This document shows positions 1 through 64,000 of a stretch of 64,000 nucleotides of DNA, in pieces. Origin of the DNA: Reyranella aquatilis (GTDB taxonomy: Bacteria > Pseudomonadota > Alphaproteobacteria > Reyranellales > Reyranellaceae); contig NZ_JAJISD010000001.1 of the NCBI RefSeq assembly GCF_020880995.1, positions 620,001 to 684,000 of the forward strand, in the 5' to 3' direction. Numbering within the stretch: the first letter of the stretch is position 1; each line of letters starts with the position of its first letter. The notes below the pieces were generated by a model. The model was not told the DNA's origin and made no database searches. It was given only the letters and a program-made list of their open reading frames with translations. Made by a program: the position numbers and the translations under genes.

Positions 1-1
1 G

Positions 2-1060
2 CTGCGTGCCATCGAGGAGGAAGGCGTACGGCGCCGCGCCAGCGAGATCGCCGTCAGCGTCCCGCCGAACGTGGCACTCTACCTGCTCAACCAGAAACGC
101 CATTCGCTCTCGGAAATCGAGCAGCGCTACGGCTTCACGGTGATCGTCGAGGCCGACGAGGAACTGCACGCCGCCGATTGCGAGATCGAGCGCGTGCGGT
201 CGCGCCGCGACGACCATCGCAACGACAGCCGCCCCGCGCCGGAACTGGCGCGCGCCAGCTACGATGAGGCTTCCAGCGACGAGGTCTCGTCAGACGAGGG
301 CGAGATCGTCGAGGCCCGCGAGGGCGACGAGCGCGGCGAAGAGCGCGGTTCGGACGATGAAGGCGGCGAGGGCCGCGGCCGTCGCCGTCGCCGGCGCCGC
401 CGTCGGGGTGGCCGCCGCGAGGATGGCGAGGGCGCCGAGGGGCCCCAGGTCAACGGCGAGGCTCGCGAGGGCGAGGAAGGGCGCTCCAACGGCGCGGCCG
501 AAGACGACGCCGAAGGCGATGCGCCGGATGGAGAGCGCGATACCGCCCGGGCCGACGATGACGGCGCCGACGGTGATCGTCCGGACGGAGAGCGCAACGG
601 AGAAGATCGTGGCGATGCGAACGGCGACCGCCGCCGTCGACGCGGTCGCCGCGGGGGCCGCCGCCGGCGCCGCGAGAACGGCGAAGGCGAGCCGATGCAG
701 GGCGAAGGCAATGCCGACGCTCAGTCCGGGTCCTACGGCGAGGAGCCTGCCGAGAACGGCCATGATACGACGGAAGTGAACGGCAGCTTCGAGGCGCCGG
801 CTTCGCCGCCGACTCCGCTGGAGGCCATGCCTGTCGAGCTCACGCCGCCGGAACGCGTGCCCTTCGATACGGGCGCGCCAGCCAACGTCGAAGCTGCTCC
901 GCCACCGCCTCCCCCGGCCCCGCCGGTAGTCGCATCAGCGCCGCAGCCGATCGTGATGCCGGAACCGGAGCCCGCGCCCGCCGCTGCCCCGGCCCCGCCA
1001 CCGGTGCCCGTGATCGAGGCGCCGCCGGAGAAGCCCAAGCGCGGCTGGTGGCGCCGGTAG
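2..1060 (+). CDS. rne: Ribonuclease E/G, C-terminal part (5' truncated by window edge)
   Basis: Endoribonuclease that processes and degrades RNA and scaffolds the degradosome in the cytoplasm. The reading frame is open from the first bases and begins inside the conserved segment LRAIEEEGVRRRASEIAVSV, then VPPNVALYLLNQKR and the YGF motif typical of the end of the RNase E/G catalytic region. About 350 residues are visible. The rest is a long disordered tail: acidic Glu/Asp/Gly stretches alternate with two Arg-rich blocks (about nt 370-420 and 625-680), then a Pro/Ala segment, ending KRGWWRR. Such a tail fits RNA binding and degradosome assembly. The true start is upstream of the window; the GTG at 71 is internal. 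Confidence 0.93.
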   Translation: MRAIEEEGVRRRASEIAVSVPPNVALYLLNQKRHSLSEIEQRYGFTVIVEADEELHAADCEIERVRSRRDDHRNDSRPAPELARASYDEASSDEVSSDEGEIVEAREGDERGEERGSDDEGGEGRGRRRRRRRRRGGRREDGEGAEGPQVNGEAREGEEGRSNGAAEDDAEGDAPDGERDTARADDDGADGDRPDGERNGEDRGDANGDRRRRRGRRGGRRRRRENGEGEPMQGEGNADAQSGSYGEEPAENGHDTTEVNGSFEAPASPPTPLEAMPVELTPPERVPFDTGAPANVEAAPPPPPPAPPVVASAPQPIVMPEPEPAPAAAPAPPPVPVIEAPPEKPKRGWWRR

Positions 1061-1073
1061 GCAGGAACCCAGC

Positions 1074-2033
1074 ATGCGCCGCCGTTCCCTGATCGTCGGC
1101 GCTGCTGCGCTGCCCTTCGCCAGCGCGGCGAAGGCGGATGCGTTTCCGAATGGCCCGTTCCGCATCATCGTGCCGTTCGGTCCGGGCTCGGCCACCGACC
1201 AGAGCGCCCGCAACGTCGCCGAAGGCCTGAACAAGGCCTTCGGTGTCCCGGCCGTCGTCGAGAACAAGCCGGGGGCCAACGGCGCGATTGCCGCCGACGT
1301 CGCAGCCAAGGCCAAGCCCGATGGACAGACCATCTTCGTCTGCTCCAACACCGCTGCGGCCTCGAACGTCGCGCTGATGAAGTCCCTGCCCTACGACCCT
1401 CTGAAGGACTTCGATCCCGTCACCATCATAGGCCGTGCGCCGGTGTTCATGATCGTGAACCCGAAGATCGAGGCGAAGACAGCCGGCGAGTTCGTCGCCC
1501 TTTGCAAGCGCCAGCCGGGCAAGATCAACTTCGGCTCGGGCAGCGCCTCGACGCGTATCTCGGGCGAGTTGCTCAAAGCCAAAGCCGGCATCGACATGCT
1601 GCACGTGCCCTACAAGAGCACGCCCGCCGCCCTTCAGGACACGATGGCCGGCCACGTGCAGATGTGCTTCGCCGATCCGGTCACAAGCCTGCCGCAGGTC
1701 AAGGCCGGCACGGTGCGCTGCCTCGGCGTCGGCAGTCGCGGCCGCTATCCTCTCACGCCCGACATCCCGACGCTGATCGAGCAGGGCATCCCCGATTTCG
1801 GGTTGATGACCTGGACCGGCATCCTGATGCCGCGTGGCGTGCCGCAACCCGTCATGGCGAAGCTGCGCGAGGCCATGCTCAGGGCCATTACCGATCCCGC
1901 CTATGTCGAGCGCCAGGCCCAGGGCGGCTCGGAAATCGCGCCCTGCACGCCCGAGGAGATGCGGCGCATCATGGTCGCCGAGATCGAACTCTATCGCGAG
2001 ATGATGAAGGTCGCCGGCATCGAGCCGGAATAG
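1074..2033 (+). CDS. Bug-family (TctC-type) solute-binding protein
   Basis: Periplasmic receptor of the Bug/TctC family of tripartite tricarboxylate transport, which binds carboxylates or other small organic acids. The 319-residue length is typical. The N terminus MRRRSLIVGAAALPFASAAKA is an export signal with an Arg pair that could use Tat. Mature landmarks are FRIIVPFGPGSATDQSAR, VENKPGANGAIAADVAA, INFGSGSASTRISGEL and HVPYKSTPAALQDTMAGHVQM, all characteristic of the family. No TctA or TctB membrane genes are nearby, so it is an orphan receptor, which is common for this family. It starts 13 bp after RNase E. The ligand cannot be read from the sequence. Confidence 0.93.
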   Translation: MRRRSLIVGAAALPFASAAKADAFPNGPFRIIVPFGPGSATDQSARNVAEGLNKAFGVPAVVENKPGANGAIAADVAAKAKPDGQTIFVCSNTAAASNVALMKSLPYDPLKDFDPVTIIGRAPVFMIVNPKIEAKTAGEFVALCKRQPGKINFGSGSASTRISGELLKAKAGIDMLHVPYKSTPAALQDTMAGHVQMCFADPVTSLPQVKAGTVRCLGVGSRGRYPLTPDIPTLIEQGIPDFGLMTWTGILMPRGVPQPVMAKLREAMLRAITDPAYVERQAQGGSEIAPCTPEEMRRIMVAEIELYREMMKVAGIEPE

Positions 2034-2065
2034 AGCCCTGTTCGATTCTTGTCGATCGACGGAGC

Positions 2066-2103
2066 GGCCGGCTCGATACACGATCTGGCCGGCCTTACTC
2101 TTT
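2066..2103. terminator. Candidate terminator hairpin between convergent genes
   Basis: Perfect 7-bp arms GGCCGGC (2066-2072) and GCCGGCC (2088-2094) with a 15-nt loop, followed on the plus strand by TTACTCTTT. It lies between the ends of the Bug gene and the convergent aldo/keto reductase. The loop is long and the T tract is broken, so the call is modest. Confidence 0.35.
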
Positions 2104-2119
2104 CGGATCCCCTCGCCTT

Positions 2120-3115
2120 TCAGCGCTCGACATCAACGGCGCGCCATTCGTGCGTGAGTTGGTCGAGCCTGGTCTTGATGTCGTTCGGCAGCGGTCCCTG
2201 CTCAGCCGCGGCGAAACTGTCGGCGAGCTGCTCGGGCTTCGACGCGCCGATGATCGGCGCGGTGATCGCCTGGTTCGAAAGTGTCCAGCGCATTGCCATC
2301 ACCGCCATGCTCATGCCCGCCTCGACGGCGACACCGCGGATCGCCTCGATGGTCTCGAATTCGCGTTGGTGCCAGTAGCGCTCCTGGTAGCGTGCACCGG
2401 CCGTGCCGAACTGGAACCGCGAGCCGTCCGGCGGCGGGACCGCGCCGTTATACTTGCCGGTAAGGAGACCACCGGCCAGCGGATTGTAGGGAATCACCGC
2501 AATCCCCTCCTCCTCGCACAACGGCAGCAGATCGCGCTCGTAGCTGCGAAAAAGGAGATTGTACCGCGGCTGTACCGAATCGATGCGAGCGGTGTTCTTC
2601 ACCTCGGCGCGACCGATCCCGCGTGCCACCTTGTGCGCCGGCCAGTTGGAGACGCCGACATAGCGCGCCTTGCCCTGCCGCACGACCGTGTCGAGTGCGT
2701 CCATCGTCTCGTCGAGCGGCGTGTCCGGGTCGTAACGATGAAGCTGGTAGAGGTCGACATAGTCGGTGCCGAGCCGCTTCAGCGACGCCTCGATCGCTTC
2801 CAGCACGTGCTTGCGCGAGGTGCCCTGGTCCCAGGGGTTGCGCCCCATAGCCCCCGCGCACTTGGTGGCGATGACGTATTGATGACGCTTGCCCTTCAGC
2901 CAGTCGCCGACGATCTGCTCGGTGCGGCCCACCGTGTCGCGCCGGCCGCCCAGCGGGTACACATTGGCGGTGTCGAGGAAATTGATGCCGCCCGCCGCCG
3001 CGGCGTCGAGAATGGCATTGCTCTGCCCCGCATCGCATTGCAGGCCGAACGTCATCGTGCCGAGGCAGAGCTTCGAGACGCGTAGGCCGGTGCGGCCAAA
3101 CTTCGTATTCTGCAT
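2120..3115 (-). CDS. Aldo/keto reductase
   Basis: NADPH-dependent oxidoreductase of the aldo/keto reductase superfamily, 331 residues, cytosolic, acting on carbonyl compounds of unknown identity. Family signatures are LCLGTMTFG near the N terminus, FLDTANVYPLGG (catalytic Asp and Tyr), VIATKC (Lys), DLYQLHRYDPDTP (His), YVGVSNW and YNPLAGGLLTGKY. The start is the ATG at 3115 (MQNTKFGRTGLRVSK), preceded by GGGAGAG. The frame stays open far upstream, but that extension is antisense to the next gene and carries no family homology. It is divergent from the FAD protein. Confidence 0.93.
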   Translation of the reverse strand: MQNTKFGRTGLRVSKLCLGTMTFGLQCDAGQSNAILDAAAAGGINFLDTANVYPLGGRRDTVGRTEQIVGDWLKGKRHQYVIATKCAGAMGRNPWDQGTSRKHVLEAIEASLKRLGTDYVDLYQLHRYDPDTPLDETMDALDTVVRQGKARYVGVSNWPAHKVARGIGRAEVKNTARIDSVQPRYNLLFRSYERDLLPLCEEEGIAVIPYNPLAGGLLTGKYNGAVPPPDGSRFQFGTAGARYQERYWHQREFETIEAIRGVAVEAGMSMAVMAMRWTLSNQAITAPIIGASKPEQLADSFAAAEQGPLPNDIKTRLDQLTHEWRAVDVER

Positions 3116-3220
3116 GAGTCTCTCCCGGGCGTCCGTCACCACCGACGCGCCAGGCATCGTAACGGTGTCGGGCGCTGCCGATCCAGATCGCCCAGCGCCG
3201 AGGCGTCGCACCTCGATTGC

Positions 3221-3250
3221 TGGCGTTCGCCGCAACGCCTCTGCCATACT
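3221..3250 (+). promoter_or_regulatory. Putative promoter for a leaderless transcript
   Basis: TGGCGT (3221-3226), an 18-bp spacer and CATACT (3245-3250) lie so that the ATG at 3257 is exactly six nucleotides after the -10-like hexamer. No Shine-Dalgarno sequence precedes this ATG. The same layout recurs at 4603 and 62293. Confidence 0.42.
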
Positions 3251-3256
3251 TCGGCA

Positions 3257-4597
3257 ATGCAGCATTCGGAGTCGTCTTCCTCGCCGGTCGACATCGCGAT
3301 CGTCGGCGGCGGCGCCAGCGGCGTGCTGCTGGCCGCCCAGCTCGTGCGCAAGAGCCGGCTCCGCGTCGCTCTCGTCGAGCGCGGCAACCATCCGGGCCTC
3401 GGGGTCGCCTATTCGACCCACTGCCTGCATCATCTCCTCAACGTTCGCGCCAGCGACATGACGGCCTTGGCCGACGAGCCCGAGCACTTCGTGGACTGGC
3501 TGGCGCGCGACGGGCGCGGCTACGGCCGCGCCGATTTCGTTCCCCGCGCGATCTATGGCAGCTACCTTCAGGATCTGCTCGCCGAATCGATCCAGCGCTC
3601 CGACGGGCGCCTCCGGGTCGTCACGGGCGACGTCACGGCCATCCACGACCGGCAGATCGGCGTTGAACTCGACATCGAAGGCCAGCCTCCGCTGCGCGCC
3701 CGCAAGGCCGTGCTGGCGACCGGCCATCGCCCGCCGTCGAAGGACTCCGGCGCCTATCACGGCAATCCCTGGCGCGACGAGGCCATCGCCGGCCTCGCGC
3801 CCGAGGGGTCGATCCTGCTGATCGGCACCAGCCTGACGATGATCGACGTGCTGCTCTCGCTGCTGGAGCAAGGCCACGCGGGCCCGATCGTCGCCCTCTC
3901 CCGCCGCGGACTGGTGCCCCACCGTCATCCGCCCGCGCCGCTGCCCTCGCCCAAGGTCGACACCAGCGATCTCTTCGAAGGCAGCCTCTCGCAACGCACG
4001 CACCGTTTCCGGGCCAAGCTGCGCGATGGGCTCGGCTGGCCGGGGCTGATGCAACTTCTGCGGCCGCACAACAACGAGCTGTGGCACGGGCTGAACCTCG
4101 ACCAGCGCAAACGCTTCCTGCGCCATCTGAGACCCTGGTGGGACATCCATCGCCATCGCGTCGCGCCGCAGATCGGCGAGCAGATCGATGCCGCCAAGGC
4201 GCGCGGACAGCTTTCGATCGTCTCCGGCCGTATCGAGATCGGACAGGCGACGGACGACAAGGTCGAGGTCACCATCGTGCGGCGCGGCTCGGACGTCCGC
4301 GAAACGCGCAGCTTCGATCGCGTGGTGGACTGCCGCGGACCGCGCAACGAGGTCGACGTGCACGTGCCGCTGCATGCGCAGTTGGTGAAGGACGGTAAGC
4401 TGCGCCCCGATTCGCTCAATCAGGGCCTCGACGTGGCGGTCGACGAGGCGCTGATCGGACGCGATGGCACGCCGTCCGACCGCCTCTACGTCCTCGGACC
4501 GCCGACGCGGGGGCGGTACACCGAGATCGTGGCGATCCCGGACATCCGGCTGCAGGCTGCGGACGTGGCCAAGGGCCTCATCGCCGCGCTGAGATAG
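3257..4597 (+). CDS. FAD/NAD(P)-binding protein (FAD-NAD(P)-binding domain family)
   Basis: A 446-residue flavoprotein-like oxidoreductase of unknown substrate. The N terminus holds the dinucleotide fold VDIAIVGGGASGVLLAAQL (GxGxxG near residues 17-22), then VALVERGNHPGLGVAYST, LNVRASDM and FVPRAIYGSYL. A second nucleotide-binding segment is ILLIGTSLTMIDVLLSLLEQGH, and the C-terminal part has VVDCRGPRNEVDV and LYVLGPPTRGRYTEI. This pattern matches the widespread bacterial family annotated only as FAD/NAD(P)-binding protein. The ATG at 3257 has no Shine-Dalgarno but sits six bases after a -10-like CATACT, suggesting a leaderless mRNA. Confidence 0.88.
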   Translation: MQHSESSSSPVDIAIVGGGASGVLLAAQLVRKSRLRVALVERGNHPGLGVAYSTHCLHHLLNVRASDMTALADEPEHFVDWLARDGRGYGRADFVPRAIYGSYLQDLLAESIQRSDGRLRVVTGDVTAIHDRQIGVELDIEGQPPLRARKAVLATGHRPPSKDSGAYHGNPWRDEAIAGLAPEGSILLIGTSLTMIDVLLSLLEQGHAGPIVALSRRGLVPHRHPPAPLPSPKVDTSDLFEGSLSQRTHRFRAKLRDGLGWPGLMQLLRPHNNELWHGLNLDQRKRFLRHLRPWWDIHRHRVAPQIGEQIDAAKARGQLSIVSGRIEIGQATDDKVEVTIVRRGSDVRETRSFDRVVDCRGPRNEVDVHVPLHAQLVKDGKLRPDSLNQGLDVAVDEALIGRDGTPSDRLYVLGPPTRGRYTEIVAIPDIRLQAADVAKGLIAALR

Positions 4598-4602
4598 CGA
4601 TC

Positions 4603-4631
4603 TGGCGTCGGGTACGGCGCCGCATCATACT
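4603..4631 (+). promoter_or_regulatory. Putative promoter for a leaderless transcript
   Basis: TGGCGT (4603-4608), a 17-bp spacer and CATACT (4626-4631), followed by six nucleotides and the ATG at 4638. The 10-mer TGGCGTCGGG here is identical to that upstream of purF. Confidence 0.45.
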
Positions 4632-4637
4632 CCGGCC

Positions 4638-5036
4638 ATGGGACGCGGACCTGCCAAGAAGCCAGCCAGACCGACCGGGAAATCCTCCCTGCATCTCCGG
4701 ATCGATTTCGGCAGTGAACGTTCGATCGGTCCGGGCAAAGTGCGATTGCTGGAGCTGATCAACGAGACCGGATCCATCTCGGCGGCCGGCCGCGCCCTCG
4801 CGATGTCCTACCGGCAGGCATGGCTCCTGGTCGACGAGATGAACCAGATGTTCCGCGATCCCGTGGTCGCCGCGCAGACAGGCGGCGGCGGTGGTGGCGG
4901 GACAACGGTGACCGAGACGGGCAACGACATCGTGCGGCTCTATCGCGAGATGGAGCGCCGTGCCTATGACGCCGCCTCATCGGAGATCCGATCGCTGGCC
5001 CGCCTGCTCACACCGCAGGACGGCAGCCCGCACTAG
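4638..5036 (+). CDS. ModE-like winged helix-turn-helix regulator (DNA-binding domain only)
   Basis: A 132-residue LysR/ModE-type winged HTH protein. The region KVRLLELINETGSISAAGRALAMSYRQAWLLVDEMNQMF matches the ModE N-terminal DNA-binding domain, followed by a Gly-rich wing (seven Gly in a row) and TVTETGNDIVRLYREMER. The C-terminal TOBE (molbindin) domains that bind molybdate in full-length ModE are absent, so the sensing mechanism is unknown. The convergent neighbour is modA, and a Mo-box-like palindrome lies upstream of modA, which supports a molybdenum-related role by context. There is no Shine-Dalgarno before the ATG. Confidence 0.85.
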   Translation: MGRGPAKKPARPTGKSSLHLRIDFGSERSIGPGKVRLLELINETGSISAAGRALAMSYRQAWLLVDEMNQMFRDPVVAAQTGGGGGGGTTVTETGNDIVRLYREMERRAYDAASSEIRSLARLLTPQDGSPH

Positions 5037-5075
5037 AAACCCGCGAAGCCGTTCGACAATCGCGTTCTTCATCCT

Positions 5076-5099
5076 CTCTATGTCCTGCTGGATATAGGG
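5076..5099. promoter_or_regulatory. Degenerate Mo-box-like inverted repeat
   Basis: CTCTATGTCC (5076-5085), TGCT, GGATATAGGG (5090-5099): the same 10-4-10 geometry as the perfect palindrome at 5931, with 7/10 and 8/10 matching arm positions. It lies between the convergent ends of the ModE-like gene and modA. It could equally be a chance or terminator-like repeat. Confidence 0.3.
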
Positions 5100-5114
5100 C
5101 ACGTCGATCGTGGG

Positions 5115-5909
5115 CTAGTTCAGTACGGCGAAGCCCTGCCTTTCGAAGAAGGGCTTCGCAGCCGGCGACTTCAGATAGTCGACGAAGGCCTGCGCGTCCG
5201 GATTGGCCGAGGTCGACAGCAGCGCCATCGGATAGATGATCGCCGGATGCGAATCGGCTGGGAAAGCGCCGACGATGCGCACCGCCGGGTCGGAGGCCGC
5301 GTCGGTCCGGTAGACGATGCCGAGCGGCGCCTCTCCGCGCGAGACCAGGGTCAGTGCCATCCGGACGTTTTCGGCCTGCGCGACGCGGTCGGCGACCGAC
5401 GACCACACGCCGAGATACTCCAGCGCCGCCTTGCCGTACTTGCCCGCCGGCACCGCCTCGACGCTGCCCATCGCGAGCCGGCCGTCGCTGCCCAATGCAC
5501 CGCGCAGGTCGAAGCCCTTGCCGATCCTGAGATCGATCCTGGAATCCTTGCCGGCGATCAGGACGATCTGGTTGCCGAGATAGTCCGAGCGGCTGGCCGG
5601 CTTGATCAGCTTGCGTTCCGCGACATGGTCCATCCACGGCACGTCGGCCGAGATGAAGATGTCGGCGGGAATGCCCGCCTCGATCTGCCTGGCCAGCGCT
5701 GAACTCGCCGCGTAGGAGATTCTGGTCGTCTTGCCTGTCTTCCTCGCCCAGTCGGCCGAGGCCTCGTCCAGCGCGTTCTTGAGGCTGGCGGCAGCGAGGA
5801 CGACGACGTCCTTGCCCTGCGCCATCGCCTGATGAGCGATCCCCGCCGATGCCACGAACAAGGCGGTGAGCGTCGATACCAGTACGAATGTTCCGCGAAA
5901 GCGCAGCAT
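5115..5909 (-). CDS. modA: Molybdate ABC transporter substrate-binding protein
   Basis: Periplasmic receptor that captures molybdate (or tungstate) for ABC import. It has 264 residues from the ATG at 5909, which is preceded by a strong AAGGGAGG; the longer TTG start is disfavoured. A signal peptide (FVLVSTLTALFVASAGIAHQAMAQG) is followed by VVVLAAASLKNALDEASADWARKTG, SYAASSALARQIEAGIPADIFISADVPWMD, GDVEAV-type ligand segment (MGSVEAVPAGKYGKAAL) and GIVYRTDAA, all standard ModA landmarks. No modB or modC follows, so permease and ATPase must be encoded elsewhere. A perfect Mo-box-like palindrome sits 22 bp upstream. Confidence 0.95.
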   Translation of the reverse strand: MLRFRGTFVLVSTLTALFVASAGIAHQAMAQGKDVVVLAAASLKNALDEASADWARKTGKTTRISYAASSALARQIEAGIPADIFISADVPWMDHVAERKLIKPASRSDYLGNQIVLIAGKDSRIDLRIGKGFDLRGALGSDGRLAMGSVEAVPAGKYGKAALEYLGVWSSVADRVAQAENVRMALTLVSRGEAPLGIVYRTDAASDPAVRIVGAFPADSHPAIIYPMALLSTSANPDAQAFVDYLKSPAAKPFFERQGFAVLN

Positions 5910-5930
5910 GCCGCCTCCCTTGCACAAGGG

Positions 5931-5954
5931 CGCTATATCTCATTAGATATAGCG
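5931..5954. promoter_or_regulatory. Mo-box-like operator upstream of modA
   Basis: Perfect inverted repeat: CGCTATATCT (5931-5940), spacer CATT, AGATATAGCG (5945-5954). It resembles the known ModE operator type (CG-TATAT-N-ATATA-CG) and lies just upstream of the modA Shine-Dalgarno, where bound protein would block transcription. Confidence 0.72.
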
Positions 5955-6059
5955 ATAGTCCACCAGAATCGGATCGCGGGGATTGTCGCCCGCGCCGACT
6001 CAAGCGGAATACATCAGGCGCTTAGCCGTGACCGTGGGGAGTGCCCGGACGGACCGGAT

Positions 6060-6086
6060 CTCTCGCGACCGGATCGGTCGCGAGAG
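6060..6086 (-). terminator. Hairpin downstream of acyl-CoA dehydrogenase operon
   Basis: Perfect 12-bp stem CTCTCGCGACCG (6060-6071) and CGGTCGCGAGAG (6075-6086) with a 3-nt loop, 11 bp after the stop of the minus-strand acyl-CoA dehydrogenase operon. No T tract follows on the minus strand, so it may be a Rho-assisted terminator or an mRNA 3' stabiliser. Confidence 0.5.
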
Positions 6087-6097
6087 GCCGTGCCGTC

Positions 6098-7153
6098 TCA
6101 GGCGGCGTAGCGGCTCTCCGACAGCGCCGGCCAGAGATCGTCCTTGCCGGCGCGGGCGAAGGACTGACCGATCTTCTCGCCCCAGAAGCTTTCGCTGCCG
6201 AAATCGCGGCGCCACACCCAGAGCCTGCGCGTGTAGTGATGCAGGATGTGCTCGTGGGTGAAACCCATCGCGCCCATCGACTGGTGCGAGATGGCGGCGA
6301 TCCGGTGCGCGAAGTCCGAACACTGGGTCTTGGCGGCGGCGATCGAGAAACTGCCACCATCGGCAAGGCCGCCCTCGTCGGCATCGCGCGCGGCCGCTTC
6401 CGCCGCGGCGATGGTCGCGGCGACGTAGCTCGCGAGTTCCGCCAGCATGTGCTGAACCGCCTGGAAGGTCGAGATCGGCCGGCCGAACTGCACGCGCTGC
6501 TTGCAGTATTCGGTCGCCGTCACCAGTACCTTGTCGGCGGCACCCGCCATCTGCATCGAGCGGGCGAGTGCCGCCAGTTCGAGCGCACGGTCGGCACTGA
6601 CCGTAGAGGCCGCCGAGAATTCCGGCGTGGCGCCGTCGAACGACACCGAACCATAGGGCTCGCCGGCATGGCTCGGCGCATCCTCGATCGTCGCCGCATC
6701 GCGGGGAACCACGACCAGCGTCGACTTGCCGCCCGTCGTCACGATCGACACGAAGCGTTCGGCGACGCCGGCGAACGGCACGCGCGCGACCTTGCCGCTC
6801 ACGCGTCCGCCCTGGAGGGACAGGTCTCCGAGCGCCAGTGTCGAGGGGCCGGTCGCGGGCTTGCCGCCGGCGGCGGCCACCAACAGGTTGGCCAGCGCTG
6901 TCTCGGCGACCGGCACGGGCACGGCGTGTTCGCCGGCCACGCGCAGCAGCGCCATCAGGTCGGCAAGCGTTCCACCGACACCTTCCAGTTCCTCCGGAAC
7001 GGCGATCAGCGGCAGGCCCATCTCCTCGATCTCCTTCCAGAGATCGGCGGGCCACACGCCCTTCTCGACGCCGTTGACGACGTCCTTGGCCGAACGCTCC
7101 GCGAAGAAGCGGGTGGCGGTCTCCAGCAGCATGTCACGGGTATCACGGTCCAT
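6098..7153 (-). CDS. Acyl-CoA dehydrogenase family protein (second subunit)
   Basis: A 351-residue flavin-dependent acyl-CoA dehydrogenase homologue. N-terminal helices (MLLETATRFFAERSAKDVV), LGLPLIAVPEELEGVGGTLADL-type segments and the C-terminal helical domain with ALARSMQMAGAADKVLVTATEYCKQRVQFGRPISTFQAVQHMLAE and HQSMGAMGFTHEHILHHYTRRLW are typical. It is shorter than standard family members and follows a second acyl-CoA dehydrogenase by 12 bp, like the paired genes that form heteromeric enzymes in steroid or branched acyl-CoA degradation. An AAGGAGG overlapping the upstream stop codon implies translational coupling. The substrate is unknown. Confidence 0.9.
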   Translation of the reverse strand: MDRDTRDMLLETATRFFAERSAKDVVNGVEKGVWPADLWKEIEEMGLPLIAVPEELEGVGGTLADLMALLRVAGEHAVPVPVAETALANLLVAAAGGKPATGPSTLALGDLSLQGGRVSGKVARVPFAGVAERFVSIVTTGGKSTLVVVPRDAATIEDAPSHAGEPYGSVSFDGATPEFSAASTVSADRALELAALARSMQMAGAADKVLVTATEYCKQRVQFGRPISTFQAVQHMLAELASYVAATIAAAEAAARDADEGGLADGGSFSIAAAKTQCSDFAHRIAAISHQSMGAMGFTHEHILHHYTRRLWVWRRDFGSESFWGEKIGQSFARAGKDDLWPALSESRYAA

Positions 7154-7165
7154 GATCTTCCTCCT

Positions 7166-8326
7166 TCAGCGCAGACCAAGGCCGCGGGCGACGATGCCGC
7201 GCAGGACCTGGGTGGTGCCGCCCTGGATGGTGTAGCTCGGCGCCATCATCGTCGCGTATTGGGCGACATCGAGGAAGTCGGCGAGATCGTCCTCCGTCGT
7301 GGCGTCGGATTCGGCCAGCGTGCGCGCGATCTCCGGCAGGTCCTGCTGGTAGATGGTCCCAAGATCCTTCACGAGCGACGCTTCGATGGCCGGCGACTTG
7401 CCGCCCTGCATCATGCCGGCGACGGCCGTCGACATCTGGCGCAGGGTCCACAGGCGCGCGATCAGGCGGCCGAGGATGGCGCTGGCGCGCTTCGCCGGCT
7501 GGCGGCCGAGCACGCGCACCAGTTCGCGCAGCACGTAGACGTTCTGCATGAAGCGCTCGGGCCCGGAGCGCTCGAAGGCCAGCTCGCTCGTGACCTGAAG
7601 CCAGCCGTCACCCTCGTTGCCGATCAGGCAATCCTCGGGGATGAATGCATCGGAGAACGTCACCTCGTTCCAGTCGTGACGACCGGCGAGGTTGATGATC
7701 GGACGGATCGTAATGCCCGGAGTCTTGAGATCGACCAGAAGCTGGCTCAGCCCCTTGTGACGGTCGCCGTGCTGGCCGGACGTGCGGACCAGCGTGATGC
7801 AGTAATGGTTGCGGTGCGCGCCCGAGGTCCAGACCTTGGTGCCGTTCACACGAAAACCGCCCGGCACCGGCTCGGCGCGGGTGCGCACTGAAGCTAGATC
7901 CGATCCCGAATCCGGCTCGGACATGCCGATGCTGAAATAGCACTCGCCCTTGACGATGCGCGGCAGGATCGCCTGACGCTGCTGCTCGGTGCCGAACTTG
8001 AGAAGCAACGGACCGGACTGGCGGTCCGCCACCCAGTGCGAACCGGCCGGCGCACTGTTGCCGAGCAGTTCCTCGGTCACGACAAGACGGTCGAGGAAGG
8101 TGCGCTCGGCGCCGCCATACTGCTTGGGCCAGGTGATGCCGAGCCAGCCCTTGGCGCCCAGCGCCCGGCTGAACTCGGGCGACGCCGTGTTCCAGCTTGC
8201 GAAGCGGTCCTCGGTCTTGATCTTGGGCAGCGTTTCCTTGAGGAACGCGCGGACTTCCTCGCGCAAGGCCTCGGCCTCGGCGGGCAGATGGAACGGCGGA
8301 AACTCGAGCTTGGGGATGGACATCAT
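7166..8326 (-). CDS. Acyl-CoA dehydrogenase family protein (first subunit)
   Basis: A 386-residue acyl-CoA dehydrogenase that would oxidise an acyl-CoA thioester with FAD. Landmarks are EEVRAFLKETLPKI, GWLGITWPKQYGGAERTFLDRLVVTEEL, FSIGMSEPDSGSDLASVRTRAE (FAD/substrate loop), GTKVWTSGAHRNHYCITLVRT, GLSQLLVDLKTPGITIRPI and the C-terminal YTIQGGTTQVLRGIVARGLGL. It is first in a two-gene operon with the acyl-CoA dehydrogenase at 6098. The start is ambiguous: ATG at 8326 (MMSIPKLEFPPFHL) fits family alignments, while an upstream ATG at 8350 is also possible. Confidence 0.92.
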   Translation of the reverse strand: MMSIPKLEFPPFHLPAEAEALREEVRAFLKETLPKIKTEDRFASWNTASPEFSRALGAKGWLGITWPKQYGGAERTFLDRLVVTEELLGNSAPAGSHWVADRQSGPLLLKFGTEQQRQAILPRIVKGECYFSIGMSEPDSGSDLASVRTRAEPVPGGFRVNGTKVWTSGAHRNHYCITLVRTSGQHGDRHKGLSQLLVDLKTPGITIRPIINLAGRHDWNEVTFSDAFIPEDCLIGNEGDGWLQVTSELAFERSGPERFMQNVYVLRELVRVLGRQPAKRASAILGRLIARLWTLRQMSTAVAGMMQGGKSPAIEASLVKDLGTIYQQDLPEIARTLAESDATTEDDLADFLDVAQYATMMAPSYTIQGGTTQVLRGIVARGLGLR

Positions 8327-8399
8327 GATCTCGATGGTTGGATGCACCATCTGTGTCGGCTAATCCTGTAACGCGCAACCCGTGAGTTTCGAGGGTCGA

Positions 8400-8876
8400 A
8401 TGCCCCGCCGTGCCCCACGCCTGCCGCCACTCTTGGCGGAATTCGACGATGACGAGCGCGATGCCGTCCTGGCCGCCAACCGCGCCTTCTACCGGGCGTT
8501 CAACGAGCGCGACGACGCCGCCATGGACCTGATCTGGGCGCCGACCGGCGCGGTCGTCTGCCTCCATCCCGGGCAGCCGGCGCTCTACGATCGGGCGGAG
8601 ATCATGGCGAGCTGGCGCGCCATCATGAAGCATCCCGAGGCGCCGCGCGTGCGCTGCACCGAAGAATGGGTGCTGGGACGTCCGGGCCTCGCGCTGGTGA
8701 CCTGCCGCGAGATCCTGCCCAACGGTCAGCTCATGGCGAGCAATCTCTATGTCCGCATGACCGACGGCTGGCACATGGCGAGCCATCATTCCGGGCCGGT
8801 CCCGCCCGTCGCGACCGAGCGCCCGACACCTGCCGGCACCGCGGTCGGCGCGCGCGACCGGCGCAAGCTGCACTAG
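8400..8876 (+). CDS. NTF2-like (SnoaL-type) domain protein
   Basis: A 158-residue cytosolic protein with the nuclear-transport-factor-2 fold. DERDAVLAANRAFYRAFNERDDAAMDLIWAPTGAVVCLHPGQPALYDRAEIMASWRAIM is the classic N-terminal helix and pocket segment, followed by strands ending LYVRMTDGWHMASHHSGPV. The family includes enzymes and ligand-binding proteins, so the function is not predictable. The ATG at 8400 has GAGGG six bases upstream and is preferred over the GTG at 8382. Its 3' end nearly meets the convergent gene at 8884. Confidence 0.85.
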   Translation: MPRRAPRLPPLLAEFDDDERDAVLAANRAFYRAFNERDDAAMDLIWAPTGAVVCLHPGQPALYDRAEIMASWRAIMKHPEAPRVRCTEEWVLGRPGLALVTCREILPNGQLMASNLYVRMTDGWHMASHHSGPVPPVATERPTPAGTAVGARDRRKLH

Positions 8877-8883
8877 GCGAGGT

Positions 8884-9876
8884 TCAGCGAGCGACCAGAC
8901 TTCCGGGTCGGAGCAGCGGCTTCAACCGGCTGTAGGGAATGTCGACAGTATAGGGGCCGGCTGAGTACGGGCCGACTTCGTACTGGTTGAAGTAGACCTG
9001 GAGCCTGTCGCTCTGCCAGCAGAAGCGCTCGGCGCTGTTGACCGTCTTGGTGAGCTTTCGCGGCTCCAGCGCATCCTCGAACCCGGGGTTCTCGACAAAC
9101 TGCTTCTTAAGGTCGGCCCCGACGATCGCTGTCACCTCTTTCAGCCAGGGCGCACCTTCGGCAAAGACGCCGGACGGCGGAACAGGCTTGCCAGTGTGCA
9201 GGTCGACCAGCGCACAGGTCAGGCTCCCATAGCCATGGGCACCGCCGGTGTAGGCCCAGAACGTCAGCGCCACGGTGATCGAGTCGGGTCCCGGCCGATA
9301 GAGCGCGTAGCTCTGCATCGCCTCCCACTGCTCTTCCCGATCGACGCCGGCATCGACGCCCGGCGTCGTCTCCTTGGCAGCCTTCGCCGCCGAATCGGCA
9401 TAGGCGCGGTTGAGAGCCGAAAAGTCCGCCGTATTACCGGCGAACCTCGGATACCGAAGGTCGAGCGTGTACGTCACCTTGCCGACCTTGCCCGTCTTCT
9501 CGATCGCCTGGTCCTCGACGAAAGGATAGGGACCGGCGGCGGAGGCCTTGAGATCGGCGATCCGGTCGGCATACCGCGTCGTCAGGCAGCGCTCGATCAC
9601 ATCCGGATCTTCGTTCGTCCGGCAGGCGCGGTTTCGACCGACGATCCAGCGGATCTGGCTCTTCTCGAGACTCTCCTTGGCCGGCCCCGTGAGCTTGGCC
9701 GCCAAGGCGGCATAGAGGCCAGCCAGTTCCCGGTCGGCCTTCGCCAGTTCCGGCGACTTGCAGACCGCGCGCTCGGAGGCGTTTGACGCTTTGGCGCAAT
9801 CGAAGCTCGGAGCGCCCTGGGCCGCCGCCGCCACCGGAAGGAGCGCGACCAACGCCGCGATGCCGAACCTCGTCAT
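8884..9876 (-). CDS. Exported protein with LprI-like N-terminal and DUF3298-like C-terminal domains
   Basis: A 330-residue secreted or periplasmic protein. A signal peptide (MTRFGIAALVALLPVAAAAQG) leads into a Cys-containing LprI/DUF1311-type helical domain (FDCAKASNASERAVCKSPELAKADRELAGLYAAL ... RNRACRTNEDPDVIERCLTTRYADRIADL). The C-terminal half, with YRPGPDSITVALTFWAYTGGAHGYGSLTCALVDLHTGKPV, resembles the RsiV/DUF3298 domain. LprI homologues inhibit lysozyme, but inhibition here is only inferred. The ATG at 9876 has GGAGG upstream and overlaps the aminotransferase stop codon (ATGA), so the two genes are translationally coupled. Confidence 0.85.
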   Translation of the reverse strand: MTRFGIAALVALLPVAAAAQGAPSFDCAKASNASERAVCKSPELAKADRELAGLYAALAAKLTGPAKESLEKSQIRWIVGRNRACRTNEDPDVIERCLTTRYADRIADLKASAAGPYPFVEDQAIEKTGKVGKVTYTLDLRYPRFAGNTADFSALNRAYADSAAKAAKETTPGVDAGVDREEQWEAMQSYALYRPGPDSITVALTFWAYTGGAHGYGSLTCALVDLHTGKPVPPSGVFAEGAPWLKEVTAIVGADLKKQFVENPGFEDALEPRKLTKTVNSAERFCWQSDRLQVYFNQYEVGPYSAGPYTVDIPYSRLKPLLRPGSLVAR

Positions 9877-11024
9877 CCCCGCCTCCACGCCTTGAGGCGG
9901 CGGACCGCCTCCTCCATCTCCGCGGTCGAGCCGGCGAACGAGATGCGCAATGTGCCTGCGCCCCTCGCCCGGTCGAAATCGATCCCCGGCGTCGTCGCCA
10001 CGCCGGCCTCGCGCAGCATGCGGCTGCAGAACTCGCGGCTGTCGTTGGTGAGGTGAGAGACGTCGGCGTAGATGTAGAAGGCGCCCTGCGCAGGCGTGAG
10101 CCGGTCGAGGCCGGCGTCCGGCAGGCCGGCCATCAGCAGGTCGCGATTGGCGCGGTACCGCTCCACGTGGCCGTCGAGTTCTTCCCGGCAGTCGAAGGCG
10201 GCCAGCGCGGCATGCTGGCTGAGCGTCGGCACCGAGATGAAGAAGTTCTGCGTCAGCCGCTCGATCGATCGCACCATGTCGGCCGGCACGACCAACCAGC
10301 CCACCCGCCAGCCCGTCATCGAGAAGTACTTCGAGAAGCTGTTCACAACGATCGCGGTGTCCGACACCTCGGCCGCCGAGTGGGTTTCGCCCTCATAGAC
10401 GATGCCGTGATAGATCTCGTCGGAAATCAACCGCACACCGTTGGCGTTGCACCAGTCGGCCAGCGCCTTCAGTTCGTCGCGCGTCACCATCGTGCCCGTC
10501 GGGTTGGACGGGCTCGCCACGATCAGCCCGTCGAGATGACCGGCCTTCTCCAGCGCCGCGACGGTCGGCTGGAATCGGTCAGCCGCCGAGGTCGGCAGAT
10601 CGACCGCCTCAAGATTGAGAGCGGCCAGGATATTGCGATAGGCCGGATAGCCGGGCGCGGCGAGAGCCACGCGATCACCGGCATCGAAGCTCGCCAGGAA
10701 CGCCAGAGGAAAGCCGCCCGACGATCCGGTCGTGACCACGACGCGCTCGGCCGACACGTCGGCGCCATAGGTCTCTCGATAGTGCCGCGCGATGCGTTCC
10801 CGCAGCGCCGGCATGCCGAGCGCCGCCACGTAGCCCAGCCGGTCGGCATCGAGCGCTGCATGCGCGGCCGCCAGCGCGGCCTTGGGCGCGGGCGTACTGG
10901 GTTGCCCGACCTCGAGATGGATCACGACGTCGCCCGCCGCCTCCTTCTCCGCGGCCGCCGCCATCACGTCCATGACGATGAACGGGTCGACGCCGCCGGA
11001 ACGGCGCGAGAGCTTGCCCGACAT
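9873..11024 (-). CDS. PLP-dependent class I/II aminotransferase
   Basis: A 383-residue fold-type I aminotransferase transferring an amino group between an amino acid and a 2-oxo acid through pyridoxal phosphate. Landmarks are VIHLEVGQPSTPAPKAAL, VVVTTGSSGGFPLAFLAS, IVASPSNPTGTMV, LISDEIYHGIVYEG, and the Schiff-base lysine in VVNSFSKYFSMTGWRVGWLV; the carboxylate-binding Arg is in TLRISFAGS. Substrate specificity cannot be assigned. It precedes the LprI-like gene with a 4-bp overlap and follows the GGT-like gene by 8 bp. Confidence 0.92.
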   Translation of the reverse strand: MSGKLSRRSGGVDPFIVMDVMAAAAEKEAAGDVVIHLEVGQPSTPAPKAALAAAHAALDADRLGYVAALGMPALRERIARHYRETYGADVSAERVVVTTGSSGGFPLAFLASFDAGDRVALAAPGYPAYRNILAALNLEAVDLPTSAADRFQPTVAALEKAGHLDGLIVASPSNPTGTMVTRDELKALADWCNANGVRLISDEIYHGIVYEGETHSAAEVSDTAIVVNSFSKYFSMTGWRVGWLVVPADMVRSIERLTQNFFISVPTLSQHAALAAFDCREELDGHVERYRANRDLLMAGLPDAGLDRLTPAQGAFYIYADVSHLTNDSREFCSRMLREAGVATTPGIDFDRARGAGTLRISFAGSTAEMEEAVRRLKAWRRG

Positions 11025-11032
11025 ATCGCGCT

Positions 11033-12370
11033 CTATTCGGTGGCGAGCGTCGACAGGCCCGCGCCCGCTGGATCGGCCCCGGTCCGGCAGGCTTCCGGCT
11101 TGCCGCGCAGGCCCGACGGGCAGGCGATCGCGTTCACGAAGCCTCCCTGCGCCCGCCTGTTGGCCAGCACCGTCGCGAGGTTCTTGTCGTTGTCGATCAC
11201 CTCCCGCGCGACGAAGCCCGTCGCCTGGGCCGCGCCCGGACCACCGCCGCCGGCGCCTGCAAAGGTGAATTCGCCATTGCCGGGATTCGCGATGATCAGC
11301 GGACTGACCGAAGCGGCCTCCGGGTTCGGCGATCCCAGCAGGATGCCGCTGCCGGGAACCATCACGCGGGCGCCGAAAAGCTGGCCCATCGACAACTCGC
11401 AGGCCGCGGCTCCACCCTTGGAATCGACCGCTGCGAACCCGGCAAAGCCCCCGGAATCGGCAGGCGTGCCGCCGCTCGGCGCGGCGCCGTTCCAGCCCGC
11501 CAGCGCGGCCGCACCGGCGGCCGGCGCCGGCGCGACGTAGACCCGGCTGCGATATTGGCTCACGGACTGGGGCGCCGCGGAAATGGGGATCGTGTTGCGC
11601 AACGTATCCACCGGCAGACTGCCGCCCGCCTGCGACACCTGTTCCGAGAAGGTGCGCGCCAATGCGCCCTGGAAGAACTCGGCGCCGCCCCGCTGGCGGA
11701 TGCCGCCCAGCACCGTCGCGAGTTCGGGCTGAACCAGCGACGAGCCCTCACCGGCCGAACCCAAGATGCGTCGCGCCTCCGAATCCCCGCCGAGGAGCGC
11801 ACCCCCTGCCTGAAGGTCTCGGGCGAGCGCGCGCGACACAGGGAAGCCGAACCGCGCAAGCCGTTCGGCCGGCGAGACGGTCTGCTCCCAGCGCAGCTGC
11901 CCATGCCGCACATGCATCAGCGTAATGGCCCGAACCCCGCCCGGTACCGAAAAGGGAGTACCCCTCACACCGCCCGGCGCCGCGATCGGCGGAAAGACGA
12001 ACGCCTCGGCCTTCTTGGTCTTCTCGTTGTGGACAACGCAGGCGCCTGATGCGCCGAGCGACGCCGCCGACGGCAGCGTCACGGCCAGTGCAAAATACAT
12101 CGCAACCGCGGCATCGGTCGCATTGCCTCCCGCCAGGAGGATATCTCGACCGACTTCGGCCGCGCGCCCCTCCTCGGCGGTGACGGCCGCGAACGACGTA
12201 CCCTTGGTGACCGGCGACAGGCCCCGCCTGTTGGCCGGCAATCCGGCCGGGTTGGTCGCGTTCTCGTCGCGGTCGCGCTGACGGTCCGTCTCACTAAAGC
12301 CACAACCCGTGACCAGAAAGAGGCCAACGAAGGCTGCGTTGCACAATTGACGCGGCCAACGACCGTTCAT
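11033..12370 (-). CDS. Gamma-glutamyltranspeptidase-like lipoprotein, probably degenerate
   Basis: A 445-residue protein related to gamma-glutamyltranspeptidases. The N-terminal core is recognisable: FAAVTAEEGRAAEVGRDILLAGGNATDAAVAMYFALAVTLPSAASLGASGACVVHNEKTKKAEAF, with the FPPIAAPGG region in place of the usual FRE segment. The ATG at 12370 gives a lipoprotein signal (FVGLFLVTGC, lipobox VTGC). The region that normally starts the small subunit with a TTH nucleophile reads DSGGFAGFAAVDSKGGAAACELSM and has no Thr-Thr. The protein is also shorter than canonical enzymes (about 580). Autocleavage and transferase activity are therefore doubtful. The longer ATG at 12415 would overlap the divergent gene. 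Confidence 0.8.
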   Translation of the reverse strand: MNGRWPRQLCNAAFVGLFLVTGCGFSETDRQRDRDENATNPAGLPANRRGLSPVTKGTSFAAVTAEEGRAAEVGRDILLAGGNATDAAVAMYFALAVTLPSAASLGASGACVVHNEKTKKAEAFVFPPIAAPGGVRGTPFSVPGGVRAITLMHVRHGQLRWEQTVSPAERLARFGFPVSRALARDLQAGGALLGGDSEARRILGSAGEGSSLVQPELATVLGGIRQRGGAEFFQGALARTFSEQVSQAGGSLPVDTLRNTIPISAAPQSVSQYRSRVYVAPAPAAGAAALAGWNGAAPSGGTPADSGGFAGFAAVDSKGGAAACELSMGQLFGARVMVPGSGILLGSPNPEAASVSPLIIANPGNGEFTFAGAGGGGPGAAQATGFVAREVIDNDKNLATVLANRRAQGGFVNAIACPSGLRGKPEACRTGADPAGAGLSTLATE

Positions 12371-12386
12371 AGCCTGTCTCAGCCCT

Positions 12387-13766
12387 GTGCCGACCTTGTT
12401 CAAACGCATCGCCACCCTCTTCTGTCTGACGCTGTTCGCGCTGGCACCGTTTCGTGCCGCGACGGCTCAGCAAGGTCAACGCCTCAATCTGATCCGCGAC
12501 GCCGAGATCGAGAGCACGATCCGCACCTTCACCGTTCCAATCTGGAAGGCCGCAGGTCTCGATCCCAATGGCGTCGAGATCATGATCGTCCAGGATGGTT
12601 CGCTCAATGCCTTCGTGGCGGGTGGCCAGCGCATCTTCATCAATACCGGCTTGATCATGCGTACCGAGCGGCCGAACCAGCTGATCGGCGTCATGGCCCA
12701 TGAAAGCGGCCACATCGCCGGCGGCCACCTGGCCCGTATGCAGGAGGAGCTGCGCGGCCTCTCGACGCTGCAGATCCTGGAGACGATCCTTGCGGGCGGC
12801 GCCATGGCAGGAGGCGCACTGGGAGGCGCGGCAGGCGGTAGCGGCGGCCACAGCGGCGGCACGGGACGTCCGATGGCGCCCGGCTCCCTGATGTCGTTCC
12901 TGAAGTACACGCAGACCCAGGAAAGCGCCGCTGATCAGGCTGCCATCACCTACCTGCAGCGCACCGGCCAGTCGCCCAAGGGCACGATCGAATTCCTGCG
13001 CTACATGCAGCGCGAGGAGAAGCTCGCGATCAACCGGCGCGATCCTTATCTGACGACGCATCCTTTGACACCGGAACGGATTTCAGCGTTCGAGCAGGCG
13101 GCGGCAAATTCGCCCTACGCCAACACACCCGACACGCCGCAATTCCTCATGCTGCATCAGCGCATGGTGGCCAAGCTGTACGGCTTCATCGCGCCCGACG
13201 CCGCACTGCAGCGCTACACGGAAGCCGACCGATCGGTGCCGGCCCGCTACGCCCGTGCCATCGCGCTCTACAGAAAGGGCGCGCTGGGCTCGGCGTTGCT
13301 GACGATCGACGGGCTGCTCAAGGAATTTCCGAACGATCCCTACTTCCACGAAGTTCGGGGCCAGATGCTCTATGAGAACGGGCGCGCGGCCGAGTCGATC
13401 GCCTCCTATCGACGAGCCGTGCAACTCGCCCCGTCGGCGGCGATCCTGAAGATCGACCTCGCCCGGGCACTGCTCGATGTGAACACCCCCGATAACGACC
13501 GCGAAGCGGTGCGCAACCTGGAACTGGCGACGCAGCAGGAAGCGGGAAGTTTCGAACTCTGGCGCCTGATGGCATCGGGCTACTCCAAGCTCAACAATCC
13601 GGGTATGACGTCGCTGGCTCGAGCCGAGATGGCGGCCCTACGAGGGCAGCGCAGCGAGGCACAGACACACGCCGAGGCTGCATCGCGTCAGCTCCCTGCC
13701 GGAACGCCGGCCTGGCAACGCGCGCAGGATCTCAAGGCCTACATCAACAGCCGGCCCCGCAAGTAG
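12387..13766 (+). CDS. M48 family metalloprotease with TPR tail (BepA-like)
   Basis: A 459-residue periplasmic zinc protease, probably for outer-membrane protein quality control as in BepA. The signal peptide is MPTLFKRIATLFCLTLFALAPFRAATAQ. Zinc site: H105-E106-S-G-H109 in GVMAHESGHIAGGH, with the third ligand at E179 in QTQESAADQAAITYLQR. A Gly/Ala-rich segment lies between them. The C-terminal half has TPR helices (ARAIALYRKGALGSALLTIDGLLKEFPNDPYFHEVRGQMLYENGRAAESIASYRRAVQLAP). The start is a GTG with no close alternative. It is divergent from the GGT-like lipoprotein and 21 bp ahead of a DsbA-like gene. Confidence 0.93.
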   Translation: MPTLFKRIATLFCLTLFALAPFRAATAQQGQRLNLIRDAEIESTIRTFTVPIWKAAGLDPNGVEIMIVQDGSLNAFVAGGQRIFINTGLIMRTERPNQLIGVMAHESGHIAGGHLARMQEELRGLSTLQILETILAGGAMAGGALGGAAGGSGGHSGGTGRPMAPGSLMSFLKYTQTQESAADQAAITYLQRTGQSPKGTIEFLRYMQREEKLAINRRDPYLTTHPLTPERISAFEQAAANSPYANTPDTPQFLMLHQRMVAKLYGFIAPDAALQRYTEADRSVPARYARAIALYRKGALGSALLTIDGLLKEFPNDPYFHEVRGQMLYENGRAAESIASYRRAVQLAPSAAILKIDLARALLDVNTPDNDREAVRNLELATQQEAGSFELWRLMASGYSKLNNPGMTSLARAEMAALRGQRSEAQTHAEAASRQLPAGTPAWQRAQDLKAYINSRPRK

Positions 13767-13787
13767 CCGGCCCGGGAGAAAATCAGG

Positions 13788-14564
13788 ATGCGTTCCCTTC
13801 TACTGGCGACCCTCGTCGGTCTGATCGTCATCGGCGCCGCCGTTGCGAGTCGGACCTCCCTCCCCCGGATCAAGGAGGCGCCGATGTCCGCTGCCGCCGC
13901 CACCGACCCGCCGGTCCCGGCCGACCTCGGCAAGAGCATCCGGGCGTATCTGATGGCCAATCCGGAGGTCCTGGTCGAGGCGATGCAGGAACTGGAGCGC
14001 AAGCAGGACAGTCAGCGCGACGCCGTCGCCCTCAAAGCGATCGCGCAGAACGAGGCCGAGTTGTTCCGCGACCCTGAAAGCCCGGTGGGCGGCAATCCCG
14101 CCGGCGACGTCACGATCGTCGAGTTCAACGACTATCAGTGCCCCTACTGCAAGCGCGCCTACCAGGCCGTGAAGTCGGTCACGGGCACCGACGGCAAGGT
14201 GAAGATCGTCTACAAGGACCTGCCGATCCTCGGCGAGGCCTCCCGGATCGCCGCCCTGGCGGCGCTCGCCTCGATCAAGCAGGGCAAGCACAAGGAACTC
14301 CACAACGCACTGATGGAGTTCAACGGCAAGCTCGACCGCGAGAAGATCCTCGAGGTGGCCACCGCGGTCGGCCTCGACATCGCCCAACTCCAGAAGGACA
14401 TGGACGATCCGAAGCTGAAGCAGATCATCGAACGCAACATGGCGCTAGCCGGGGCGCTCGGCGTGCGTGGCACGCCGGCATTCGTCATCGGCAAGCAGTT
14501 CGTCCCGGGCGCGGTCGACGCCGAAGCCCTGAAGGCCCTGATCGCGGACGCCCGCAAGAGCTAA
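13788..14564 (+). CDS. DsbA-family thiol:disulfide oxidoreductase
   Basis: A 258-residue periplasmic thioredoxin-fold protein. An N-terminal membrane or signal segment (LLLATLVGLIVIGAAVA) is followed by a helical linker (IRAYLMANPEVLVEAMQELERKQ) and then the catalytic domain. The redox motif C118-P-Y-C121 lies in VTIVEFNDYQCPYCKRAY, and the cis-Pro loop in VRGTPAFVIGKQFVPGA. It probably oxidises or isomerises disulfides, in the ScsC/BdbD-like branch; direction is not predictable. It follows the M48 protease in the same orientation, and its stop overlaps the convergent gene by 4 bp. Confidence 0.93.
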   Translation: MRSLLLATLVGLIVIGAAVASRTSLPRIKEAPMSAAAATDPPVPADLGKSIRAYLMANPEVLVEAMQELERKQDSQRDAVALKAIAQNEAELFRDPESPVGGNPAGDVTIVEFNDYQCPYCKRAYQAVKSVTGTDGKVKIVYKDLPILGEASRIAALAALASIKQGKHKELHNALMEFNGKLDREKILEVATAVGLDIAQLQKDMDDPKLKQIIERNMALAGALGVRGTPAFVIGKQFVPGAVDAEALKALIADARKS

Positions 14565-16033
14565 CGCGACACCGTCGCGGTGAGACCGAGCGCATTGACG
14601 AGGTCCGCGCCCGGCTTCAGCAGGTAGTCGATCTTTTCGAGGCCGAGCGCCGGTTGAGGTGCTGCCTCTACGGTCAGGGTCCCGCCCTGCTCCACGAAGC
14701 GGGCGATCGAATCGAGCAGCTTCGACAGGTCCTGGGTGATCAGGACGCCGGGCGGCTGGTAGCGGCGGATTTCGGCCGCCAGTGCCGCGCGCTCGGCCGC
14801 GGCCGGCTGGCCGCTCAGTCGCGATTTGGCCTGAAGGCTCCGCTGCAGCAAGCTCTTGTCGGCGATGACGAGCTTGGCCGACTTGAGGGCAGCCTTCGTC
14901 CCCAGCAGCGCGAAGAAATCGGCCGAATCGAGGGCGCGCCAGAATTCGTCATCCGTGTCGACCACCTGCGCGGCCAGGGAGACGTCGGCCAGGTCGCGAC
15001 CGCCCAGGCTGCAATTCTCGACCCGCACCACATGGCGGACCCGATCCTCGACGGTGCTGCAGTCGAAGCCCACACGCACCTCCCTGAGGTTCATCGACTG
15101 CATAACCATGCGCATCCCCACGGCTTCGACACTGCGCAAGGACGGGGCGAGCACGAGGTCCTCGATCCTGAACCGTGAGCGGCTCGAATCCGGCCCTTCG
15201 CTCACCGTCTCGGTCGATACGCTACCCAAGGACAAGCCATAGCGGGCCATGAGATCCCCGCCGAAGCCCGTCATCCGACCCTCGGCAACGGGAACCCGCC
15301 CGATCGGCGTGCCCGGCTCCCAATCGAGCGAGGACCCCACGGCGATCGGCCGGCGCACATCGACGCCGCGCGCCGTGACGTCGGCGATCGTGAGGCCGGC
15401 CATGCGGGCGCTGCCCGGCTTCACCTGGAAGTCCTTCACTTCGACGGAGGCGACGAGGCCGCGGTCATAGCCGGCGACGGACAGGCGCGCCGCCGAGTAT
15501 CTCGTCTGCTCGAAGGTAATGTGGCTGGCATCTCTCTGCTCGAGCCGCTCGACCGACAACGCGCCGAGCAAGCGTGCAAACATCACCTCGTTGCGGAACG
15601 GGCCCTCGTACGCCGCGTCGTAGCGGGGAAGGTCGAAATTGGCCGCCGTCAGTTCGCCGATCGACCACGAATCGCCCGTATCGGGGGTGGCCAGCCGGAA
15701 GTTGCGCATATGGAACCGCGCCACCCTGAGCGGATCCCCCCAGCTCAATCCTCCCAGCGGCACCCTTCCCCGGACCAGTTCGCCCAGAGGCCAGGCGAGT
15801 CCGCCGGCTTCCCATTCGTCGATCGTCAGTTCGCCGTGCGCCCCTCCCGAAATGCCGCGCAACGTGATGGTGCGATCGAGCAGGCCGACCTTGACCGTCT
15901 CCGCCTTAAGCCCTCCCTGTTCGAGGGCGGCGCGCAGGCGGGTCGCGGCATAGCCCTCGGCAGCTGGAAGGGATGCGGCTGCGCCCCCCAGCAGGAAAAC
16001 GACGGCAGCGATCGCGACGAAGGACTTTCTCAC
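14561..16033 (-). CDS. Exported protein of unknown function, coupled to maiA
   Basis: A 490-residue protein with an N-terminal signal or anchor (VRKSFVAIAAVVFLLGGAAASLPAAEG) and a long beta-rich region with repeated segments such as LLDRTITLRGISGGAHGELTIDEWEAGGLA and ASVEVKDFQVKPGSARMAGLTIADVTARGVDV. The pattern resembles AsmA/DUF-type periplasmic or membrane-associated proteins, but I do not recognise the family. The GTG start (16033) overlaps the maiA stop (GTGA), indicating translational coupling with the tyrosine-degradation operon. No enzymatic motif is visible. Two Cys (FDCSTVEDRV and VENCSLGG) could form a disulfide. Confidence 0.8.
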   Translation of the reverse strand: MRKSFVAIAAVVFLLGGAAASLPAAEGYAATRLRAALEQGGLKAETVKVGLLDRTITLRGISGGAHGELTIDEWEAGGLAWPLGELVRGRVPLGGLSWGDPLRVARFHMRNFRLATPDTGDSWSIGELTAANFDLPRYDAAYEGPFRNEVMFARLLGALSVERLEQRDASHITFEQTRYSAARLSVAGYDRGLVASVEVKDFQVKPGSARMAGLTIADVTARGVDVRRPIAVGSSLDWEPGTPIGRVPVAEGRMTGFGGDLMARYGLSLGSVSTETVSEGPDSSRSRFRIEDLVLAPSLRSVEAVGMRMVMQSMNLREVRVGFDCSTVEDRVRHVVRVENCSLGGRDLADVSLAAQVVDTDDEFWRALDSADFFALLGTKAALKSAKLVIADKSLLQRSLQAKSRLSGQPAAAERAALAAEIRRYQPPGVLITQDLSKLLDSIARFVEQGGTLTVEAAPQPALGLEKIDYLLKPGADLVNALGLTATVSR

Positions 16034-16671
16034 GGTTCTGCGTCCGGCTGTTTCGAGGGCTGTGCCGCGTCGAACGCGGGGAGCTTCATGCAGGCTTCGT
16101 GGATTCGCCCGATCAGCGGATAGCGCTGCATATCGACCTTGAAGCGGGCGGCGTTGAAGACCTGCGGCACGAGGCACAGGTCGGCCATCGTGGGCCGGTC
16201 GCCGTGGCTGTACGTGCCGGCACCGCCCTGCTTCAGCGTCGCTTCGTAGGCATCGAAGCCCGTCTCGATCCAGTGCCGCGACCAGGTGAAGGCGCTTTCC
16301 TCGGTCTGCCCGAACTTCTGGCGGAGATAGGCCATAACGCGGAGATTCTGGATGGGATGGATGTCGGCGCTCACGATCAGCGACAGCGCTCGCACCCGCG
16401 CCCGGGCAACCGGATCCTTCGGGAGGATGGCAGGCTCGGGATGCGTCTCCTCCAGATACTCCAGGATCGCCAGCGACTGGGTCAGCACCTGCCCATCATC
16501 GAGGACCAGCGCAGGAACAAGCTTCTGAGGATTGATCGCGGCATAGTCGGCCGACGATTGCTCGCCCCGGCGCAGGTGCCGCGACGCGTGCTCGACCGCA
16601 ATGCCCTTGAGGTTCAGGGCAATGCGGACACGAAACGCCGCCGAGGACCGAAAATAGCCAATGAGCTTCAT
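16030..16671 (-). CDS. maiA: Maleylacetoacetate isomerase (zeta-class GST)
   Basis: Converts maleylacetoacetate to fumarylacetoacetate with glutathione in homogentisate breakdown. It has 213 residues. The N-terminal thioredoxin-like domain has MKLIGYFRSSAAFRVRIALNLKGI, the zeta-class SSxxxRVRIAL motif; the Cys often found there is replaced by Ala. LVPALVLDDGQVLTQSLAILEYLEE is the glutathione-binding cis-Pro/Ser region, and the helical domain has GDRPTMADLCLVPQVFNA. It lies downstream of fahA, hmgA and hppD on the same strand, which fixes the role. Confidence 0.94.
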   Translation of the reverse strand: MKLIGYFRSSAAFRVRIALNLKGIAVEHASRHLRRGEQSSADYAAINPQKLVPALVLDDGQVLTQSLAILEYLEETHPEPAILPKDPVARARVRALSLIVSADIHPIQNLRVMAYLRQKFGQTEESAFTWSRHWIETGFDAYEATLKQGGAGTYSHGDRPTMADLCLVPQVFNAARFKVDMQRYPLIGRIHEACMKLPAFDAAQPSKQPDAEP

Positions 16672-16700
16672 GACCGCCTCCGCGGCCACTCTAGCACGGC

Positions 16701-17693
16701 TCAGGCGGGTGGCGTGTAGCGGACGACCTTCTGGTCGATGGCGCCGAAGATGGACTTGCCGGCCCGATTGAACATCTCGATCCGGATGTGATCGCCGAAG
16801 CTCATGAAGGGCGTCAGCGGCTTGCCGCCCTCGAGGGTCTCGCGGACTCGGCGCTCGGCGATGCATGAGCAGCCGACAGCCGGATCGCGGTTCGCCACGG
16901 TTCCCGACCCGACGATGGTACCAGCCTCCAGGTGACGGGTGCGTGCGGCGTGCGCAATCAGCTGGCCGAAATCGAAGGTGAGGTCGGTGGCCGCGTTCGG
17001 ATGACCGAACTCCTTGCCGTTCAACGTCGAGATCAGGGGCCGGTCGAGCCGCGCCCCGTTCCAGTCGTCGCCAAGCTCGTCCGGCGTCACGGCGACCGGT
17101 GCGAAGGCCGTCGCAGGTTTGCCATGGAAGAAGCCGAAGCCCTTCGCGAGCTCGCCCACGATGACGTTGCGCAGCGAGACGTCGTTCAGGATCGTCACCA
17201 GCTTGATGTGCTTGCGGGCGGCTTGCGGTGAAATACCCATCGGCACGTCGTCGACCATCACGCCGATCTCCCCCTCGAAATCGATACCCCAGGCCTCGTC
17301 GGCCATCTCGATTTCGTCGTTGGGCCCAATGAACGAGTCCGACCCGCCCTGGTACATCAGCGGATCGGTCCAGAAGGACGGCGGCATCTCGACGCCGCGC
17401 GCCTTGCGCACCAGCTCCACGTGCACGACGTAGGCCGAGCCGTCGGCCCACTGGTAGGCGCGCGGCAGCGGCGCCGCCAGGGCCGTGGTGTCGAGTTCGA
17501 ACGAGCCCACTGCCTTGTCATCCTCGAGCTGCTCGGCCAGCGCACGCAGCCTCGGCGCGATCGAGCTCCAGTCTTCGAGCGCTTTCTGCAGGGTGGGCGC
17601 CACGGTCGTGGCTCGCACGCCGCGCGTCAGGTCACGGTTCACCACGATCAGCGTGCCGTCGCGGCCGCCTTCCTTGAGCGATCCCAGCTTCAT
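16701..17693 (-). CDS. fahA: Fumarylacetoacetate hydrolase family protein
   Basis: A 330-residue metal-dependent hydrolase that cleaves fumarylacetoacetate to fumarate and acetoacetate, the last step of tyrosine degradation. Family landmarks are AYQWADGSAYVVHVELVRKARG, GSDSFIGPNDEIEMADEAWGIDFEGEIGVMVDDVPMG (metal-binding acidic cluster), FGFFHGKPATAFAPVAVTPDELG and GSGTVANRD. It lies between maiA (29 bp downstream) and hmgA (11 bp upstream), so a single operon is likely. The start ATG at 17693 follows GGGAAG. Confidence 0.95.
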   Translation of the reverse strand: MKLGSLKEGGRDGTLIVVNRDLTRGVRATTVAPTLQKALEDWSSIAPRLRALAEQLEDDKAVGSFELDTTALAAPLPRAYQWADGSAYVVHVELVRKARGVEMPPSFWTDPLMYQGGSDSFIGPNDEIEMADEAWGIDFEGEIGVMVDDVPMGISPQAARKHIKLVTILNDVSLRNVIVGELAKGFGFFHGKPATAFAPVAVTPDELGDDWNGARLDRPLISTLNGKEFGHPNAATDLTFDFGQLIAHAARTRHLEAGTIVGSGTVANRDPAVGCSCIAERRVRETLEGGKPLTPFMSFGDHIRIEMFNRAGKSIFGAIDQKVVRYTPPA

Positions 17694-17704
17694 TGTGCGC
17701 TTCC

Positions 17705-18853
17705 CTACTCCGCTGCCTGCTTCATTTCCTGGGGCCGCCAGGACTTCACGTAACCCTCGAACTCCACGCCGGCCGGCATGGCCGCGACATCGATCGCGTC
17801 CCGCGTGTCGATCATCACCGCCACCTCGTCGGTCTCGGTCTTGCCGCCCTTGGTTGCCGCATTGAAGGCCTTGGGATGCGGGCCGTGCGTGAAGCCGGTG
17901 GGGTGCACCGTCATCATGCCCGGGTGGATGTTGTCGCGGCTGAAGAAGCTGCCCTTGTGATAGAAGATCACTTCCTCGAAATCGTCGTTGTTATGGAAGA
18001 ACGGCAGGCGCAGCGCCTCCGGATCGCTTTCCAGCGGACGCGGCACGAAGGTGCACACGACGAAGCGGCCGGTGGCCCAGGTCGTATGGGCCGACGGCGG
18101 CAGATGGAAGCGATGGCTCATCAGCGGCCGCAGATCGCGCCAGTTGATGCGCACGACGCTCAGGTCGCCATGCCAGCCGATCGCGTCGAGCGGATTGAAG
18201 GGATAGGTCACGGTCGAGAGCGCGTTGCGCCGCTTGACCGAAACTCTCCAGGTGCGCTCGTCCTGCTGGGCGAGGAAGGCCTCGTCGATGCGCGGCGTAT
18301 CGAGCATCGCAGGATCGAAGATGGCGTGACGGCCGACGAGGCCCTTGTCCGGCAAGGTGAAGTGATCGTTGGTCGCCTCGATCATCAGCGACGTGGTGGG
18401 CTTCGCCGGCTCCAGTCGCCACATGGTGCCGCGCGGGATCACGAGATAGTCACCCCCGGCATAGTCGAGATGACCGTAGTCGCAGAACAGCGCACCGTTG
18501 CCCTCGTGGATGAAGAGGAGTTGGTCACCGTCGCTGTTTCGCGCGAGTTCGGGCATCGCCTTGTCGAGGCGCCAGTAGCGCATCTGCAGGTGATTGTTAC
18601 CCATGACCAGGTCCGCGTTCCACGGATTGGCCTGCACCGTTGCCAGCTTGTTGAGGTCCAGAGCACGCGGCCGGATGGGGCCGTCGAACTCGACCCAGTC
18701 GGTCGGCTTGTGGCGATGATGGAACTGCGCGGACGGGCCGAAAAAGCCCTCCTTGCTGATCTCGCGCTCGTAGGTTCCCTCCGGCAGCCGCACATGCGCC
18801 TGGCGCGAGGCAGTACCTTCCACCTGGCGCAGCGGAATCCAGTTCTTGGCCAT
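17705..18853 (-). CDS. hmgA: Homogentisate 1,2-dioxygenase
   Basis: A 382-residue non-haem Fe(II) dioxygenase that opens the homogentisate ring to maleylacetoacetate. The cupin-type core includes GDQLLFIHEGNGALFCDYGHLDYAGGDYLVIPRGTMWRL. The C-terminal metal region reads VIFYHKGSFFSRDNIHPGMMTVHPTGFTHGPHPKAF, which carries the His ligands. The shorter length, compared with about 430-440 in many HmgA, fits a common alphaproteobacterial form. GGAGG precedes the ATG. It is second in the hppD-hmgA-fahA-maiA operon. Confidence 0.95.
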   Translation of the reverse strand: MAKNWIPLRQVEGTASRQAHVRLPEGTYEREISKEGFFGPSAQFHHRHKPTDWVEFDGPIRPRALDLNKLATVQANPWNADLVMGNNHLQMRYWRLDKAMPELARNSDGDQLLFIHEGNGALFCDYGHLDYAGGDYLVIPRGTMWRLEPAKPTTSLMIEATNDHFTLPDKGLVGRHAIFDPAMLDTPRIDEAFLAQQDERTWRVSVKRRNALSTVTYPFNPLDAIGWHGDLSVVRINWRDLRPLMSHRFHLPPSAHTTWATGRFVVCTFVPRPLESDPEALRLPFFHNNDDFEEVIFYHKGSFFSRDNIHPGMMTVHPTGFTHGPHPKAFNAATKGGKTETDEVAVMIDTRDAIDVAAMPAGVEFEGYVKSWRPQEMKQAAE

Positions 18854-18877
18854 GGTTTCCTCCGTCGATCTGTATTC

Positions 18878-19969
18878 TTAGGCCTTCAGGACGCCGCGGC
18901 GGATCTGATCCAGTTCGATGGATTCGAACAGCGCGCGGAAATTGCCTTCGCCGAAGCCCTCGTTGCCGCGGCGCTGGATGATCTCGAAGAAGATCGGGCC
19001 GATTACCGTCTGGGTGAAGATCTGCAACAGCAGGCCGCCGCCCTTGGTCGGGGCTCCGTCGATCAGGATACGGTCGGCCGCCAGGCGCGCGAGGTCCTCG
19101 CCGTGCCCCGGCAGGCGCTCATCGACCTGCTCGTAGTAGGTGTCGGGGACGGTCTGGAAGGGAACGCCCTTCCCCTTAAGCGTCTCGACCGTCTCGTAGA
19201 TGTCGCCGGTACCGAGCGCGATGTGCTGGATGCCTTCGCCGTGATAGGCGGCGAGATACTCCTGGATCTGAGACTTGTCGTCGGTGCTTTCGTTGATCGG
19301 GATGCGGATCTTGCCGCACGGGCTGGTCATCGCCTTCGACTTGAGGCCGGTGAGCTTGCCCTCGATGTCGAAGTAGCGGATCTCGCGAAAATTGAAGAGG
19401 CGTTCGTAGAAGTCCGCCCACTCGGCCATGCGGCCGCGATGAACGTTATGCGTCAGGTGGTCGATATAGGTTAGCCCTACGCCCTTCGGATTTCGTTCGA
19501 CGCCCGGCAGCCATTCGAAGTCCACGTCGTAGATCGAGCCGCGCTCGCCGTAGCGGTCCACGAGGTAGAGCAGCGAATCGCCGATGCCCTTGATGGCCGG
19601 GATGTTGAGTTCCATCGGCCCGACCTTGCCCTCGACGCCCCAGGCGCCCAGCGACAGGGCCCGCTTGTAGGCGGCACCCGCGTTCTTCACGCGCAGCGCG
19701 ATGGCGCAGACGCTCGGTCCATGCACGCGCGCGAATCCCTGGGCAAAGCTTTCCTTCTCGGCATTGACGATGAAGTTCACGTCGCCCTGCCGATAGAGCG
19801 AGACGTCCTTGGAGCGATGTTTCGCCACTTTGGTGAAGCCCATGCTCTCGAACAGGGCGCCAAGCGCGGCCGGATCGGGGGCGGTGTACTCGACGAACTC
19901 GAAGCCGTCGGTCCCCATCGGATTGATCTCGTCGATCTCCAGAACGCTTCGGTCGGTGACGCTCGCCAT
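18878..19969 (-). CDS. hppD: 4-hydroxyphenylpyruvate dioxygenase
   Basis: A 363-residue Fe(II) enzyme converting 4-hydroxyphenylpyruvate to homogentisate. Two vicinal-oxygen-chelate domains are visible: an N-terminal [47 protein letters not shown], and a C-terminal [29 protein letters not shown] supplying the first His. The second His is in [16 protein letters not shown] and the Glu in [21 protein letters not shown]. It is first in the operon, with GGGAGG before the ATG. A MarR-type operator and the divergent regulator start 40 bp upstream. Confidence 0.96.
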
Positions 19970-19971
19970 GT

Positions 19972-20027
19972 TTGACCTCCCGGCTCAATTAGTTTCAAAT
20001 GTAACTATCATGACTGTCGAGGCGCAA
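19972..20027. promoter_or_regulatory. Divergent hppD/marR promoters with embedded MarR-type operator
   Basis: Plus strand: TTGACC (19972-19977), 17-bp spacer, TCAAAT (19995-20000), with the marR ATG only nine bases further. Minus strand: TTGCGC (20027-20022), 18-bp spacer, TACATT (20003-19998). The imperfect palindrome TAGTTTCAA/ATGTAACTA (19990-20007) covers both -10 regions, so one bound dimer could repress both directions. Confidence 0.5.
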
Positions 20028-20471
20028 GCCCTTGAGCTCGAGAAATTCCTCCCCTACCGGCTGTCTGTCCTGTCCCAGCTCGTCAGCGAATCGCTGCATG
20101 ACCTCTATGCCGGCCCCTTCGAACTGAGCGTCACCCAGTGGCGGGTGATGGCCGCGCTGGGCCGCTTTGCGCCGCTTACGGCTTCCGAGGTGGGTCAGCG
20201 GATCGTGATGGACAAGGTGGCCGTCAGCCGGGCCGTCGCCGGCCTGATGCAACGCGGCATGGTCGAGCGCGCGACCGACCGCGAAGATCGCCGCCGGGCA
20301 CCGTTGCGACTGACCCCCAAGGGACGCACGGTCCACGCACAGATCGTCCCGCTGGCACTCGGATACGAGGCCGACCTCTACCGGGCCCTGTCAGCGGCGG
20401 AGCGTGAGACCCTCAACAGCTTGTGTGACAGGCTGTTCGCCCACGCCAAACTGTTGAGAAACGGCGCCTGA
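20010..20471 (+). CDS. MarR-family regulator of tyrosine degradation
   Basis: A 153-residue winged-HTH repressor. The DNA-binding region is FELSVTQWRVMAALGRFAPLTASEVGQRIVMDKVAVSRAVAGLMQRGMVERATDREDRRRAPLRLTPKGRTVH, matching MarR throughout, including the DREDRR wing. It is divergently transcribed 40 bp from hppD with a shared palindrome, so it very probably controls the homogentisate operon; the ligand would be a pathway intermediate. The ATG at 20010 has no Shine-Dalgarno and lies close to the predicted transcription start. Confidence 0.92.
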   Translation: MTVEAQALELEKFLPYRLSVLSQLVSESLHDLYAGPFELSVTQWRVMAALGRFAPLTASEVGQRIVMDKVAVSRAVAGLMQRGMVERATDREDRRRAPLRLTPKGRTVHAQIVPLALGYEADLYRALSAAERETLNSLCDRLFAHAKLLRNGA

Positions 20472-20478
20472 GCCCGCC

Positions 20479-20506
20479 TTGTCGGCCCGACTCCCCATGC
20501 TATAAC
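20479..20506 (+). promoter_or_regulatory. Putative sigma70-type promoter of the aroQ-accB-accC-aat operon
   Basis: TTGTCG (20479-20484), 16-bp spacer, TATAAC (20501-20506), ending 30 bp before the aroQ start codon. The -10 TATAAC and 16-bp spacing match the element upstream of rpsF. Confidence 0.55.
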
Positions 20507-20536
20507 GCCCGCCTCTGGTGAATTTGGGAGGCAGGA

Positions 20537-21007
20537 TTGGCCGCAAAGGCCGCCCGGCGCCCATCGGCTCTCAAGCCGGTGCTGGTGCTCAACGGGCCCA
20601 ACCTCAACATGCTGGGCAAGCGTCAGCCCGAGATCTACGGCCGCGAAACACTGGCGGACGTGGAATCCTTGTGCCGCGCCGAAGCCAAGCGCCTCGGCCT
20701 TGCGGTGGAGTTCGCCCAGAGCAACCACGAAGGTGTGCTGGTCGACCGCATCCAGGCGGCGCGCGAGGACAACTCGGGCATCGTCATCAACGCCGGCGCC
20801 TACACCCACACGTCGGTGGCCCTGCTCGACGCGCTGAACGCCGCCGAGCTGCCGGCCATCGAGGTCCATCTCTCCAACATCTACAAGCGTGAGAGCTTCC
20901 GCCATCATTCGTACATCAGCCCGGCTGCAGTCGGCGTGATCGCGGGCCTCGGCACTCAAGGCTACCTCCTTGCCCTTCAGGCGCTGGCGCGCCTGCTGGC
21001 ACGCTGA
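20537..21007 (+). CDS. aroQ: Type II 3-dehydroquinate dehydratase
   Basis: A 156-residue shikimate-pathway enzyme that dehydrates 3-dehydroquinate to 3-dehydroshikimate, working as a dodecamer. Landmarks are [25 protein letters not shown] (Asn and catalytic Tyr), [40 protein letters not shown]-like [18 protein letters not shown], and [11 protein letters not shown]. The start is a TTG at 20537, preceded by GGGAGG at proper spacing; no ATG or GTG gives a full-length protein. It heads the operon with accB, accC and aat. Confidence 0.96.
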
Positions 21008-21029
21008 CCAACATCGGGAGCTTTTCTCC

Positions 21030-21506
21030 ATGGCAAAGTTCGAGCTGGATACCGAGTTCGTGCGCAAGCTGGCGGCGATCCTCGAGGAGACCAAACTCGG
21101 TGAAATCGAGCTGGCCGATGGCGAGCGGCGCATCCGCGTCGCCCGTCCGACCGCCCCCGTCGCACCGGCGGCTCCCCTCGTGATGGCCGCGGCGCCGGCT
21201 CCCGCGGCCGCTCAGGCGGCCCAGGCACCCAGCGCCGTTCCCGCCGCTGCGTCCGGCGATCCGTCGAAGCATCCGGGCGCGGTAAAGTCGCCGATGGTCG
21301 GCACCGCCTATCTCGCGCCCGAGCCCGGCAAGCCCAATTTCGTGTCCGTCGGCGACAAGGTCGCCGCCGGACAGACGCTGCTGATCATCGAGGCGATGAA
21401 GACCTTCAATCCGATCAAGGCGCCCAAGGCCGGCACGGTCATGCAGGTCCTGATCGAGAATGCGCGACCGGTGGAGTTCGGCGAACCACTGATGATCGTC
21501 GAGTAA
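21030..21506 (+). CDS. accB: Biotin carboxyl carrier protein of acetyl-CoA carboxylase
   Basis: A 158-residue carrier that shuttles carboxybiotin between AccC and the carboxyltransferase for fatty acid synthesis. The N-terminal helical domain (FVRKLAAILEETKLGEIELADGERRIRVAR) leads to an Ala/Pro linker (about residues 50-85). The biotinyl domain has VKSPMVGTAYLAPEPGKPNFVSVGDKVAAGQTLLIIEAMKTFNPIKA. The biotinylated lysine is K124 in EAMK; the following residue is Thr rather than the more common Met or Leu. GGGAG lies upstream of the ATG. Confidence 0.97.
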   Translation: MAKFELDTEFVRKLAAILEETKLGEIELADGERRIRVARPTAPVAPAAPLVMAAAPAPAAAQAAQAPSAVPAAASGDPSKHPGAVKSPMVGTAYLAPEPGKPNFVSVGDKVAAGQTLLIIEAMKTFNPIKAPKAGTVMQVLIENARPVEFGEPLMIVE

Positions 21507-21520
21507 GGGCGTCGCCGCCG

Positions 21521-22864
21521 ATGTTCGACAAGGTCCTCATCGCCAACCGCGGCGAGATCGCGCTCCGTATCCACCGCGCCTGCCGCGAGATGGGCATCCA
21601 GACCGTAGCTGTCCATTCGACCGCCGACAGCGACGCGATGCATGTCCGGCTGGCCGACGAATCGGTCTGCATCGGCCCGCCCCCGGCTCGCGAGAGCTAC
21701 CTCAACATTCCCGCGATCCTGTCAGCCGCCACGATCGCCGGCGCAGACGCCATCCATCCGGGTTACGGCTTCCTGTCGGAGAATGCGCGCTTCGCCGAAG
21801 CGGTGGAGGCGCACGGCTTCACCTTCATCGGCCCCACGCCGCAGCACATCTCGATGATGGGCGACAAGATCGTCGCCAAGCAGACCGCACTCGAACTCGG
21901 CCTGCCGCTGGTGCCGGGATCGCCCGGCCCCGTGGAATCGGTCGAAGAAGTCATCGAACTCGGCAACAAGATCGGCTGGCCCGTGCTGATCAAGGCTGTG
22001 GCCGGCGGCGGCGGTCGCGGCATGAAGGTCGTGCAGAACGCCGAGGCCGCATCAGAAGCATTCTCGCTGGCGCGTACCGAAGCCAAGGCCGCCTTCAACA
22101 ACGATTCCGTCTACGTCGAGAAGTATCTCGGCCGGCCACGCCATATTGAGATACAGGTGCTGGGCGACGGGCTTGGCGCTGGCATCCATCTCGGGGAGCG
22201 AGACTGTTCGCTGCAGCGCCGGCACCAGAAGGTGCTGGAAGAGGCCCCCTCGCCCGCGTTGAACGCCGAGCAGCGCAGCCGGATCGGCGAACTGGCGGCC
22301 GACGCGGTGCGCAAGCTCAAGTATCGCGGCGCCGGCACGATGGAATTCCTGTTCCAGGACGGCGAGTTCTATTTCATCGAGATGAACACGCGCCTGCAGG
22401 TCGAGCATCCGATCACCGAGGCGGTGACGGGCATCGACCTCGTGCGCGAGCAGATCCGGATCGCCTCCGGCGCCCCGCTCGGCCTCACGCAGGACGATAT
22501 CGTCATCCAGGGCCACGCCATCGAGTGCCGCATCAATGCCGAGAATCCGGAGACCTTCGTGCCCTGCCCGGGTCTGGTCACCGACTATCATGCGCCGGGC
22601 GGCCTCGGCGTGCGTGTCGATTCGGGCCTCTATGCCGGCTACTCGATCCCGCCCTACTACGATTCGATGGTCGCCAAGCTGATCGTGAACGGCAGCAGCC
22701 GCAACGAGTGCCTGATGCGCCTGCGCCGCTCGCTCGAGGAATTCGTCGTCGGCGGCATCGACACCACCATCCCGCTGCACCGTCGCATCATCGGCGAGCA
22801 GGCCTTCATCGACGGCGACTACGACATCCACTGGCTGGAGAAGCTGGTCGGCCTGAAGAAGTAG
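21521..22864 (+). CDS. accC: Biotin carboxylase subunit of acetyl-CoA carboxylase
   Basis: A 447-residue ATP-grasp enzyme carboxylating biotin on AccB. The order of landmarks is standard: [59 protein letters not shown] (Gly-rich ATP loop), [52 protein letters not shown] and [16 protein letters not shown]. It starts 14 bp after accB. Full length with all catalytic segments present. Confidence 0.98.
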
Positions 22865-22871
22865 CGCCCCG

Positions 22872-23522
22872 ATGCTGGAGATCACGCCCGACCTCCTGCT
22901 CCAGGCCTACCGCATCGGCGTCTTCCCCATGGGGGAGAGCCGCGACGATCCCAAGCTCTACTGGCTCGATCCGCGCTTGCGCGCCGTGCTGCCGCTCGAT
23001 GGCTTCCACCTGTCGCATCGACTGGCGCGCACGGTGCGAAGCGGCCGTTTCGAGGTGACCGCCGACACGGCCTTTGCAGAGACGATGCGGGCCTGCGCCG
23101 AGCCGCGGCCCGGCCATCCGGAAAGCTGGATCAACGAGCCGATCGTCGCTCTCTACTGCGAACTTCATGCTCGCGGCCACGCCCACAGCCTTGAGTGCCG
23201 CCTCGACGGCAGGCTGGTCGGCGGCCTGTACGGCGTCTCGGTGGGCGCCGCCTTCTTCGGCGAGAGCATGTTCAGCCGCGAGCGCGACGCCTCTAAGGTG
23301 GCGCTGGTCCACCTGGTGGCGCGACTGATCCGTGGCGGCTTCAGAGTGCTCGATTGCCAGTTCATGACCGAGCATCTGCGCAGCTTCGGTGCCGTCGAAA
23401 TCCCGCGCGATGACTTCAAGGAGCGGCTGGCCAAGGCGATCGACCGGCCGGCGACGTTTCAGCGGGAACTGGAGGGAGCGGATCCCTGCGCCATCGTGCA
23501 GGAGAGCACACGCACGTCGTAA
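22872..23522 (+). CDS. aat: Leucyl/phenylalanyl-tRNA--protein transferase
   Basis: A 216-residue enzyme that adds Leu or Phe to proteins with N-terminal Lys or Arg, making N-degrons for ClpS/ClpAP. It starts [53 protein letters not shown], followed by [67 protein letters not shown] and [22 protein letters not shown], all family hallmarks. clpS and clpA are also in this window. Its 3' end overlaps the convergent DUF2155 gene by 64 bp. Confidence 0.96.
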
Positions 23523-23914
23523 ACGCCGTGGTCGAGCGCCGACAGAGACGGCGTCGAGGCGAACATCCAGCCGGAGAAGAGCTTTTCTTCCGCCTGCCCG
23601 GGCTTGTGATCGACGATGGTGAGGTAGGCCACCGATTCGGGCGGCGCTTCGGGCACATTGACCAGGCAATCGCCCACGGTGATCTCGAGCGTGCCGAATC
23701 GCGTCGACTTGCCGACCGGCACGTAGAAGCGCTGGGTGCGTGCCGTCACCTTGTCCAGACCCTGCAACTCGGCGGAGCGGATTCCCGGGCCATCGGGCAC
23801 CGGCCTCAAATTGGCATTGCCCGGGCGCTGCGGCTGTTGCGGCGCGGGCTGCGTCTGCGCAGAGGCCACGCCGATACTCGTCGCCAGAAGCGCAAGAGCG
23901 AGCGATAGACGCAT
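23459..23914 (-). CDS. DUF2155 exported protein
   Basis: A 151-residue secreted protein. The signal peptide is [21 protein letters not shown], then a Gln/Pro linker. The conserved DUF2155 core reads [92 protein letters not shown]. The function is unknown; the family is alphaproteobacterial and usually sits in this mlaD neighbourhood, suggesting an envelope role. The ATG at 23914 is 2 bp after the stop of the 75-aa gene. The 3' end overlaps aat by 64 bp. Confidence 0.92.
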
Positions 23915-23916
23915 GC

Positions 23917-24144
23917 TCAATCCTTGGCGTGAGGCGTCGTCAACCCGTCGATCAGTTCGTGAAGCGCCTGCTTGATCTGAGTCGCATCGCATCCCATCAG
24001 GACTCCGTCCTCCAGCGCATCGGCGCAGAGGGTTTCGATCTCCTGGATGTTCTGGTTCAGGACTTTGATCTTTTCGAGGCACGACACCGGCTTGCCGTCC
24101 GGCTGCCGCCAGACCGGCGGCTCCTTCGGGGACCGCGAATCCAT
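23917..24144 (-). CDS. Conserved small protein between mlaD and DUF2155
   Basis: A 75-residue protein, probably cytosolic and helical: KPVSCLEKIKVLNQNIQEIETLCADALEDGVLMGCDATQIKQALHELIDGL. Three Cys are present and no signal peptide is seen. The start codon shares one base with the mlaD stop (TAATG), so translation is coupled. I do not recognise a named family; its place inside an otherwise conserved cluster supports a real gene. Confidence 0.82.
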   Translation of the reverse strand: MDSRSPKEPPVWRQPDGKPVSCLEKIKVLNQNIQEIETLCADALEDGVLMGCDATQIKQALHELIDGLTTPHAKD

Positions 24145-24593
24145 TACTTGCTTCCCGTACTGCCGAACATGAACTTGGCGATCAGTTCCGTGAGCGGGAT
24201 CGAGTCCTGCGTATGTTCGATCTCGCCGCCGTTCTTGAGCATCTGCTTGTCGTTGCCGGGTTCGAGGACGACCACCATCCCGCCCAGCAGCGATTCGCTC
24301 ACGATCTTGGCGTGTGTGTCGGCGGGCAGATTGACGTTCGCCGCGACCGCGAGGCGCACCACCGCCTGATAGGTCTTGGGATCGAGGCTGAAGCCGGTGA
24401 CACTGCCCACCTTGACGCCGCTCAGCGTCACGTCGGCGCCGCGCTTCAACCCGTCGATGCGGCCGAAGCGGGCCACCAATTCATAGCCGTCCGGTCCGGT
24501 CCGGTCCGACTTGGAAAAAGCGTAGAAGACGAACAGGCCGGCCACCACCAGCACCAGCGCGCCCACGATCGTCTCGACAATATTGCGGCCCAC
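24144..24593 (-). CDS. mlaD: MlaD-type MCE-domain protein
   Basis: A 149-residue inner-membrane protein with a periplasmic MCE domain that carries phospholipids in the Mla pathway. From the GTG at 24593: VGRNIVETIVGALVLVVAGLFVFYAF is the single membrane helix, then YELVARFGRIDGLKRGADVTLSGVKVGSVTGFSLDPKTYQAVVRLAV and the LP-containing loop VNLPADTHAKIVSESLLGGMVVVLEPG. GGGGGAGG precedes this GTG; the longer ATG is less likely. mlaE and mlaF are about 34 kb away in this window. Confidence 0.95.
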   Translation of the reverse strand: MGRNIVETIVGALVLVVAGLFVFYAFSKSDRTGPDGYELVARFGRIDGLKRGADVTLSGVKVGSVTGFSLDPKTYQAVVRLAVAANVNLPADTHAKIVSESLLGGMVVVLEPGNDKQMLKNGGEIEHTQDSIPLTELIAKFMFGSTGSK

Positions 24594-24619
24594 GCGCGCC
24601 TCCCCCGCTGCTCGCAGCG

Positions 24620-24970
24620 TCAGCCTGGACGCCACGCCTCATAGGGAGGCTTCGGCTTCTCGCCTGTGGATAGCGTGTGGCCCGGAGGCCGGTAGGCCAG
24701 ATCCGTACCCGTGAGATTCGGCTGATGATCCTTCTGCCAGGGCTTGCGCGGCGCACCGCCGGCCGGCGGCGGATCCGCCAGCATGTGATGCAGCCAGCCA
24801 TGCCATTCGGGTGGAACGCGCGACGCTTCGGCGACTCCGTTGTACATCACCCATCGCTTGCGCCGCGTGCCGGCGACCACGCGCTTGTCCTGGAAGTAGC
24901 GGTTGCCTTCCGCATCGGTGCCGACGAGTTCGCCGCGCATCTTGGTGAAGAGCCAGGTGCCGATGATCAT
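24620..24970 (-). CDS. NDUFA12-family NADH:ubiquinone oxidoreductase accessory subunit
   Basis: A 116-residue homologue of the mitochondrial complex I subunit NDUFA12 (B17.2). Landmarks are MRGELVGTDAEGNRYFQDKRVVAGTRRKRWVMYNGVAEASRVPPEWHGWLHHMLADPP and the C-terminal KPWQKDHQPNLTGTDLAYRPPG. In alphaproteobacteria it is an accessory subunit of respiratory complex I. It is the first gene of the mlaD cluster and has its own candidate promoter at 25001-25029. The ATG at 24970 fits the family length. Confidence 0.94.
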   Translation of the reverse strand: MIIGTWLFTKMRGELVGTDAEGNRYFQDKRVVAGTRRKRWVMYNGVAEASRVPPEWHGWLHHMLADPPPAGGAPRKPWQKDHQPNLTGTDLAYRPPGHTLSTGEKPKPPYEAWRPG

Positions 24971-25000
24971 GAACCAACCACGTTGATGGTGACTGCGCCG

Positions 25001-25029
25001 CTTGTACGCGGGCGCTTCAATGCGTGCAA
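25001..25029 (-). promoter_or_regulatory. Putative promoter of the NDUFA12-mlaD-DUF2155 operon
   Basis: Minus strand TTGCAC (25029-25024), 17-bp spacer, TACAAG (25006-25001), giving a leader of about 24 nt before the NDUFA12 ATG. Confidence 0.45.
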
Positions 25030-25148
25030 CGCGACGCGTGAGCCTCCCGATTCGTGTCGTTGAACGACGCACGAAGCGAGCGATTCGGAGCCTCTGTTGC
25101 GCAGTTGCATCATCTAGTACCATCAACATGGTGGTCTACAAAATGTAG

Positions 25149-25178
25149 TTGCGCACACAAGATTTTGTAATTTACTAT
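25149..25178 (+). promoter_or_regulatory. nrdJ promoter with NrdR-box-like site in the spacer
   Basis: TTGCGC (25149-25154), 18-bp spacer, TACTAT (25173-25178). The spacer holds ACACAAGATTTTGTAA (25155-25170), which resembles the NrdR box (acaCwAtATaTwGtgt). A small palindrome CTACA-AAA-TGTAG (25136-25148) lies just upstream. The intergenic stretch 24971-25270 otherwise holds the NDUFA12 promoter and an inverted repeat; I see no cobalamin riboswitch B12 box. Confidence 0.45.
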
Positions 25179-25199
25179 CATCGCGTGCCCACATGTGCG

Positions 25200-25219
25200 T
25201 GTTCGATCTCGATCGAACA
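25200..25219 (+). repeat. Inverted repeat in the nrdJ leader
   Basis: Perfect 8-bp arms TGTTCGAT and ATCGAACA around CTCG, about 15-20 nt after the predicted transcription start of nrdJ. It could be a leader hairpin or an operator. Confidence 0.45.
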
Positions 25220-25270
25220 GCCCCCGCGACAGGGAACCAGAATGGCGGGAACAGGCACGGGGGATCGTCG

Positions 25271-28200
25271 ATGCGCTTCGAGCGTCGGTATACGCAAGCA
25301 GGAAAATCGCCATTCGCGGGAATGGCGTTTCGTGCTGCCGACTCCGAAATCCGCAACCCCGACGGCTCTATCGTCTTCCAGCTGAAGAACGTCGACGTAC
25401 CGGCCGACTGGTCGCAGGTCGCCTCGGACGTTCTCGCCCAGAAGTATTTCCGTCGCGCCGGAGTGCCGGCCCGCCTGATCCGCGTCCGCGACGATGACCT
25501 GCCCGAGTTCCTGTGGCGCTCGGTGCCCGACGAGGCCGCTCTGGCGGCGATGCCCGAGGCAGATCGTTTCGGCAGCGAGACCAGCGCACGTCAGGTGTTC
25601 CATCGAATGGCCGGCGCCTGGACCTACTGGGGATGGAAGGGCGGCTACTTCGACAGCGAAGAGGATGCGCGCTCCTTCTATGACGAGCATTGCTTCATGC
25701 TTGCCGCCCAGATCTGCGCACCCAACTCGCCGCAATGGTTCAACACCGGTCTGCACTGGGCCTATGGCATCGACGGTCCCGGTCAGGGCCATTGGTTCGT
25801 CGACCATGAAGACGGCAAGGCGTATCCGTCCGCCTCGGCCTACGAGCGGCCGCAGCCCCATGCCTGTTTCATCCAGAGTGTTTCCGACGATCTGGTGAAC
25901 GAAGGCGGCATCATGGATCTGTGGATCCGCGAAGCGCGTCTTTTCAAGTACGGCTCCGGCACCGGGTCCAATTTCTCCAGGGTCCGCGGAGAGGGCGAAA
26001 AGCTTTCCGGCGGCGGCTCCTCCTCCGGCCTGATGTCGTTCCTCAAGATCGGCGATCGGGCAGCCGGCGCCATCAAGTCGGGCGGCACCACCCGCCGCGC
26101 CGCGAAGATGGTGACCGTCGACATCGATCATCCCGACATCGAGGAGTTCATCTCCTGGAAGTCGCTGGAAGAACAGAAGGTCGCCGCACTCGTCGCGGGA
26201 TCCAAGCTCGCGAACCGCCATCTCAATGCCGTGATGCAGGCCTGTCTCGATGGCGACGGCGATGCCGCATTCGATCCCCGCCGGAACCCGGAACTGCGTC
26301 AGGCGATCGTGGCGGCCCGACAGGTCGAGCTGCCCGAAAACTACATTCAGCGCGTCATCCAGTTTGCGCGCCAGGGTTACCGGCACATCGAATTCCCGAC
26401 CTTCGATACGGACTGGGAATCGGAAGCCTACGCGTCCGTCTCCGGCCAGAACGCCAACAACTCCGTGCGCGTCACCGATGCCTTCCTGCGGGCGGTCGAG
26501 GAAGACCGGCAGTGGGCGCTGACCGAGCGGACGACCGGCAAGGTGTCGAAGACGGTGGGCGCCCGCCTCCTCTGGGATCAGGTCGCCGAGGCCGCCTGGC
26601 ACTCCGCCGATCCCGGCGTGCAGTACGACACCACGATCAACGACTGGCATACCTGCCCGGAGTCGGGCCGCATCAACGCCTCGAACCCGTGTTCCGAGTA
26701 TATGTTCCTCGACGACACGGCGTGCAATCTCGCCTCGCTGAACCTCATGCGGTTCCGGCGCGACGACGGCTCGATCGACGTCGAGGCCCTGGAACATGCC
26801 AGCCGCCTGTGGACAGTCGTGCTCGAGATCTCGGTGATGATGGCGCAGTATCCGTCGCGCCGGATCGCCGAGCTCTCCTACCGGTACCGTACGCTGGGTC
26901 TCGGCTACGCCAATTTCGGCGCGTTGCTGATGGCCTCCGGCCTCGGCTACGACAGCGCTCAGGGCCGCGCGATCGCAGGGGCCCTGACCGCCATCATGAC
27001 CGGCACCGCCTACGCCACGTCGGCCGAGCTGGCGGGCCTCATGGGCGCGTTCCCGGGCTTCGCGGCCAACCGCCAAGCCATGCTGCGGGTCATCCGCAAC
27101 CATCGTCGCGCGGCATTCGGGTCGGGCGAGGCCTACGAGGGACTCTCCATTCGCCCGCAGGCACTGGATGCCGCCAACTGCAGCGACTCCCGCCTCGTCG
27201 AGGCCGCCCGCCGTGTATGGGATCGCGCCTTGGTCTTGGGCGAACGTCATGGCTATCGCAACGCACAGGTCTCCGTCATCGCGCCCACCGGCACGATCGG
27301 CCTGGTGATGGACTGCGACACGACGGGCATCGAGCCCGACTTCGCGCTGGTGAAGTTCAAGAAGCTGGCCGGCGGCGGGTATTTCAAGATCATCAACCAG
27401 ACCGTCCCGCTGGCGCTGCGCACCCTGGGCTACGACGAGCCCGCGATACGGCGGATCGTCGACCATGCCGTGGGTCACGGTTCGCTCGCATCGGCGCCGG
27501 CCATCAACCATGAGAGCCTGGCGTCGCGTGGCTTCGATGCCGCGGCATTGGCCCGGGTCGACCAGGCTATCGCAACCGCTTTCGATATCAGATTCGCCTT
27601 CTCGCGCTACACGCTGGGCGAGGCGTTCTGCCGTGAGGTCCTCGGTCTCGACGAGCAGGCACTGGCCGATCCGAAGCTCGATATCCTCTCTCATCTCGGC
27701 TTCTCTCGCAGTGACATTGCCGCCGCGAACGTCCACGCGTGCGGCACGATGAGCATCGAGAGTGCTCCCGATCTCAGGCGCGAACATCTTTCCGTGTTCG
27801 ATTGTGCGAATCCCTGTGGACGAGATGGCAAGGGCTGCTTGTCTGCAGAGAGTCACATACGCATGATGGCTGCAGCACAACCCTTCGTATCGGGCGCCAT
27901 CTCCAAGACCATCAACATGCCAAACGCAGCGACGGTCGAGGATTGCCGCAAGGCCTACGAGATGTCCTGGAAGCTCGGCTTGAAAGCGAACGCTCTCTAT
28001 CGTGACGGCTCCAAGCTATCGCAGCCCCTGTCTGCCATGGTCCTTGGCGACGATATTGCTGCTAACGACGATCTGGCTGACCTGTCACCCGCCGCGCGTG
28101 CGCCGATCATCGCCGAGCGGATCGTGGAGCGCATCGTCGAGCGCGAGGTCCGCGCCGGCCGCGAGCGCATGCCGCAACGCCGCAAGGGATACACGCAGAA

Positions 28201-28960
28201 GGCCAACGTGGGCGGCCACAAGGTCTACCTGCGGACCGGCGAATACGAGGATGGCCGGGTCGGCGAGATCTTCATCGACATGCACAAGGAAGGCGCGGCG
28301 TTCCGCAGCCTGATGAACAACTTCGCCATCGCGATCTCGATCGGCCTGCAGTACGGGGTGCCGCTCGAGGAGTTCGTTGAGGCCTATACGTTCACGCGCT
28401 TCGAGCCGTCGGGAATGGTCGAGGGCAACGACGCGATCAAGATGTCGACTTCGGTGCTCGACTATATCTTCCGCGAGCTCGCGATCTCCTATCTCGGGCG
28501 CAACGACCTCGCGCATGTCGAACAGGCCGACCTGCATCCCGACGGGGTAGGCCGCGGCGAGGTCCAGGGCGAGTTGCCCGTTCCCGGTACGGATGCCGCA
28601 CAGGCGGCGGCGGCGGCGGTGAGCCGGATCGCCAGTGTCGGCTACATGCGCAGCAACCTCTACGTTTTGAACGGCAGGACTGCCGGCAATGCCGCGATCG
28701 CCCATGAAGCGATCGCTGGCGCCGCCCTGCCCCACGGACTGACGGACGGACCAGCCGTCGCTTCGGCGCACATCGCCAAGGCGGCCGCCGTCGGCGTCGC
28801 GGTCGGAGAAGCGTCTCCCTCCCCCCTGGGACAAGCCCTCGTGGCGAAGCTCAAGGGATTCGAGGGCGATGCCTGTCCGGAGTGCGGCAACTTCACCATG
28901 GTTCGCAACGGGACGTGCCTCAAATGCACGACCTGCGGCGGCACCACCGGCTGCAGTTGA
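25271..28960 (+). CDS. nrdJ: Adenosylcobalamin-dependent (class II) ribonucleotide reductase
   Basis: A 1229-residue enzyme reducing ribonucleotides to deoxyribonucleotides with coenzyme B12, independent of oxygen. Landmarks are C199 in PHACFIQSV; the [22 protein letters not shown] nucleotide loop; the radical-site triad N472, C474, E476 in [23 protein letters not shown]; and [29 protein letters not shown]. The C terminus ends in a zinc-ribbon-like [23 protein letters not shown], typical of the long alphaproteobacterial NrdJ. The ATG at 25271 follows GGGGGA; an upstream in-frame ATG at 25193 would add unconserved sequence. No accessory nrd gene is adjacent. Confidence 0.97.
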
Positions 28961-29038
28961 GCATGCGTGGCGTAGCGTACCCGCGTACCCCGGGGGCCTC
29001 ACGGTTGGGGACCTCATAGCTAACCATAGGAGACAGTT

Positions 29039-29095
29039 ATGGCTGCTAAGAAAAAGGCTGCGAAGAAGAAGGCTGCTAAGAAGAAGAAGCAGTAA
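29039..29095 (+). CDS. 18-residue Lys/Ala-rich mini-protein (histone H1-tail-like)
   Basis: ATG at 29039 preceded by AGGAGAC at ideal spacing encodes MAAKKKAAKKKAAKKKKQ and a TAA stop. It consists of AAKKK repeats like the C-terminal tails of histone H1-like bacterial proteins, with no room for a globular domain. Ten of 18 residues are Lys, so nucleic-acid binding is the simplest guess. It lies 78 bp after nrdJ and directly before a structured RNA region, so it may instead be a regulatory leader-type peptide. It is too short for homology-based proof. Confidence 0.6.
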   Translation: MAAKKKAAKKKAAKKKKQ

Positions 29096-29099
29096 TCAG

Positions 29100-29304
29100 G
29101 AAAGGGCGTAGGTCAAAGTTCACTTTGACCCCTCTAACCAACGCCTTTCGGCTTCCGTGTGGGCGCCCCCTTCTGGGGGCCCCACCGGAGGCCACCTAAC
29201 AGAAGACGAGCACAAAGCCGATCCGACGCCTTCGTTTACGGAGGCGGAAAGGCGAAACTACCAAAGCGTCCGGCGACCTCAGGGTCTGCCGGACTTTTTT
29301 CTTT
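29100..29304 (+). ncRNA. Structured RNA region with consecutive hairpins and terminal intrinsic terminator
   Basis: Three helices precede a terminator. P1: an outer stem 29100-29109/29141-29149 (one bulge) enclosing GGTCAAAG-TTCA-CTTTGACC (29111-29130). P2: about 19 bp, 29150-29170 with 29175-29193, loop TTCT, two single-base bulges (T29158, C29164). P3: 8 bp with a TTTA loop (29227-29246). P4 is the terminator at 29268-29304. P1 and P2 abut with no gap. No open frame of note covers it. It could be a small RNA, a structured 3' UTR of the nrdJ/mini-ORF transcript, or a stack of terminators. Confidence 0.5.
29268..29304 (+). terminator. Rho-independent terminator
   Basis: GTCCGGC (29268-29274) pairs with GCCGGAC (29288-29294); inside, GACC-TCAG-GGTC extends the stem with a single bulged T. 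Six T follow (29295-29300), then CTTT. Textbook intrinsic terminator on the plus strand, ending the nrdJ/mini-ORF/structured RNA unit ahead of the TetR gene. Confidence 0.85.
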
Positions 29305-29335
29305 CCGCCTTGAAGATACGTGATTTCGGTATTAC

Positions 29336-29989
29336 ATGGCGCCCATGAATACTGACCGGTCAGTCAATAACGACCCAACGTCGCCTTCCAGATTGAGGCG
29401 GCCGCAGGATCGCGCGTCGGAAATCGCGCGCGCCGCGCTCGACCTGTTCGTCACTCGGGGATTCGCCGCGACCAAGCTCGAGGACGTCGCCCGGGCAGCG
29501 TCGGTCAGCAAGGGACTTCCCTACGTCTACTTCAAGAACAAGGAAGAACTCTTCAAGACCGTGATCAGCGAGGCGATGGGCGGCCCCCTCTCCGACGCCA
29601 ACCAGGTCATCGAGGGCTTCGAGGGAACGACGGAAGACCTGCTCCGCCAGATGATCGACGGTTTCCGCGCCTTCGAGGAAAGCCCCGCCGGCGGGGTCGT
29701 CAAACTGATCCTGGCGGAAGCCGGCAACTTTCCGGAGGTCGCCCGCTTCTGCAACCAGTTCAACCGGCGCGGTCGCGACCTCTTCATCCGAGTCCTCCGC
29801 CGCGGCGTAGACAGCGGCGAGTTTCGCCCCATCTCGGACCTCGACTCCACCGCCATGGTCCTCGTCCAGCCGCTCGCCATGTTCTCCGTGTGGAAGCGTG
29901 CCCTGGCGCCGTTCGATCCCGGCAGGGTCGACAGCGACCAGTTCTACGCCGCCTATCTCGACTTCGTTCTCAAAGGGCTCCGGCCATGA
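29336..29989 (+). CDS. TetR/AcrR-family repressor of the RND efflux operon
   Basis: A 217-residue regulator. The N-terminal HTH is RASEIARAALDLFVTRGFAATKLEDVARAASVSKGLPYVYFKNKEELFKTVISEAM, the TetR signature; the C-terminal ligand domain includes LILAEAGNFPEVARFCNQFNRRGRDLFIRVLRRGVDSGEFRPI. Its stop overlaps the adaptor start (ATGA), so it is co-transcribed with the pump it probably controls. A palindrome typical of TetR operators lies inside its first codons. The start is either ATG 29336 or ATG 29345; neither has a Shine-Dalgarno. Confidence 0.92.
   Translation: MAPMNTDRSVNNDPTSPSRLRRPQDRASEIARAALDLFVTRGFAATKLEDVARAASVSKGLPYVYFKNKEELFKTVISEAMGGPLSDANQVIEGFEGTTEDLLRQMIDGFRAFEESPAGGVVKLILAEAGNFPEVARFCNQFNRRGRDLFIRVLRRGVDSGEFRPISDLDSTAMVLVQPLAMFSVWKRALAPFDPGRVDSDQFYAAYLDFVLKGLRP
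29351..29364. promoter_or_regulatory. TetR-type operator palindrome
   Basis: ACTGACCGGTCAGT is a perfect 14-bp palindrome of the common TGACCGGTCA operator type. It sits within the first codons of the tetR gene, where binding would block early elongation or initiation and give autoregulation of the whole pump operon. Confidence 0.65.
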
Positions 29990-31119
29990 ATAGCAATCGC
30001 AAGATCGTCCTCGTCGCCGTCGGCGCCGCGTTGCTGTTGGGCGGCGGCGCGTTCGCCTGGAAGAGCGGCAAGGTCGCGCCCCCCGTCGGCAATGGCGCCG
30101 CGGTCGCAAAGGCCAACGATCGCCCCCTGGAGCTGATCCCCGCCGAGGTCCACACAATCAAGCCGCGCGGCCTGCTCGACGTCGTCCGCTTCACCGGCAC
30201 CACGCAGCCGATCGACCAGACGATCGTGAAGAGCCGTGTCGCCGGCCGTCTCGCAGAAGTGCTCGTCCGCGAGGGTGACCGTGTCACGGAAGGCCAGGTG
30301 CTGGCCCGCTTCGAAACCACCGAGCTGCAGGCCAAGCTGAACGAACGTCAGTCCGCGCTCGAGGCAGCACGCGCCGACGCGCGCTGGACGGCCCGTGACC
30401 GCTCCGACAAGGAGACGCTGGCCAATCGCAACATCGTCTCGCAATCCGCCGCCGACCAGGCGCGCGCGACCGCCGAGAACCGCGCGTCCATGGTGGCCGT
30501 TGCCGAGGCCCAGCTCGACGTGGCCCGCAAGAACCTCGCCGATGCCGAGGTGAAGGCGCCGTTCGACGGCGTGGTCGGCGAGCGCCTCGCCAACCAGGGC
30601 GAGTCGCTGCCCATCGACGGCAAGATCCTCGCCTTGCTCGACACCAGTCATGTCGAGATCGCCGCCCAGATGCCGGCCGCGGACGTGATCCGCATGAAGG
30701 TCGGCCAGGCGGCCACCGTCACGCTGGAGGGCTTCGGCGACCGCGTCTTCAACGGCAAGATCACCCGGATCAGCCCGACCACGCAGGCCGGCTCGCGCTC
30801 CATTCCCGTCTATGTCGAGATCACCGACCGGCACGAGGCGCTGCGCGGCGGCCTCTTCGGCACGGGCAGCGTTACGGTCCAGGAGAAGGGACACGCACTC
30901 GCGGTCCCGGCCTCCGCCATGCGCAAGGACGACCAGGGCGACTACGTGCTGGCGGTCGAGAACGGCGTGTTGGTGCGCAAGCCGGTCGGCGCCGTGCGCA
31001 CCTGGTCGCGCGGCGAGCTCGTCGAGGTAAAGGGCCTGGAATCGGGCATGACCGTCGTCTCCGCCCCCCTGCCCGGCCTGCAGGCCGGCCAACGGGTCAA
31101 ACTCGTCGAGACCCGCTAG
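29986..31119 (+). CDS. RND efflux periplasmic adaptor subunit (membrane fusion protein)
   Basis: A 377-residue adaptor linking the inner-membrane RND pump to an outer-membrane channel. It has an N-terminal anchor (IVLVAVGAALLLGGGAFAW), a lipoyl/barrel-sandwich half (VDRF-like TIVKSRVAGRLAEVLVREGDRVTEGQVLARFET), a coiled-coil hairpin (ELQAKLNERQSALEAARADARWTARDRSDKETLANRNIVSQSAADQARATAENRASMVAVAEAQLDVARKNLADAEV), a second lipoyl half (KAPFDGVVGERLANQGE) and beta-barrel and proximal domains. No outer-membrane factor gene follows, so it must share one encoded elsewhere. Confidence 0.95.
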   Translation: MNSNRKIVLVAVGAALLLGGGAFAWKSGKVAPPVGNGAAVAKANDRPLELIPAEVHTIKPRGLLDVVRFTGTTQPIDQTIVKSRVAGRLAEVLVREGDRVTEGQVLARFETTELQAKLNERQSALEAARADARWTARDRSDKETLANRNIVSQSAADQARATAENRASMVAVAEAQLDVARKNLADAEVKAPFDGVVGERLANQGESLPIDGKILALLDTSHVEIAAQMPAADVIRMKVGQAATVTLEGFGDRVFNGKITRISPTTQAGSRSIPVYVEITDRHEALRGGLFGTGSVTVQEKGHALAVPASAMRKDDQGDYVLAVENGVLVRKPVGAVRTWSRGELVEVKGLESGMTVVSAPLPGLQAGQRVKLVETR

Positions 31120-31127
31120 GACACCCC

Positions 31128-34100
31128 ATGAAGCTCACCCAGATCGCGGTCGACAATCCGGTCTTCGCCACCATGATGATGGTGGCGTTGCTGGTCATGG
31201 GCCTGTTCTCGTACCGCACGCTCGGCATCGACCAGTTCCCCAACGTCGATTTTCCCATCGTCGTCGTCACCACCGACTATCCCGGCGCCTCACCCGAGAC
31301 GGTCGAGAGCGAGATCAGCCGCAAGATCGAGGAATCGGTCAACGCCATCGCCGGCCTCAAGACTCTCACATCGCGCTCGCTCGAGGGCAGGTCGATCGTC
31401 ATCGCCGAGTTCGAACTGTCGGTCCCCTCCGCGGTCGCCATGCAGGACGTCCGCGAGAAGGTGCAGATGGTCCGGGCGTCCTTCCGGCCGGAGATCAAGG
31501 AACCGCTGATCCAGCGCTTCAATCCGGACGACCAGCCGATCGTGTCGATCGCCGTGCGCTCGGACGTGCGGTCCGTGCGCGACCTCACGACATTGGCCGA
31601 CCAGATCATCATCAAGCGCCTGCAGACGGTGCGCGACGTCGGCCGCGCCACCATCGCCGGCGGCCTCAAGCGCCAGATCAACATCGAACTCGATCCCGGC
31701 CGCATGCACGCTCTTCGCGTCGGCGTGAACGACATCATGCGGGCGATCAAGGACGAGAACCAGAATTTCCCCGCCGGCAACGTTCAGCGCGGCAACGACG
31801 ACCGCGTCATTGAGGTCACGGGCCGCGTTGCAGAGCCGGGCGACTTCGCCGACCTGATCGTGGCACGGCGTGGCCAGGCACCTGTCTATCTGCGCCAGGT
31901 CGCCAACGTGGTCGACGGCCAGCAGGAGCTGGAAAACGTCGCCATGCTGAACGGCGAGCGGGCTCTCGCCATCGACGTGGTGAAGACCCAGGGGTCGAAC
32001 ACCATCGAGGTGGCGCGCGGCGTCCGCCGCGCCGTCGCCGAGCTGCAATCGTCCCTGCCCCCCGACGTCAAGCTGGAGATCGTGCGCGACAGCTCGCGGG
32101 GCATCCAGAACTCGGTCGACAACGTCCAGCAGACGATGATCGAGGGTGGCATCCTAACGATCGCCATCGTCTTCCTTTTCCTGCACTCATGGCGTAGCAC
32201 CGTCATCACGGGCCTTGCCCTGCCGATCTCGGTGTTCGGCGCCTTCATGGTGATGGCGGCCTTCGGGTTCACGCTCAACGTGCTCACCCTGATGGCGCTC
32301 AGCCTCGCCATCGGCATTCTGATCGACGACGCCATCGTGGTTCGCGAGAACATCATGCGCCACATCGGCTTCGGCAAGACGCATCGCCAGGCTGCGATCG
32401 ACGGCACCAACGAGATCGGTCTCGCGGTCCTCGCGACCACCTTCTGCATCGTGGCGGTGTTCCTCCCGGTCGCCTTCATGGGCGGCATCATTGGCCGCTT
32501 CTTCTTCCAGTTCGGCGTCATGGTCTCGGCCGCGGTGCTGATCTCGCTGTTCGTCTCGTTCACCCTCGACCCGATGCTGTCTTCGGTGTGGTACGACCCC
32601 CAGGCCCACGGCAACGGCCGCTTCGCCCGCATCGTCAACAGCACGCAGGAGAAGGCGAACGGCGTCTATCGCGTGGTCCTCGGCTGGGCGCTGCGCTGGC
32701 CCAAGCTGACCCTGCTGATTGCGCTCGGTACGTTCCTCGGCAGCTTCGCGCTGCCGAAGTACATCGGCTTCGAGTTCGTGCCACAGGCCGATCTCGGCGA
32801 GCAGGTCGTGAGCATCGAGACGCCGGTCGGCTCCTCGCTGGAGTACACCGAAGCCAAGCTGCGCCAGGTCGATACCGCGCTGCGTGAATTTCCGGAGATC
32901 GACTACACCTACGGCACGGTCAACACCGGCTACGCCAACGGCAAAAATCAGGGCAGCCTCTATCTGAAGCTGAAACCACTAAAGCAACGGACCCGCTCGC
33001 CCGAGCAGCTCGCCCAGCCGATCCGCGAGCGGCTGGCCAGCATCCCGGGCATTCTCGTCTCGATCAACATCCCGGGTGGCCCGGGCGGCGGTGTCCAGAA
33101 GCAACTGCAACTTTCGCTGCAGGGTCCCGACACCAACGTCCTCGATTCGCTGTCGCAGGACGTGATGAAGCGCGCCGCCGACATCCGGGGCGTCGTCGAT
33201 CTCGACCGCAACCTCAAGGCCGCCAAGCCGATCCTGTCGGTTCGCCTGCGCCGCGATGCCGCGTCGGATCTCGGCCTCGGCACCGCCGCCGTCGCCCAGT
33301 CGCTGCGTCCCCTCTTCGCCGGCGACGAGACCAGCCTGTGGCGTGCGCCGGACGGCGAGAACTACATGGTCATGGTCCGCCTGCCCACCGACGACCGTAC
33401 CGGCGTAGCGGACCTGCAGCGCATCTGGTTCACCGCCGGCACCGAGCCCAACGGTCTGCCGCGCATGGTCCACATCGCCCAGATCGCGGACGTCGTGACC
33501 GATGTCGGCGCCTCGCAGATCAACCGCCGCGACCTCAACCGCGAGGTCCAGATCACCGCCAACGTGTATGGCCGCTCGGCCGGCGAGGTCTCGAGCGAGC
33601 TGCAGAAGATCCTTACCGAGATGAAGCTGCCGCCCGGCTACCGTTTCGTGTTCGGTGGCTCGACCAAGGACATCGCCGAGAGCGCAGCCTATGCCGGGCA
33701 GGCGCTTCTGATGGCCGTCATCCTGATCTACCTGATCCTGGCGTCGCAGTTCGGCAGCTTCCTGCAGCCCATCGCCATCATGATGTCGCTGCCGATGTCG
33801 CTGATTGGCGTGTTCCTCGGCCTGCTGGTCGCCGGCACGACACTGAACATCTTCTCGGCCATCGGCTTCATCATGCTGATGGGCCTGGTCACCAAGAACG
33901 CCATCCTGCTGGTCGATTTCTTCAATCAGTCGCGCGAGCGCGGGACTCCGGTCCACGAGGCGCTGCTCGAGGCAGGCTCGATCCGCCTTCGGCCGATCCT
34001 GATGACCACCCTCGCCATGGTGTTCGGCATGATGCCCCTGGCCCTTGGGCTGGGCGAAGGCGCCACCCAGCGCGCGCCGATGGCGCATGCCGTCATCGGC

Positions 34101-34241
34101 GGCCTGATCAGTTCGACGCTGCTCACCCTGGTCGTGGTGCCGGTCGTGCTGGTCTACATCGACCGGCTGAGCCTGTGGGCCAAGGCGCGTTTCAGCCGCT
34201 CGCCCGACCAGGTGGCCCGCGCTCACAAGCCAGCCGAGTAG
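31128..34241 (+). CDS. RND efflux transporter permease (HAE1/AcrB-like)
   Basis: A 1037-residue proton-driven inner-membrane exporter. The N-terminal helix MKLTQIAVDNPVFATMMMVALLVMGLFSY, FPNVDFPIVVVTTDYPGASPETVESEISRKIEESVNAIAGL, and the helix 4 region with AIGILIDDAIVVRENIMRHI, which carries the paired Asp of the proton relay, are family hallmarks. The second half repeats the fold and ends with MGLVTKNAILLVDFFNQSRERG and RLRPILMTTLAMVFGMMPLALGLGEGA. It starts 8 bp after the adaptor. Probably exports drugs or amphiphiles; the substrate is unknown. Confidence 0.96.
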   Translation: MKLTQIAVDNPVFATMMMVALLVMGLFSYRTLGIDQFPNVDFPIVVVTTDYPGASPETVESEISRKIEESVNAIAGLKTLTSRSLEGRSIVIAEFELSVPSAVAMQDVREKVQMVRASFRPEIKEPLIQRFNPDDQPIVSIAVRSDVRSVRDLTTLADQIIIKRLQTVRDVGRATIAGGLKRQINIELDPGRMHALRVGVNDIMRAIKDENQNFPAGNVQRGNDDRVIEVTGRVAEPGDFADLIVARRGQAPVYLRQVANVVDGQQELENVAMLNGERALAIDVVKTQGSNTIEVARGVRRAVAELQSSLPPDVKLEIVRDSSRGIQNSVDNVQQTMIEGGILTIAIVFLFLHSWRSTVITGLALPISVFGAFMVMAAFGFTLNVLTLMALSLAIGILIDDAIVVRENIMRHIGFGKTHRQAAIDGTNEIGLAVLATTFCIVAVFLPVAFMGGIIGRFFFQFGVMVSAAVLISLFVSFTLDPMLSSVWYDPQAHGNGRFARIVNSTQEKANGVYRVVLGWALRWPKLTLLIALGTFLGSFALPKYIGFEFVPQADLGEQVVSIETPVGSSLEYTEAKLRQVDTALREFPEIDYTYGTVNTGYANGKNQGSLYLKLKPLKQRTRSPEQLAQPIRERLASIPGILVSINIPGGPGGGVQKQLQLSLQGPDTNVLDSLSQDVMKRAADIRGVVDLDRNLKAAKPILSVRLRRDAASDLGLGTAAVAQSLRPLFAGDETSLWRAPDGENYMVMVRLPTDDRTGVADLQRIWFTAGTEPNGLPRMVHIAQIADVVTDVGASQINRRDLNREVQITANVYGRSAGEVSSELQKILTEMKLPPGYRFVFGGSTKDIAESAAYAGQALLMAVILIYLILASQFGSFLQPIAIMMSLPMSLIGVFLGLLVAGTTLNIFSAIGFIMLMGLVTKNAILLVDFFNQSRERGTPVHEALLEAGSIRLRPILMTTLAMVFGMMPLALGLGEGATQRAPMAHAVIGGLISSTLLTLVVVPVVLVYIDRLSLWAKARFSRSPDQVARAHKPAE

Positions 34242-34283
34242 GATTGCGGGAACGAATGGCCATCGTACTGGCACGATTCGCGC

Positions 34284-34289
34284 TATGCT
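34284..34289 (+). promoter_or_regulatory. -10-like hexamer directly before the FemAB-like gene
   Basis: TATGCT is followed by exactly six nucleotides and the ATG at 34296, the same -10-to-start distance as at 3257, 4638 and 62328. No convincing -35 is seen and no Shine-Dalgarno is present. Confidence 0.35.
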
Positions 34290-34295
34290 GGCCTC

Positions 34296-35474
34296 ATGCC
34301 GGATGATGCCTCGACCATCGGTCTGCGCGTCGTCGATTCGCTCGCCGCGATCGACGCCGAACAGTGGGATGCCTGCGCCCTTGCCCCCGGATCGGCAGGC
34401 AACCCCTTCCTCAGCCATCGCTTCCTGAAGACGCTGGAGGATTCGAAATCGGTCGGGCGGCGCACCGGCTGGCAGCCGCAGTATCTGCTGGCCGAGTCCG
34501 ACGATGGCCTGCTGCAGGGCGCGGCTCCGCTCTACGTGAAGAGCCATTCCCAGGGCGAGTACGTGTTCGACCACGGCTGGGCCCAGGCGCTGGAACGCGC
34601 CGGCGGCCGCTACTATCCCAAGCTCCAGGTCGCCGTGCCCTTCACGCCGGTCCCTGGCCCTCGCCTGTTCGCCCGCCCTGGTCCCCTCGCCGCTCCGGTG
34701 AAGGACGCGCTAATCGACATGCTGTCCAAGATCGCCGGCGACAACAACATCAGCTCCGTCCACGCCACCTTTTGCACCGAAGACGACTGGAAGCGCTTCG
34801 GCGAGCGCGGCTGGCTGCTGAGGCTTGGCCAGCAGTATCACTGGCGCAACGACGGCTACCGGACCTTCGACGATTTCCTGGCGGCGCTCTCATCACGCAA
34901 GCGCAAGGCGATCCGCAAGGAGCGTGAGGCGGTGAAGCGCGACAGCATCATCATGCGGACGCTGAGCGGCGACGAGATCCGCCCCGAGCACTGGGACGCC
35001 TTCTTCGCCTTCTACATGGATACGGGCGGGCGCAAGTGGGGAACGCCATACCTGACGCGATCCTTCTTCGATATCCTCGGCGCGACAATGGCCGACAAGG
35101 TCGTGCTGGTCATGGCCGAGGCCGACGGACGCCCCGTGGGAGGCGCCCTGAACCTCAAGGGCGACGACACGCTCTACGGCCGCTACTGGGGGTGCCTCGA
35201 AAGCCACGCCTTCCTGCATTTCGAGGCCTGCTACTACCAGGCCATCGACTATGCGATCGCCCACGGCCTTGCGCGCGTCGAAGCAGGCGCCCAGGGGGAT
35301 CACAAGATCCAGCGCGGCTACCTTCCGGTACCCACCTATTCGGCCCACTGGATCGTCGATGCGAGCTTCCGTCACGCCGTCGACGAGTACCTCAAGCGGG
35401 AGCGTCGCGCCGTCGAACAGGAGATCGAAGGGCTGATGCAGTACTCGCCCTTCCGCAGGGAAAACGAGGGCTGA
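34296..35474 (+). CDS. GNAT/FemAB-like acyltransferase (peptidogalycan biosynthesis protein family)
   Basis: A 392-residue protein of the FemAB-like GNAT family often labelled peptidogalycan biosynthesis protein. Landmarks are NPFLSHRFLKTLEDSKSVGRRTGWQPQYLLAE, YVFDHGWAQALERAGGRYYPKLQVAVPFTPVPGPRL, RNDGYRTFDDFLAALSSRKRKAIRKEREAVKRD, TGGRKWGTPYLTRSFFDIL, GGALNLKGDDTLYGRYWGCLE and FEACYYQAIDYAIAHGLARVEAGAQGDHKIQRGYLPVPTYSAHWI. It probably transfers an acyl or aminoacyl group; the acceptor is unknown. It ends 4 bp from the convergent 57-aa gene. Confidence 0.9.
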   Translation: MPDDASTIGLRVVDSLAAIDAEQWDACALAPGSAGNPFLSHRFLKTLEDSKSVGRRTGWQPQYLLAESDDGLLQGAAPLYVKSHSQGEYVFDHGWAQALERAGGRYYPKLQVAVPFTPVPGPRLFARPGPLAAPVKDALIDMLSKIAGDNNISSVHATFCTEDDWKRFGERGWLLRLGQQYHWRNDGYRTFDDFLAALSSRKRKAIRKEREAVKRDSIIMRTLSGDEIRPEHWDAFFAFYMDTGGRKWGTPYLTRSFFDILGATMADKVVLVMAEADGRPVGGALNLKGDDTLYGRYWGCLESHAFLHFEACYYQAIDYAIAHGLARVEAGAQGDHKIQRGYLPVPTYSAHWIVDASFRHAVDEYLKRERRAVEQEIEGLMQYSPFRRENEG

Positions 35475-35478
35475 CGGC

Positions 35479-35652
35479 CTATTTGGCCATCAGCACCCCG
35501 AAGAAGAAGACAACGAAGAAGACCGCCTGCTCGGTAAGGCCGAGCGGCGCCTGCCACCCGGCCTTATCGACGATGAACAGGACGACCCAGAACACCGCGG
35601 TGGCAAGCACCGAGGCGCGCAGGGCGACCCAGAGCGGCTTGAAGGCGCTCAC
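35479..35652 (-). CDS. 57-residue two-helix membrane protein downstream of clpA
   Basis: GTG start at 35652 shares its G with the clpA stop (TAGTG), giving a coupled 57-residue ORF ending at a TAG (35479-35481). Two hydrophobic stretches are visible, LRASVLATAVFWVVLFIV and AVFFVVFFFGVLMA, separated by DKAGWQAPLGLTEQ, consistent with two membrane helices. I do not recognise a named family. The codon-phase coupling and Phe/Val-rich helices argue for a real gene. Confidence 0.68.
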   Translation of the reverse strand: MSAFKPLWVALRASVLATAVFWVVLFIVDKAGWQAPLGLTEQAVFFVVFFFGVLMAK

Positions 35653-37976
35653 TAGCCGGCGAGCACCGGCTCTTGGCTGGCCGGCGGCAGGGCACCGCGT
35701 TCAGGCGGCAGGAAGGTGAAGGCGAGCTTGGCGGTTTCGCCCGGCCCGTCGACGTCGACGCGCACCGTGCCCCCGTCGGAGAGCCTGCCGAACAGCACCT
35801 CTTCCGCCAGCGGTTTCTTCACGTACTCTTGGATCACGCGTGCGAGCGGCCGGGCGCCGAACAGCTTGTCGTAGCCCTTCTCCGCCAGCCAGCGACGTGC
35901 GCCATCCGTCAGCTCGATGAAGACCTTGCGGTCGGCGAGCTGGACTTCGAGCTCGGCCACGAACTTGTCCACCACCTTGCCCATCGATTCGGGGCCGAGG
36001 TTGGCGAACTTGATGATCGCGTCCAGCCGGTTGCGGAACTCCGGCGCGAACAGTCGGTTGATCGCCTCGTTGTCCTCGTCGTGCCGCTGCTCCCGGCCGA
36101 AGCCCAGAGCCGGCTTGGCGATGTCGGCAGCACCGGCGTTGGTCGTCATGCAAAGGATCACGTTGCGGAAGTCCACCGTCCGGCCGTTGTGGTCGGTGAG
36201 CTTGCCGTAATCCATGACCTGCAGAAGGACGTTGAAGACGTCCGGATGGGCCTTTTCGATCTCGTCGAACAGCACGACGCAGTGCGGATGCTGGTTGACC
36301 TTGTCGGTGAGCAGTCCGCCCTGGTCGAAACCGACATAGCCCGGCGGGGCGCCGATCAGGCGCGAGACGCTGTGGCGCTCCATGTACTCCGACATGTCGA
36401 AGCGGATGACCTCGAGGCCGAGCAGGCGAGCCAGTTGGCGCGTCACCTCGGTCTTGCCGACGCCGGTCGGTCCCGCCAGCAGATAGCTGCCGATCGGCTT
36501 TTCCGGCGACCGCAGGCCCGCGCGGGCGAGCTTGATGGAAGCCGCGAGCTGGTCGATGGCGTGATCCTGGCCGAACACGACCGTCTTCAGGTCGCGGTCG
36601 ATCGTGCGCAGCATCTCGGTATCGTCCTTGGACACCGACTTCGGCGGGATGCGCGCGATCTTGGCGACGATTTCCTCGATGTCCGAGACCTCGATCGTGC
36701 TCTTGCGCTGGTCGGGCGCGCGAAGCATCTGCGCAGCACCGACCTCGTCGATCACGTCGATCGCCTTGTCCGGCAGCTTGCGGTCATGGATGTAGCGCGC
36801 CGACAATTCGACAGCCGCCTTGATCGCATCGTCGGTGAAGCTCACATGATGATGCTTCTCGTAGACCGGCTTCAACCCCTTCATGATCTCGACGGCATCG
36901 CTGATCGTGGGCTCGGGCACGTCGATCTTCTGGAAGCGACGCACCAGCGCGCGGTCCTTCTCGAAGTAGTTGCGGTACTCCTTGTACGTCGTCGAGCCGA
37001 TGCAGCGGAGTTCGCCCGACTGGAGCGAGGGCTTCAGCAGATTGGACGCGTCCATCGAGCCGCCCGACGTGGCGCCGGCTCCGATGATCGTGTGGATCTC
37101 GTCGATGAAGAGGACCGAATTCGGCTTCTTCTTGAGTTCGCCCAGGACCGCCTTCAGCCGCTCCTCGAAGTCGCCGCGATAGCGCGTGCCGGCCAGCAGG
37201 GCACCCATGTCGAGCGAGTAGATGATCGCTTCCTTGAGGACTTCCGGGACCTCGCCGTCGATGATCTTGCGGGCAAGACCCTCGGCGATCGCCGTCTTGC
37301 CGACGCCGGGTTCGCCGACATAGAGCGGGTTGTTCTTGGTGCGGCGGCACAACACCTGAATGGTCCGCTCGACCTCGTGATCGCGCCCAATGAGCGGATC
37401 GACGCGGCCCTCGCGGGCCTTCTGGTTCAGGTCGACACAGTAGGCGGCCAGCGCCTCGTTGCCCTGCTTTGCCGCGCCCTCGCCGCCGCCTGCTTCCTCC
37501 TCGGAGCCGCTGACGCGGCGGGTGCGCGAACGGCCCGGCACCTTGGCCTTGCCGTGACTGATGTAATCGACCGCGTCGAGACGGGTCATGCCCTGGTTCT
37601 CGAGGAACGACACGGCATGGCTGTCGCGCTCCGAGAAGAGCGCCACCAGCACGTTGGCGCCGGTTACCTCGTTGCGACCGGAAGACTGCACGTGGACCGC
37701 CGCCCGCTGAACGACGCGCTGGAAGCCCGCAGTCGGCAGCGGCTCGCTGGCGCTCTGCGTGATTATGCCTTTGAGACGATTATCGACGAAGGTTTCGAGG
37801 TCGTGGCGCAACCGATCGATGTCGACGCCGCAGGCCTTGAGGACGGGGACCGCGTCCTCGTCCTCGGTCATCGCCAGCAGCAGGTGCTCCAGCGTCGCGT
37901 ACTCGTGACGACGTTCACCTGCCAACCCGAAGGCGCGATGCAGGGACTTCTCGAGGTTCTTGGACAACATGGACAT
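35652..37976 (-). CDS. clpA: ATP-dependent Clp protease ATP-binding subunit ClpA
   Basis: A 774-residue AAA+ unfoldase that feeds substrates, including N-degron proteins delivered by ClpS, to ClpP. The N domain ([34 protein letters not shown]) is followed by D1 with Walker [14 protein letters not shown] and Walker [15 protein letters not shown], then D2 with [13 protein letters not shown] and [17 protein letters not shown]. The IGL-type ClpP-binding loop is in [11 protein letters not shown], where the motif is LGF. GAGGTGG precedes the ATG. It lies 42 bp downstream of clpS. Confidence 0.97.
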
Positions 37977-38018
37977 CGGACCACCTCGACAGGAAAAACA
38001 AACTACTCTTGGTCGTCG

Positions 38019-38423
38019 TTACTCTTTCTCCAAGGTGCACTGGAGAGGGTGCTGGTTCTTACGCGCGTAGTCCACCGTCTGGGTCACTTTCGTCTCGGCG
38101 ATCTCGTAGGTGTAGACGCCGCAGACTCCCACGCCCTTCTGATGGACGTGCAGCATGACCTCGGTGGCCTCCTCGCGATTCTTCTGGAAGATGTTCTGCA
38201 GAACGTCGACGACGAACTCCATCGGCGTGTAGTCGTCGTTCAGCATCAGCACCTTGTACATCGACGGCTTCTTGGTGCGGGTCCGCGTCAGCGTAAGGGC
38301 ACCGGTACGACCGTCGTCGCCGCCCTCGCCGTCGTCGCGGCGCGGCGGCTGCTGGGGCGGACCGTTCGGCGGCTCGCTGGGCCCGCCGAGCCGCACTTCG
38401 CTTGCGCTGCGCAGAAAATTCAT
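38019..38423 (-). CDS. clpS: ATP-dependent Clp protease adaptor ClpS
   Basis: A 134-residue adaptor that recognises N-terminal Leu/Phe/Trp/Tyr degrons and hands them to ClpA. The folded domain starts [79 protein letters not shown], with the LNDDYTPM pocket motif. The N terminus is a flexible Pro/Gly/Asp-rich tail. The ATG at 38423 is chosen because a TATAAT -10 element places the transcript start near 38453, where a longer ORF would begin. Confidence 0.95.
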
Positions 38424-38459
38424 TGCCCTAGCCACACTCCAAAGCCAAGCCACACAAGA

Positions 38460-38465
38460 ATTATA
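38460..38465 (-). promoter_or_regulatory. -10 element of the clpS-clpA operon
   Basis: A perfect TATAAT on the minus strand (plus-strand ATTATA at 38460-38465), 37 bp upstream of the clpS ATG. No good -35 hexamer is seen at standard spacing. Confidence 0.4.
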
Positions 38466-38486
38466 TAGGGAGCCCGGACGATTCCG

Positions 38487-39206
38487 CTACCTCGGTCGGA
38501 GCCCGTCCTTGCCCACGACCAGCATCCAGCGGTCGGCCCGGGCGCGGTGGATCGGGGCGTTCATGTCGCGCCGCAGCTCCGCAGGCTCGAGCTTGCGTGG
38601 CGGATTGACCGGGATCGGCACGGCATCCCACGAGAATAGCCTGGCCGAGAATTTGACGTTCGCAAAACCATCCGTCGGGTAGTGGTAGGCCTGAAAGCCC
38701 CAGACACCGTTGCGGCAGGAGGCGACCGCCCACCAGAAGTCGTTGTCCGGCAGTCGCATTCCGTCCCGCGGTGGACCGAACGCCCGGCTCTCTTCGAGCA
38801 ACCCCACCAGATCACGGGTTTCCGCGGCATTCAGGAGGCGCTGCCCCCCCTTCATGCTCCAGGGCGCGAAGATGTCGGAGGGGGTCGAGATCAGCATGTT
38901 GGTGATGCCGGTGGTGACATTGCCCTGCCCCTCCAGCACGCCGATGTTCATGCCCGCTGTCCCGTCGGGCTGCAGGAAGATCTCGTAGGCGCGGACCTGC
39001 TCCTCCCAGAGGGCGTTGTAGATCAGCCGCAGACGGCTGCGACCGCCCGGGACGCACGCGGCCCGGATGTCGTTGGCAGCGACGAAATCGAACCAGTGGA
39101 AGCTGCGCACGACGGGCTTCTCGACGTTGCGATCGGGCCGCTGGGCGGTCGCCGGCCCGGCCGCGAGGAGCGTCACGGCGGCCATGGTCGCGAAAAAAGC
39201 CTTCAT
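38487..39206 (-). CDS. Exported protein of unknown function
   Basis: A 239-residue secreted protein with signal peptide MKAFFATMAAVTLLAAGPATAQ. The mature part includes VRSFHWFDFVAANDIRAACVPGGRSRLRLIYNALWEEQVRAYEIFLQPDGTAGMNIGVLEGQGNVT and WWAVASCRNGVWGFQAYHYPTDGFANVKFSARLFSWDAVPIPVN. Two Cys may pair. I recognise no named domain. AGGAG lies six bases before the ATG at 39206; the GTG three bases earlier is less likely. It stands alone upstream of clpS. Confidence 0.82.
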   Translation of the reverse strand: MKAFFATMAAVTLLAAGPATAQRPDRNVEKPVVRSFHWFDFVAANDIRAACVPGGRSRLRLIYNALWEEQVRAYEIFLQPDGTAGMNIGVLEGQGNVTTGITNMLISTPSDIFAPWSMKGGQRLLNAAETRDLVGLLEESRAFGPPRDGMRLPDNDFWWAVASCRNGVWGFQAYHYPTDGFANVKFSARLFSWDAVPIPVNPPRKLEPAELRRDMNAPIHRARADRWMLVVGKDGLRPR

Positions 39207-39367
39207 CACGGTCTCCTATGGACAGCCGCATGATCGGCGCGAACTAGGGCAGCAGAGCGGCATGTGCAAAGTTGCAGAGCAAACCGAACTTTAGTAGAGT
39301 AACAGGAATTGCCCATAACGTATTGGCTGGGCACAAAAATCAGAATTTTGCGTGTGGCGTATTCGCA

Positions 39368-40813
39368 ATGATTTTCCGGTTCAGGCGAATTGCGGTCAGT
39401 CTTTCCTGGTTTGCCGTCGGTGCTGTGTTCATCGGCGCGACCCTGACGCCCGCGCCCGTCGACGCGCAGACGACGTCGGTCAAGCGCGCCGCGCCGCCGG
39501 CCAAGGCCCGCGCCAAGGCTTCATCGCGCAATACGTCCTCCTCCTGGGTTCCCAATCCAGGCGTCAATGCCCGCGAATCCTACCTGATCGTAGATGCCAC
39601 GAGCGGCCGCGAGCTCGCATCTGACCGCCCCGACGAGCTGCGCCATCCTGCGTCTCTCACCAAGCTGATGACCATCTACCTCACCTTCTCGGCCCTCGAT
39701 TCGGGCCGTCTGTCGCTGGGCGACGGGCTGCAGGTGTCGGTCAACGCGCTCAATGCCCCGCCGACCAAGATGGGCATGACGCCGGGCGGCACGGTGAACG
39801 TGCGTGATGCCACGATGGCGCTGGTTACGCGGTCGGCAAACGACGCCGCCGTGCTGCTGGCCGAGGCGCTCGCCGGCAGCGAAGAGGCGTTTGCCCGGCT
39901 GATGACGCAGAAGGCGCGCCAGCTCGGCATGACGTCGACGGTGTTCCGCAATGCCTCCGGCCTTCCCAACAGCGAGCAGGTCACGACGGCGCGCGATCTC
40001 GCCAAGCTCGCCAACGCGCTGCTGCGTGACTATCCGCACTACTATGCAATCTTCTCCGTTCAGAGCTACGCCTATCGCGGCCGCACGCTCGAGAACCATA
40101 ACCGCATGCTCGGCAACTACGATGGCGCCGACGGCCTGAAGACCGGCTACACGAACGCGTCCGGGTTCAACCTCGTGATGTCCGCCGTGCGCGACAATCG
40201 CCGCCTGATCGGCGTGGTCATGGGCGGCACGAGCGCGGCCCAGCGCGACCGGACGATGGCAGCCCTGATGGACCGGGGCTTCGCGCTTGCCGCCGCGATG
40301 CAGCTCTCGCCCTGGACGTCGCAGCGCAAACCGCCGTCGGCCCGCTACACCGCCGCTCAATTCGATCCGGGCAGCAGCTTCGCGGAGGCTTACCGGCCGC
40401 CCCAGGCAGCACCGCAGCAGGTCAGCCCGAAGTATGCCGGCTTCGTGCCGCCCGCGCCGGCCGCGCCACCGGCTGCGCAGACGTCATTCGCCGCGGCGCC
40501 GCCCCCGGCCGCGCCTGCCCCTGCAATGTCGGACACGCCCGCTCTTGGTAGCTGGGTCATCCAGGTCGGCTCCTTCAGCGAGCCTCAGGCGGCCCAGGCA
40601 GCGCTCGAGCGCGCGACCGCCGCGCTGCCCAACGCCCGTCAGGCATCGGCGATCGTCGACGAAGTCCAGATGGCCAACCGCGTCTTCCACCGGGCACGCC
40701 TCATCAACCTGTCGCAGGAACAGGCCACCGAAGGCTGCAAGCGGCTGGAGAAGCGGAAGATCTACTGCTCGGCCCTGCAGGTCACGGCCTGGAATACGCC
40801 GGGCGCCCGCTGA
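39368..40813 (+). CDS. dacC: D-alanyl-D-alanine carboxypeptidase with C-terminal SPOR domain
   Basis: A 481-residue PBP5-like (S11) enzyme that trims D-Ala from peptidoglycan stem peptides. The signal segment is IAVSLSWFAVGAVFIGATLTPAPVDAQ. Active-site motifs are S96-L-T-K99 in HPASLTKLM, SAN in VTRSANDAAVLLAE and KTG in DGLKTGYTNASGFN. A Pro/Ala linker leads to a SPOR domain (about residues 393-478: GSWVIQVGSFSEPQAAQAALERA), which binds denuded glycan and would target the enzyme to the septum. The 5' flank 39207-39367 holds an AT-rich imperfect repeat but no clear promoter. The 3' end overlaps the convergent gene by 32 bp. Confidence 0.94.
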   Translation: MIFRFRRIAVSLSWFAVGAVFIGATLTPAPVDAQTTSVKRAAPPAKARAKASSRNTSSSWVPNPGVNARESYLIVDATSGRELASDRPDELRHPASLTKLMTIYLTFSALDSGRLSLGDGLQVSVNALNAPPTKMGMTPGGTVNVRDATMALVTRSANDAAVLLAEALAGSEEAFARLMTQKARQLGMTSTVFRNASGLPNSEQVTTARDLAKLANALLRDYPHYYAIFSVQSYAYRGRTLENHNRMLGNYDGADGLKTGYTNASGFNLVMSAVRDNRRLIGVVMGGTSAAQRDRTMAALMDRGFALAAAMQLSPWTSQRKPPSARYTAAQFDPGSSFAEAYRPPQAAPQQVSPKYAGFVPPAPAAPPAAQTSFAAAPPPAAPAPAMSDTPALGSWVIQVGSFSEPQAAQAALERATAALPNARQASAIVDEVQMANRVFHRARLINLSQEQATEGCKRLEKRKIYCSALQVTAWNTPGAR

Positions 40814-41216
40814 GCGCCCGCTTCAGGCGCTCGACGAACAGCCGCTTGTGACGGCGCTGCCAGAGGCTCAGGTCCCACAGTTCGCGACTGGGCTTTAGGC
40901 GCGACTGGATGGGCTCGAAGACCGACACCACGGTCATCCTCCCGCGAACTTTCACCCTGAGCGGCACCACTCGATAGCCGGGACCTTCGTAAGCCGCGAG
41001 GCGCGCCACATCGCGCGCGCTAAGACCGCCGACGATCGCGCCCGAAACCTCCCCGCGTGCATCGGCAATCACGATGGGATACGTGCCGCCCTGCACCCGC
41101 CGCCGCGCATGGCCCGGCAGGCGTGCCTCCGTATAGGCCTGTGGCGGCAGGCGCCGTGCCAGGACAAGAGCCGTCACGTCACGATCGAGCAGCGTGCCGT
41201 AGAAGAAGAAGCGCAT
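40782..41216 (-). CDS. Gamma-glutamylcyclotransferase-like (AIG2-type) protein
   Basis: A 144-residue protein of the GGCT/AIG2 fold. MRFFFYGTLLDRDVTALVLARRLPP carries the YGTL substrate-binding motif, and GEVSGAIVGGLSARDVARLAAYEGPGYRVVPLRV contains the acidic catalytic position (YEGPGYR). Activity on gamma-glutamyl compounds is inferred from the fold only. The ATG shares a base with the pgm stop (TGATG), so it is coupled to that gene. A basic C-terminal tail overlaps the end of dacC on the opposite strand. Confidence 0.85.
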   Translation of the reverse strand: MRFFFYGTLLDRDVTALVLARRLPPQAYTEARLPGHARRRVQGGTYPIVIADARGEVSGAIVGGLSARDVARLAAYEGPGYRVVPLRVKVRGRMTVVSVFEPIQSRLKPSRELWDLSLWQRRHKRLFVERLKRALSGRPAYSRP

Positions 41217-42610
41217 CAGTGATGGCCGGAGCTGGCGTCGTCCGGCAGCTCGACACCGCATGCGGCGAGCGCAGCCTTCAGGTCGGCCATCAACCGCTCC
41301 AGTCCCGCATCGTCGGTGGCCTCGCACCGCGCCACGAGAACGGGCTGCGTGTTCGACGCCCGCAGCAGCCACCAGCCGTCCTTCGTGCTCACCCGGACGC
41401 CGTCGATGTCCGAGAAGTTGGCACCGTCCTTCTGCAGGCGCGCCTTCACCTTCTCCACCACGCCGAACTTCTGATCGTCCGGACAATCGAAGCGCAGCTC
41501 GGGCGTATTGACCGGCTGGGGAAGCCCGTCGCGCATGTCTGCCAGGGTCTCCTTCGAGTTGGCGACGATGTTGAGCAGGCGCAGGCCGCAATAGAGCGCA
41601 TCGTCGAAACCGTAGAAGGTGTCGGCAAAGAAGACGTGACCGCTCATCTCGCCCGCGAGCGGCGCACCGACCTCGGCCATCTTGCTCTTGATGAGAGAGT
41701 GACCGGTCTTGAACATCATCGGCTTGCCGCCGGCCTTGGCGATCTCGTCGAAAAGCACCTGGCTCGCCTTCACGTCCGCGATGATGGTGGCGCCCGGCCT
41801 GCTCTTCAGCACGTCGCGCGACCACAGGACGAGAAGCTGATCGCCCCACAGGATGCGGCCCTTGCCGTCCACGGCGCCGATGCGATCGCCGTCGCCGTCG
41901 AAGGCGATGCCCAGATCGCAGCCCTGCTTCTTCACCTCGGCGATCAGTTGCTCGAGGTTCTTCGGCACTGTCGGATCGGGATGATGCGCCGGGAAGGTGC
42001 CGTCGACCTTCTCGTTGAGCACGAAATGCTCGCCTTCGAGCTTGTCGACCACCGCGCGGATCGACACGCCGACGGCTCCGTTGCCGGTATCCCAGGCAAC
42101 CTTGAGCTTCTTGCCGGGCTTCACGTCGCGCAGCAGACGGGCCGCATAGTCGGCGAGGATCGGACGCTTCTCGACCTTGCCCTGCCCCGTCTCCCAGTCG
42201 CCTTTCCCGGCCATCGCGCCCAGCGTCTGGATGTCGGCCCCGAAGAAGGACTTCTTGCCCATCATCATCTTGAAGCCGTTGTAGTCCGGCGGATTGTGCG
42301 ACCCGGTGATCTGGATGCCGCCGTCGGCCTCGAGATGGTAGACGGCAAAATAAAGCATCGGAGTCGCCGCCAGTCCGATGTCCAGCACGTCGATACCGGC
42401 AGCGGTCAGCCCCTCGATGCAGGCCGCCGCGAGTTCCGGCGAACTCAGCCGGCCGTCGTAGCCCAGCGCCACGCGCTTGCCGCCCTTGCGCTTCACCAGC
42501 GTGCCCAGCGTGCGGCCGATCGCGCGGGCGTCGGCGGCATGGACGGTGCCGCCCACGATGCCGCGGATGTCGTACTCGCGCAGGATGCTGGAATCGAACT
42601 TGTGGCTCAT
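41216..42610 (-). CDS. pgm: Phosphomannomutase/phosphoglucomutase
   Basis: A 464-residue alpha-D-phosphohexomutase interconverting hexose 1- and 6-phosphates. The four family motifs are in order: phosphoserine loop GIQITGSHNPPDYNGFK, metal loop LGIAFDGDGDRIGAVD, sugar loop LAGEMSGHVFFAD and phosphate loop LLRASNTQPVLVARCE. The ATG at 42610 (MSHKFDSSILREYDIRGIVGG) matches the usual start. It is followed by ugd and galU upstream on the same strand, so it probably supplies glucose 1-phosphate for UDP-glucose, and possibly mannose 1-phosphate. Confidence 0.95.
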   Translation of the reverse strand: MSHKFDSSILREYDIRGIVGGTVHAADARAIGRTLGTLVKRKGGKRVALGYDGRLSSPELAAACIEGLTAAGIDVLDIGLAATPMLYFAVYHLEADGGIQITGSHNPPDYNGFKMMMGKKSFFGADIQTLGAMAGKGDWETGQGKVEKRPILADYAARLLRDVKPGKKLKVAWDTGNGAVGVSIRAVVDKLEGEHFVLNEKVDGTFPAHHPDPTVPKNLEQLIAEVKKQGCDLGIAFDGDGDRIGAVDGKGRILWGDQLLVLWSRDVLKSRPGATIIADVKASQVLFDEIAKAGGKPMMFKTGHSLIKSKMAEVGAPLAGEMSGHVFFADTFYGFDDALYCGLRLLNIVANSKETLADMRDGLPQPVNTPELRFDCPDDQKFGVVEKVKARLQKDGANFSDIDGVRVSTKDGWWLLRASNTQPVLVARCEATDDAGLERLMADLKAALAACGVELPDDASSGHH

Positions 42611-42641
42611 GGAATGAACTCCGCAGAAAACCGTCAGAAAT

Positions 42642-43958
42642 TCAGGAACGCGGGCCAGGCCGGCCGACGCCCTCGTAGGTAAAGCCAAGCGCGCGCATTT
42701 CACCCGGATCGAAGATGTTGCGCAGGTCGACGATGCGCGGCTGGCGCATCAGCTCCTTGATGCGCCGCGGGTCAAGCCCACGGAACTCGTGCCACTCCGT
42801 AATGACGAGCAGCACGTCGGCGCCGGTCGCCGCCTCGTAGGCGGTTCGCGTGAAGGTCACGTCCTTCAGCAACCGTCCCGCCTCCTCCATGCCTTCAGGA
42901 TCGAAGGCCACGATCCGGGCACCGGCCGCCTGCAGCGCCGGGACGATATCGAGCGATGGCGCATCGCGCATGTCGTCGGTGTTCGGCTTGAAGGTGAGAC
43001 CCAGCACACCGACCGTCAGCCCGGCGACGGAACCGCCGCAGAAGTCGATGACCTTCCGGGCCATCCGCTTCTTGCGCCCGTTGTTCACCTGGATCACCTG
43101 CTCGACGATGGTCTGCGGCGCATTGGCCTCGCGCGCCGTATAGGCGAGCGCCAGCGTGTCCTTCGGGAAGCATGATCCGCCGAAGCCCGGTCCAGGATGC
43201 AGGAACTTGCGCCCGATCCGCCCGTCGAGGCCGATGCCGCGCGCCACGTCGTGCACGTCGGCACCGACCTTCTCGCACAGGTCGGCGATCTCGTTGATGA
43301 AGGTGATCTTGGTCGCGAGGAAGGCGTTGCCCGCGTACTTGGTGACCTCGGCGGTCTCGATGTTGGTGAACACCATCGGTGTCTGGATCAAGTTGAGCGG
43401 CCGATAGATCGCCGCCATCACATCGCGCGCCCGCTGGCTTTCGACGCCGATCACGACGCGGTCCGGCTTCATGAAGTCCTCGATCGCCGCGCCTTCGCGC
43501 AGGAACTCCGGGTTCGACGCCACGTCGAATTCCGCCGCCGGGCGGGACTCCCGGATGATGCGGGCGACCTCCCGGCCAGTACCGACCGGAACGGTCGATT
43601 TGGTCACGATCACGGTGTAGCCGGTGATGGCCTGGGCGATCTCGGCCGCCGCGGCGTAGACGTAGGACAGGTCGGCATGCCCGTCGCCGCGCCGCGTCGG
43701 GGTGCCGACGGCGATGAACACCGCGTCGGCATTGCCGACGGCGTCCGCAAGATGGGTGCTGAAGGTCAGGCGTCCGGACCGCACGTTGTCGGCCACGAGG
43801 CGATCGAGGCCCGGCTCGTAGATCGGGATCTCGCCCCTGCGGAGCCGCTCGATCTTAGCGGCTTCCTTGTCGACGCACGCCACGTCGTGCCCGAATTGTG
43901 CGAAGCAGGCTCCGGACACCAGTCCCACGTAGCCGGAACCGATCATGGCGATGCGCAT
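42642..43958 (-). CDS. ugd: UDP-glucose 6-dehydrogenase
   Basis: A 438-residue NAD-dependent enzyme oxidising UDP-glucose to UDP-glucuronate for surface polysaccharides. Landmarks are MRIAMIGSGYVGLVSGACFAQFGHDV (Rossmann), VFIAVGTPTRRGDGHADLSYV, TVIVTKSTVPVGTG, NPEFLREGAAIEDFMKPDRVVIG, the Lys-containing AEVTKYAGNAFLATKITFINE, and the catalytic Cys in GPGFGGSCFPKDTLAL. It starts 5 bp after galU ends, so the two are co-transcribed. Confidence 0.96.
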   Translation of the reverse strand: MRIAMIGSGYVGLVSGACFAQFGHDVACVDKEAAKIERLRRGEIPIYEPGLDRLVADNVRSGRLTFSTHLADAVGNADAVFIAVGTPTRRGDGHADLSYVYAAAAEIAQAITGYTVIVTKSTVPVGTGREVARIIRESRPAAEFDVASNPEFLREGAAIEDFMKPDRVVIGVESQRARDVMAAIYRPLNLIQTPMVFTNIETAEVTKYAGNAFLATKITFINEIADLCEKVGADVHDVARGIGLDGRIGRKFLHPGPGFGGSCFPKDTLALAYTAREANAPQTIVEQVIQVNNGRKKRMARKVIDFCGGSVAGLTVGVLGLTFKPNTDDMRDAPSLDIVPALQAAGARIVAFDPEGMEEAGRLLKDVTFTRTAYEAATGADVLLVITEWHEFRGLDPRRIKELMRQPRIVDLRNIFDPGEMRALGFTYEGVGRPGPRS

Positions 43959-43963
43959 GGCGA

Positions 43964-44845
43964 TCAGGCCTTCAGCAAGCGGCCCAGAAGAGCCCGGGTT
44001 TCGGCAGCCGTGTCCGCGCGGTGCAGCGCCACGGCGACATTGGCTTCGAGGAAGCCGATGCGGCTGCCGCAATCGTAGCGCTGACCGGCATACTTCAAGG
44101 CATGGAAGGGCGAGCGCCCGATCATCTTTGCCATCGCGTCGGTGAGCTGGATCTCGCCGCCGGCGCCGGTCTCGTGACGATCGAGGTGCTCGAACACTTC
44201 CGGCATCAGCACATAGCGTCCGATCAGGGCCAGCGTCGACGGCGCCTCCTCGGGCTTGGGCTTCTCGACCATCCCCGTGATCTCGGACAGGTTTCCGTCC
44301 TCGTTCTTCACGGCCGCGATGCCATAGCTCTTGGTCTGCTCGCGCGGCACGTCCATCACGGCGACCACGCTGCCGCCGGTCTTCTCGTGCGCCTGCACGA
44401 GTTGGCCGATGCAGCTCGGCTCGTCGATCGTCAGCTCGTCGGGCAGCAGGACGGCGAAAGGCTCCTGCCCGATCCAGTGACGCGCGCACCACACGGCGTG
44501 CCCAAGCCCCAGCGGCTTCTGCTGGCGGGTGAAGATCGCGTTTCCCGGCTTGATCGTGGCGTCCTGCGTCTGCTTCAGCTCCGCTGCCTTCTTGCGTTGC
44601 TCGAGCGTTGCCTCGAGTTCGTAGGCATGGTCGAAATGATCTTCCAGCGCGCCCTTGTTGCGACCGGACACGAAGACGAATTCCTCGATCCCGGCGGCAA
44701 GGCACTCCTGCACCGCGTACTGGATGAGAGGACGGTCGACGACCGTCAGCATCTCCTTCGGCATCGCCTTGGTCGCGGGGAGGAAGCGGGTTCCCAGACC
44801 GGCAACCGGAAGAACGGCTTTTCGGACTCGCTGCGGCATGCTCAT
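43964..44845 (-). CDS. galU: UTP--glucose-1-phosphate uridylyltransferase
   Basis: A 293-residue nucleotidyltransferase making UDP-glucose. VRKAVLPVAGLGTRFLPATKAMPKEMLTVVDRPLIQYAVQECLAAGIEEFVFVSGRNK is the conserved GalU N terminus, and QKPLGLGHAVWCARHWIGQEPFAVLLPDEL, MVEKPKPEEAPSTLALIGRYVL and GGEIQLTDAMAKM follow in order. GAGAGGT precedes the ATG at 44845. Together with pgm and ugd it forms a UDP-glucuronate supply operon. Confidence 0.97.
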   Translation of the reverse strand: MSMPQRVRKAVLPVAGLGTRFLPATKAMPKEMLTVVDRPLIQYAVQECLAAGIEEFVFVSGRNKGALEDHFDHAYELEATLEQRKKAAELKQTQDATIKPGNAIFTRQQKPLGLGHAVWCARHWIGQEPFAVLLPDELTIDEPSCIGQLVQAHEKTGGSVVAVMDVPREQTKSYGIAAVKNEDGNLSEITGMVEKPKPEEAPSTLALIGRYVLMPEVFEHLDRHETGAGGEIQLTDAMAKMIGRSPFHALKYAGQRYDCGSRIGFLEANVAVALHRADTAAETRALLGRLLKA

Positions 44846-44927
44846 CGACCTCTCTCAGGAACCGGATTGTATATGAAAATCAATGATTTGACAGGATCAA
44901 GGCAAGAGGCCCCGCGGGAGCGCTAGA

Positions 44928-44952
44928 TGCCACGCGGGCGCGCGCCGTGGCA
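44928..44952 (-). terminator. GC-rich hairpin after the J-domain gene
   Basis: TGCCACG (44928-44934) and CGTGGCA (44946-44952) form a perfect 7-bp stem with an 11-nt GC-rich loop, 4 bp after the J-domain stop codon on the minus strand. There is no T tract. Confidence 0.4.
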
Positions 44953-44955
44953 AGG

Positions 44956-45666
44956 TCATCCGCCGAGCAGCACGTCCTTGGCCCGGTTGATACGGGCGGC
45001 GAGTTCAGCCGACCCTCCGACATCGGGATGCATGCGCTGAATCAGGCGCCGATGCGCCGCCTTGATCTCTTCTTCGGTCGCTCCCGCGGAGAGCCCAAGC
45101 ACAGCCAGCGCCTCGTCACGACTCATATCGGAGCCGGGCCCTCGGGGCGGAGGCGCGCTTCGCGCATTGCGCCAGTCCGCCCCCAGGCGACGGTCGAGAT
45201 AGGCTTCCAGAACGCGCAGCGAATCGGCGTCCGCTGCGCATTCCGCCTGCAGGGTGAGAAGTTCCGCGTCGCTCAGGAGGTCTAGAGTCCGGCCGGCGAA
45301 GCGACCTGCCAGTACGGTGCCGCCGACATCGCCGGTCGCGTGGTCGATCCAGGCCTGCAGGAACGTCGTCTTCACTTCGGTACGTTGGCCGGCCCCGGGA
45401 GCGCTGAAGCCGCCCGACGGGCGGTTACGGACGGCGCGCGCAATGAGCGCCGTGATCGCGATCCCCGCTAGGCCCATGAGCTCCGGGAGCAGTCCGGGGA
45501 GAAAGCGAAGTCCGAAGATCAGCATGGCGCCAACGCCGACGCCGCCCAGTATCACCATCATCACGCGTATCGCGCGCGCGAGGGACGACGGATTGGCGCG
45601 TAGTAGCCATGCGACGGCCAAAGCGATAGCGGCGAAGGACAGCAGCGCCAGGAGAAGCGCCGGCAT
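44956..45666 (-). CDS. Membrane-anchored J-domain protein
   Basis: A 236-residue co-chaperone. Two or three hydrophobic segments fill the N terminus (MPALLLALLSFAAIALAVAWLL, VMMVILGGVGVGAMLIFGL, MGLAGIAITALIARAV), and the C-terminal J-domain (DMSRDEALAVLGLSAGATEEEIKAAHRRLIQRMHPDVGGSAELAARINRAKDVLLG) has the HPD motif needed to stimulate DnaK-type ATPase. The layout resembles alphaproteobacterial DjlA/Tim14-like proteins. It begins 3 bp after mltG ends and is probably co-transcribed with it. Confidence 0.9.
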   Translation of the reverse strand: MPALLLALLSFAAIALAVAWLLRANPSSLARAIRVMMVILGGVGVGAMLIFGLRFLPGLLPELMGLAGIAITALIARAVRNRPSGGFSAPGAGQRTEVKTTFLQAWIDHATGDVGGTVLAGRFAGRTLDLLSDAELLTLQAECAADADSLRVLEAYLDRRLGADWRNARSAPPPRGPGSDMSRDEALAVLGLSAGATEEEIKAAHRRLIQRMHPDVGGSAELAARINRAKDVLLGG

Positions 45667-45669
45667 GGC

Positions 45670-46710
45670 CTACTGCCGCGTCGTCGGCGCCTGGGGCGCC
45701 GGCGCTTGCGGCTGTGTCTGCGACTGGGATTCCGCCTTCTCGCGCTGGATCTGGCGCCAACGCTCGACATTGCGGTTGTGCTCGAGAAGCGTGGTGGCAA
45801 AGGCGTGCCCGCCCTGCCCGTCGGCAACGAAGTAAAGCGACCGGTCGCGTGCCGGATTGGTCGCCGCGACGATCGAGGCGCGTCCGGGATTGCAGATCGG
45901 TCCGCGCGGCAGGGCGGCGATCACATAGGTATTGAAGGGCGTGTTCGATTGCAGATCGGCGCGCGTGAGGTCGCGGCCCAGCGGCGCCTTGCCTTCGGTG
46001 AGTCCGTAGATTGTGGTGGGATCGCTCTCGAGCTTCATGCGCCGGCGCAGCCGGTTGATGAACACCGCCGCGACCCGCGTGCGTTCCGCCGGCACCGCGG
46101 TTTCCTTCTCGATCATCGACGCCAGGATCAGGGCTTCTCGCTTGTTGGCCAGCGGCAGGCCGGCGGCGCGCTTGCGCCAGGCCTCGTCCAGAGCCTTCTC
46201 CATCGCCTCCTTCATGCGCAGCAGCAGCCCGTCGCGGGTGTCATCGCGTGAATAGAAGTAGGTCTCGGGCAGGAGGTCGCCCTCCTTCACGTCGAGCGTG
46301 ATGTCCCCGGTGAGCGCCTCCGTCTTCCGCACCAGCTCCAGCACCTCGGGCGTCGTCATGCCCTCGGGAATCGTGAGACGGCGTTGCACGACCTTTCCGG
46401 ACTGCAAGAGCTCGACCAGAGCCTGCATCGAGGTGTGGGCCGGTACTTCGTACTCGCCCGCCTTGATCGGCTTGGGCGACGGATCGATCATCAGGGCCAC
46501 GCGGAACAGCCGCGGGTGGGCGATGACGCCCTCCTCCTCCAGCAGCTTGGCCATGGTGGTCGGTCCGGCCCCGCGCGGGATGACGACGTTCTTGGTCTTC
46601 TCGAGGGGCCCCTGGGCGGTGAGGATCACGTGGCCGACATAGATCGACCCGCCCATGACGGTGGCGAACAACGCGATGAAGAACAGGACCCAGCGGAAGT
46701 AGCTGAGCAT
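45670..46710 (-). CDS. mltG: Endolytic murein transglycosylase MltG
   Basis: A 346-residue inner-membrane enzyme that cleaves nascent glycan strands. It has one N-terminal helix (YFRWVLFFIALFATVMGGSIYVGHVIL), then a LysM-like subdomain (KAGEYEVPAHTSMQALVELLQSGKVVQRRLTIPEGMTTPEVLELV) and the YceG catalytic domain with the general-acid Glu in EALILASMIEKETAVPAER and LESDPTTIYGL, SPFNTY-like NTPFNTYVIAALPRGPICNPGRASI. A Gln/Pro-rich tail follows. It is 17 bp downstream of fabF, the usual order. Confidence 0.96.
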   Translation of the reverse strand: MLSYFRWVLFFIALFATVMGGSIYVGHVILTAQGPLEKTKNVVIPRGAGPTTMAKLLEEEGVIAHPRLFRVALMIDPSPKPIKAGEYEVPAHTSMQALVELLQSGKVVQRRLTIPEGMTTPEVLELVRKTEALTGDITLDVKEGDLLPETYFYSRDDTRDGLLLRMKEAMEKALDEAWRKRAAGLPLANKREALILASMIEKETAVPAERTRVAAVFINRLRRRMKLESDPTTIYGLTEGKAPLGRDLTRADLQSNTPFNTYVIAALPRGPICNPGRASIVAATNPARDRSLYFVADGQGGHAFATTLLEHNRNVERWRQIQREKAESQSQTQPQAPAPQAPTTRQ

Positions 46711-46727
46711 GACTCAGCTCCCTGAGT

Positions 46728-47984
46728 TCAGGCAGGCCCGACGATCAGGCTCGCGTTGGTGCCGCCGAATCCGAACGAATTGCTGAGTGCGAAGCGAACC
46801 TTGCGCTGCTTGGCCTGTTTCGGGACCAGGTCGATGTCGCAACCCTCGTCCGGTTCGTCGAGGTTGAGCGTCGGCGGAACCGCCTGCTCGTTCAGCGACT
46901 TGATCGCATAGATTGCCTCGATCGCTCCGGCGGCGCCCAGCAGATGGCCGGTTGCCGACTTCGTCGAGGACATCGACAGCTTGTAGGCATCGGCGCCAAA
47001 GGTCCGCTTGACCGCACCGAGTTCGATGACGTCGGCCATGGTCGACGTGCCATGGGCGTTGACGTAGTCGATCTGGTCCGTGCCGAGGTTGGCGCGCTTG
47101 AGAGCGGCCTTCATGGCGCGCATCGCACCGTCGCCGTCTTCCGACGGAGCGGTAATGTGATAGGCGTCGCCCGACAGGCCGTAGCCGAGGATCTCGGCGT
47201 AGATCTTCGCACCGCGCTTCTTCGCGTGCTCGTACTCCTCGAGCACAAGACAGCCGGCGCCCTCGCCCATTACGAAGCCGTCGCGCTTCCTGTCCCAGGG
47301 CCGCGACGCCTGTGTCGGGGTGTCGTTGAAGTCGGTCGACAATGCCTTGCAGGCGTTGAAGCCCGCGATGCCGATGCGGCAGATCGCGGCTTCGGCACCG
47401 CCCGCCACCATCACATCGGCATCCTCGAACTGGATCAGCCGCGCGGCATCGCCGATCGCGTGCGCACCGGTGGCGCAGGCGGTGACGACCGCGTGGTTCG
47501 GTCCCTTGAAGCCGTACTTGATGGAAACCTGGCCGGAGACGAGGTTGATCAGCGCCGAGGGAATAAAAAAGGGACTCACTCGACGAGGTCCCCGCTCCTT
47601 AAGCACGAGCGAGGTCTCGTAGATGGTCTGGAGACCACCGATGCCGGAGCCGATCATGACGCCGGTCCGGGTCAGACCTTCCTCGTCCTGCGGCATCCAG
47701 CCCGAATCCTCGACCGCCTGCTGGGCGGCCGCGAGTCCGAACACGATGAACTTGTCGAGCTTCCGCTGCTCCTTGGGCGCAAGGTAGCCGTCCACATTGA
47801 AGTGGCCGTTTGCCTTGTCGCCCTGGGGCACCTCACCCGCGATTCGCGTCGCGAGATCGGCCGTATCGAAAGCCTGGATGGGGCGAATGCCCGACTCCGC
47901 CGCCATGAGGCGGCGCCAGTTCGTGTCGACGCCGTCACCCAACGGCGTCACCATACCCATGCCGGTTACGACGACTCGCCTCAT
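46728..47984 (-). CDS. fabF: Beta-ketoacyl-ACP synthase II
   Basis: A 418-residue condensing enzyme elongating acyl-ACP with malonyl-ACP. It starts MRRVVVTGMGMVTPLGDGVDTNWRRLMAAESGI; the nucleophilic Cys is in NHAVVTACATGAHAIGDA, with the two catalytic His in NAHGTSTMADVIE and SATGHLLGAAGAIEAIYA, and the C terminus ALSNSFGFGGTNASLIV. The ATG at 47984 is the family start; the frame continues upstream across the acpP gap. It lies 34 bp after acpP in the fabD-fabG-acpP-fabF cluster. Confidence 0.97.
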   Translation of the reverse strand: MRRVVVTGMGMVTPLGDGVDTNWRRLMAAESGIRPIQAFDTADLATRIAGEVPQGDKANGHFNVDGYLAPKEQRKLDKFIVFGLAAAQQAVEDSGWMPQDEEGLTRTGVMIGSGIGGLQTIYETSLVLKERGPRRVSPFFIPSALINLVSGQVSIKYGFKGPNHAVVTACATGAHAIGDAARLIQFEDADVMVAGGAEAAICRIGIAGFNACKALSTDFNDTPTQASRPWDRKRDGFVMGEGAGCLVLEEYEHAKKRGAKIYAEILGYGLSGDAYHITAPSEDGDGAMRAMKAALKRANLGTDQIDYVNAHGTSTMADVIELGAVKRTFGADAYKLSMSSTKSATGHLLGAAGAIEAIYAIKSLNEQAVPPTLNLDEPDEGCDIDLVPKQAKQRKVRFALSNSFGFGGTNASLIVGPA

Positions 47985-48018
47985 CTTCCGACGTCCCTCT
48001 TGCAGGAAACGGTGAAGA

Positions 48019-48258
48019 TCAGGACTTCGCGTTGCCCTTGATGAAGCCGATCGCGTCGCCAACGGTCTGGATCTTCTCGGCGGCGTCATCGGGAATCTCG
48101 ATGCCGAATTCTTCCTCAAACGCCATCACAAGCTCGACCGTGTCGAGGCTGTCCGCGCCGAGGTCGTCGATGAACTTGGCCTCTTCCTTGACCTGAGCGG
48201 CTTCGACGCCGAGATGCTCAACGACGATCTTCTTAACGCGCTCGGCAATATCGCTCAT
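48019..48258 (-). CDS. acpP: Acyl carrier protein
   Basis: A 79-residue acidic carrier for acyl chains in fatty acid synthesis. The phosphopantetheine attachment site is S37 in [28 protein letters not shown]. Helix spacing and length are standard. It lies between fabG and fabF. The 136-bp gap to fabG (48259-48394) is larger than elsewhere in the cluster and may hold an extra promoter, as is common for acpP; I could not define one with confidence. Confidence 0.98.
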
Positions 48259-48394
48259 TGTCTTGTCCTTCCCGTGTATCCAAAAATCCCGGTCGCCGAA
48301 GGGGGTCCGGCGGATGCCGCGCTATTAACATAGCTTCCCGGCCATTGGCTAGAACCGAAAAGCCCACGAAATCAGGCACTTGCAGGCTTTACCC

Positions 48395-49135
48395 TCAGAT
48401 CATCGCCATCCCGCCGTTGATGTGCAGGGTCTGACCCGTGACATAGGCGGCCTCGTCGCTGGCGAGGTAGACCACGCCGGCGGCAATCTCGTCCGGCGTG
48501 CCGAGCCGATCGGCCGGCACGCGTCCCAGAATGGCCTTCTTCTGGTCGTCGGTCAGCACGTCGGTCATCGGCGTGGCGATGAAACCGGGTGCCAGGCAGT
48601 TCACGGTGATGCCACGCGACGCCAGTTCCTGCGCCAGCGACTTCGACATGCCGATCAGGCCGGCCTTGGCAGCTGCGTAGTTCGCCTGGCCCGGATTGCC
48701 GGTGACGCCGACGATCGAGGTGATGTTGATCACGCGACCGAACCGCCGCTTCATCATTCCGCGCATAGCTGCGCGCGTGAGACGAAAGGTGCCGGTGAGA
48801 TTTACCTGCAGGACCTTTTCCCACTCCTCGTCCTTCATCCGCATCGAGATGTTGTCGCGCGTGATGCCGGCATTGTTCACCAGGATGTCGAGCTTGCCGC
48901 CCATCGCGGCCTCGGCCTCCTTCGCGAGCCGATCGATGTCGGCCGGATCGTCCATCCGTGCAGCCACGACATGAGCCCGATCGCCGAGCGAAGCCTTGAG
49001 CTGCTCCAGCGCTTCGGCGCGCGTGCCCGAAAGCGTTACCGTCGCGCCCTGCTTGTGAAGTGCGCGCGCGATCGCACCGCCGATACCGCCCGATGCACCC
49101 GTGACGAGAGCAGCCTTGCCGGTCAGGTCGAACAT
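48395..49135 (-). CDS. fabG: 3-oxoacyl-ACP reductase
   Basis: A 246-residue NADPH-dependent short-chain reductase of fatty acid synthesis. FDLTGKAALVTGASGGIGGAIARALHKQGATV holds the GxxxGxG cofactor motif; ILVNNAGITRDNISMRMKDEEWEKVLQVNLTGTF and the Ser-Tyr-Lys catalytic set in INITSIVGVTGNPGQANYAAAKAGLIGMSKSLAQE follow; LAPGFIATPMT is characteristic of FabG. It starts 11 bp after fabD. Confidence 0.97.
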   Translation of the reverse strand: MFDLTGKAALVTGASGGIGGAIARALHKQGATVTLSGTRAEALEQLKASLGDRAHVVAARMDDPADIDRLAKEAEAAMGGKLDILVNNAGITRDNISMRMKDEEWEKVLQVNLTGTFRLTRAAMRGMMKRRFGRVINITSIVGVTGNPGQANYAAAKAGLIGMSKSLAQELASRGITVNCLAPGFIATPMTDVLTDDQKKAILGRVPADRLGTPDEIAAGVVYLASDEAAYVTGQTLHINGGMAMI

Positions 49136-49146
49136 GGCTTTTCCCC

Positions 49147-50088
49147 TCAAACCGTCTTCAGGAAGGCTTCGATGTCGGCCGGCGTGTTGAGCGCCATGCC
49201 CGTCATGTCCTTGTCGATGCGCTTCACCAGGCCCGACAGGACCTTGCCCGTGCCGCATTCGACGAGCACTTCCACACCCCTGGTCTTCATGTACTGCACG
49301 CTTTCGCGCCAACGCACGAGCCCGGTGACCTGTTCCACAAGCCGCTGCTTGATCGAGTCGGGATCGCTGAGTTCGGACGCCAGCACGTTGGAAACGAGCG
49401 GCACGCGCGGCGGCATCAAGGTCACACCCTCTAGCGCGATCCTCATTGCATCGGCGGCCGGCTGCATCAGCGGGCAATGGAAAGGCGCGCTCACCGGCAG
49501 CAGCATGCCGCGCTTGCAGCCCTTGGCCTTGGCCGCCTCGATGGTGCGCTCGACGGCTTCCTTGTGGCCGCTGACCACGACCTGGCCACCGCCATTGTCG
49601 TTGGCGACCGCGACGACCTCGCCTTGGGCCGCTTCCTTGCAGGCTTCCTGGGCAGGCTCCAGCTCGATGCCGAGCAGGGCCGCCATGGCGCCGACGCCGA
49701 CCGGCACGGCCTTCTGCATCGACTGACCGCGCAGCTTCAGGAGCCGAGCGGCGTCCGACAGCGTCAGGGCGCCGGCCGCGGACAGCGCCGAGTATTCGCC
49801 GAGCGAGTGGCCGGCGACGTGGGTCGCGAGCGACGACAGGGGCTTGCCGCCGTCCTTCTCCAGGATCCGTGCGACCGCCACGCTGACAGCCATCAGGGCC
49901 GGCTGGGCATTCTCGGTCAGGACGAGGTCGCTTTCGGGCCCCTCCCGCATCAGTTTGGAGAGGTTCTGCTTCAGCGCCTCGTCGACTTCCCCGAAAACCT
50001 CCCGGGCCGTGGCGAAGGCGCCGGCAAGGTCGGCTCCCATGCCGACAGCCTGCGATCCCTGTCCCGGAAAGACAAAAGCCCGACTCAT
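49147..50088 (-). CDS. fabD: Malonyl-CoA--ACP transacylase
   Basis: A 313-residue acyltransferase charging ACP with malonate. MSRAFVFPGQGSQAVGMGADL, the serine nucleophile in VAGHSLGEYSALSAAGAL, and the His-containing PVSAPFHCPLMQPAADAM define the family. It is the first gene of the fabD-fabG-acpP-fabF-mltG-J-domain run, with GGGGGA before the ATG and a good promoter at 50125-50152. Confidence 0.97.
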   Translation of the reverse strand: MSRAFVFPGQGSQAVGMGADLAGAFATAREVFGEVDEALKQNLSKLMREGPESDLVLTENAQPALMAVSVAVARILEKDGGKPLSSLATHVAGHSLGEYSALSAAGALTLSDAARLLKLRGQSMQKAVPVGVGAMAALLGIELEPAQEACKEAAQGEVVAVANDNGGGQVVVSGHKEAVERTIEAAKAKGCKRGMLLPVSAPFHCPLMQPAADAMRIALEGVTLMPPRVPLVSNVLASELSDPDSIKQRLVEQVTGLVRWRESVQYMKTRGVEVLVECGTGKVLSGLVKRIDKDMTGMALNTPADIEAFLKTV

Positions 50089-50124
50089 GCGCGTTTTCCC
50101 CCGATTTCGGCTAGAATTGGCGCA

Positions 50125-50152
50125 GTCATACCGGGGTGCCGGGCGCAGTCAA
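50125..50152 (-). promoter_or_regulatory. Putative sigma70 promoter of the fabD operon
   Basis: Minus strand TTGACT (50152-50147), 16-bp spacer, TATGAC (50130-50125). Close to the sigma70 consensus, about 37 bp upstream of the fabD ATG. Confidence 0.6.
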
Positions 50153-50168
50153 GCCGCACCGGAATGCC

Positions 50169-50196
50169 TTGCTTTCAAGACGCGTGCCTGTATAAC
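50169..50196 (+). promoter_or_regulatory. Putative sigma70 promoter of the rpsF operon
   Basis: TTGCTT (50169-50174), 16-bp spacer, TATAAC (50191-50196). It would produce a leader of about 120 nt before rpsF. Same -10 and spacing as the aroQ element. Confidence 0.55.
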
Positions 50197-50235
50197 CGCC
50201 GCTCTTCGGGGCCTAAATCGGCTCCGATCTCCTTG

Positions 50236-50294
50236 CCGCCCCGGTGCATTCCGCGATGGGGCGGCTAGATCCGGCCGGTTCCTCGGAACTCCGG
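50236..50294 (+). promoter_or_regulatory. Structured leader of rpsF, candidate S6:S18 autoregulatory element
   Basis: Two hairpins: CCGCCCC (50236-50242) with GGGGCGG (50258-50264), and CCGGTTCC (50275-50282) pairing with GGAAC (50285-50289) and CGG (50292-50294), leaving a bulged TC. The known S6:S18 leader motif has a hairpin with a bulge near a conserved CCG; this second hairpin is compatible, but the match is not proven. Confidence 0.3.
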
Positions 50295-50325
50295 GTCGCT
50301 AACAGCCATAAGGAGCCGAATCTAC

Positions 50326-50778
50326 ATGGCACTCTACGAGAATGTCTTCATTGCGCGTCAGGACGTTGCGACGACGCAGGTGGAGGCTCTGACCACCCAG
50401 TTCTCAGAACTGGTCGCCAGCCTGGGCGGCACCGTCTCCAAGAAGGAGTACTGGGGCCTGCGTTCGCTGACCTACCGCATCAAGAAGAACCGCAAGGGTC
50501 ACTACACCCTGCTCAACATCGACGCCCCCGCGGCGGCGGTGAAGGAGCTGGAGCGCACGATGTCGATCAACGAAGACATCATCCGCTACATGACCGTGCG
50601 CGTCGACGAACTCGAGGAAGGCCCGTCGGCCATCATGGTTCGCAGCGCCGAGAAGTCCGACCGTCCGGGTGGCGATCGTGGCGACCGCTGGGGCGATCGC
50701 CCGCCGCGTCGCGAGCGTCCGCGCTTCGGCGATGAGGGCGGCGCTGCCCCCGCCTCTGACACGGGAGAAGAAGCATGA
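50326..50778 (+). CDS. rpsF: 30S ribosomal protein S6
   Basis: A 150-residue ribosomal protein of the small-subunit platform that binds S18. [94 protein letters not shown] is the full S6 fold. A 50-residue Arg/Gly/Asp-rich C-terminal extension follows, common in alphaproteobacteria. The stop overlaps rpsR by 4 bp (ATGA). AAGGAG lies before the ATG. Confidence 0.98.
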
Positions 50779-51008
50779 GCGCCCAGCGTCGTCCGTTTAC
50801 CCGCCGCCGCAAGAGCTGCCCGTTCTCCGGCGCCAACGCCCCGAAGATCGACTACAAGGACGTGCGCCTTCTGCAGCGCTTCGTCTCCGAACGAGGCAAG
50901 ATCGTTCCGAGCCGCATCTCGGCGGTCTCGTCCAAGAAGCAGCGCGAACTCGCCCAGGCGATCAAGCGCGCCCGCTTCCTGGCGCTCCTGCCCTACCTCA
51001 TCGCCTAG
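50775..51008 (+). CDS. rpsR: 30S ribosomal protein S18
   Basis: A 77-residue basic ribosomal protein. [67 protein letters not shown] is diagnostic. It overlaps the rpsF stop codon by 4 bp and is 15 bp ahead of rplI, so the three genes form one operon. Confidence 0.98.
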
Positions 51009-51023
51009 TCGGGAGACGCAATC

Positions 51024-51665
51024 ATGCCGATGAACGTCATCCTGCTCGAACGCGTGCCGAAGCTCGGCCAGATGGGCGACGTTGTGAAGGTGAAGCCCGG
51101 CTTCGCCCGCAACTTCCTCCTGCCGCAGAAGAAGGCACTGCGCGCGACCAAGGACAACATCACCTACTTCGAGTCGCAGCGTAAGGTTCTCGAGGCTCAG
51201 AACCTCGAGCGCCGTCAGGAAGCGGAAGCCGTCGGCGCGAAGATGAGCGACCTCAAGGTCACCATCATCCGCCAGGCCTCCGAGGCGCTGCAACTCTACG
51301 GTTCGGTCACCTCGCGCGACATCGCCGACGGCGCCGCTGCCCAGGGCGTCAAGATCGAGCGCAGCCAGGTCGAACTGGACAAGCCGATCAAGGCGCTGGG
51401 CGAGCACAAGATCAAGATCCACCTCCATCCGGAAGTCGTGGTCGAGATCTCGGTGCTGGTCGCCCGCTCCGCCGACGAGGCCGAGTTCCTGGCCAAGGGC
51501 GGCAGGCTCGTCGCCGAGACCGAGCGTGCGCAGATGGAGGCGGCGGAAGCCGCGCAGCGTGCGGCCGACCAGGCCGCCGCGCTGTTCGAAGCCAAGGCTG
51601 CCGAAGGCGCCGAGGGCGAGGCCGCCGAGGCTGCGGCCGAGGAAGCGCCGGCCGACCAGAAGTAA
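51024..51665 (+). CDS. rplI: 50S ribosomal protein L9
   Basis: A 213-residue two-domain protein of the large subunit. MNVILLERVPKLGQMGDVVKVKPGFARNFLLPQKKALRATKDNITYFESQRKVLEAQNLERR is the N-terminal domain and connecting helix; LYGSVTSRDIADGAAAQGVKIERSQVELDKPIKALGEHKIKIHLHPEVVVEISVLVAR is the C-terminal domain. An extra Glu/Ala-rich tail of about 50 residues makes it longer than the roughly 150-residue standard, as in many alphaproteobacteria. A strong terminator follows. Confidence 0.98.
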   Translation: MPMNVILLERVPKLGQMGDVVKVKPGFARNFLLPQKKALRATKDNITYFESQRKVLEAQNLERRQEAEAVGAKMSDLKVTIIRQASEALQLYGSVTSRDIADGAAAQGVKIERSQVELDKPIKALGEHKIKIHLHPEVVVEISVLVARSADEAEFLAKGGRLVAETERAQMEAAEAAQRAADQAAALFEAKAAEGAEGEAAEAAAEEAPADQK

Positions 51666-51699
51666 CGCGCGTGCCGACAGGCACCGCGCATCTCTTCGA

Positions 51700-51738
51700 A
51701 CGCATGCCATCGCACCGCGATGGCATGCGTTTTCTTTT
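51700..51738 (+). terminator. Rho-independent terminator of the rpsF-rpsR-rplI operon
   Basis: Perfect 14-bp arms, ACGCATGCCATCGC (51700-51713) and GCGATGGCATGCGT (51717-51730), with loop ACC, followed by a T-rich tract TTTCTTTT. It ends only 10 bp before the GTG start of the next gene. Confidence 0.9.
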
Positions 51739-51747
51739 GGTGCGTCC

Positions 51748-53397
51748 GTGATCTGGCGGCTGGGCGCCCTGGCGGTGGCAGCGATCGTGGCGTTGCCGCT
51801 GTTTGGCATCGGCTCCAGCCTGTTCACCGATCAGACGGATCTCTGGCGCCACCTCGCCGAGACGCAGCTCGCCGACATCGTCGGCAACACTGTGGTCCTG
51901 CTGTTCGGAGTCGGCGTGGGAACCGTCGTGCTAGGCACCGGCACGGCGTGGCTGGTGACGATGTGCCGCTTTCCCGGCGTCGGCGTGCTGCAATGGGCAT
52001 TGTTGCTGCCCCTCGTCCTGCCGACCTACATCATCGGCTACGCCTATGCCGATCTGATGGCTTTCGCCGGCCCTCTGCAGTCCGGCCTGCGGGCCGCGAC
52101 CGGCTGGTCGCGGACCGAGTACTGGTTCCCCGACTTCGGCTCCGCGGCGGGCGTCGCCTTCCTGTTCACGCTGGTCCTGTATCCCTACGTCTACCTTGCC
52201 GCCCGGGCGGCGTTCCTGACCCAGTCGCACGCGCTGCTCGAAGCCAGCCGCATCCTGGGCAACGGCCCCTGGCGCACCTTCCTGCACATCGGCCTGCCGA
52301 TGGCTCGCCCGGCCGTGGCGGCGGGCGCGGCGCTGGCCTTACTTGAGACGCTGGCCGATTTCGGCACCGTTCAATATTACGGCGTTCACACTTTCACGAC
52401 GGCGATCTATCGGACCTGGTACGGCATGGGAAATCGCGAGGGCGCAGCGCAGATATCGATTGTGCTGATCGCCATCGCCATCGCTCTGATCCTGCTCGAA
52501 CGGCATTCGCGCGGGCGCGCGAGCTTCGCCATCGCCTCGGGGCTTCGCCATCGCGCCGAACCGGCCAGCCTGACCGTCGGTCGCGGGATCGCAGCCCTGA
52601 TCGCCTGCAGCCTCCCGGTCCTGCTGGGCTTCGCCCTGCCGACGTTTCATCTGGCGCAGCTGGCCCTGAGATCCGGCGCGACGGTGGCGGACCACCGTTT
52701 CCTCGGAGATGCCGTCAACAGCCTCGTTCTCGCCTCCGTAGCGGCTGTCATCATCGTCGGGCTGGCGCTTTTCCTGAGCTACGCGGGGCGACTGGTGCGT
52801 CGCCGCGCACTCAATCGGACGATCGAGTTCGCCTCGCTGGGCTACGCCATTCCCGGTGCCGTCATCGCCGTCGGCGTTCTGCTGCCGCTGGCCGTCGCCG
52901 ACCGCGGCATCGATCTGATGTCACGAGCACTGTTCGGAGTGCCGACGGGGCTACTCCTGAGCGGAACCGCGTTCGCCCTCCTGCTCGCCTATACAGTTCG
53001 TTTCCTCGCCGTCGGCATGGCCAACGTCGCGCCCGGGCTGGCCGCAATCGATCCGGCGATGGATGCAAGTGCACGGGTACTGGGCGCGCGGCCCAATCAG
53101 GTGATGCGATACATCCATCTTCCGCTGCTGCGCACCCCAGCTCTCACGGCAGGGATCGTCGCATTCGTGGAAGTCCTGAAGGAGTTGCCCGCAACGCTGC
53201 TGATTCGCCCATTCAATTTCGACACGCTGGCGATCGGCGTCTTCCGCTTCGCGTCCGACGAGCGCCTTGCCCAGGCGGCCGTCGGCGCGATCGTGATCGT
53301 TCTCGTCTCGCTGGCGCCGGTGATCCTGCTCAGCCGCGCCGTGGCTGCCGGATCGCCGGCCGGCGGACAGCCTACTTCCAGCCCGCCCGGTCCATGA
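51748..53397 (+). CDS. fbpB: Fe(III) ABC transporter permease (fused two-domain type)
   Basis: A 549-residue inner-membrane permease of the iron(III)/FbpB family with two fused six-helix units. The two EAA-type loops are ALLEASRILGNGPWRTFLHIGLPMARPAVAAG in the first half and MDASARVLGARPNQVMRYIHLPLLRTPALTAG in the second; DFGTVQYYGVHTFTTAIYRTWYGMG is typical of the family. The GTG at 51748 starts the first helix. No Shine-Dalgarno is visible and a terminator lies just upstream. The convergent gene encodes the matching receptor; no ATPase gene is present nearby. Confidence 0.9.
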   Translation: MIWRLGALAVAAIVALPLFGIGSSLFTDQTDLWRHLAETQLADIVGNTVVLLFGVGVGTVVLGTGTAWLVTMCRFPGVGVLQWALLLPLVLPTYIIGYAYADLMAFAGPLQSGLRAATGWSRTEYWFPDFGSAAGVAFLFTLVLYPYVYLAARAAFLTQSHALLEASRILGNGPWRTFLHIGLPMARPAVAAGAALALLETLADFGTVQYYGVHTFTTAIYRTWYGMGNREGAAQISIVLIAIAIALILLERHSRGRASFAIASGLRHRAEPASLTVGRGIAALIACSLPVLLGFALPTFHLAQLALRSGATVADHRFLGDAVNSLVLASVAAVIIVGLALFLSYAGRLVRRRALNRTIEFASLGYAIPGAVIAVGVLLPLAVADRGIDLMSRALFGVPTGLLLSGTAFALLLAYTVRFLAVGMANVAPGLAAIDPAMDASARVLGARPNQVMRYIHLPLLRTPALTAGIVAFVEVLKELPATLLIRPFNFDTLAIGVFRFASDERLAQAAVGAIVIVLVSLAPVILLSRAVAAGSPAGGQPTSSPPGP

Positions 53398-54406
53398 TCT
53401 TCAGGGCCTCGGCATTGTTCTGCGCGAAGACCCGGGCATTGAGCTGGTCCTCCTTGAAGGTGCCGAGCGACTTCAGCTCCGGCGACATCTCGACGCCGGC
53501 CACCACCGGGAACTCCGAGTTGCCTTCTGCGAAGTAGCGCTGCGCCGGCACCGACACGAGATACTCGAGGAACTTGACGGCGGCTTCCTTGTTGGGCGCG
53601 TACTTGGCCACGGCGCCGCCGCTGATGTTCACGTGCGTGCCGCGACCGGCCTGGTCGGGGAACACGACTCCAAGCTTCGCAGCGACTTCGCGATCCTCCG
53701 GCTTCTTCGAGCGCAGCAGGTTCACGTAGTAGTAGGTGTTGGACACGGCGAGCATCGCCTCGCCCGCCGCGGCCCCCTTGAGCTGGTCGGTGTCCCCGCC
53801 GCGCGGCGGACGCGCGAGGTTGGCCGCGACGCCTTTGGCCCACGCCTCGGTCTTCTCGGGCCCGAGGGCGGCCAGAAGCGAGCCCACCAGGGACTGATTG
53901 TAGATGTGGCCCGAGGGGCGGATCAGGATCTGGCCCTTCCACTTCGGGTCGGCCAGCGCTTCGTAGGTCTTGGGCGCATCGGCCGCCGTCACCTTCTCCT
54001 TGTTGTAGAAGATCACACGGGCGCGCTTGGAGAAGCCGAACCAGTTGTTGTCAGGATCGCGCAGATGCGCGGGCACAGCACTCAGGAGAACGGGCGAGTT
54101 GACGGGCTGCAGCAGGCCCATCTCGCGCGCCCTTTCGATGCGACCGGCGTCGGTCGTGATCAGGAGATCGCAGGGGCTCTTGTCGCCTTCCGTACGCAGG
54201 CGCTGCACGAGGGGGTCGGGTTCGGCGTCGATCCGGTTGATCTTGACGCCAGTCAGGTCCGTGAAATTTCCGTAAAGCGCCTCGTCGGTGTTGTAGTGAC
54301 GGGCGGAGTAGATGTTCAGCGTGCCGCCCTGCGCCCAGGCGCGTCGCGCGAGAAACGCACCGGTTCCAAAGGCCAATCCGGTCCTGATAAGCGCACGTCT
54401 TTTCAC
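53372..54406 (-). CDS. fbpA: Fe(III) ABC transporter substrate-binding protein
   Basis: A 344-residue periplasmic ferric-ion receptor of the FbpA/FutA family. The signal peptide MKRRALIRTGLAFGTGAFLARRAWAQG has a twin-Arg look. Mature landmarks are TLNIYSARHYNTDEALYGNFTDLTGVKI (iron-ligand Tyr region), LVQRLRTEGDKSPCDLLITTDAGRI, WFGFSKRARVIFYNKEKV, and AVSNTYYYVNLL, with the Tyr cluster that binds iron in this family. Its end overlaps the convergent permease gene by 26 bp, so receptor and permease are on opposite strands. Promoter and iron-responsive site in 54407-54576 are not identifiable by eye. Confidence 0.93.
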   Translation of the reverse strand: MKRRALIRTGLAFGTGAFLARRAWAQGGTLNIYSARHYNTDEALYGNFTDLTGVKINRIDAEPDPLVQRLRTEGDKSPCDLLITTDAGRIERAREMGLLQPVNSPVLLSAVPAHLRDPDNNWFGFSKRARVIFYNKEKVTAADAPKTYEALADPKWKGQILIRPSGHIYNQSLVGSLLAALGPEKTEAWAKGVAANLARPPRGGDTDQLKGAAAGEAMLAVSNTYYYVNLLRSKKPEDREVAAKLGVVFPDQAGRGTHVNISGGAVAKYAPNKEAAVKFLEYLVSVPAQRYFAEGNSEFPVVAGVEMSPELKSLGTFKEDQLNARVFAQNNAEALKIMDRAGWK

Positions 54407-54576
54407 GCTTTCCTCCGCTGCGAGTAAGTATCAATTCCCGATAACACCACAGCACTCCCCGCGCAATTCAAATGCGAATTATTCACATCGCTGCGTGCAA
54501 TTTTCAGACGCTTCCCCTTTGCCTCGCAAAAGTTATTGGGGCTAAAATTTGGTCAGGTGATCGCTGGAGTGACGAT

Positions 54577-55815
54577 GTGTTGCTCGCACAGGTCCTTTCC
54601 CAAGTGATTGGCGAAGGCCGGCTGACCATCATCGATGAGGCAGGCCGGTCATATCGCCTTGCCGGCCCCAAACCCGGCCCTGTCGTGTCGCTCCGTCTCC
54701 ACGATCGGTGGACGGGGTTGAGGATCGCGCTCCGGCCGAGACTGGCTTTGGGCGAGGCCTACATGGACGGCCGCCTGACCGTCGAGGACGGCAATCTCTA
54801 CGACCTTCTCGACCTGCTCGGCCGCAACATCGCCGCCGTGGAAGCGACACCGGTCCTGCGCTGCTCCTACATGGTCCAGCGATGGCTGCGCGTCATCGAA
54901 CAGTACAATCCGGTCGGAAAGGCGCAGAAGAACGTCGCCCACCACTACGACCTGCGCGGCGAACTGTACGACTTCTTCCTCGACCGGGACCGCCAGTATT
55001 CCTGCGCCTACTTCAGGAACGGCGACGAGCCACTGGAGAAGGCCCAGACGGACAAGAAAATGCACATCGCGGCCAAGCTGCTGCTGAAGCCCGGCCAGAG
55101 GGTGCTGGACATCGGCTCGGGCTGGGGCGGCATGGGGCTTTATCTCTCCCGCAACTTCGGTGTCGACGTGACCGGCGTCACCCTCTCGCGCGAACAGCAC
55201 GCGGTGTCCAGCCGCCGCGCCGCCGAAGAAGGTGCTGCCGAGAGGGTTCGGTTCAAGCTGCTGGACTATCGCGAGGAGCCAGGCCGTTACGACCGGATCG
55301 TCTCGGTCGGCATGTTCGAGCATGTCGGATCGGCCCACTACCTGGAATACTTCAGGAAGGTGAAGGACCTCCTCGCCGACGACGGTGTCATGCTGCTGCA
55401 CTCCATAGGACGCATGGAGCCGCCGGGCGGCACCAACACCTGGCTGCGAAAGTACATTTTCCCCGGTGGCTACACGCCTGCCCTGTCGGAAGTCCTGGCG
55501 GCGATCGAGAAAGCCGGCCTGTGGGTGACCGACATCGAGGTGCTGCGCCTTCACTATGCGGAGACTCTGCGACAGTGGCGCGAGCGATTCCTCGAGAACC
55601 GGGAGCGAATCAAGCAGTTGTCCGGCTACGACGATCGTTTCTGCAGGATGTGGGAATTCTATCTGGCGGGCTGCGAAGTGGCCTTCCGGTACATGAACCA
55701 GATGGTGTTCCAAATTCAGATCGCCCGCCGCCAGGACGCCGTGCCGCTGACGCGAGATTACATGGCCGCTGGAGAACGGCTGGAGAACATGCCAGGGTCC
55801 ATGGCTGCCGACTGA
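54577..55815 (+). CDS. cfa: Cyclopropane-fatty-acyl-phospholipid synthase family protein
   Basis: A 412-residue SAM-dependent enzyme adding a methylene bridge (or methyl) to unsaturated lipid acyl chains. VLLAQVLSQVIGEGRLTIIDEAGRSYRL starts the N-terminal lipid-binding domain; NVAHHYDLRGELYDFFLDRDRQYSCAYFRNGDEPLEKAQTDKKMHIAAKLLLKPGQRVLDIGSGWGGMGLYL holds the YSCAYF and SAM-binding motifs; GMFEHVG and LHSIGR follow. GTG 54577 is preferred to ATG 54472 because GGAG lies upstream and the family starts there. The 170-bp upstream gap is AT-richer than the surroundings and has a short AATTC/GAATT repeat. Confidence 0.93.
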   Translation: MLLAQVLSQVIGEGRLTIIDEAGRSYRLAGPKPGPVVSLRLHDRWTGLRIALRPRLALGEAYMDGRLTVEDGNLYDLLDLLGRNIAAVEATPVLRCSYMVQRWLRVIEQYNPVGKAQKNVAHHYDLRGELYDFFLDRDRQYSCAYFRNGDEPLEKAQTDKKMHIAAKLLLKPGQRVLDIGSGWGGMGLYLSRNFGVDVTGVTLSREQHAVSSRRAAEEGAAERVRFKLLDYREEPGRYDRIVSVGMFEHVGSAHYLEYFRKVKDLLADDGVMLLHSIGRMEPPGGTNTWLRKYIFPGGYTPALSEVLAAIEKAGLWVTDIEVLRLHYAETLRQWRERFLENRERIKQLSGYDDRFCRMWEFYLAGCEVAFRYMNQMVFQIQIARRQDAVPLTRDYMAAGERLENMPGSMAAD

Positions 55816-55902
55816 GGACCTATCCTCCTTTCGCCGTGGATATCTCCCCCTCAAGTTTCTTTGCGCTGGTGAACCCCCCGCCAACTTGGGCAAAGACATG
55901 TG

Positions 55903-57429
55903 ATGGAGCCGCTGAAAGAGTCCTCGAACGTCACCCGCCTGCCCGGCGCCGACGATGCCCGCCTGCGCGAGCCGCCGCACAATTTCGAAGCGGAACAGGC
56001 GCTGCTGGGCGCGATTCTCGTGAATAACGCCGCCTACCAGCGCGTCGCCGAATTCCTGCGTCCCGAGCACTTCGCCGACCCCCTTCACGGCAAGCTCTAC
56101 GATTCGCTGATGCGCCTGATCGAGCGCGGTCAGGTCGTGAGCGCCGTCACTCTCAAGACCTACGTCGAGCAGGACGCAGCGATGAAGGAAGCCGGCGGTG
56201 CGGCCTACCTCGCGCGTCTGGCCGCCGCGTCCGTGCATGTGATCGACGCCGCCGCCTTCGGCCGGGCCGTCCACGATCTCTATCTGCGCCGCCAGCTGAT
56301 CGATCTGGGCGAGAACGTCGTCAACGGTGCCTTCTCGGGCGACGTCGATGAAACCGCCCTGCAGCAGATCGAGGTCGCCGAAAAGAAGCTCTACGACCTC
56401 GCCACGACCGGCCAGACGGAGGGCGGCTTCAAGCCGTTCCGTACCGCCCTCACCGAAGCAATGACGGCGGCGGAGGCCGCGTTCCACCGTGAGGGCAAGC
56501 TGACGGGCGTGGCCACGGGCCTGTTCCAGCTCGACCAGTTGTTGGGCGGCCTGCACAGGTCCGACCTGCTGATCCTCGCCGGTCGTCCGTCGATGGGTAA
56601 GACGGCGCTGGCCACCAACATCGCCTTCAATGCCGCGAAGGCCTATCGGGAGGAGATCGTCGACGGCCATCCCAAGGCGGTCGATGGCGCGGTTGTCGGC
56701 TTCTTCTCGCTGGAAATGTCGGCCGAACAGCTGGCCACCCGCATGCTTTCCGAACAGGCGGAACTGTCCTCGGAGAAGATCCGCAAGGGCGAGATGAACA
56801 GCACCGAGTTCGACAGGGTGATGAACGTCAGCCACGAACTCGAGCACCTCAACTTCTTCATCGACGATACGCCCGCTTTGTCGATCGCCGCGCTGCGGAC
56901 GCGCGCCCGGCGACTGAAGCGCACGCACGGACTAGGCCTGATCATCGTCGATTACCTCCAGCTGCTGAATCCCTCGGGAAAGAGCCGGCAGGAGAACCGC
57001 GTTCAGGAGGTCTCGGAGATCACCCGCGGCCTCAAGACTCTGGCCAAGGAATTGGACGTGCCGGTGATCGCGCTCTCGCAGCTGTCGCGCGCCGTCGAAC
57101 AGCGCGAGGACAAGCGACCGCAGCTCGCCGACCTCCGTGAGTCGGGATCGATCGAGCAGGATGCCGACGTCGTGATGTTCGTCTATCGCGAGGAATACTA
57201 CCTGACCCGCACCGAGCCGGCGCGGCGCGCCGAGGAGAGCGACCAGAAGTTCAACGAGCGCCATGACGCCTGGAAGCAGCGCTGCGAGGAGACCTATGGC
57301 AAGGCCGAGGTCATCGTGGCCAAACAGCGTCATGGTCCCACGGGCATCGTGCGTCTGTCCTTCGAAGGCCAGTTCACGAAGTTCGGCAACCTCGATGGCG
57401 TTGCTGACGAGCCCGTCTCCGCGTTCTAA
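55903..57429 (+). CDS. dnaB: Replicative DNA helicase DnaB
   Basis: A 508-residue hexameric helicase of the replication fork. The N-terminal domain (PPHNFEAEQALLGAILVNNAAYQRVAEFLRPEHFADPLHGKLYDSLMRLIERGQ) is followed by the RecA-like motor with Walker A GRPSMGKT (residues 227-234), SLEMSAEQLATRMLSEQ, LIIVDYLQLL (Walker B) and ALSQLSRAVEQREDKRPQLADLRESGSIEQDADVVMFVYREEYY. No intein is present. ATG 55903 is chosen; a GTG three bases earlier is possible. Confidence 0.97.
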   Translation: MEPLKESSNVTRLPGADDARLREPPHNFEAEQALLGAILVNNAAYQRVAEFLRPEHFADPLHGKLYDSLMRLIERGQVVSAVTLKTYVEQDAAMKEAGGAAYLARLAAASVHVIDAAAFGRAVHDLYLRRQLIDLGENVVNGAFSGDVDETALQQIEVAEKKLYDLATTGQTEGGFKPFRTALTEAMTAAEAAFHREGKLTGVATGLFQLDQLLGGLHRSDLLILAGRPSMGKTALATNIAFNAAKAYREEIVDGHPKAVDGAVVGFFSLEMSAEQLATRMLSEQAELSSEKIRKGEMNSTEFDRVMNVSHELEHLNFFIDDTPALSIAALRTRARRLKRTHGLGLIIVDYLQLLNPSGKSRQENRVQEVSEITRGLKTLAKELDVPVIALSQLSRAVEQREDKRPQLADLRESGSIEQDADVVMFVYREEYYLTRTEPARRAEESDQKFNERHDAWKQRCEETYGKAEVIVAKQRHGPTGIVRLSFEGQFTKFGNLDGVADEPVSAF

Positions 57430-57438
57430 GGTCCCCTC

Positions 57439-58608
57439 GTGTCAATTCCTGCCGATGAAGAAGCCGCGCGACGGGCCGGGGCAATCCTCTCGATCGACCT
57501 TGGTGCGATTGCCGCCAACTGGCGCGGTCTGCGCGATGCCGGCCGCGCGACGGGCCGCCCGATCGACTGCGCCGCGGTCCTGAAGGCCGATGCCTATGGC
57601 ACCGGGGCGGCCCTGGTCGGCCCCCGGCTGGCGGCGGAAGGCTGTCGTCATTTCTTCGTGGCGCAAATAGACGAGGGCATCGCCCTGCGGCGCGTGCTGC
57701 CGGAGCCGCCCATCTACGTGCTGAACGGCCTCCTGCCGGGCACCGAGGGCGATTTCGTGGCCCACCGGCTGATTCCGGTCCTCAACCATCTGGGTCAGCT
57801 CAACGCCTGGCGGGCGGCGGCCCAGCGCCTCAACCAGGCGCTCGACGCGGTGGTCCATCTCGACACGGGCCTCCACCGACTGGGTTTCGGCGCGGAGGAT
57901 GCACAGGTCCTGATCAACGAGCGCGGCCGCCTGCGCGGCCTGCGGCTCGCCCTGATCATGAGCCATCTCGTCGCCGCCGAGGAAACCTCCAATCCCATCA
58001 ACGGCGAGCAGCTTTCCCGCTTCCGCACCTTCGTGCGTGCCATGCCGGGTGCGCCGACCTCCCTCGCCAACTCCTCGGGCATCTTCCTCGGGCCTGACTA
58101 CCACTTCGACCTGCTGCGCCCGGGCGCAGCGCTCTACGGCATCAATCCGCTTCCCGGCCAGCCGAACCCGATGCTGAGTGTCGTGACGCTCAGGGCACAC
58201 ATCCTGCAGACCCGGCGCATCGATGCCTTCCAGACCGTCGGCTATGGCGGCGCCTGGCGGTCGGCGCGGCCCAGCCGTATCGCCACGATTGCGCTGGGGT
58301 ATGCGGACGGCTATTTCCGCAACCTCATCAACCGCACCCAGGTCCATCTTGCCGGACGCAAGGTGCCCGTGATCGGCCGGATTTCCATGGACCTCGTGAC
58401 CATCGACGTGACCGACGTGCCGGAGGCCGAGTGCCAAGCCGGCTCGATGGTCGAGGTGCTGGGGCCTCACCTGACGCCGGACGACCTGGCCGATCACGCC
58501 CGGACCAACGCCTACGAAGTCATGACGGCGCTCGGCCGGCGCTACCACCGCGCCTATGTCGACGGCTACGCCGATGCGCCGACCGAAGAAACAGGAGAGG
58601 CGCCGTGA
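57439..58608 (+). CDS. alr: Alanine racemase
   Basis: A 389-residue PLP enzyme making D-Ala for peptidoglycan. The cofactor lysine is K49 in IDCAAVLKADAYGTGAALVG; VVHLDTGLHRLGF, SLANSSGIFLGPDYHFDLLRPGAALYGINPLPG, and the region VGYGGAWRSARPSRIATIALGYADGYFRNL, with the second catalytic Tyr, follow; GRISMDLVTIDVTD is the C-terminal signature. GTG start 9 bp after dnaB; its stop overlaps the mlaE start (GTGA). Confidence 0.95.
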   Translation: MSIPADEEAARRAGAILSIDLGAIAANWRGLRDAGRATGRPIDCAAVLKADAYGTGAALVGPRLAAEGCRHFFVAQIDEGIALRRVLPEPPIYVLNGLLPGTEGDFVAHRLIPVLNHLGQLNAWRAAAQRLNQALDAVVHLDTGLHRLGFGAEDAQVLINERGRLRGLRLALIMSHLVAAEETSNPINGEQLSRFRTFVRAMPGAPTSLANSSGIFLGPDYHFDLLRPGAALYGINPLPGQPNPMLSVVTLRAHILQTRRIDAFQTVGYGGAWRSARPSRIATIALGYADGYFRNLINRTQVHLAGRKVPVIGRISMDLVTIDVTDVPEAECQAGSMVEVLGPHLTPDDLADHARTNAYEVMTALGRRYHRAYVDGYADAPTEETGEAP

Positions 58609-59384
58609 GCATCCCGCTGATCACGGTCCTCGGCCGGATGACGCTGGCCTTCCTGGCCTCGATCGGCAGCGTCTCGTCCTTCGCCTTCCAGGCGATCCGC
58701 CAGGGGCTGCAGCCGCCCTGGTATCGCCAGCAGATCCTCCGCCAGATCATGGAGATCGGCTACTATTCGTTGCCGGTCGTCGGGCTGACGGCGATCTTCA
58801 CCGGCATGGTGCTGGCGCTCCAGAGCTACACCGGCTTCGCGCGCTTCTCCGCTGAAAGCGCCATCCCCAACGTCGTCGTGGTCTCGCTGACCCGCGAACT
58901 GGGTCCGGTGCTCGCCGGCCTGATGGTCGCCGGCCGCGTCGGCGCCGCGATGGCGGCCGAGATCGGCACCATGCGTGTCACCGAGCAGATCGACGCGCTG
59001 ACCACGCTGTCGACGGATCCGTTCAAGTATCTCGTCGTGCCGCGGCTCATCGCGGGCATCATCACGCTGCCGTTCCTGGTGCTGATTGCCGACATCATCG
59101 GCGTGCTGGGCGGCTTCCTGGTGGGCGTCTACAAGCTCGACTTCAACGACGTGGCCTACCTGCGCAACACGATGGACTTCCTGCAGTTCCAGGACGTGTT
59201 CTCCGGGCTGGTTAAGGCGGCCGTGTTCGGCTTCCTGATCACCCTGATGGGCTGCTACCACGGCTACACGTCGCGCGGCGGCGCCCAGGGTGTCGGCATG
59301 GCGACCACCAGCGCGGTGGTCTCGGCCTCGATCCTGATCCTGACGTTCAACTACTTCATCACCGAAGCCTTCTTCGCGCGCTGA
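58605..59384 (+). CDS. mlaE: Mla-type ABC transporter permease
   Basis: A 259-residue inner-membrane permease of phospholipid transport between membranes. FYSLPVVGLTAIFTGMVLALQ-like YYSLPVVGLTAIFTGMVLALQSYTGF, LTRELGPVLAGLMVAGRVGAAMAAEIGTMRVTEQIDALTTLSTDPFKYLVVPRLIAGI and GCYHGYTSRGGAQGVGMATTSAVVSASILIL are diagnostic. The GTG start overlaps the alr stop, and mlaF follows 13 bp later. The MCE partner mlaD is at 24 kb. Confidence 0.95.
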   Translation: MSIPLITVLGRMTLAFLASIGSVSSFAFQAIRQGLQPPWYRQQILRQIMEIGYYSLPVVGLTAIFTGMVLALQSYTGFARFSAESAIPNVVVVSLTRELGPVLAGLMVAGRVGAAMAAEIGTMRVTEQIDALTTLSTDPFKYLVVPRLIAGIITLPFLVLIADIIGVLGGFLVGVYKLDFNDVAYLRNTMDFLQFQDVFSGLVKAAVFGFLITLMGCYHGYTSRGGAQGVGMATTSAVVSASILILTFNYFITEAFFAR

Positions 59385-59397
59385 TCGGCCCTTTCCC

Positions 59398-60171
59398 ATG
59401 GCGTCTCCCAAGATCTCGCTGCGCGGCGTCCACAAGGCTTTCGGGCCCAAGAAGGTGCTGCAGGGAATAGAGCTCGACGTCGCGCCCGGCGAATCGATGG
59501 TCGTGATCGGAGGCTCCGGCACCGGAAAATCGGTTCTGCTGAAGTGCATCCTGGGCCTGATGCGTCCCGACAGCGGCTCCATCAAGATCGACGGCGAGGA
59601 GACTGCGGACCTTTCCAGCCGCGACCGGGCGCGCGTCATGCGCAAGTTCGGCATGCTGTTCCAGGGTGGTGCGCTGTTCGACTCGCTGCGGGTCTGGGAG
59701 AACGTCGCCTTCGGGCCCATCCAGAGCGACGGCATGGCCCCCGCCCGTGCCCGCGAGATCGCCATCGCAAAGCTTGGCGCCGTCGGCCTCGGCCCGGAAA
59801 TCGGCGACCTCTTTCCCTCCGAACTGTCAGGCGGCATGCAGAAGCGCGTCGCGCTCGCCCGCGCCATCGCCCGCGAACCCGAGATCATCTTCTTCGACGA
59901 ACCGACCACCGGCCTCGATCCGATCATGGCCGACGTCATCAACGACCTGATCGTGAAGTGCGTCAGCGATCTCGGAGCTACCGCCGTGTCGATCACCCAC
60001 GACATGGCGAGCGCCCGCAAGATCGGCCATCGCATCGGCATGCTCTACGAAGGAAAGCTGATCTGGCAGGGACCGGTCGCCGAGATCGACCGGTCCGGCA
60101 ACGCCCATGTCGACCAGTTCATCCACGGCCGGGCCGAGGGTCCGATCCGGATGCAGGTGCGGAAGCTCTGA
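59398..60171 (+). CDS. mlaF: Mla-type ABC transporter ATP-binding protein
   Basis: A 257-residue ATPase partner of MlaE. Walker A GGSGTGKS (residues 38-45), the Q-loop MLFQGGALFDSLRVWENVAFG, signature ELSGGMQKRVALARAI, Walker B EIIFFDEPTTGLDPIMADV and switch His in AVSITHDMASARKIGHRIGML are all intact. It ends 2 bp before the radA GTG start. Confidence 0.96.
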   Translation: MASPKISLRGVHKAFGPKKVLQGIELDVAPGESMVVIGGSGTGKSVLLKCILGLMRPDSGSIKIDGEETADLSSRDRARVMRKFGMLFQGGALFDSLRVWENVAFGPIQSDGMAPARAREIAIAKLGAVGLGPEIGDLFPSELSGGMQKRVALARAIAREPEIIFFDEPTTGLDPIMADVINDLIVKCVSDLGATAVSITHDMASARKIGHRIGMLYEGKLIWQGPVAEIDRSGNAHVDQFIHGRAEGPIRMQVRKL

Positions 60172-60173
60172 GC

Positions 60174-61625
60174 GTGGCACGCCCGCTCAAGCGCTACGTC
60201 TGCCAGTCCTGCGGGGCCGTCACCACCAAGTGGAGCGGCCGCTGCGAATCCTGCGGCGAATGGAACACGATCGTCGAGGAAGCGGCCCCCGCCCCGGGCC
60301 CCGCCGGCGGCGCCCTGACACGCGGCGGCCGCGGAAGGCTGCTCGAATTCACCGGACTCACCGGCTCGACCCCGCAGCCGCCCCGCCTGAAGAGCGGCAT
60401 CAACGAGTTCGATCGCGTCTGCGGCGGCGGGCTGGTGGTGGGCTCGGCGCTCCTGATCGGCGGCGATCCGGGCATCGGCAAATCGACCCTGCTGCTCCAG
60501 ATGGCTGCCGCCCTTGCCCGGCAGCACACCGCCTGCGCCTACATCTCCGGCGAAGAAGCGGTCGATCAGGTGCGGCTGCGCGCCGAGCGCCTGGGGCTGG
60601 CCGATGCACCGGTACAACTGGTTGCAGCCACGTCGGTGCGCGACATCGTGGCGTCGCTCGAGCGATCGGACGCGCCGAAAGTGGCGGTGATCGACTCGAT
60701 CCAGACGATGTGGCTCGACACGGTCGATTCGACGCCCGGCACCGTTACCCAGGTCCGCGCCTCGGCGCAGGCGCTGGTCGAACTCGCCAAGCGGCGCGGC
60801 ATCGCCGTCCTGCTGGTCGGCCACGTCACCAAGGACGGCGCCATCGCCGGACCGCGTGTGCTCGAGCACATGGTCGACACGGTGCTCTATTTCGAGGGCG
60901 AGCGCGGGCATCAGTTCCGCATCCTTCGCACGGTGAAGAACCGCTTCGGACCAACCGACGAGATCGGTGTCTTCGAGATGTCCGACCGCGGCCTGGCCGA
61001 CGTCGCCAACCCCTCGGCGCTGTTCCTGGCGGACCGGCGGGGCCACGTCTCCGGCACTTGTGTGTTCGCCGGTATCGAGGGCACCCGCCCCCTCCTGGTC
61101 GAGATCCAGGCCCTCGTCAGCCCCTCCTCCCTGGCGACTCCGAGGCGCGCCGTGGTGGGCTGGGATTCCAACCGTCTCGCGATGGTCCTGGCCGTGCTGG
61201 AGGCGCGCTGCGGCGTCACGGTGGGCGCCAACGACGTCTACCTGAACGTTGCAGGGGGTCTGCGGATCGGCGAGCCCGCCGCCGATCTCGCGGTGGCGGC
61301 GGCCGTCATCTCCTCGCTCGCCGACGAGCAGGTGCCGGGCGACATGGTGGTTTTCGGCGAGATCGGCCTTGGCGGCGAGGTACGGCCAGTCGGGCAACGC
61401 GAGGCCCGTTTGCGCGAAGCAGCCAAACTCGGCTTTCGCAGCGCTCTGATACCGCAGGCCCGTGGCGGGTCGGGTCCGGCGCCGCGCCCGCCGGAGGGCA
61501 TCGCCATTGACGAAATTGAGCATCTATCGGACCTTGTGGCGCGTTTCCAACCGGCCGATCGGCCACTAAAACGGGGCCGCCGCGAAGGCGCGTCGGATCG
61601 CAGGCGCGATCAGGATCAGGATTAG
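60174..61625 (+). CDS. radA: DNA repair protein RadA
   Basis: A 483-residue RecA-like helicase for branch migration in recombination repair. The zinc finger C10-x2-C13 and C24-x2-C27 lies in YVCQSCGAVTTKWSGRCESCGEWNT; Walker A GGDPGIGKST (residues 96-104) is in LIGGDPGIGKSTLLLQ; the RadA-specific KNRFG is in RTVKNRFGPTDEIGVFEM; the C-terminal Lon-like domain has LNVAGGLRIGEPAADLAVAAAVISS and GEIGLGGEVRPV. The GTG start sits 2 bp after mlaF. Confidence 0.97.
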   Translation: MARPLKRYVCQSCGAVTTKWSGRCESCGEWNTIVEEAAPAPGPAGGALTRGGRGRLLEFTGLTGSTPQPPRLKSGINEFDRVCGGGLVVGSALLIGGDPGIGKSTLLLQMAAALARQHTACAYISGEEAVDQVRLRAERLGLADAPVQLVAATSVRDIVASLERSDAPKVAVIDSIQTMWLDTVDSTPGTVTQVRASAQALVELAKRRGIAVLLVGHVTKDGAIAGPRVLEHMVDTVLYFEGERGHQFRILRTVKNRFGPTDEIGVFEMSDRGLADVANPSALFLADRRGHVSGTCVFAGIEGTRPLLVEIQALVSPSSLATPRRAVVGWDSNRLAMVLAVLEARCGVTVGANDVYLNVAGGLRIGEPAADLAVAAAVISSLADEQVPGDMVVFGEIGLGGEVRPVGQREARLREAAKLGFRSALIPQARGGSGPAPRPPEGIAIDEIEHLSDLVARFQPADRPLKRGRREGASDRRRDQDQD

Positions 61626-61645
61626 GCACAGAGAGAACGGGGTCG

Positions 61646-62281
61646 ATGGAGCAACTGGGAATTACCGTTTTCGATGTCGCCGTAATTGCCGTGGCCGTTT
61701 TCGGGGCCGTGATCGGCATGTCCACGGGCTTCGCTCATGCCGTCCTCTTCATCGCCTCCTGGATCGGCGCCGGCTGGGTCGCCTGGCGCTTTTCGGCCGT
61801 CGTTCAGCCGGAGGTCGAGAAGCTCGTCGGCAGTACGGAACTGGCCTATTTTATCTCGATGCTGGCGGTCTTCGTCGCCGCCCTGATCGTGCTGATCATG
61901 CTGACCAGCGTCCTGTCCCGCTCGGTCCGGGCCAGCCCGCTCGGCAAGCCCGACAAGATCCTCGGCGCCGGTTTCGGCGTGCTCTGCGCTTGGGTGGCCA
62001 TGGGTACCGCCTTCCTGTTCTACGGCTATCTTGGTCCGCGGCAGCTGCCGCCGGCGGTCGAGGGCGCGGCCAGTTTCCCCATGATCCGGGAGATGGCGAC
62101 CTTCGTGGAGCCCCAGCTTCCCACCGGCTTCCGCACCCGGCTGCAACGCCCGGGCATGGAAAGCGGTGTGATCCAGCCGGCCAACCGGGCCGCGCCCGCT
62201 CCTTCGGCCCCTGCGAACGCCGCTCCGGCCGCGGCGCCGGCTGCCTCGCCGCCCGCAGGCGAAACCAAACCGCCGCAGTGA
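61646..62281 (+). CDS. CvpA family membrane protein
   Basis: A 211-residue inner-membrane protein with about four helices: VFDVAVIAVAVFGAVIGMSTGFAHAVLFIASWIGAGWVAW, LAYFISMLAVFVAALIVLIMLTSVLS and ILGAGFGVLCAWVAMGTAFLFYGYL. The C-terminal tail is Ala/Pro-rich. It belongs to the CvpA family, named for colicin V production in E. coli, where it also precedes purF; the molecular function is unclear. Here too purF follows. Confidence 0.94.
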   Translation: MEQLGITVFDVAVIAVAVFGAVIGMSTGFAHAVLFIASWIGAGWVAWRFSAVVQPEVEKLVGSTELAYFISMLAVFVAALIVLIMLTSVLSRSVRASPLGKPDKILGAGFGVLCAWVAMGTAFLFYGYLGPRQLPPAVEGAASFPMIREMATFVEPQLPTGFRTRLQRPGMESGVIQPANRAAPAPSAPANAAPAAAPAASPPAGETKPPQ

Positions 62282-62292
62282 GTTATCCTTGA

Positions 62293-62321
62293 TGGCGTCG
62301 GGGCGACACCCCAGCTATAAC
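62293..62321 (+). promoter_or_regulatory. Putative promoter for a leaderless purF transcript
   Basis: TGGCGT (62293-62298), 17-bp spacer, TATAAC (62316-62321), then six bases and the in-frame GTG at 62328. The 10-mer TGGCGTCGGG is shared with the element at 4603. Confidence 0.5.
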
Positions 62322-62327
62322 CCCGCC

Positions 62328-63794
62328 GTGCTAAGCACCCCGAAACGCTCCGACGACGACGACCGCCTCGACAAGTTTCACGAGGAATGTGCGCTGTTCG
62401 GCATCTACGGGACGTCAGATGCCGCCGCCCACAGCGCGCTGGGCCTGCATGCCCTGCAGCATCGCGGCCAGGAAGCGTCCGGCATCGTCACCTTCGACGG
62501 CCGCCACTTTCACAATCACCGCGCGGCCGGCTTGGTCGGGGACATTTTCGGCACGCAGGCCGTGATGGAAAAGCTGGTCGGCTATTCCGCGATCGGCCAC
62601 AACCGCTACGCCACGACCGGCGGATCCTCGGACCGCAACATCCAGCCAATCTTCGCCGATTTCGACTTCGGCGGGCTGGCGCTGGCCCATAACGGCAATC
62701 TCACCAACGCCTACCTGCTGCGCAAGGAACTGGTGCGCATCGGCTGCCTGTTCCAGTCGACGACCGATACCGAGGTGATCAACCATCTGATCGCGCGGTC
62801 CAACTACTCGACCGTCGTCGACCGGCTGATCGACGCGCTGGGCAGGGTCAAAGGCGCCTACTCGCTCCTGCTGCTGACCAACGAGGCGCTGATCGGCGTC
62901 CGCGATCCGATGGGTGTGCGCCCGCTGGTAATCGGCCGCCTAGACGATGCCTGGATCCTGACCTCCGAGAGCTGTGCGCTGGACATCATCGGCGCGCGGT
63001 TCGTGCGCGATGTCGAGCCCGGAGAAATCGTCATCGCCGACGGCAACGGGCTTCGGTCGATCAAGCCGTTCGCCAAGCAGAAGCGCCGCTTCTGCGTTTT
63101 CGAGCACATCTACTTCGCCCGGCCCGATTCCAAGGTCGAGGGTATCGGCGTGTACGACGCACGCAAGAACATCGGCCGGGAACTGGCCAAGGAAAGCCCA
63201 ATCCCCGCGGACGTCGTGGTCCCGGTGCCGGACTCCGGCGTGCCGGCCGCGATCGGCTATGCCGCCCAGTCGGGCCTGCCGTTCGAGCTGGGCATCATCC
63301 GCAACCACTATGTCGGCCGCACCTTCATCGAGCCGGCCGACCACATCCGCCATCTCGGCGTGCGCCTGAAGCACAATGCCAACCGCGCCCATATCGAGGG
63401 CAAGCGCGTGATTCTGGTCGACGATTCGATCGTCCGCGGCACGACCTCGATGAAGATCGTCGAGATGGTGCGCAACGCCGGCGCCAAGGAAGTGCACATG
63501 CGCATCGCGGCGCCGCCGACCACCGATCCCTGCTTCTACGGCATCGATACGCCGGACAAGGACAAGCTGCTGGCCTCACGCTACGACGTTGCCGGCATGG
63601 CGAAGTTCATCGGCGTGGATTCGCTGGCCTTCGTCTCGATCGACGGCCTGTACCGCGCGATGGGACTGCCCGGGCGCGACGCCGCCTCCCCCGCCTTCTG
63701 TGACGCCTGCTTCACCGGCGACTATCCGATCGATCTCGACGATGTGCTCGGCGTCGAGGATCGCCAGCTTTCCCTGCTCGTCGAATCGGCCTGA
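62328..63794 (+). CDS. purF: Amidophosphoribosyltransferase
   Basis: A 488-residue enzyme catalysing the first committed step of purine synthesis, PRPP plus glutamine to phosphoribosylamine. The glutaminase nucleophile is C21 in FHEECALFGIYG, after a short propeptide. The PRPP loop is VILVDDSIVRGTTSMKI. Cys in KRRFCVFEHIYFARPDS, TDPCFYG and FCDACFTGDYP match the [4Fe-4S]-ligand positions of the B. subtilis-type enzyme. Start: GTG 62328 fits the promoter layout; ATG 62292 would add 12 residues. Confidence 0.95.
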   Translation: MLSTPKRSDDDDRLDKFHEECALFGIYGTSDAAAHSALGLHALQHRGQEASGIVTFDGRHFHNHRAAGLVGDIFGTQAVMEKLVGYSAIGHNRYATTGGSSDRNIQPIFADFDFGGLALAHNGNLTNAYLLRKELVRIGCLFQSTTDTEVINHLIARSNYSTVVDRLIDALGRVKGAYSLLLLTNEALIGVRDPMGVRPLVIGRLDDAWILTSESCALDIIGARFVRDVEPGEIVIADGNGLRSIKPFAKQKRRFCVFEHIYFARPDSKVEGIGVYDARKNIGRELAKESPIPADVVVPVPDSGVPAAIGYAAQSGLPFELGIIRNHYVGRTFIEPADHIRHLGVRLKHNANRAHIEGKRVILVDDSIVRGTTSMKIVEMVRNAGAKEVHMRIAAPPTTDPCFYGIDTPDKDKLLASRYDVAGMAKFIGVDSLAFVSIDGLYRAMGLPGRDAASPAFCDACFTGDYPIDLDDVLGVEDRQLSLLVESA

Positions 63795-63804
63795 GGCCTT
63801 CACC

Positions 63805-64000
63805 ATGACCGAAGACAAAGTCGGCCGTCTTGCCGGCCGCGTCGCGCTGATCACCGGCGCGTCGCGCGGCCTCGGTGCTGCCACTGCACTGGCCTACGCA
63901 TCGGAAGGCGCGCATTGCGTCCTGGTCGCGCGGACGGTCGGTGGCCTCGAAGAGGTCGATGACCGGATCAAGGCGATCGGCGGTTCGGCCACGCTGGTGC
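63805..64000 (+). CDS. Short-chain dehydrogenase/reductase, N-terminal part (3' truncated by window edge)
   Basis: The first 65 codons of an SDR: after MTEDKVGRLAGRVALITGASRGLGAATALAYASEGAHCVLVAR, the NAD(P)-binding motif TGASRGLG is visible, followed by helix GGLEEVDDRIKAIGGSATLV. The substrate cannot be predicted because the catalytic Tyr-Lys region lies beyond the window. It begins 10 bp after purF, so co-transcription is likely. Confidence 0.9.
   Translation, partial: MTEDKVGRLAGRVALITGASRGLGAATALAYASEGAHCVLVARTVGGLEEVDDRIKAIGGSATLV

Follow-up and report, generated by a model that had tools for sequence, protein, structure and literature searches.

How is a molybdate-binding protein gene controlled when it stands apart from the permease and ATPase genes of its transporter? 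The question is raised by a 24-bp palindrome in the 64-kb stretch of DNA analysed here (the window), which lies close to modA and to a gene for a ModE-like protein, in the following arrangement:

4638..5036, plus strand: ModE-like regulator of 132 aa with a single domain, convergent with modA
5076..5099, no strand assigned: second box, decayed, with 8/10 arm pairs and 3 mismatches against the strict pattern
5115..5909, minus strand: modA, molybdate-binding protein, 264 aa, without adjoining modB or modC
5914..5921, minus strand: Shine-Dalgarno-like sequence AAGGGAGG ahead of the modA ATG
5931..5954, no strand assigned: Mo-box-like operator, perfect 10-4-10 inverted repeat

A predicted ModE operator ahead of an orphan modA

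The palindrome reads CGCTATATCT-CATT-AGATATAGCG and, as the initial annotation had described, both of its 10-bp arms pair perfectly. Symmetry alone says little, because in this GC-rich window perfect 10-bp arms with a gap of 0-12 bp occur at 7 distinct places, as 13 nested hits. The letters themselves are more telling. The consensus of the ModE operator (Mo-box) is an inverted repeat of the kind CGnTATAT...ATATAnCG, and 5931-5954 is a repeat of that type, found upstream of molybdate genes and retained in relatives. A strict pattern (CGNTATATN8ATATANCG, at most one mismatch) was derived from this palindrome together with the ModE consensus; its fit to 5931-5954 is thus partly by construction, while its matches at modB and in related genomes are not. 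The strict pattern has one match in the window and none in any of 100 shuffles, and over the whole genome (6,003,452 bases) it occurs at two places, ahead of modA and ahead of modB, against none for the backward control, which bears out the ModE-operator flavour noticed earlier. A loose pattern with up to two mismatches was dropped in favour of the strict one, since its 46 places genome-wide against 42 in the control amount to noise. The rarity beyond chance lies in the match to the Mo-box letters, not in the symmetry, and the palindrome, which is real, looks like a predicted ModE-type operator.

The modA gene lies on the minus strand with its ATG at 5909, so that the operator is upstream of it, separated from the start codon by a gap of 21 bp and just before modA as first reported; a sigma-70-like promoter was looked for ahead of modA and none was found. 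The encoded protein passes the curated ModA models (NF007958, 255.1 against a cut-off of 253; TIGR01256, 185.9 against 62.5) and matches 15 PDB sequences, the best being 2h5y. Neither modB nor modC was found at the locus, again in agreement with the initial annotation, and the contiguous modA, modB and modC of a standard operon are not seen in this genome, where modA lies on contig C1 and modBC on contig C4.

A ModE-like regulator with a DNA-binding domain only

The ModE-like protein, encoded next to modA and the sole ModE-domain match of this genome, matches the ModE DNA-binding domain alone over its 132 aa, as had been claimed, and so falls in the single-domain class (ModES); the C-terminal molybdate-binding TOBE/Mop domain of full-length ModE is absent from it. 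Against TIGR00637 it scores 90.7 bits, under the cut-off of 98.5. Its best solved relative is PDB 2ijl (135 aa, 5.9e-30), which we take to be an Agrobacterium protein, and the full-length ModE entries 1b9m and 1o7l rank behind this and match over residues 30-116 of the regulator. Sensing through a separate Mop protein or a second ModE was considered, and none was recognised in the genome, whose ModE-domain match is single and whose five TOBE matches comprise one at ModC and four in further open frames, 359-746 aa long.

Because the only ModE of the genome is without a molybdate-binding domain, what it responds to may be the status of the cofactor and not molybdate itself. The single-domain ModE of Agrobacterium tumefaciens (ModES; Hoffmann et al. 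2016) reportedly consists of the DNA-binding domain alone, about 130 aa in length, and its activity is said to depend on the molybdenum cofactor. With 16 MoCoBD_2 matches, of which the last two are probably one protein, the genome has many molybdenum hydroxylases to supply. Autoregulation of modE was also considered and rejected: of 20 modE sequences, 6 have a box within 150 bp; these 6 represent 3 genomes, and in them the box is common to modE and a divergently oriented aldehyde dehydrogenase gene. The remaining 14 have none.

The other half of the transporter

On contig C4, modB and modC directly follow msrQ (MsrQ score 122.9, just below the cut-off of 130), which encodes a partner subunit of a molybdoenzyme, and both ModB and ModC pass their respective curated cut-offs. 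A search for other copies of the repeat, especially upstream of modBC, had been proposed as a check, and the second strict box of the genome does lie there, 22 bp ahead of modB and inside the last msrQ codons (in L051, the modBC operator embedded in the terminal msrQ codons is at 6843-6875). Thus the earlier suggestion of control split from the transporter stands only in part: modBC has a box of its own, so control does not appear to be split off, and it is the transporter itself that is divided, modA from modBC, with a predicted operator at each half. As both halves are boxed, they are probably still controlled together.

From these sequence features, we consider it very likely that 5931-5954 is a ModE-type operator which the neighbouring single-domain ModE probably binds to repress modA, the same repressor probably tuning modBC. 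With molybdenum or its cofactor in ample supply, the single-domain ModE would bind 5931-5954 and repress modA, and, through the weaker operator copy in the last msrQ codons, one repressor would probably tune both halves of the importer.

This account presumes that the orphan ModA works with ModBC, as we infer. It could instead serve another oxyanion or another permease, its box being inherited baggage, in keeping with the distance of modBC from the locus and with a genome in which the ModB model has 53 matches of permease-like character. Only one of those matches is above the cut-off, however, the protein passes curated molybdate models while the sole other ModA match of the genome is weak (26% identity), and modA and modB are both boxed, all of which makes this alternative very improbable.

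Conservation of the operator in Reyranella and beyond

By the loci of named records the relatives belong to Reyranella, R. massiliensis 521 and Enhydrobacter aerosaccus ATCC 27094 being among them. The sample of the genus comprised 61 genomes, including that of the window, and in 58 of these there is a ModA match with E no higher than 0.001, weak in a few cases. Two layouts are seen. In the first (8 regions, L063-L070), modA, modB, modC and modE form an operon with a box before modA, and msrQ is directly upstream in 7 of the 8 regions and some 2.7 kb more distant in L064. In the second, modA and modE are apart from msrQ-modBC, as in the genome of the window. The 30 modB loci examined divide into 24 split and 6 operon loci, counting as split the genome G013 (6% contamination), in which a split-type modB occurs together with an operon-type one.

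With start codons chosen by script (doubtful in L134, L138, L139 and L140), a box with at most one mismatch precedes modA at 20/20 split loci (the window and 19 relatives) and at 7 of 8 operon loci, the eighth having two mismatches, and it precedes modB at all 24 split loci, the genome of the window included. The box is therefore not absent upstream of modA in relatives, an absence that had been named as the outcome that would undo the initial annotation. Per column, the modA box carries 1.50 bits across the split loci and its flanks 0.35 and 0.31. The modB box, with one mismatch in 24/24 sequences and 7/10 arm pairs, carries 1.81 bits per column against 1.60 and 1.45 in the flanks, but this conservation proves little because the box lies within msrQ coding sequence and its flanks are conserved almost as well. 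In a set of 16 genomes, the strict pattern gave 55 sites against 4 in the control, with a site in 15 of them and none in G058, and the box was found neither at the neighbouring acyl-CoA dehydrogenase gene (0/15, one more sequence being too near an edge) nor at that of the FAD protein (0/9).

That 5931-5954 might be a chance palindrome without a regulatory role would accord with the 7 window places that have perfect 10-bp arms. It is hardly credible in view of the two genome-wide matches to the strict pattern, a control and 100 shuffles without any, and a modA box kept at every split locus between unconserved flanks.

Outside the genus, 28 loci of the class were examined, of 94 genomes with a match. 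Twelve of the 28 have no full modB on a locus that reaches up to 1.5 kb either side of modA, some of these loci being short and a partial modB lying at the edge of one (L198). Among these twelve, L178, L179, L183 and L185 have an upstream box with at most one mismatch, and the boxed orphan modA is therefore not unique to Reyranella. Within the genus, the pair of genomes G011 and G038 has a second, divergent ModA (L128, 4629-5426; L129, 44-571) with a Mo-box upstream in each, the pair being 40-41% identical to the ModA of the window.

History of the split

The split layout looks derived, the other layout of this genus being msrQ-[box]-modA-modB-modC-modE. In the ModB tree the Reyranella sequences make up a single group (100/96), with split and operon sequences interspersed, and one operon sequence (G048, 7% contamination) falls inside a split group. 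The ModA tree is different: the 20 split sequences join (97/94) G245, which belongs to another genus of the family and has a normal modABC; the 8 operon sequences form a separate group (100/99). Because the two trees disagree, the orphan ModA is probably not simply a relocated copy from the operon.

A rearrangement that moved the operon's own modA and modE would explain why both genes are absent from the msrQ-modBC place in split regions and lie side by side elsewhere. Relocation is nevertheless unlikely, as the split ModA groups with another genus and apart from operon ModA while ModB of both layouts falls in one group, and the best operon-type matches to the window are only 57-65% identical for ModA against 81-88% for ModB. 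We read the trees and gene orders instead as an ancestral operon from which modA and modE would have been lost in the split lineages, with a different modA/modE pair, which has a predicted operator of its own, now serving; more than one such event is possible.

A decayed second box and gene X

The site at 5076-5099 corresponds to the operator of a gene, X, in relatives, and 18 of its 24 bases are as in L053. The match alone is within chance (the loose pattern is expected in the window at a mean of 0.48), so that the case for this site rests on its position and alignment; in L052, the box at the homologous place is even more decayed. Nine of the 20 split regions (L053-L056, L058-L062) have gene X, with a box of its own, in the interval from modE to modA; X was not found in the window, L052, L057 or L133-L140. 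It is present in 12 of the 61 genus genomes, not including that of the window, and among named genomes in 11 loci, close relatives only, 10 of which are labelled Reyranella, Enhydrobacter or uncultured Alphaproteobacteria/Rhodospirillales and one only Proteobacteria. A box (at most one mismatch, within 150 bp) precedes X in 15/15 sequences from 12 genomes, leaving out the seemingly frame-broken Enhydrobacter copy, which is preceded by boxes too; this X of Enhydrobacter aerosaccus (L170, 8001-8340) is in two frames, as if frameshifted. The window holds an internal contrast, of an intact modA box next to the decaying box of a lost gene.

X is a small protein which, with companions Y and Z, is seen in L053-L056, L058-L062, L124, L126, L169 and L170. 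None of the three has a Pfam match above cut-off (best E 0.094 for X, none for Y, 0.027 for Z) or any match in NCBIfam, and the mean AlphaFold pLDDT is 51.6 for X and 58.1 for Y. Y and Z are related (97%); relatedness of X to Y (0.6%) or to Z (6.7%) is not supported. Z has no box in 3 sequences with the listed start, and its true start may lie further in, because the listed start overlaps the box in L053 and L056. In L056 (12281-12623), an ArsR-family regulator gene with a two-mismatch box upstream lies beside Z and an aldehyde dehydrogenase gene.

Boxed aldehyde dehydrogenases and possible molybdenum sparing

Under the same limits (at most one mismatch, within 150 bp), a box precedes aldehyde dehydrogenase genes of type 1 in 10 of 13 sequences and of type 2 in 7/7, from 4 genomes. 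Paralogs of type 1 at 58-63% identity served as a control and have no box (0/7); of the 22 sequences in the type 1 control run 8 are boxed, all of them at 36-40% identity and belonging to type 2 or 3 genes of boxed loci. The boxed enzymes of the relatives are Aldedh-family proteins, and such enzymes use NAD(P) and no molybdenum. Mo-boxes stand immediately upstream of these genes, single or in tandem, at L060 (8974-12035), L127 (6721-11019) and L124 (1-1500). A close type 1 enzyme is absent from the genome of the window, where no match reaches E 1e-150. In the window, an aldo/keto reductase gene (2120-3130, minus strand) lies between genes for a TctC-type receptor and the FAD protein, in the slot taken by a boxed aldehyde dehydrogenase in L053 and L056.

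Boxes at metal-free Aldedh genes therefore lead to a molybdenum-sparing hypothesis, by analogy with the repression of anfA by MopA and MopB, and suggest an arm of the regulon that the genome of the window would have lost. Tentatively, and with somewhat more doubt than conviction, we propose a sparing switch in Reyranella, in which cofactor shortage would lead the single-domain ModE to derepress modA, modBC, X and NAD(P) aldehyde dehydrogenases replacing molybdenum hydroxylases, the genome of the window having shed this sparing arm, left the decayed 5076-5099 behind, and kept the uptake arm only. In the wider regulon of the relatives, molybdenum enzymes would be exchanged for metal-free ones by way of a ModE that has no metal-binding domain; this makes a testable case, in which the cue of such a ModE can be tested directly.

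Comparison with known systems

A search of open-licence papers, to which the common word 'mode' adds noise, found nothing on this arrangement. It varies a known system, in that an ABC importer has its binding-protein gene apart from its membrane and ATPase genes, with operators of one kind kept at both. As in Escherichia coli ModE/modABC, a Mo-box-like operator precedes a molybdate uptake gene and the DNA-binding domain of the regulator is homologous, whereas here ModE is without the C-terminal molybdate-binding domain and modA is apart from modBC, with two operators. The regulator architecture is shared with ModES of Agrobacterium tumefaciens, at a similar length and with 2ijl as the nearest solved relative; there, however, modABC is reportedly a single operon, and here it is split.

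The regulon of the relatives may in turn be compared with that of Rhodobacter capsulatus, since in both a substitute for a molybdenum enzyme is, or would be, under molybdenum control. In that bacterium, according to the literature consulted (among PMC11975290, PMC7294313, PMC10174112 and PMC13259868), MopA and MopB repress anfA, of the alternative nitrogenase, when molybdate is present. The Reyranella candidates, in contrast, are aldehyde dehydrogenases with a putative role in sparing, which have no close match in the genome of the window.
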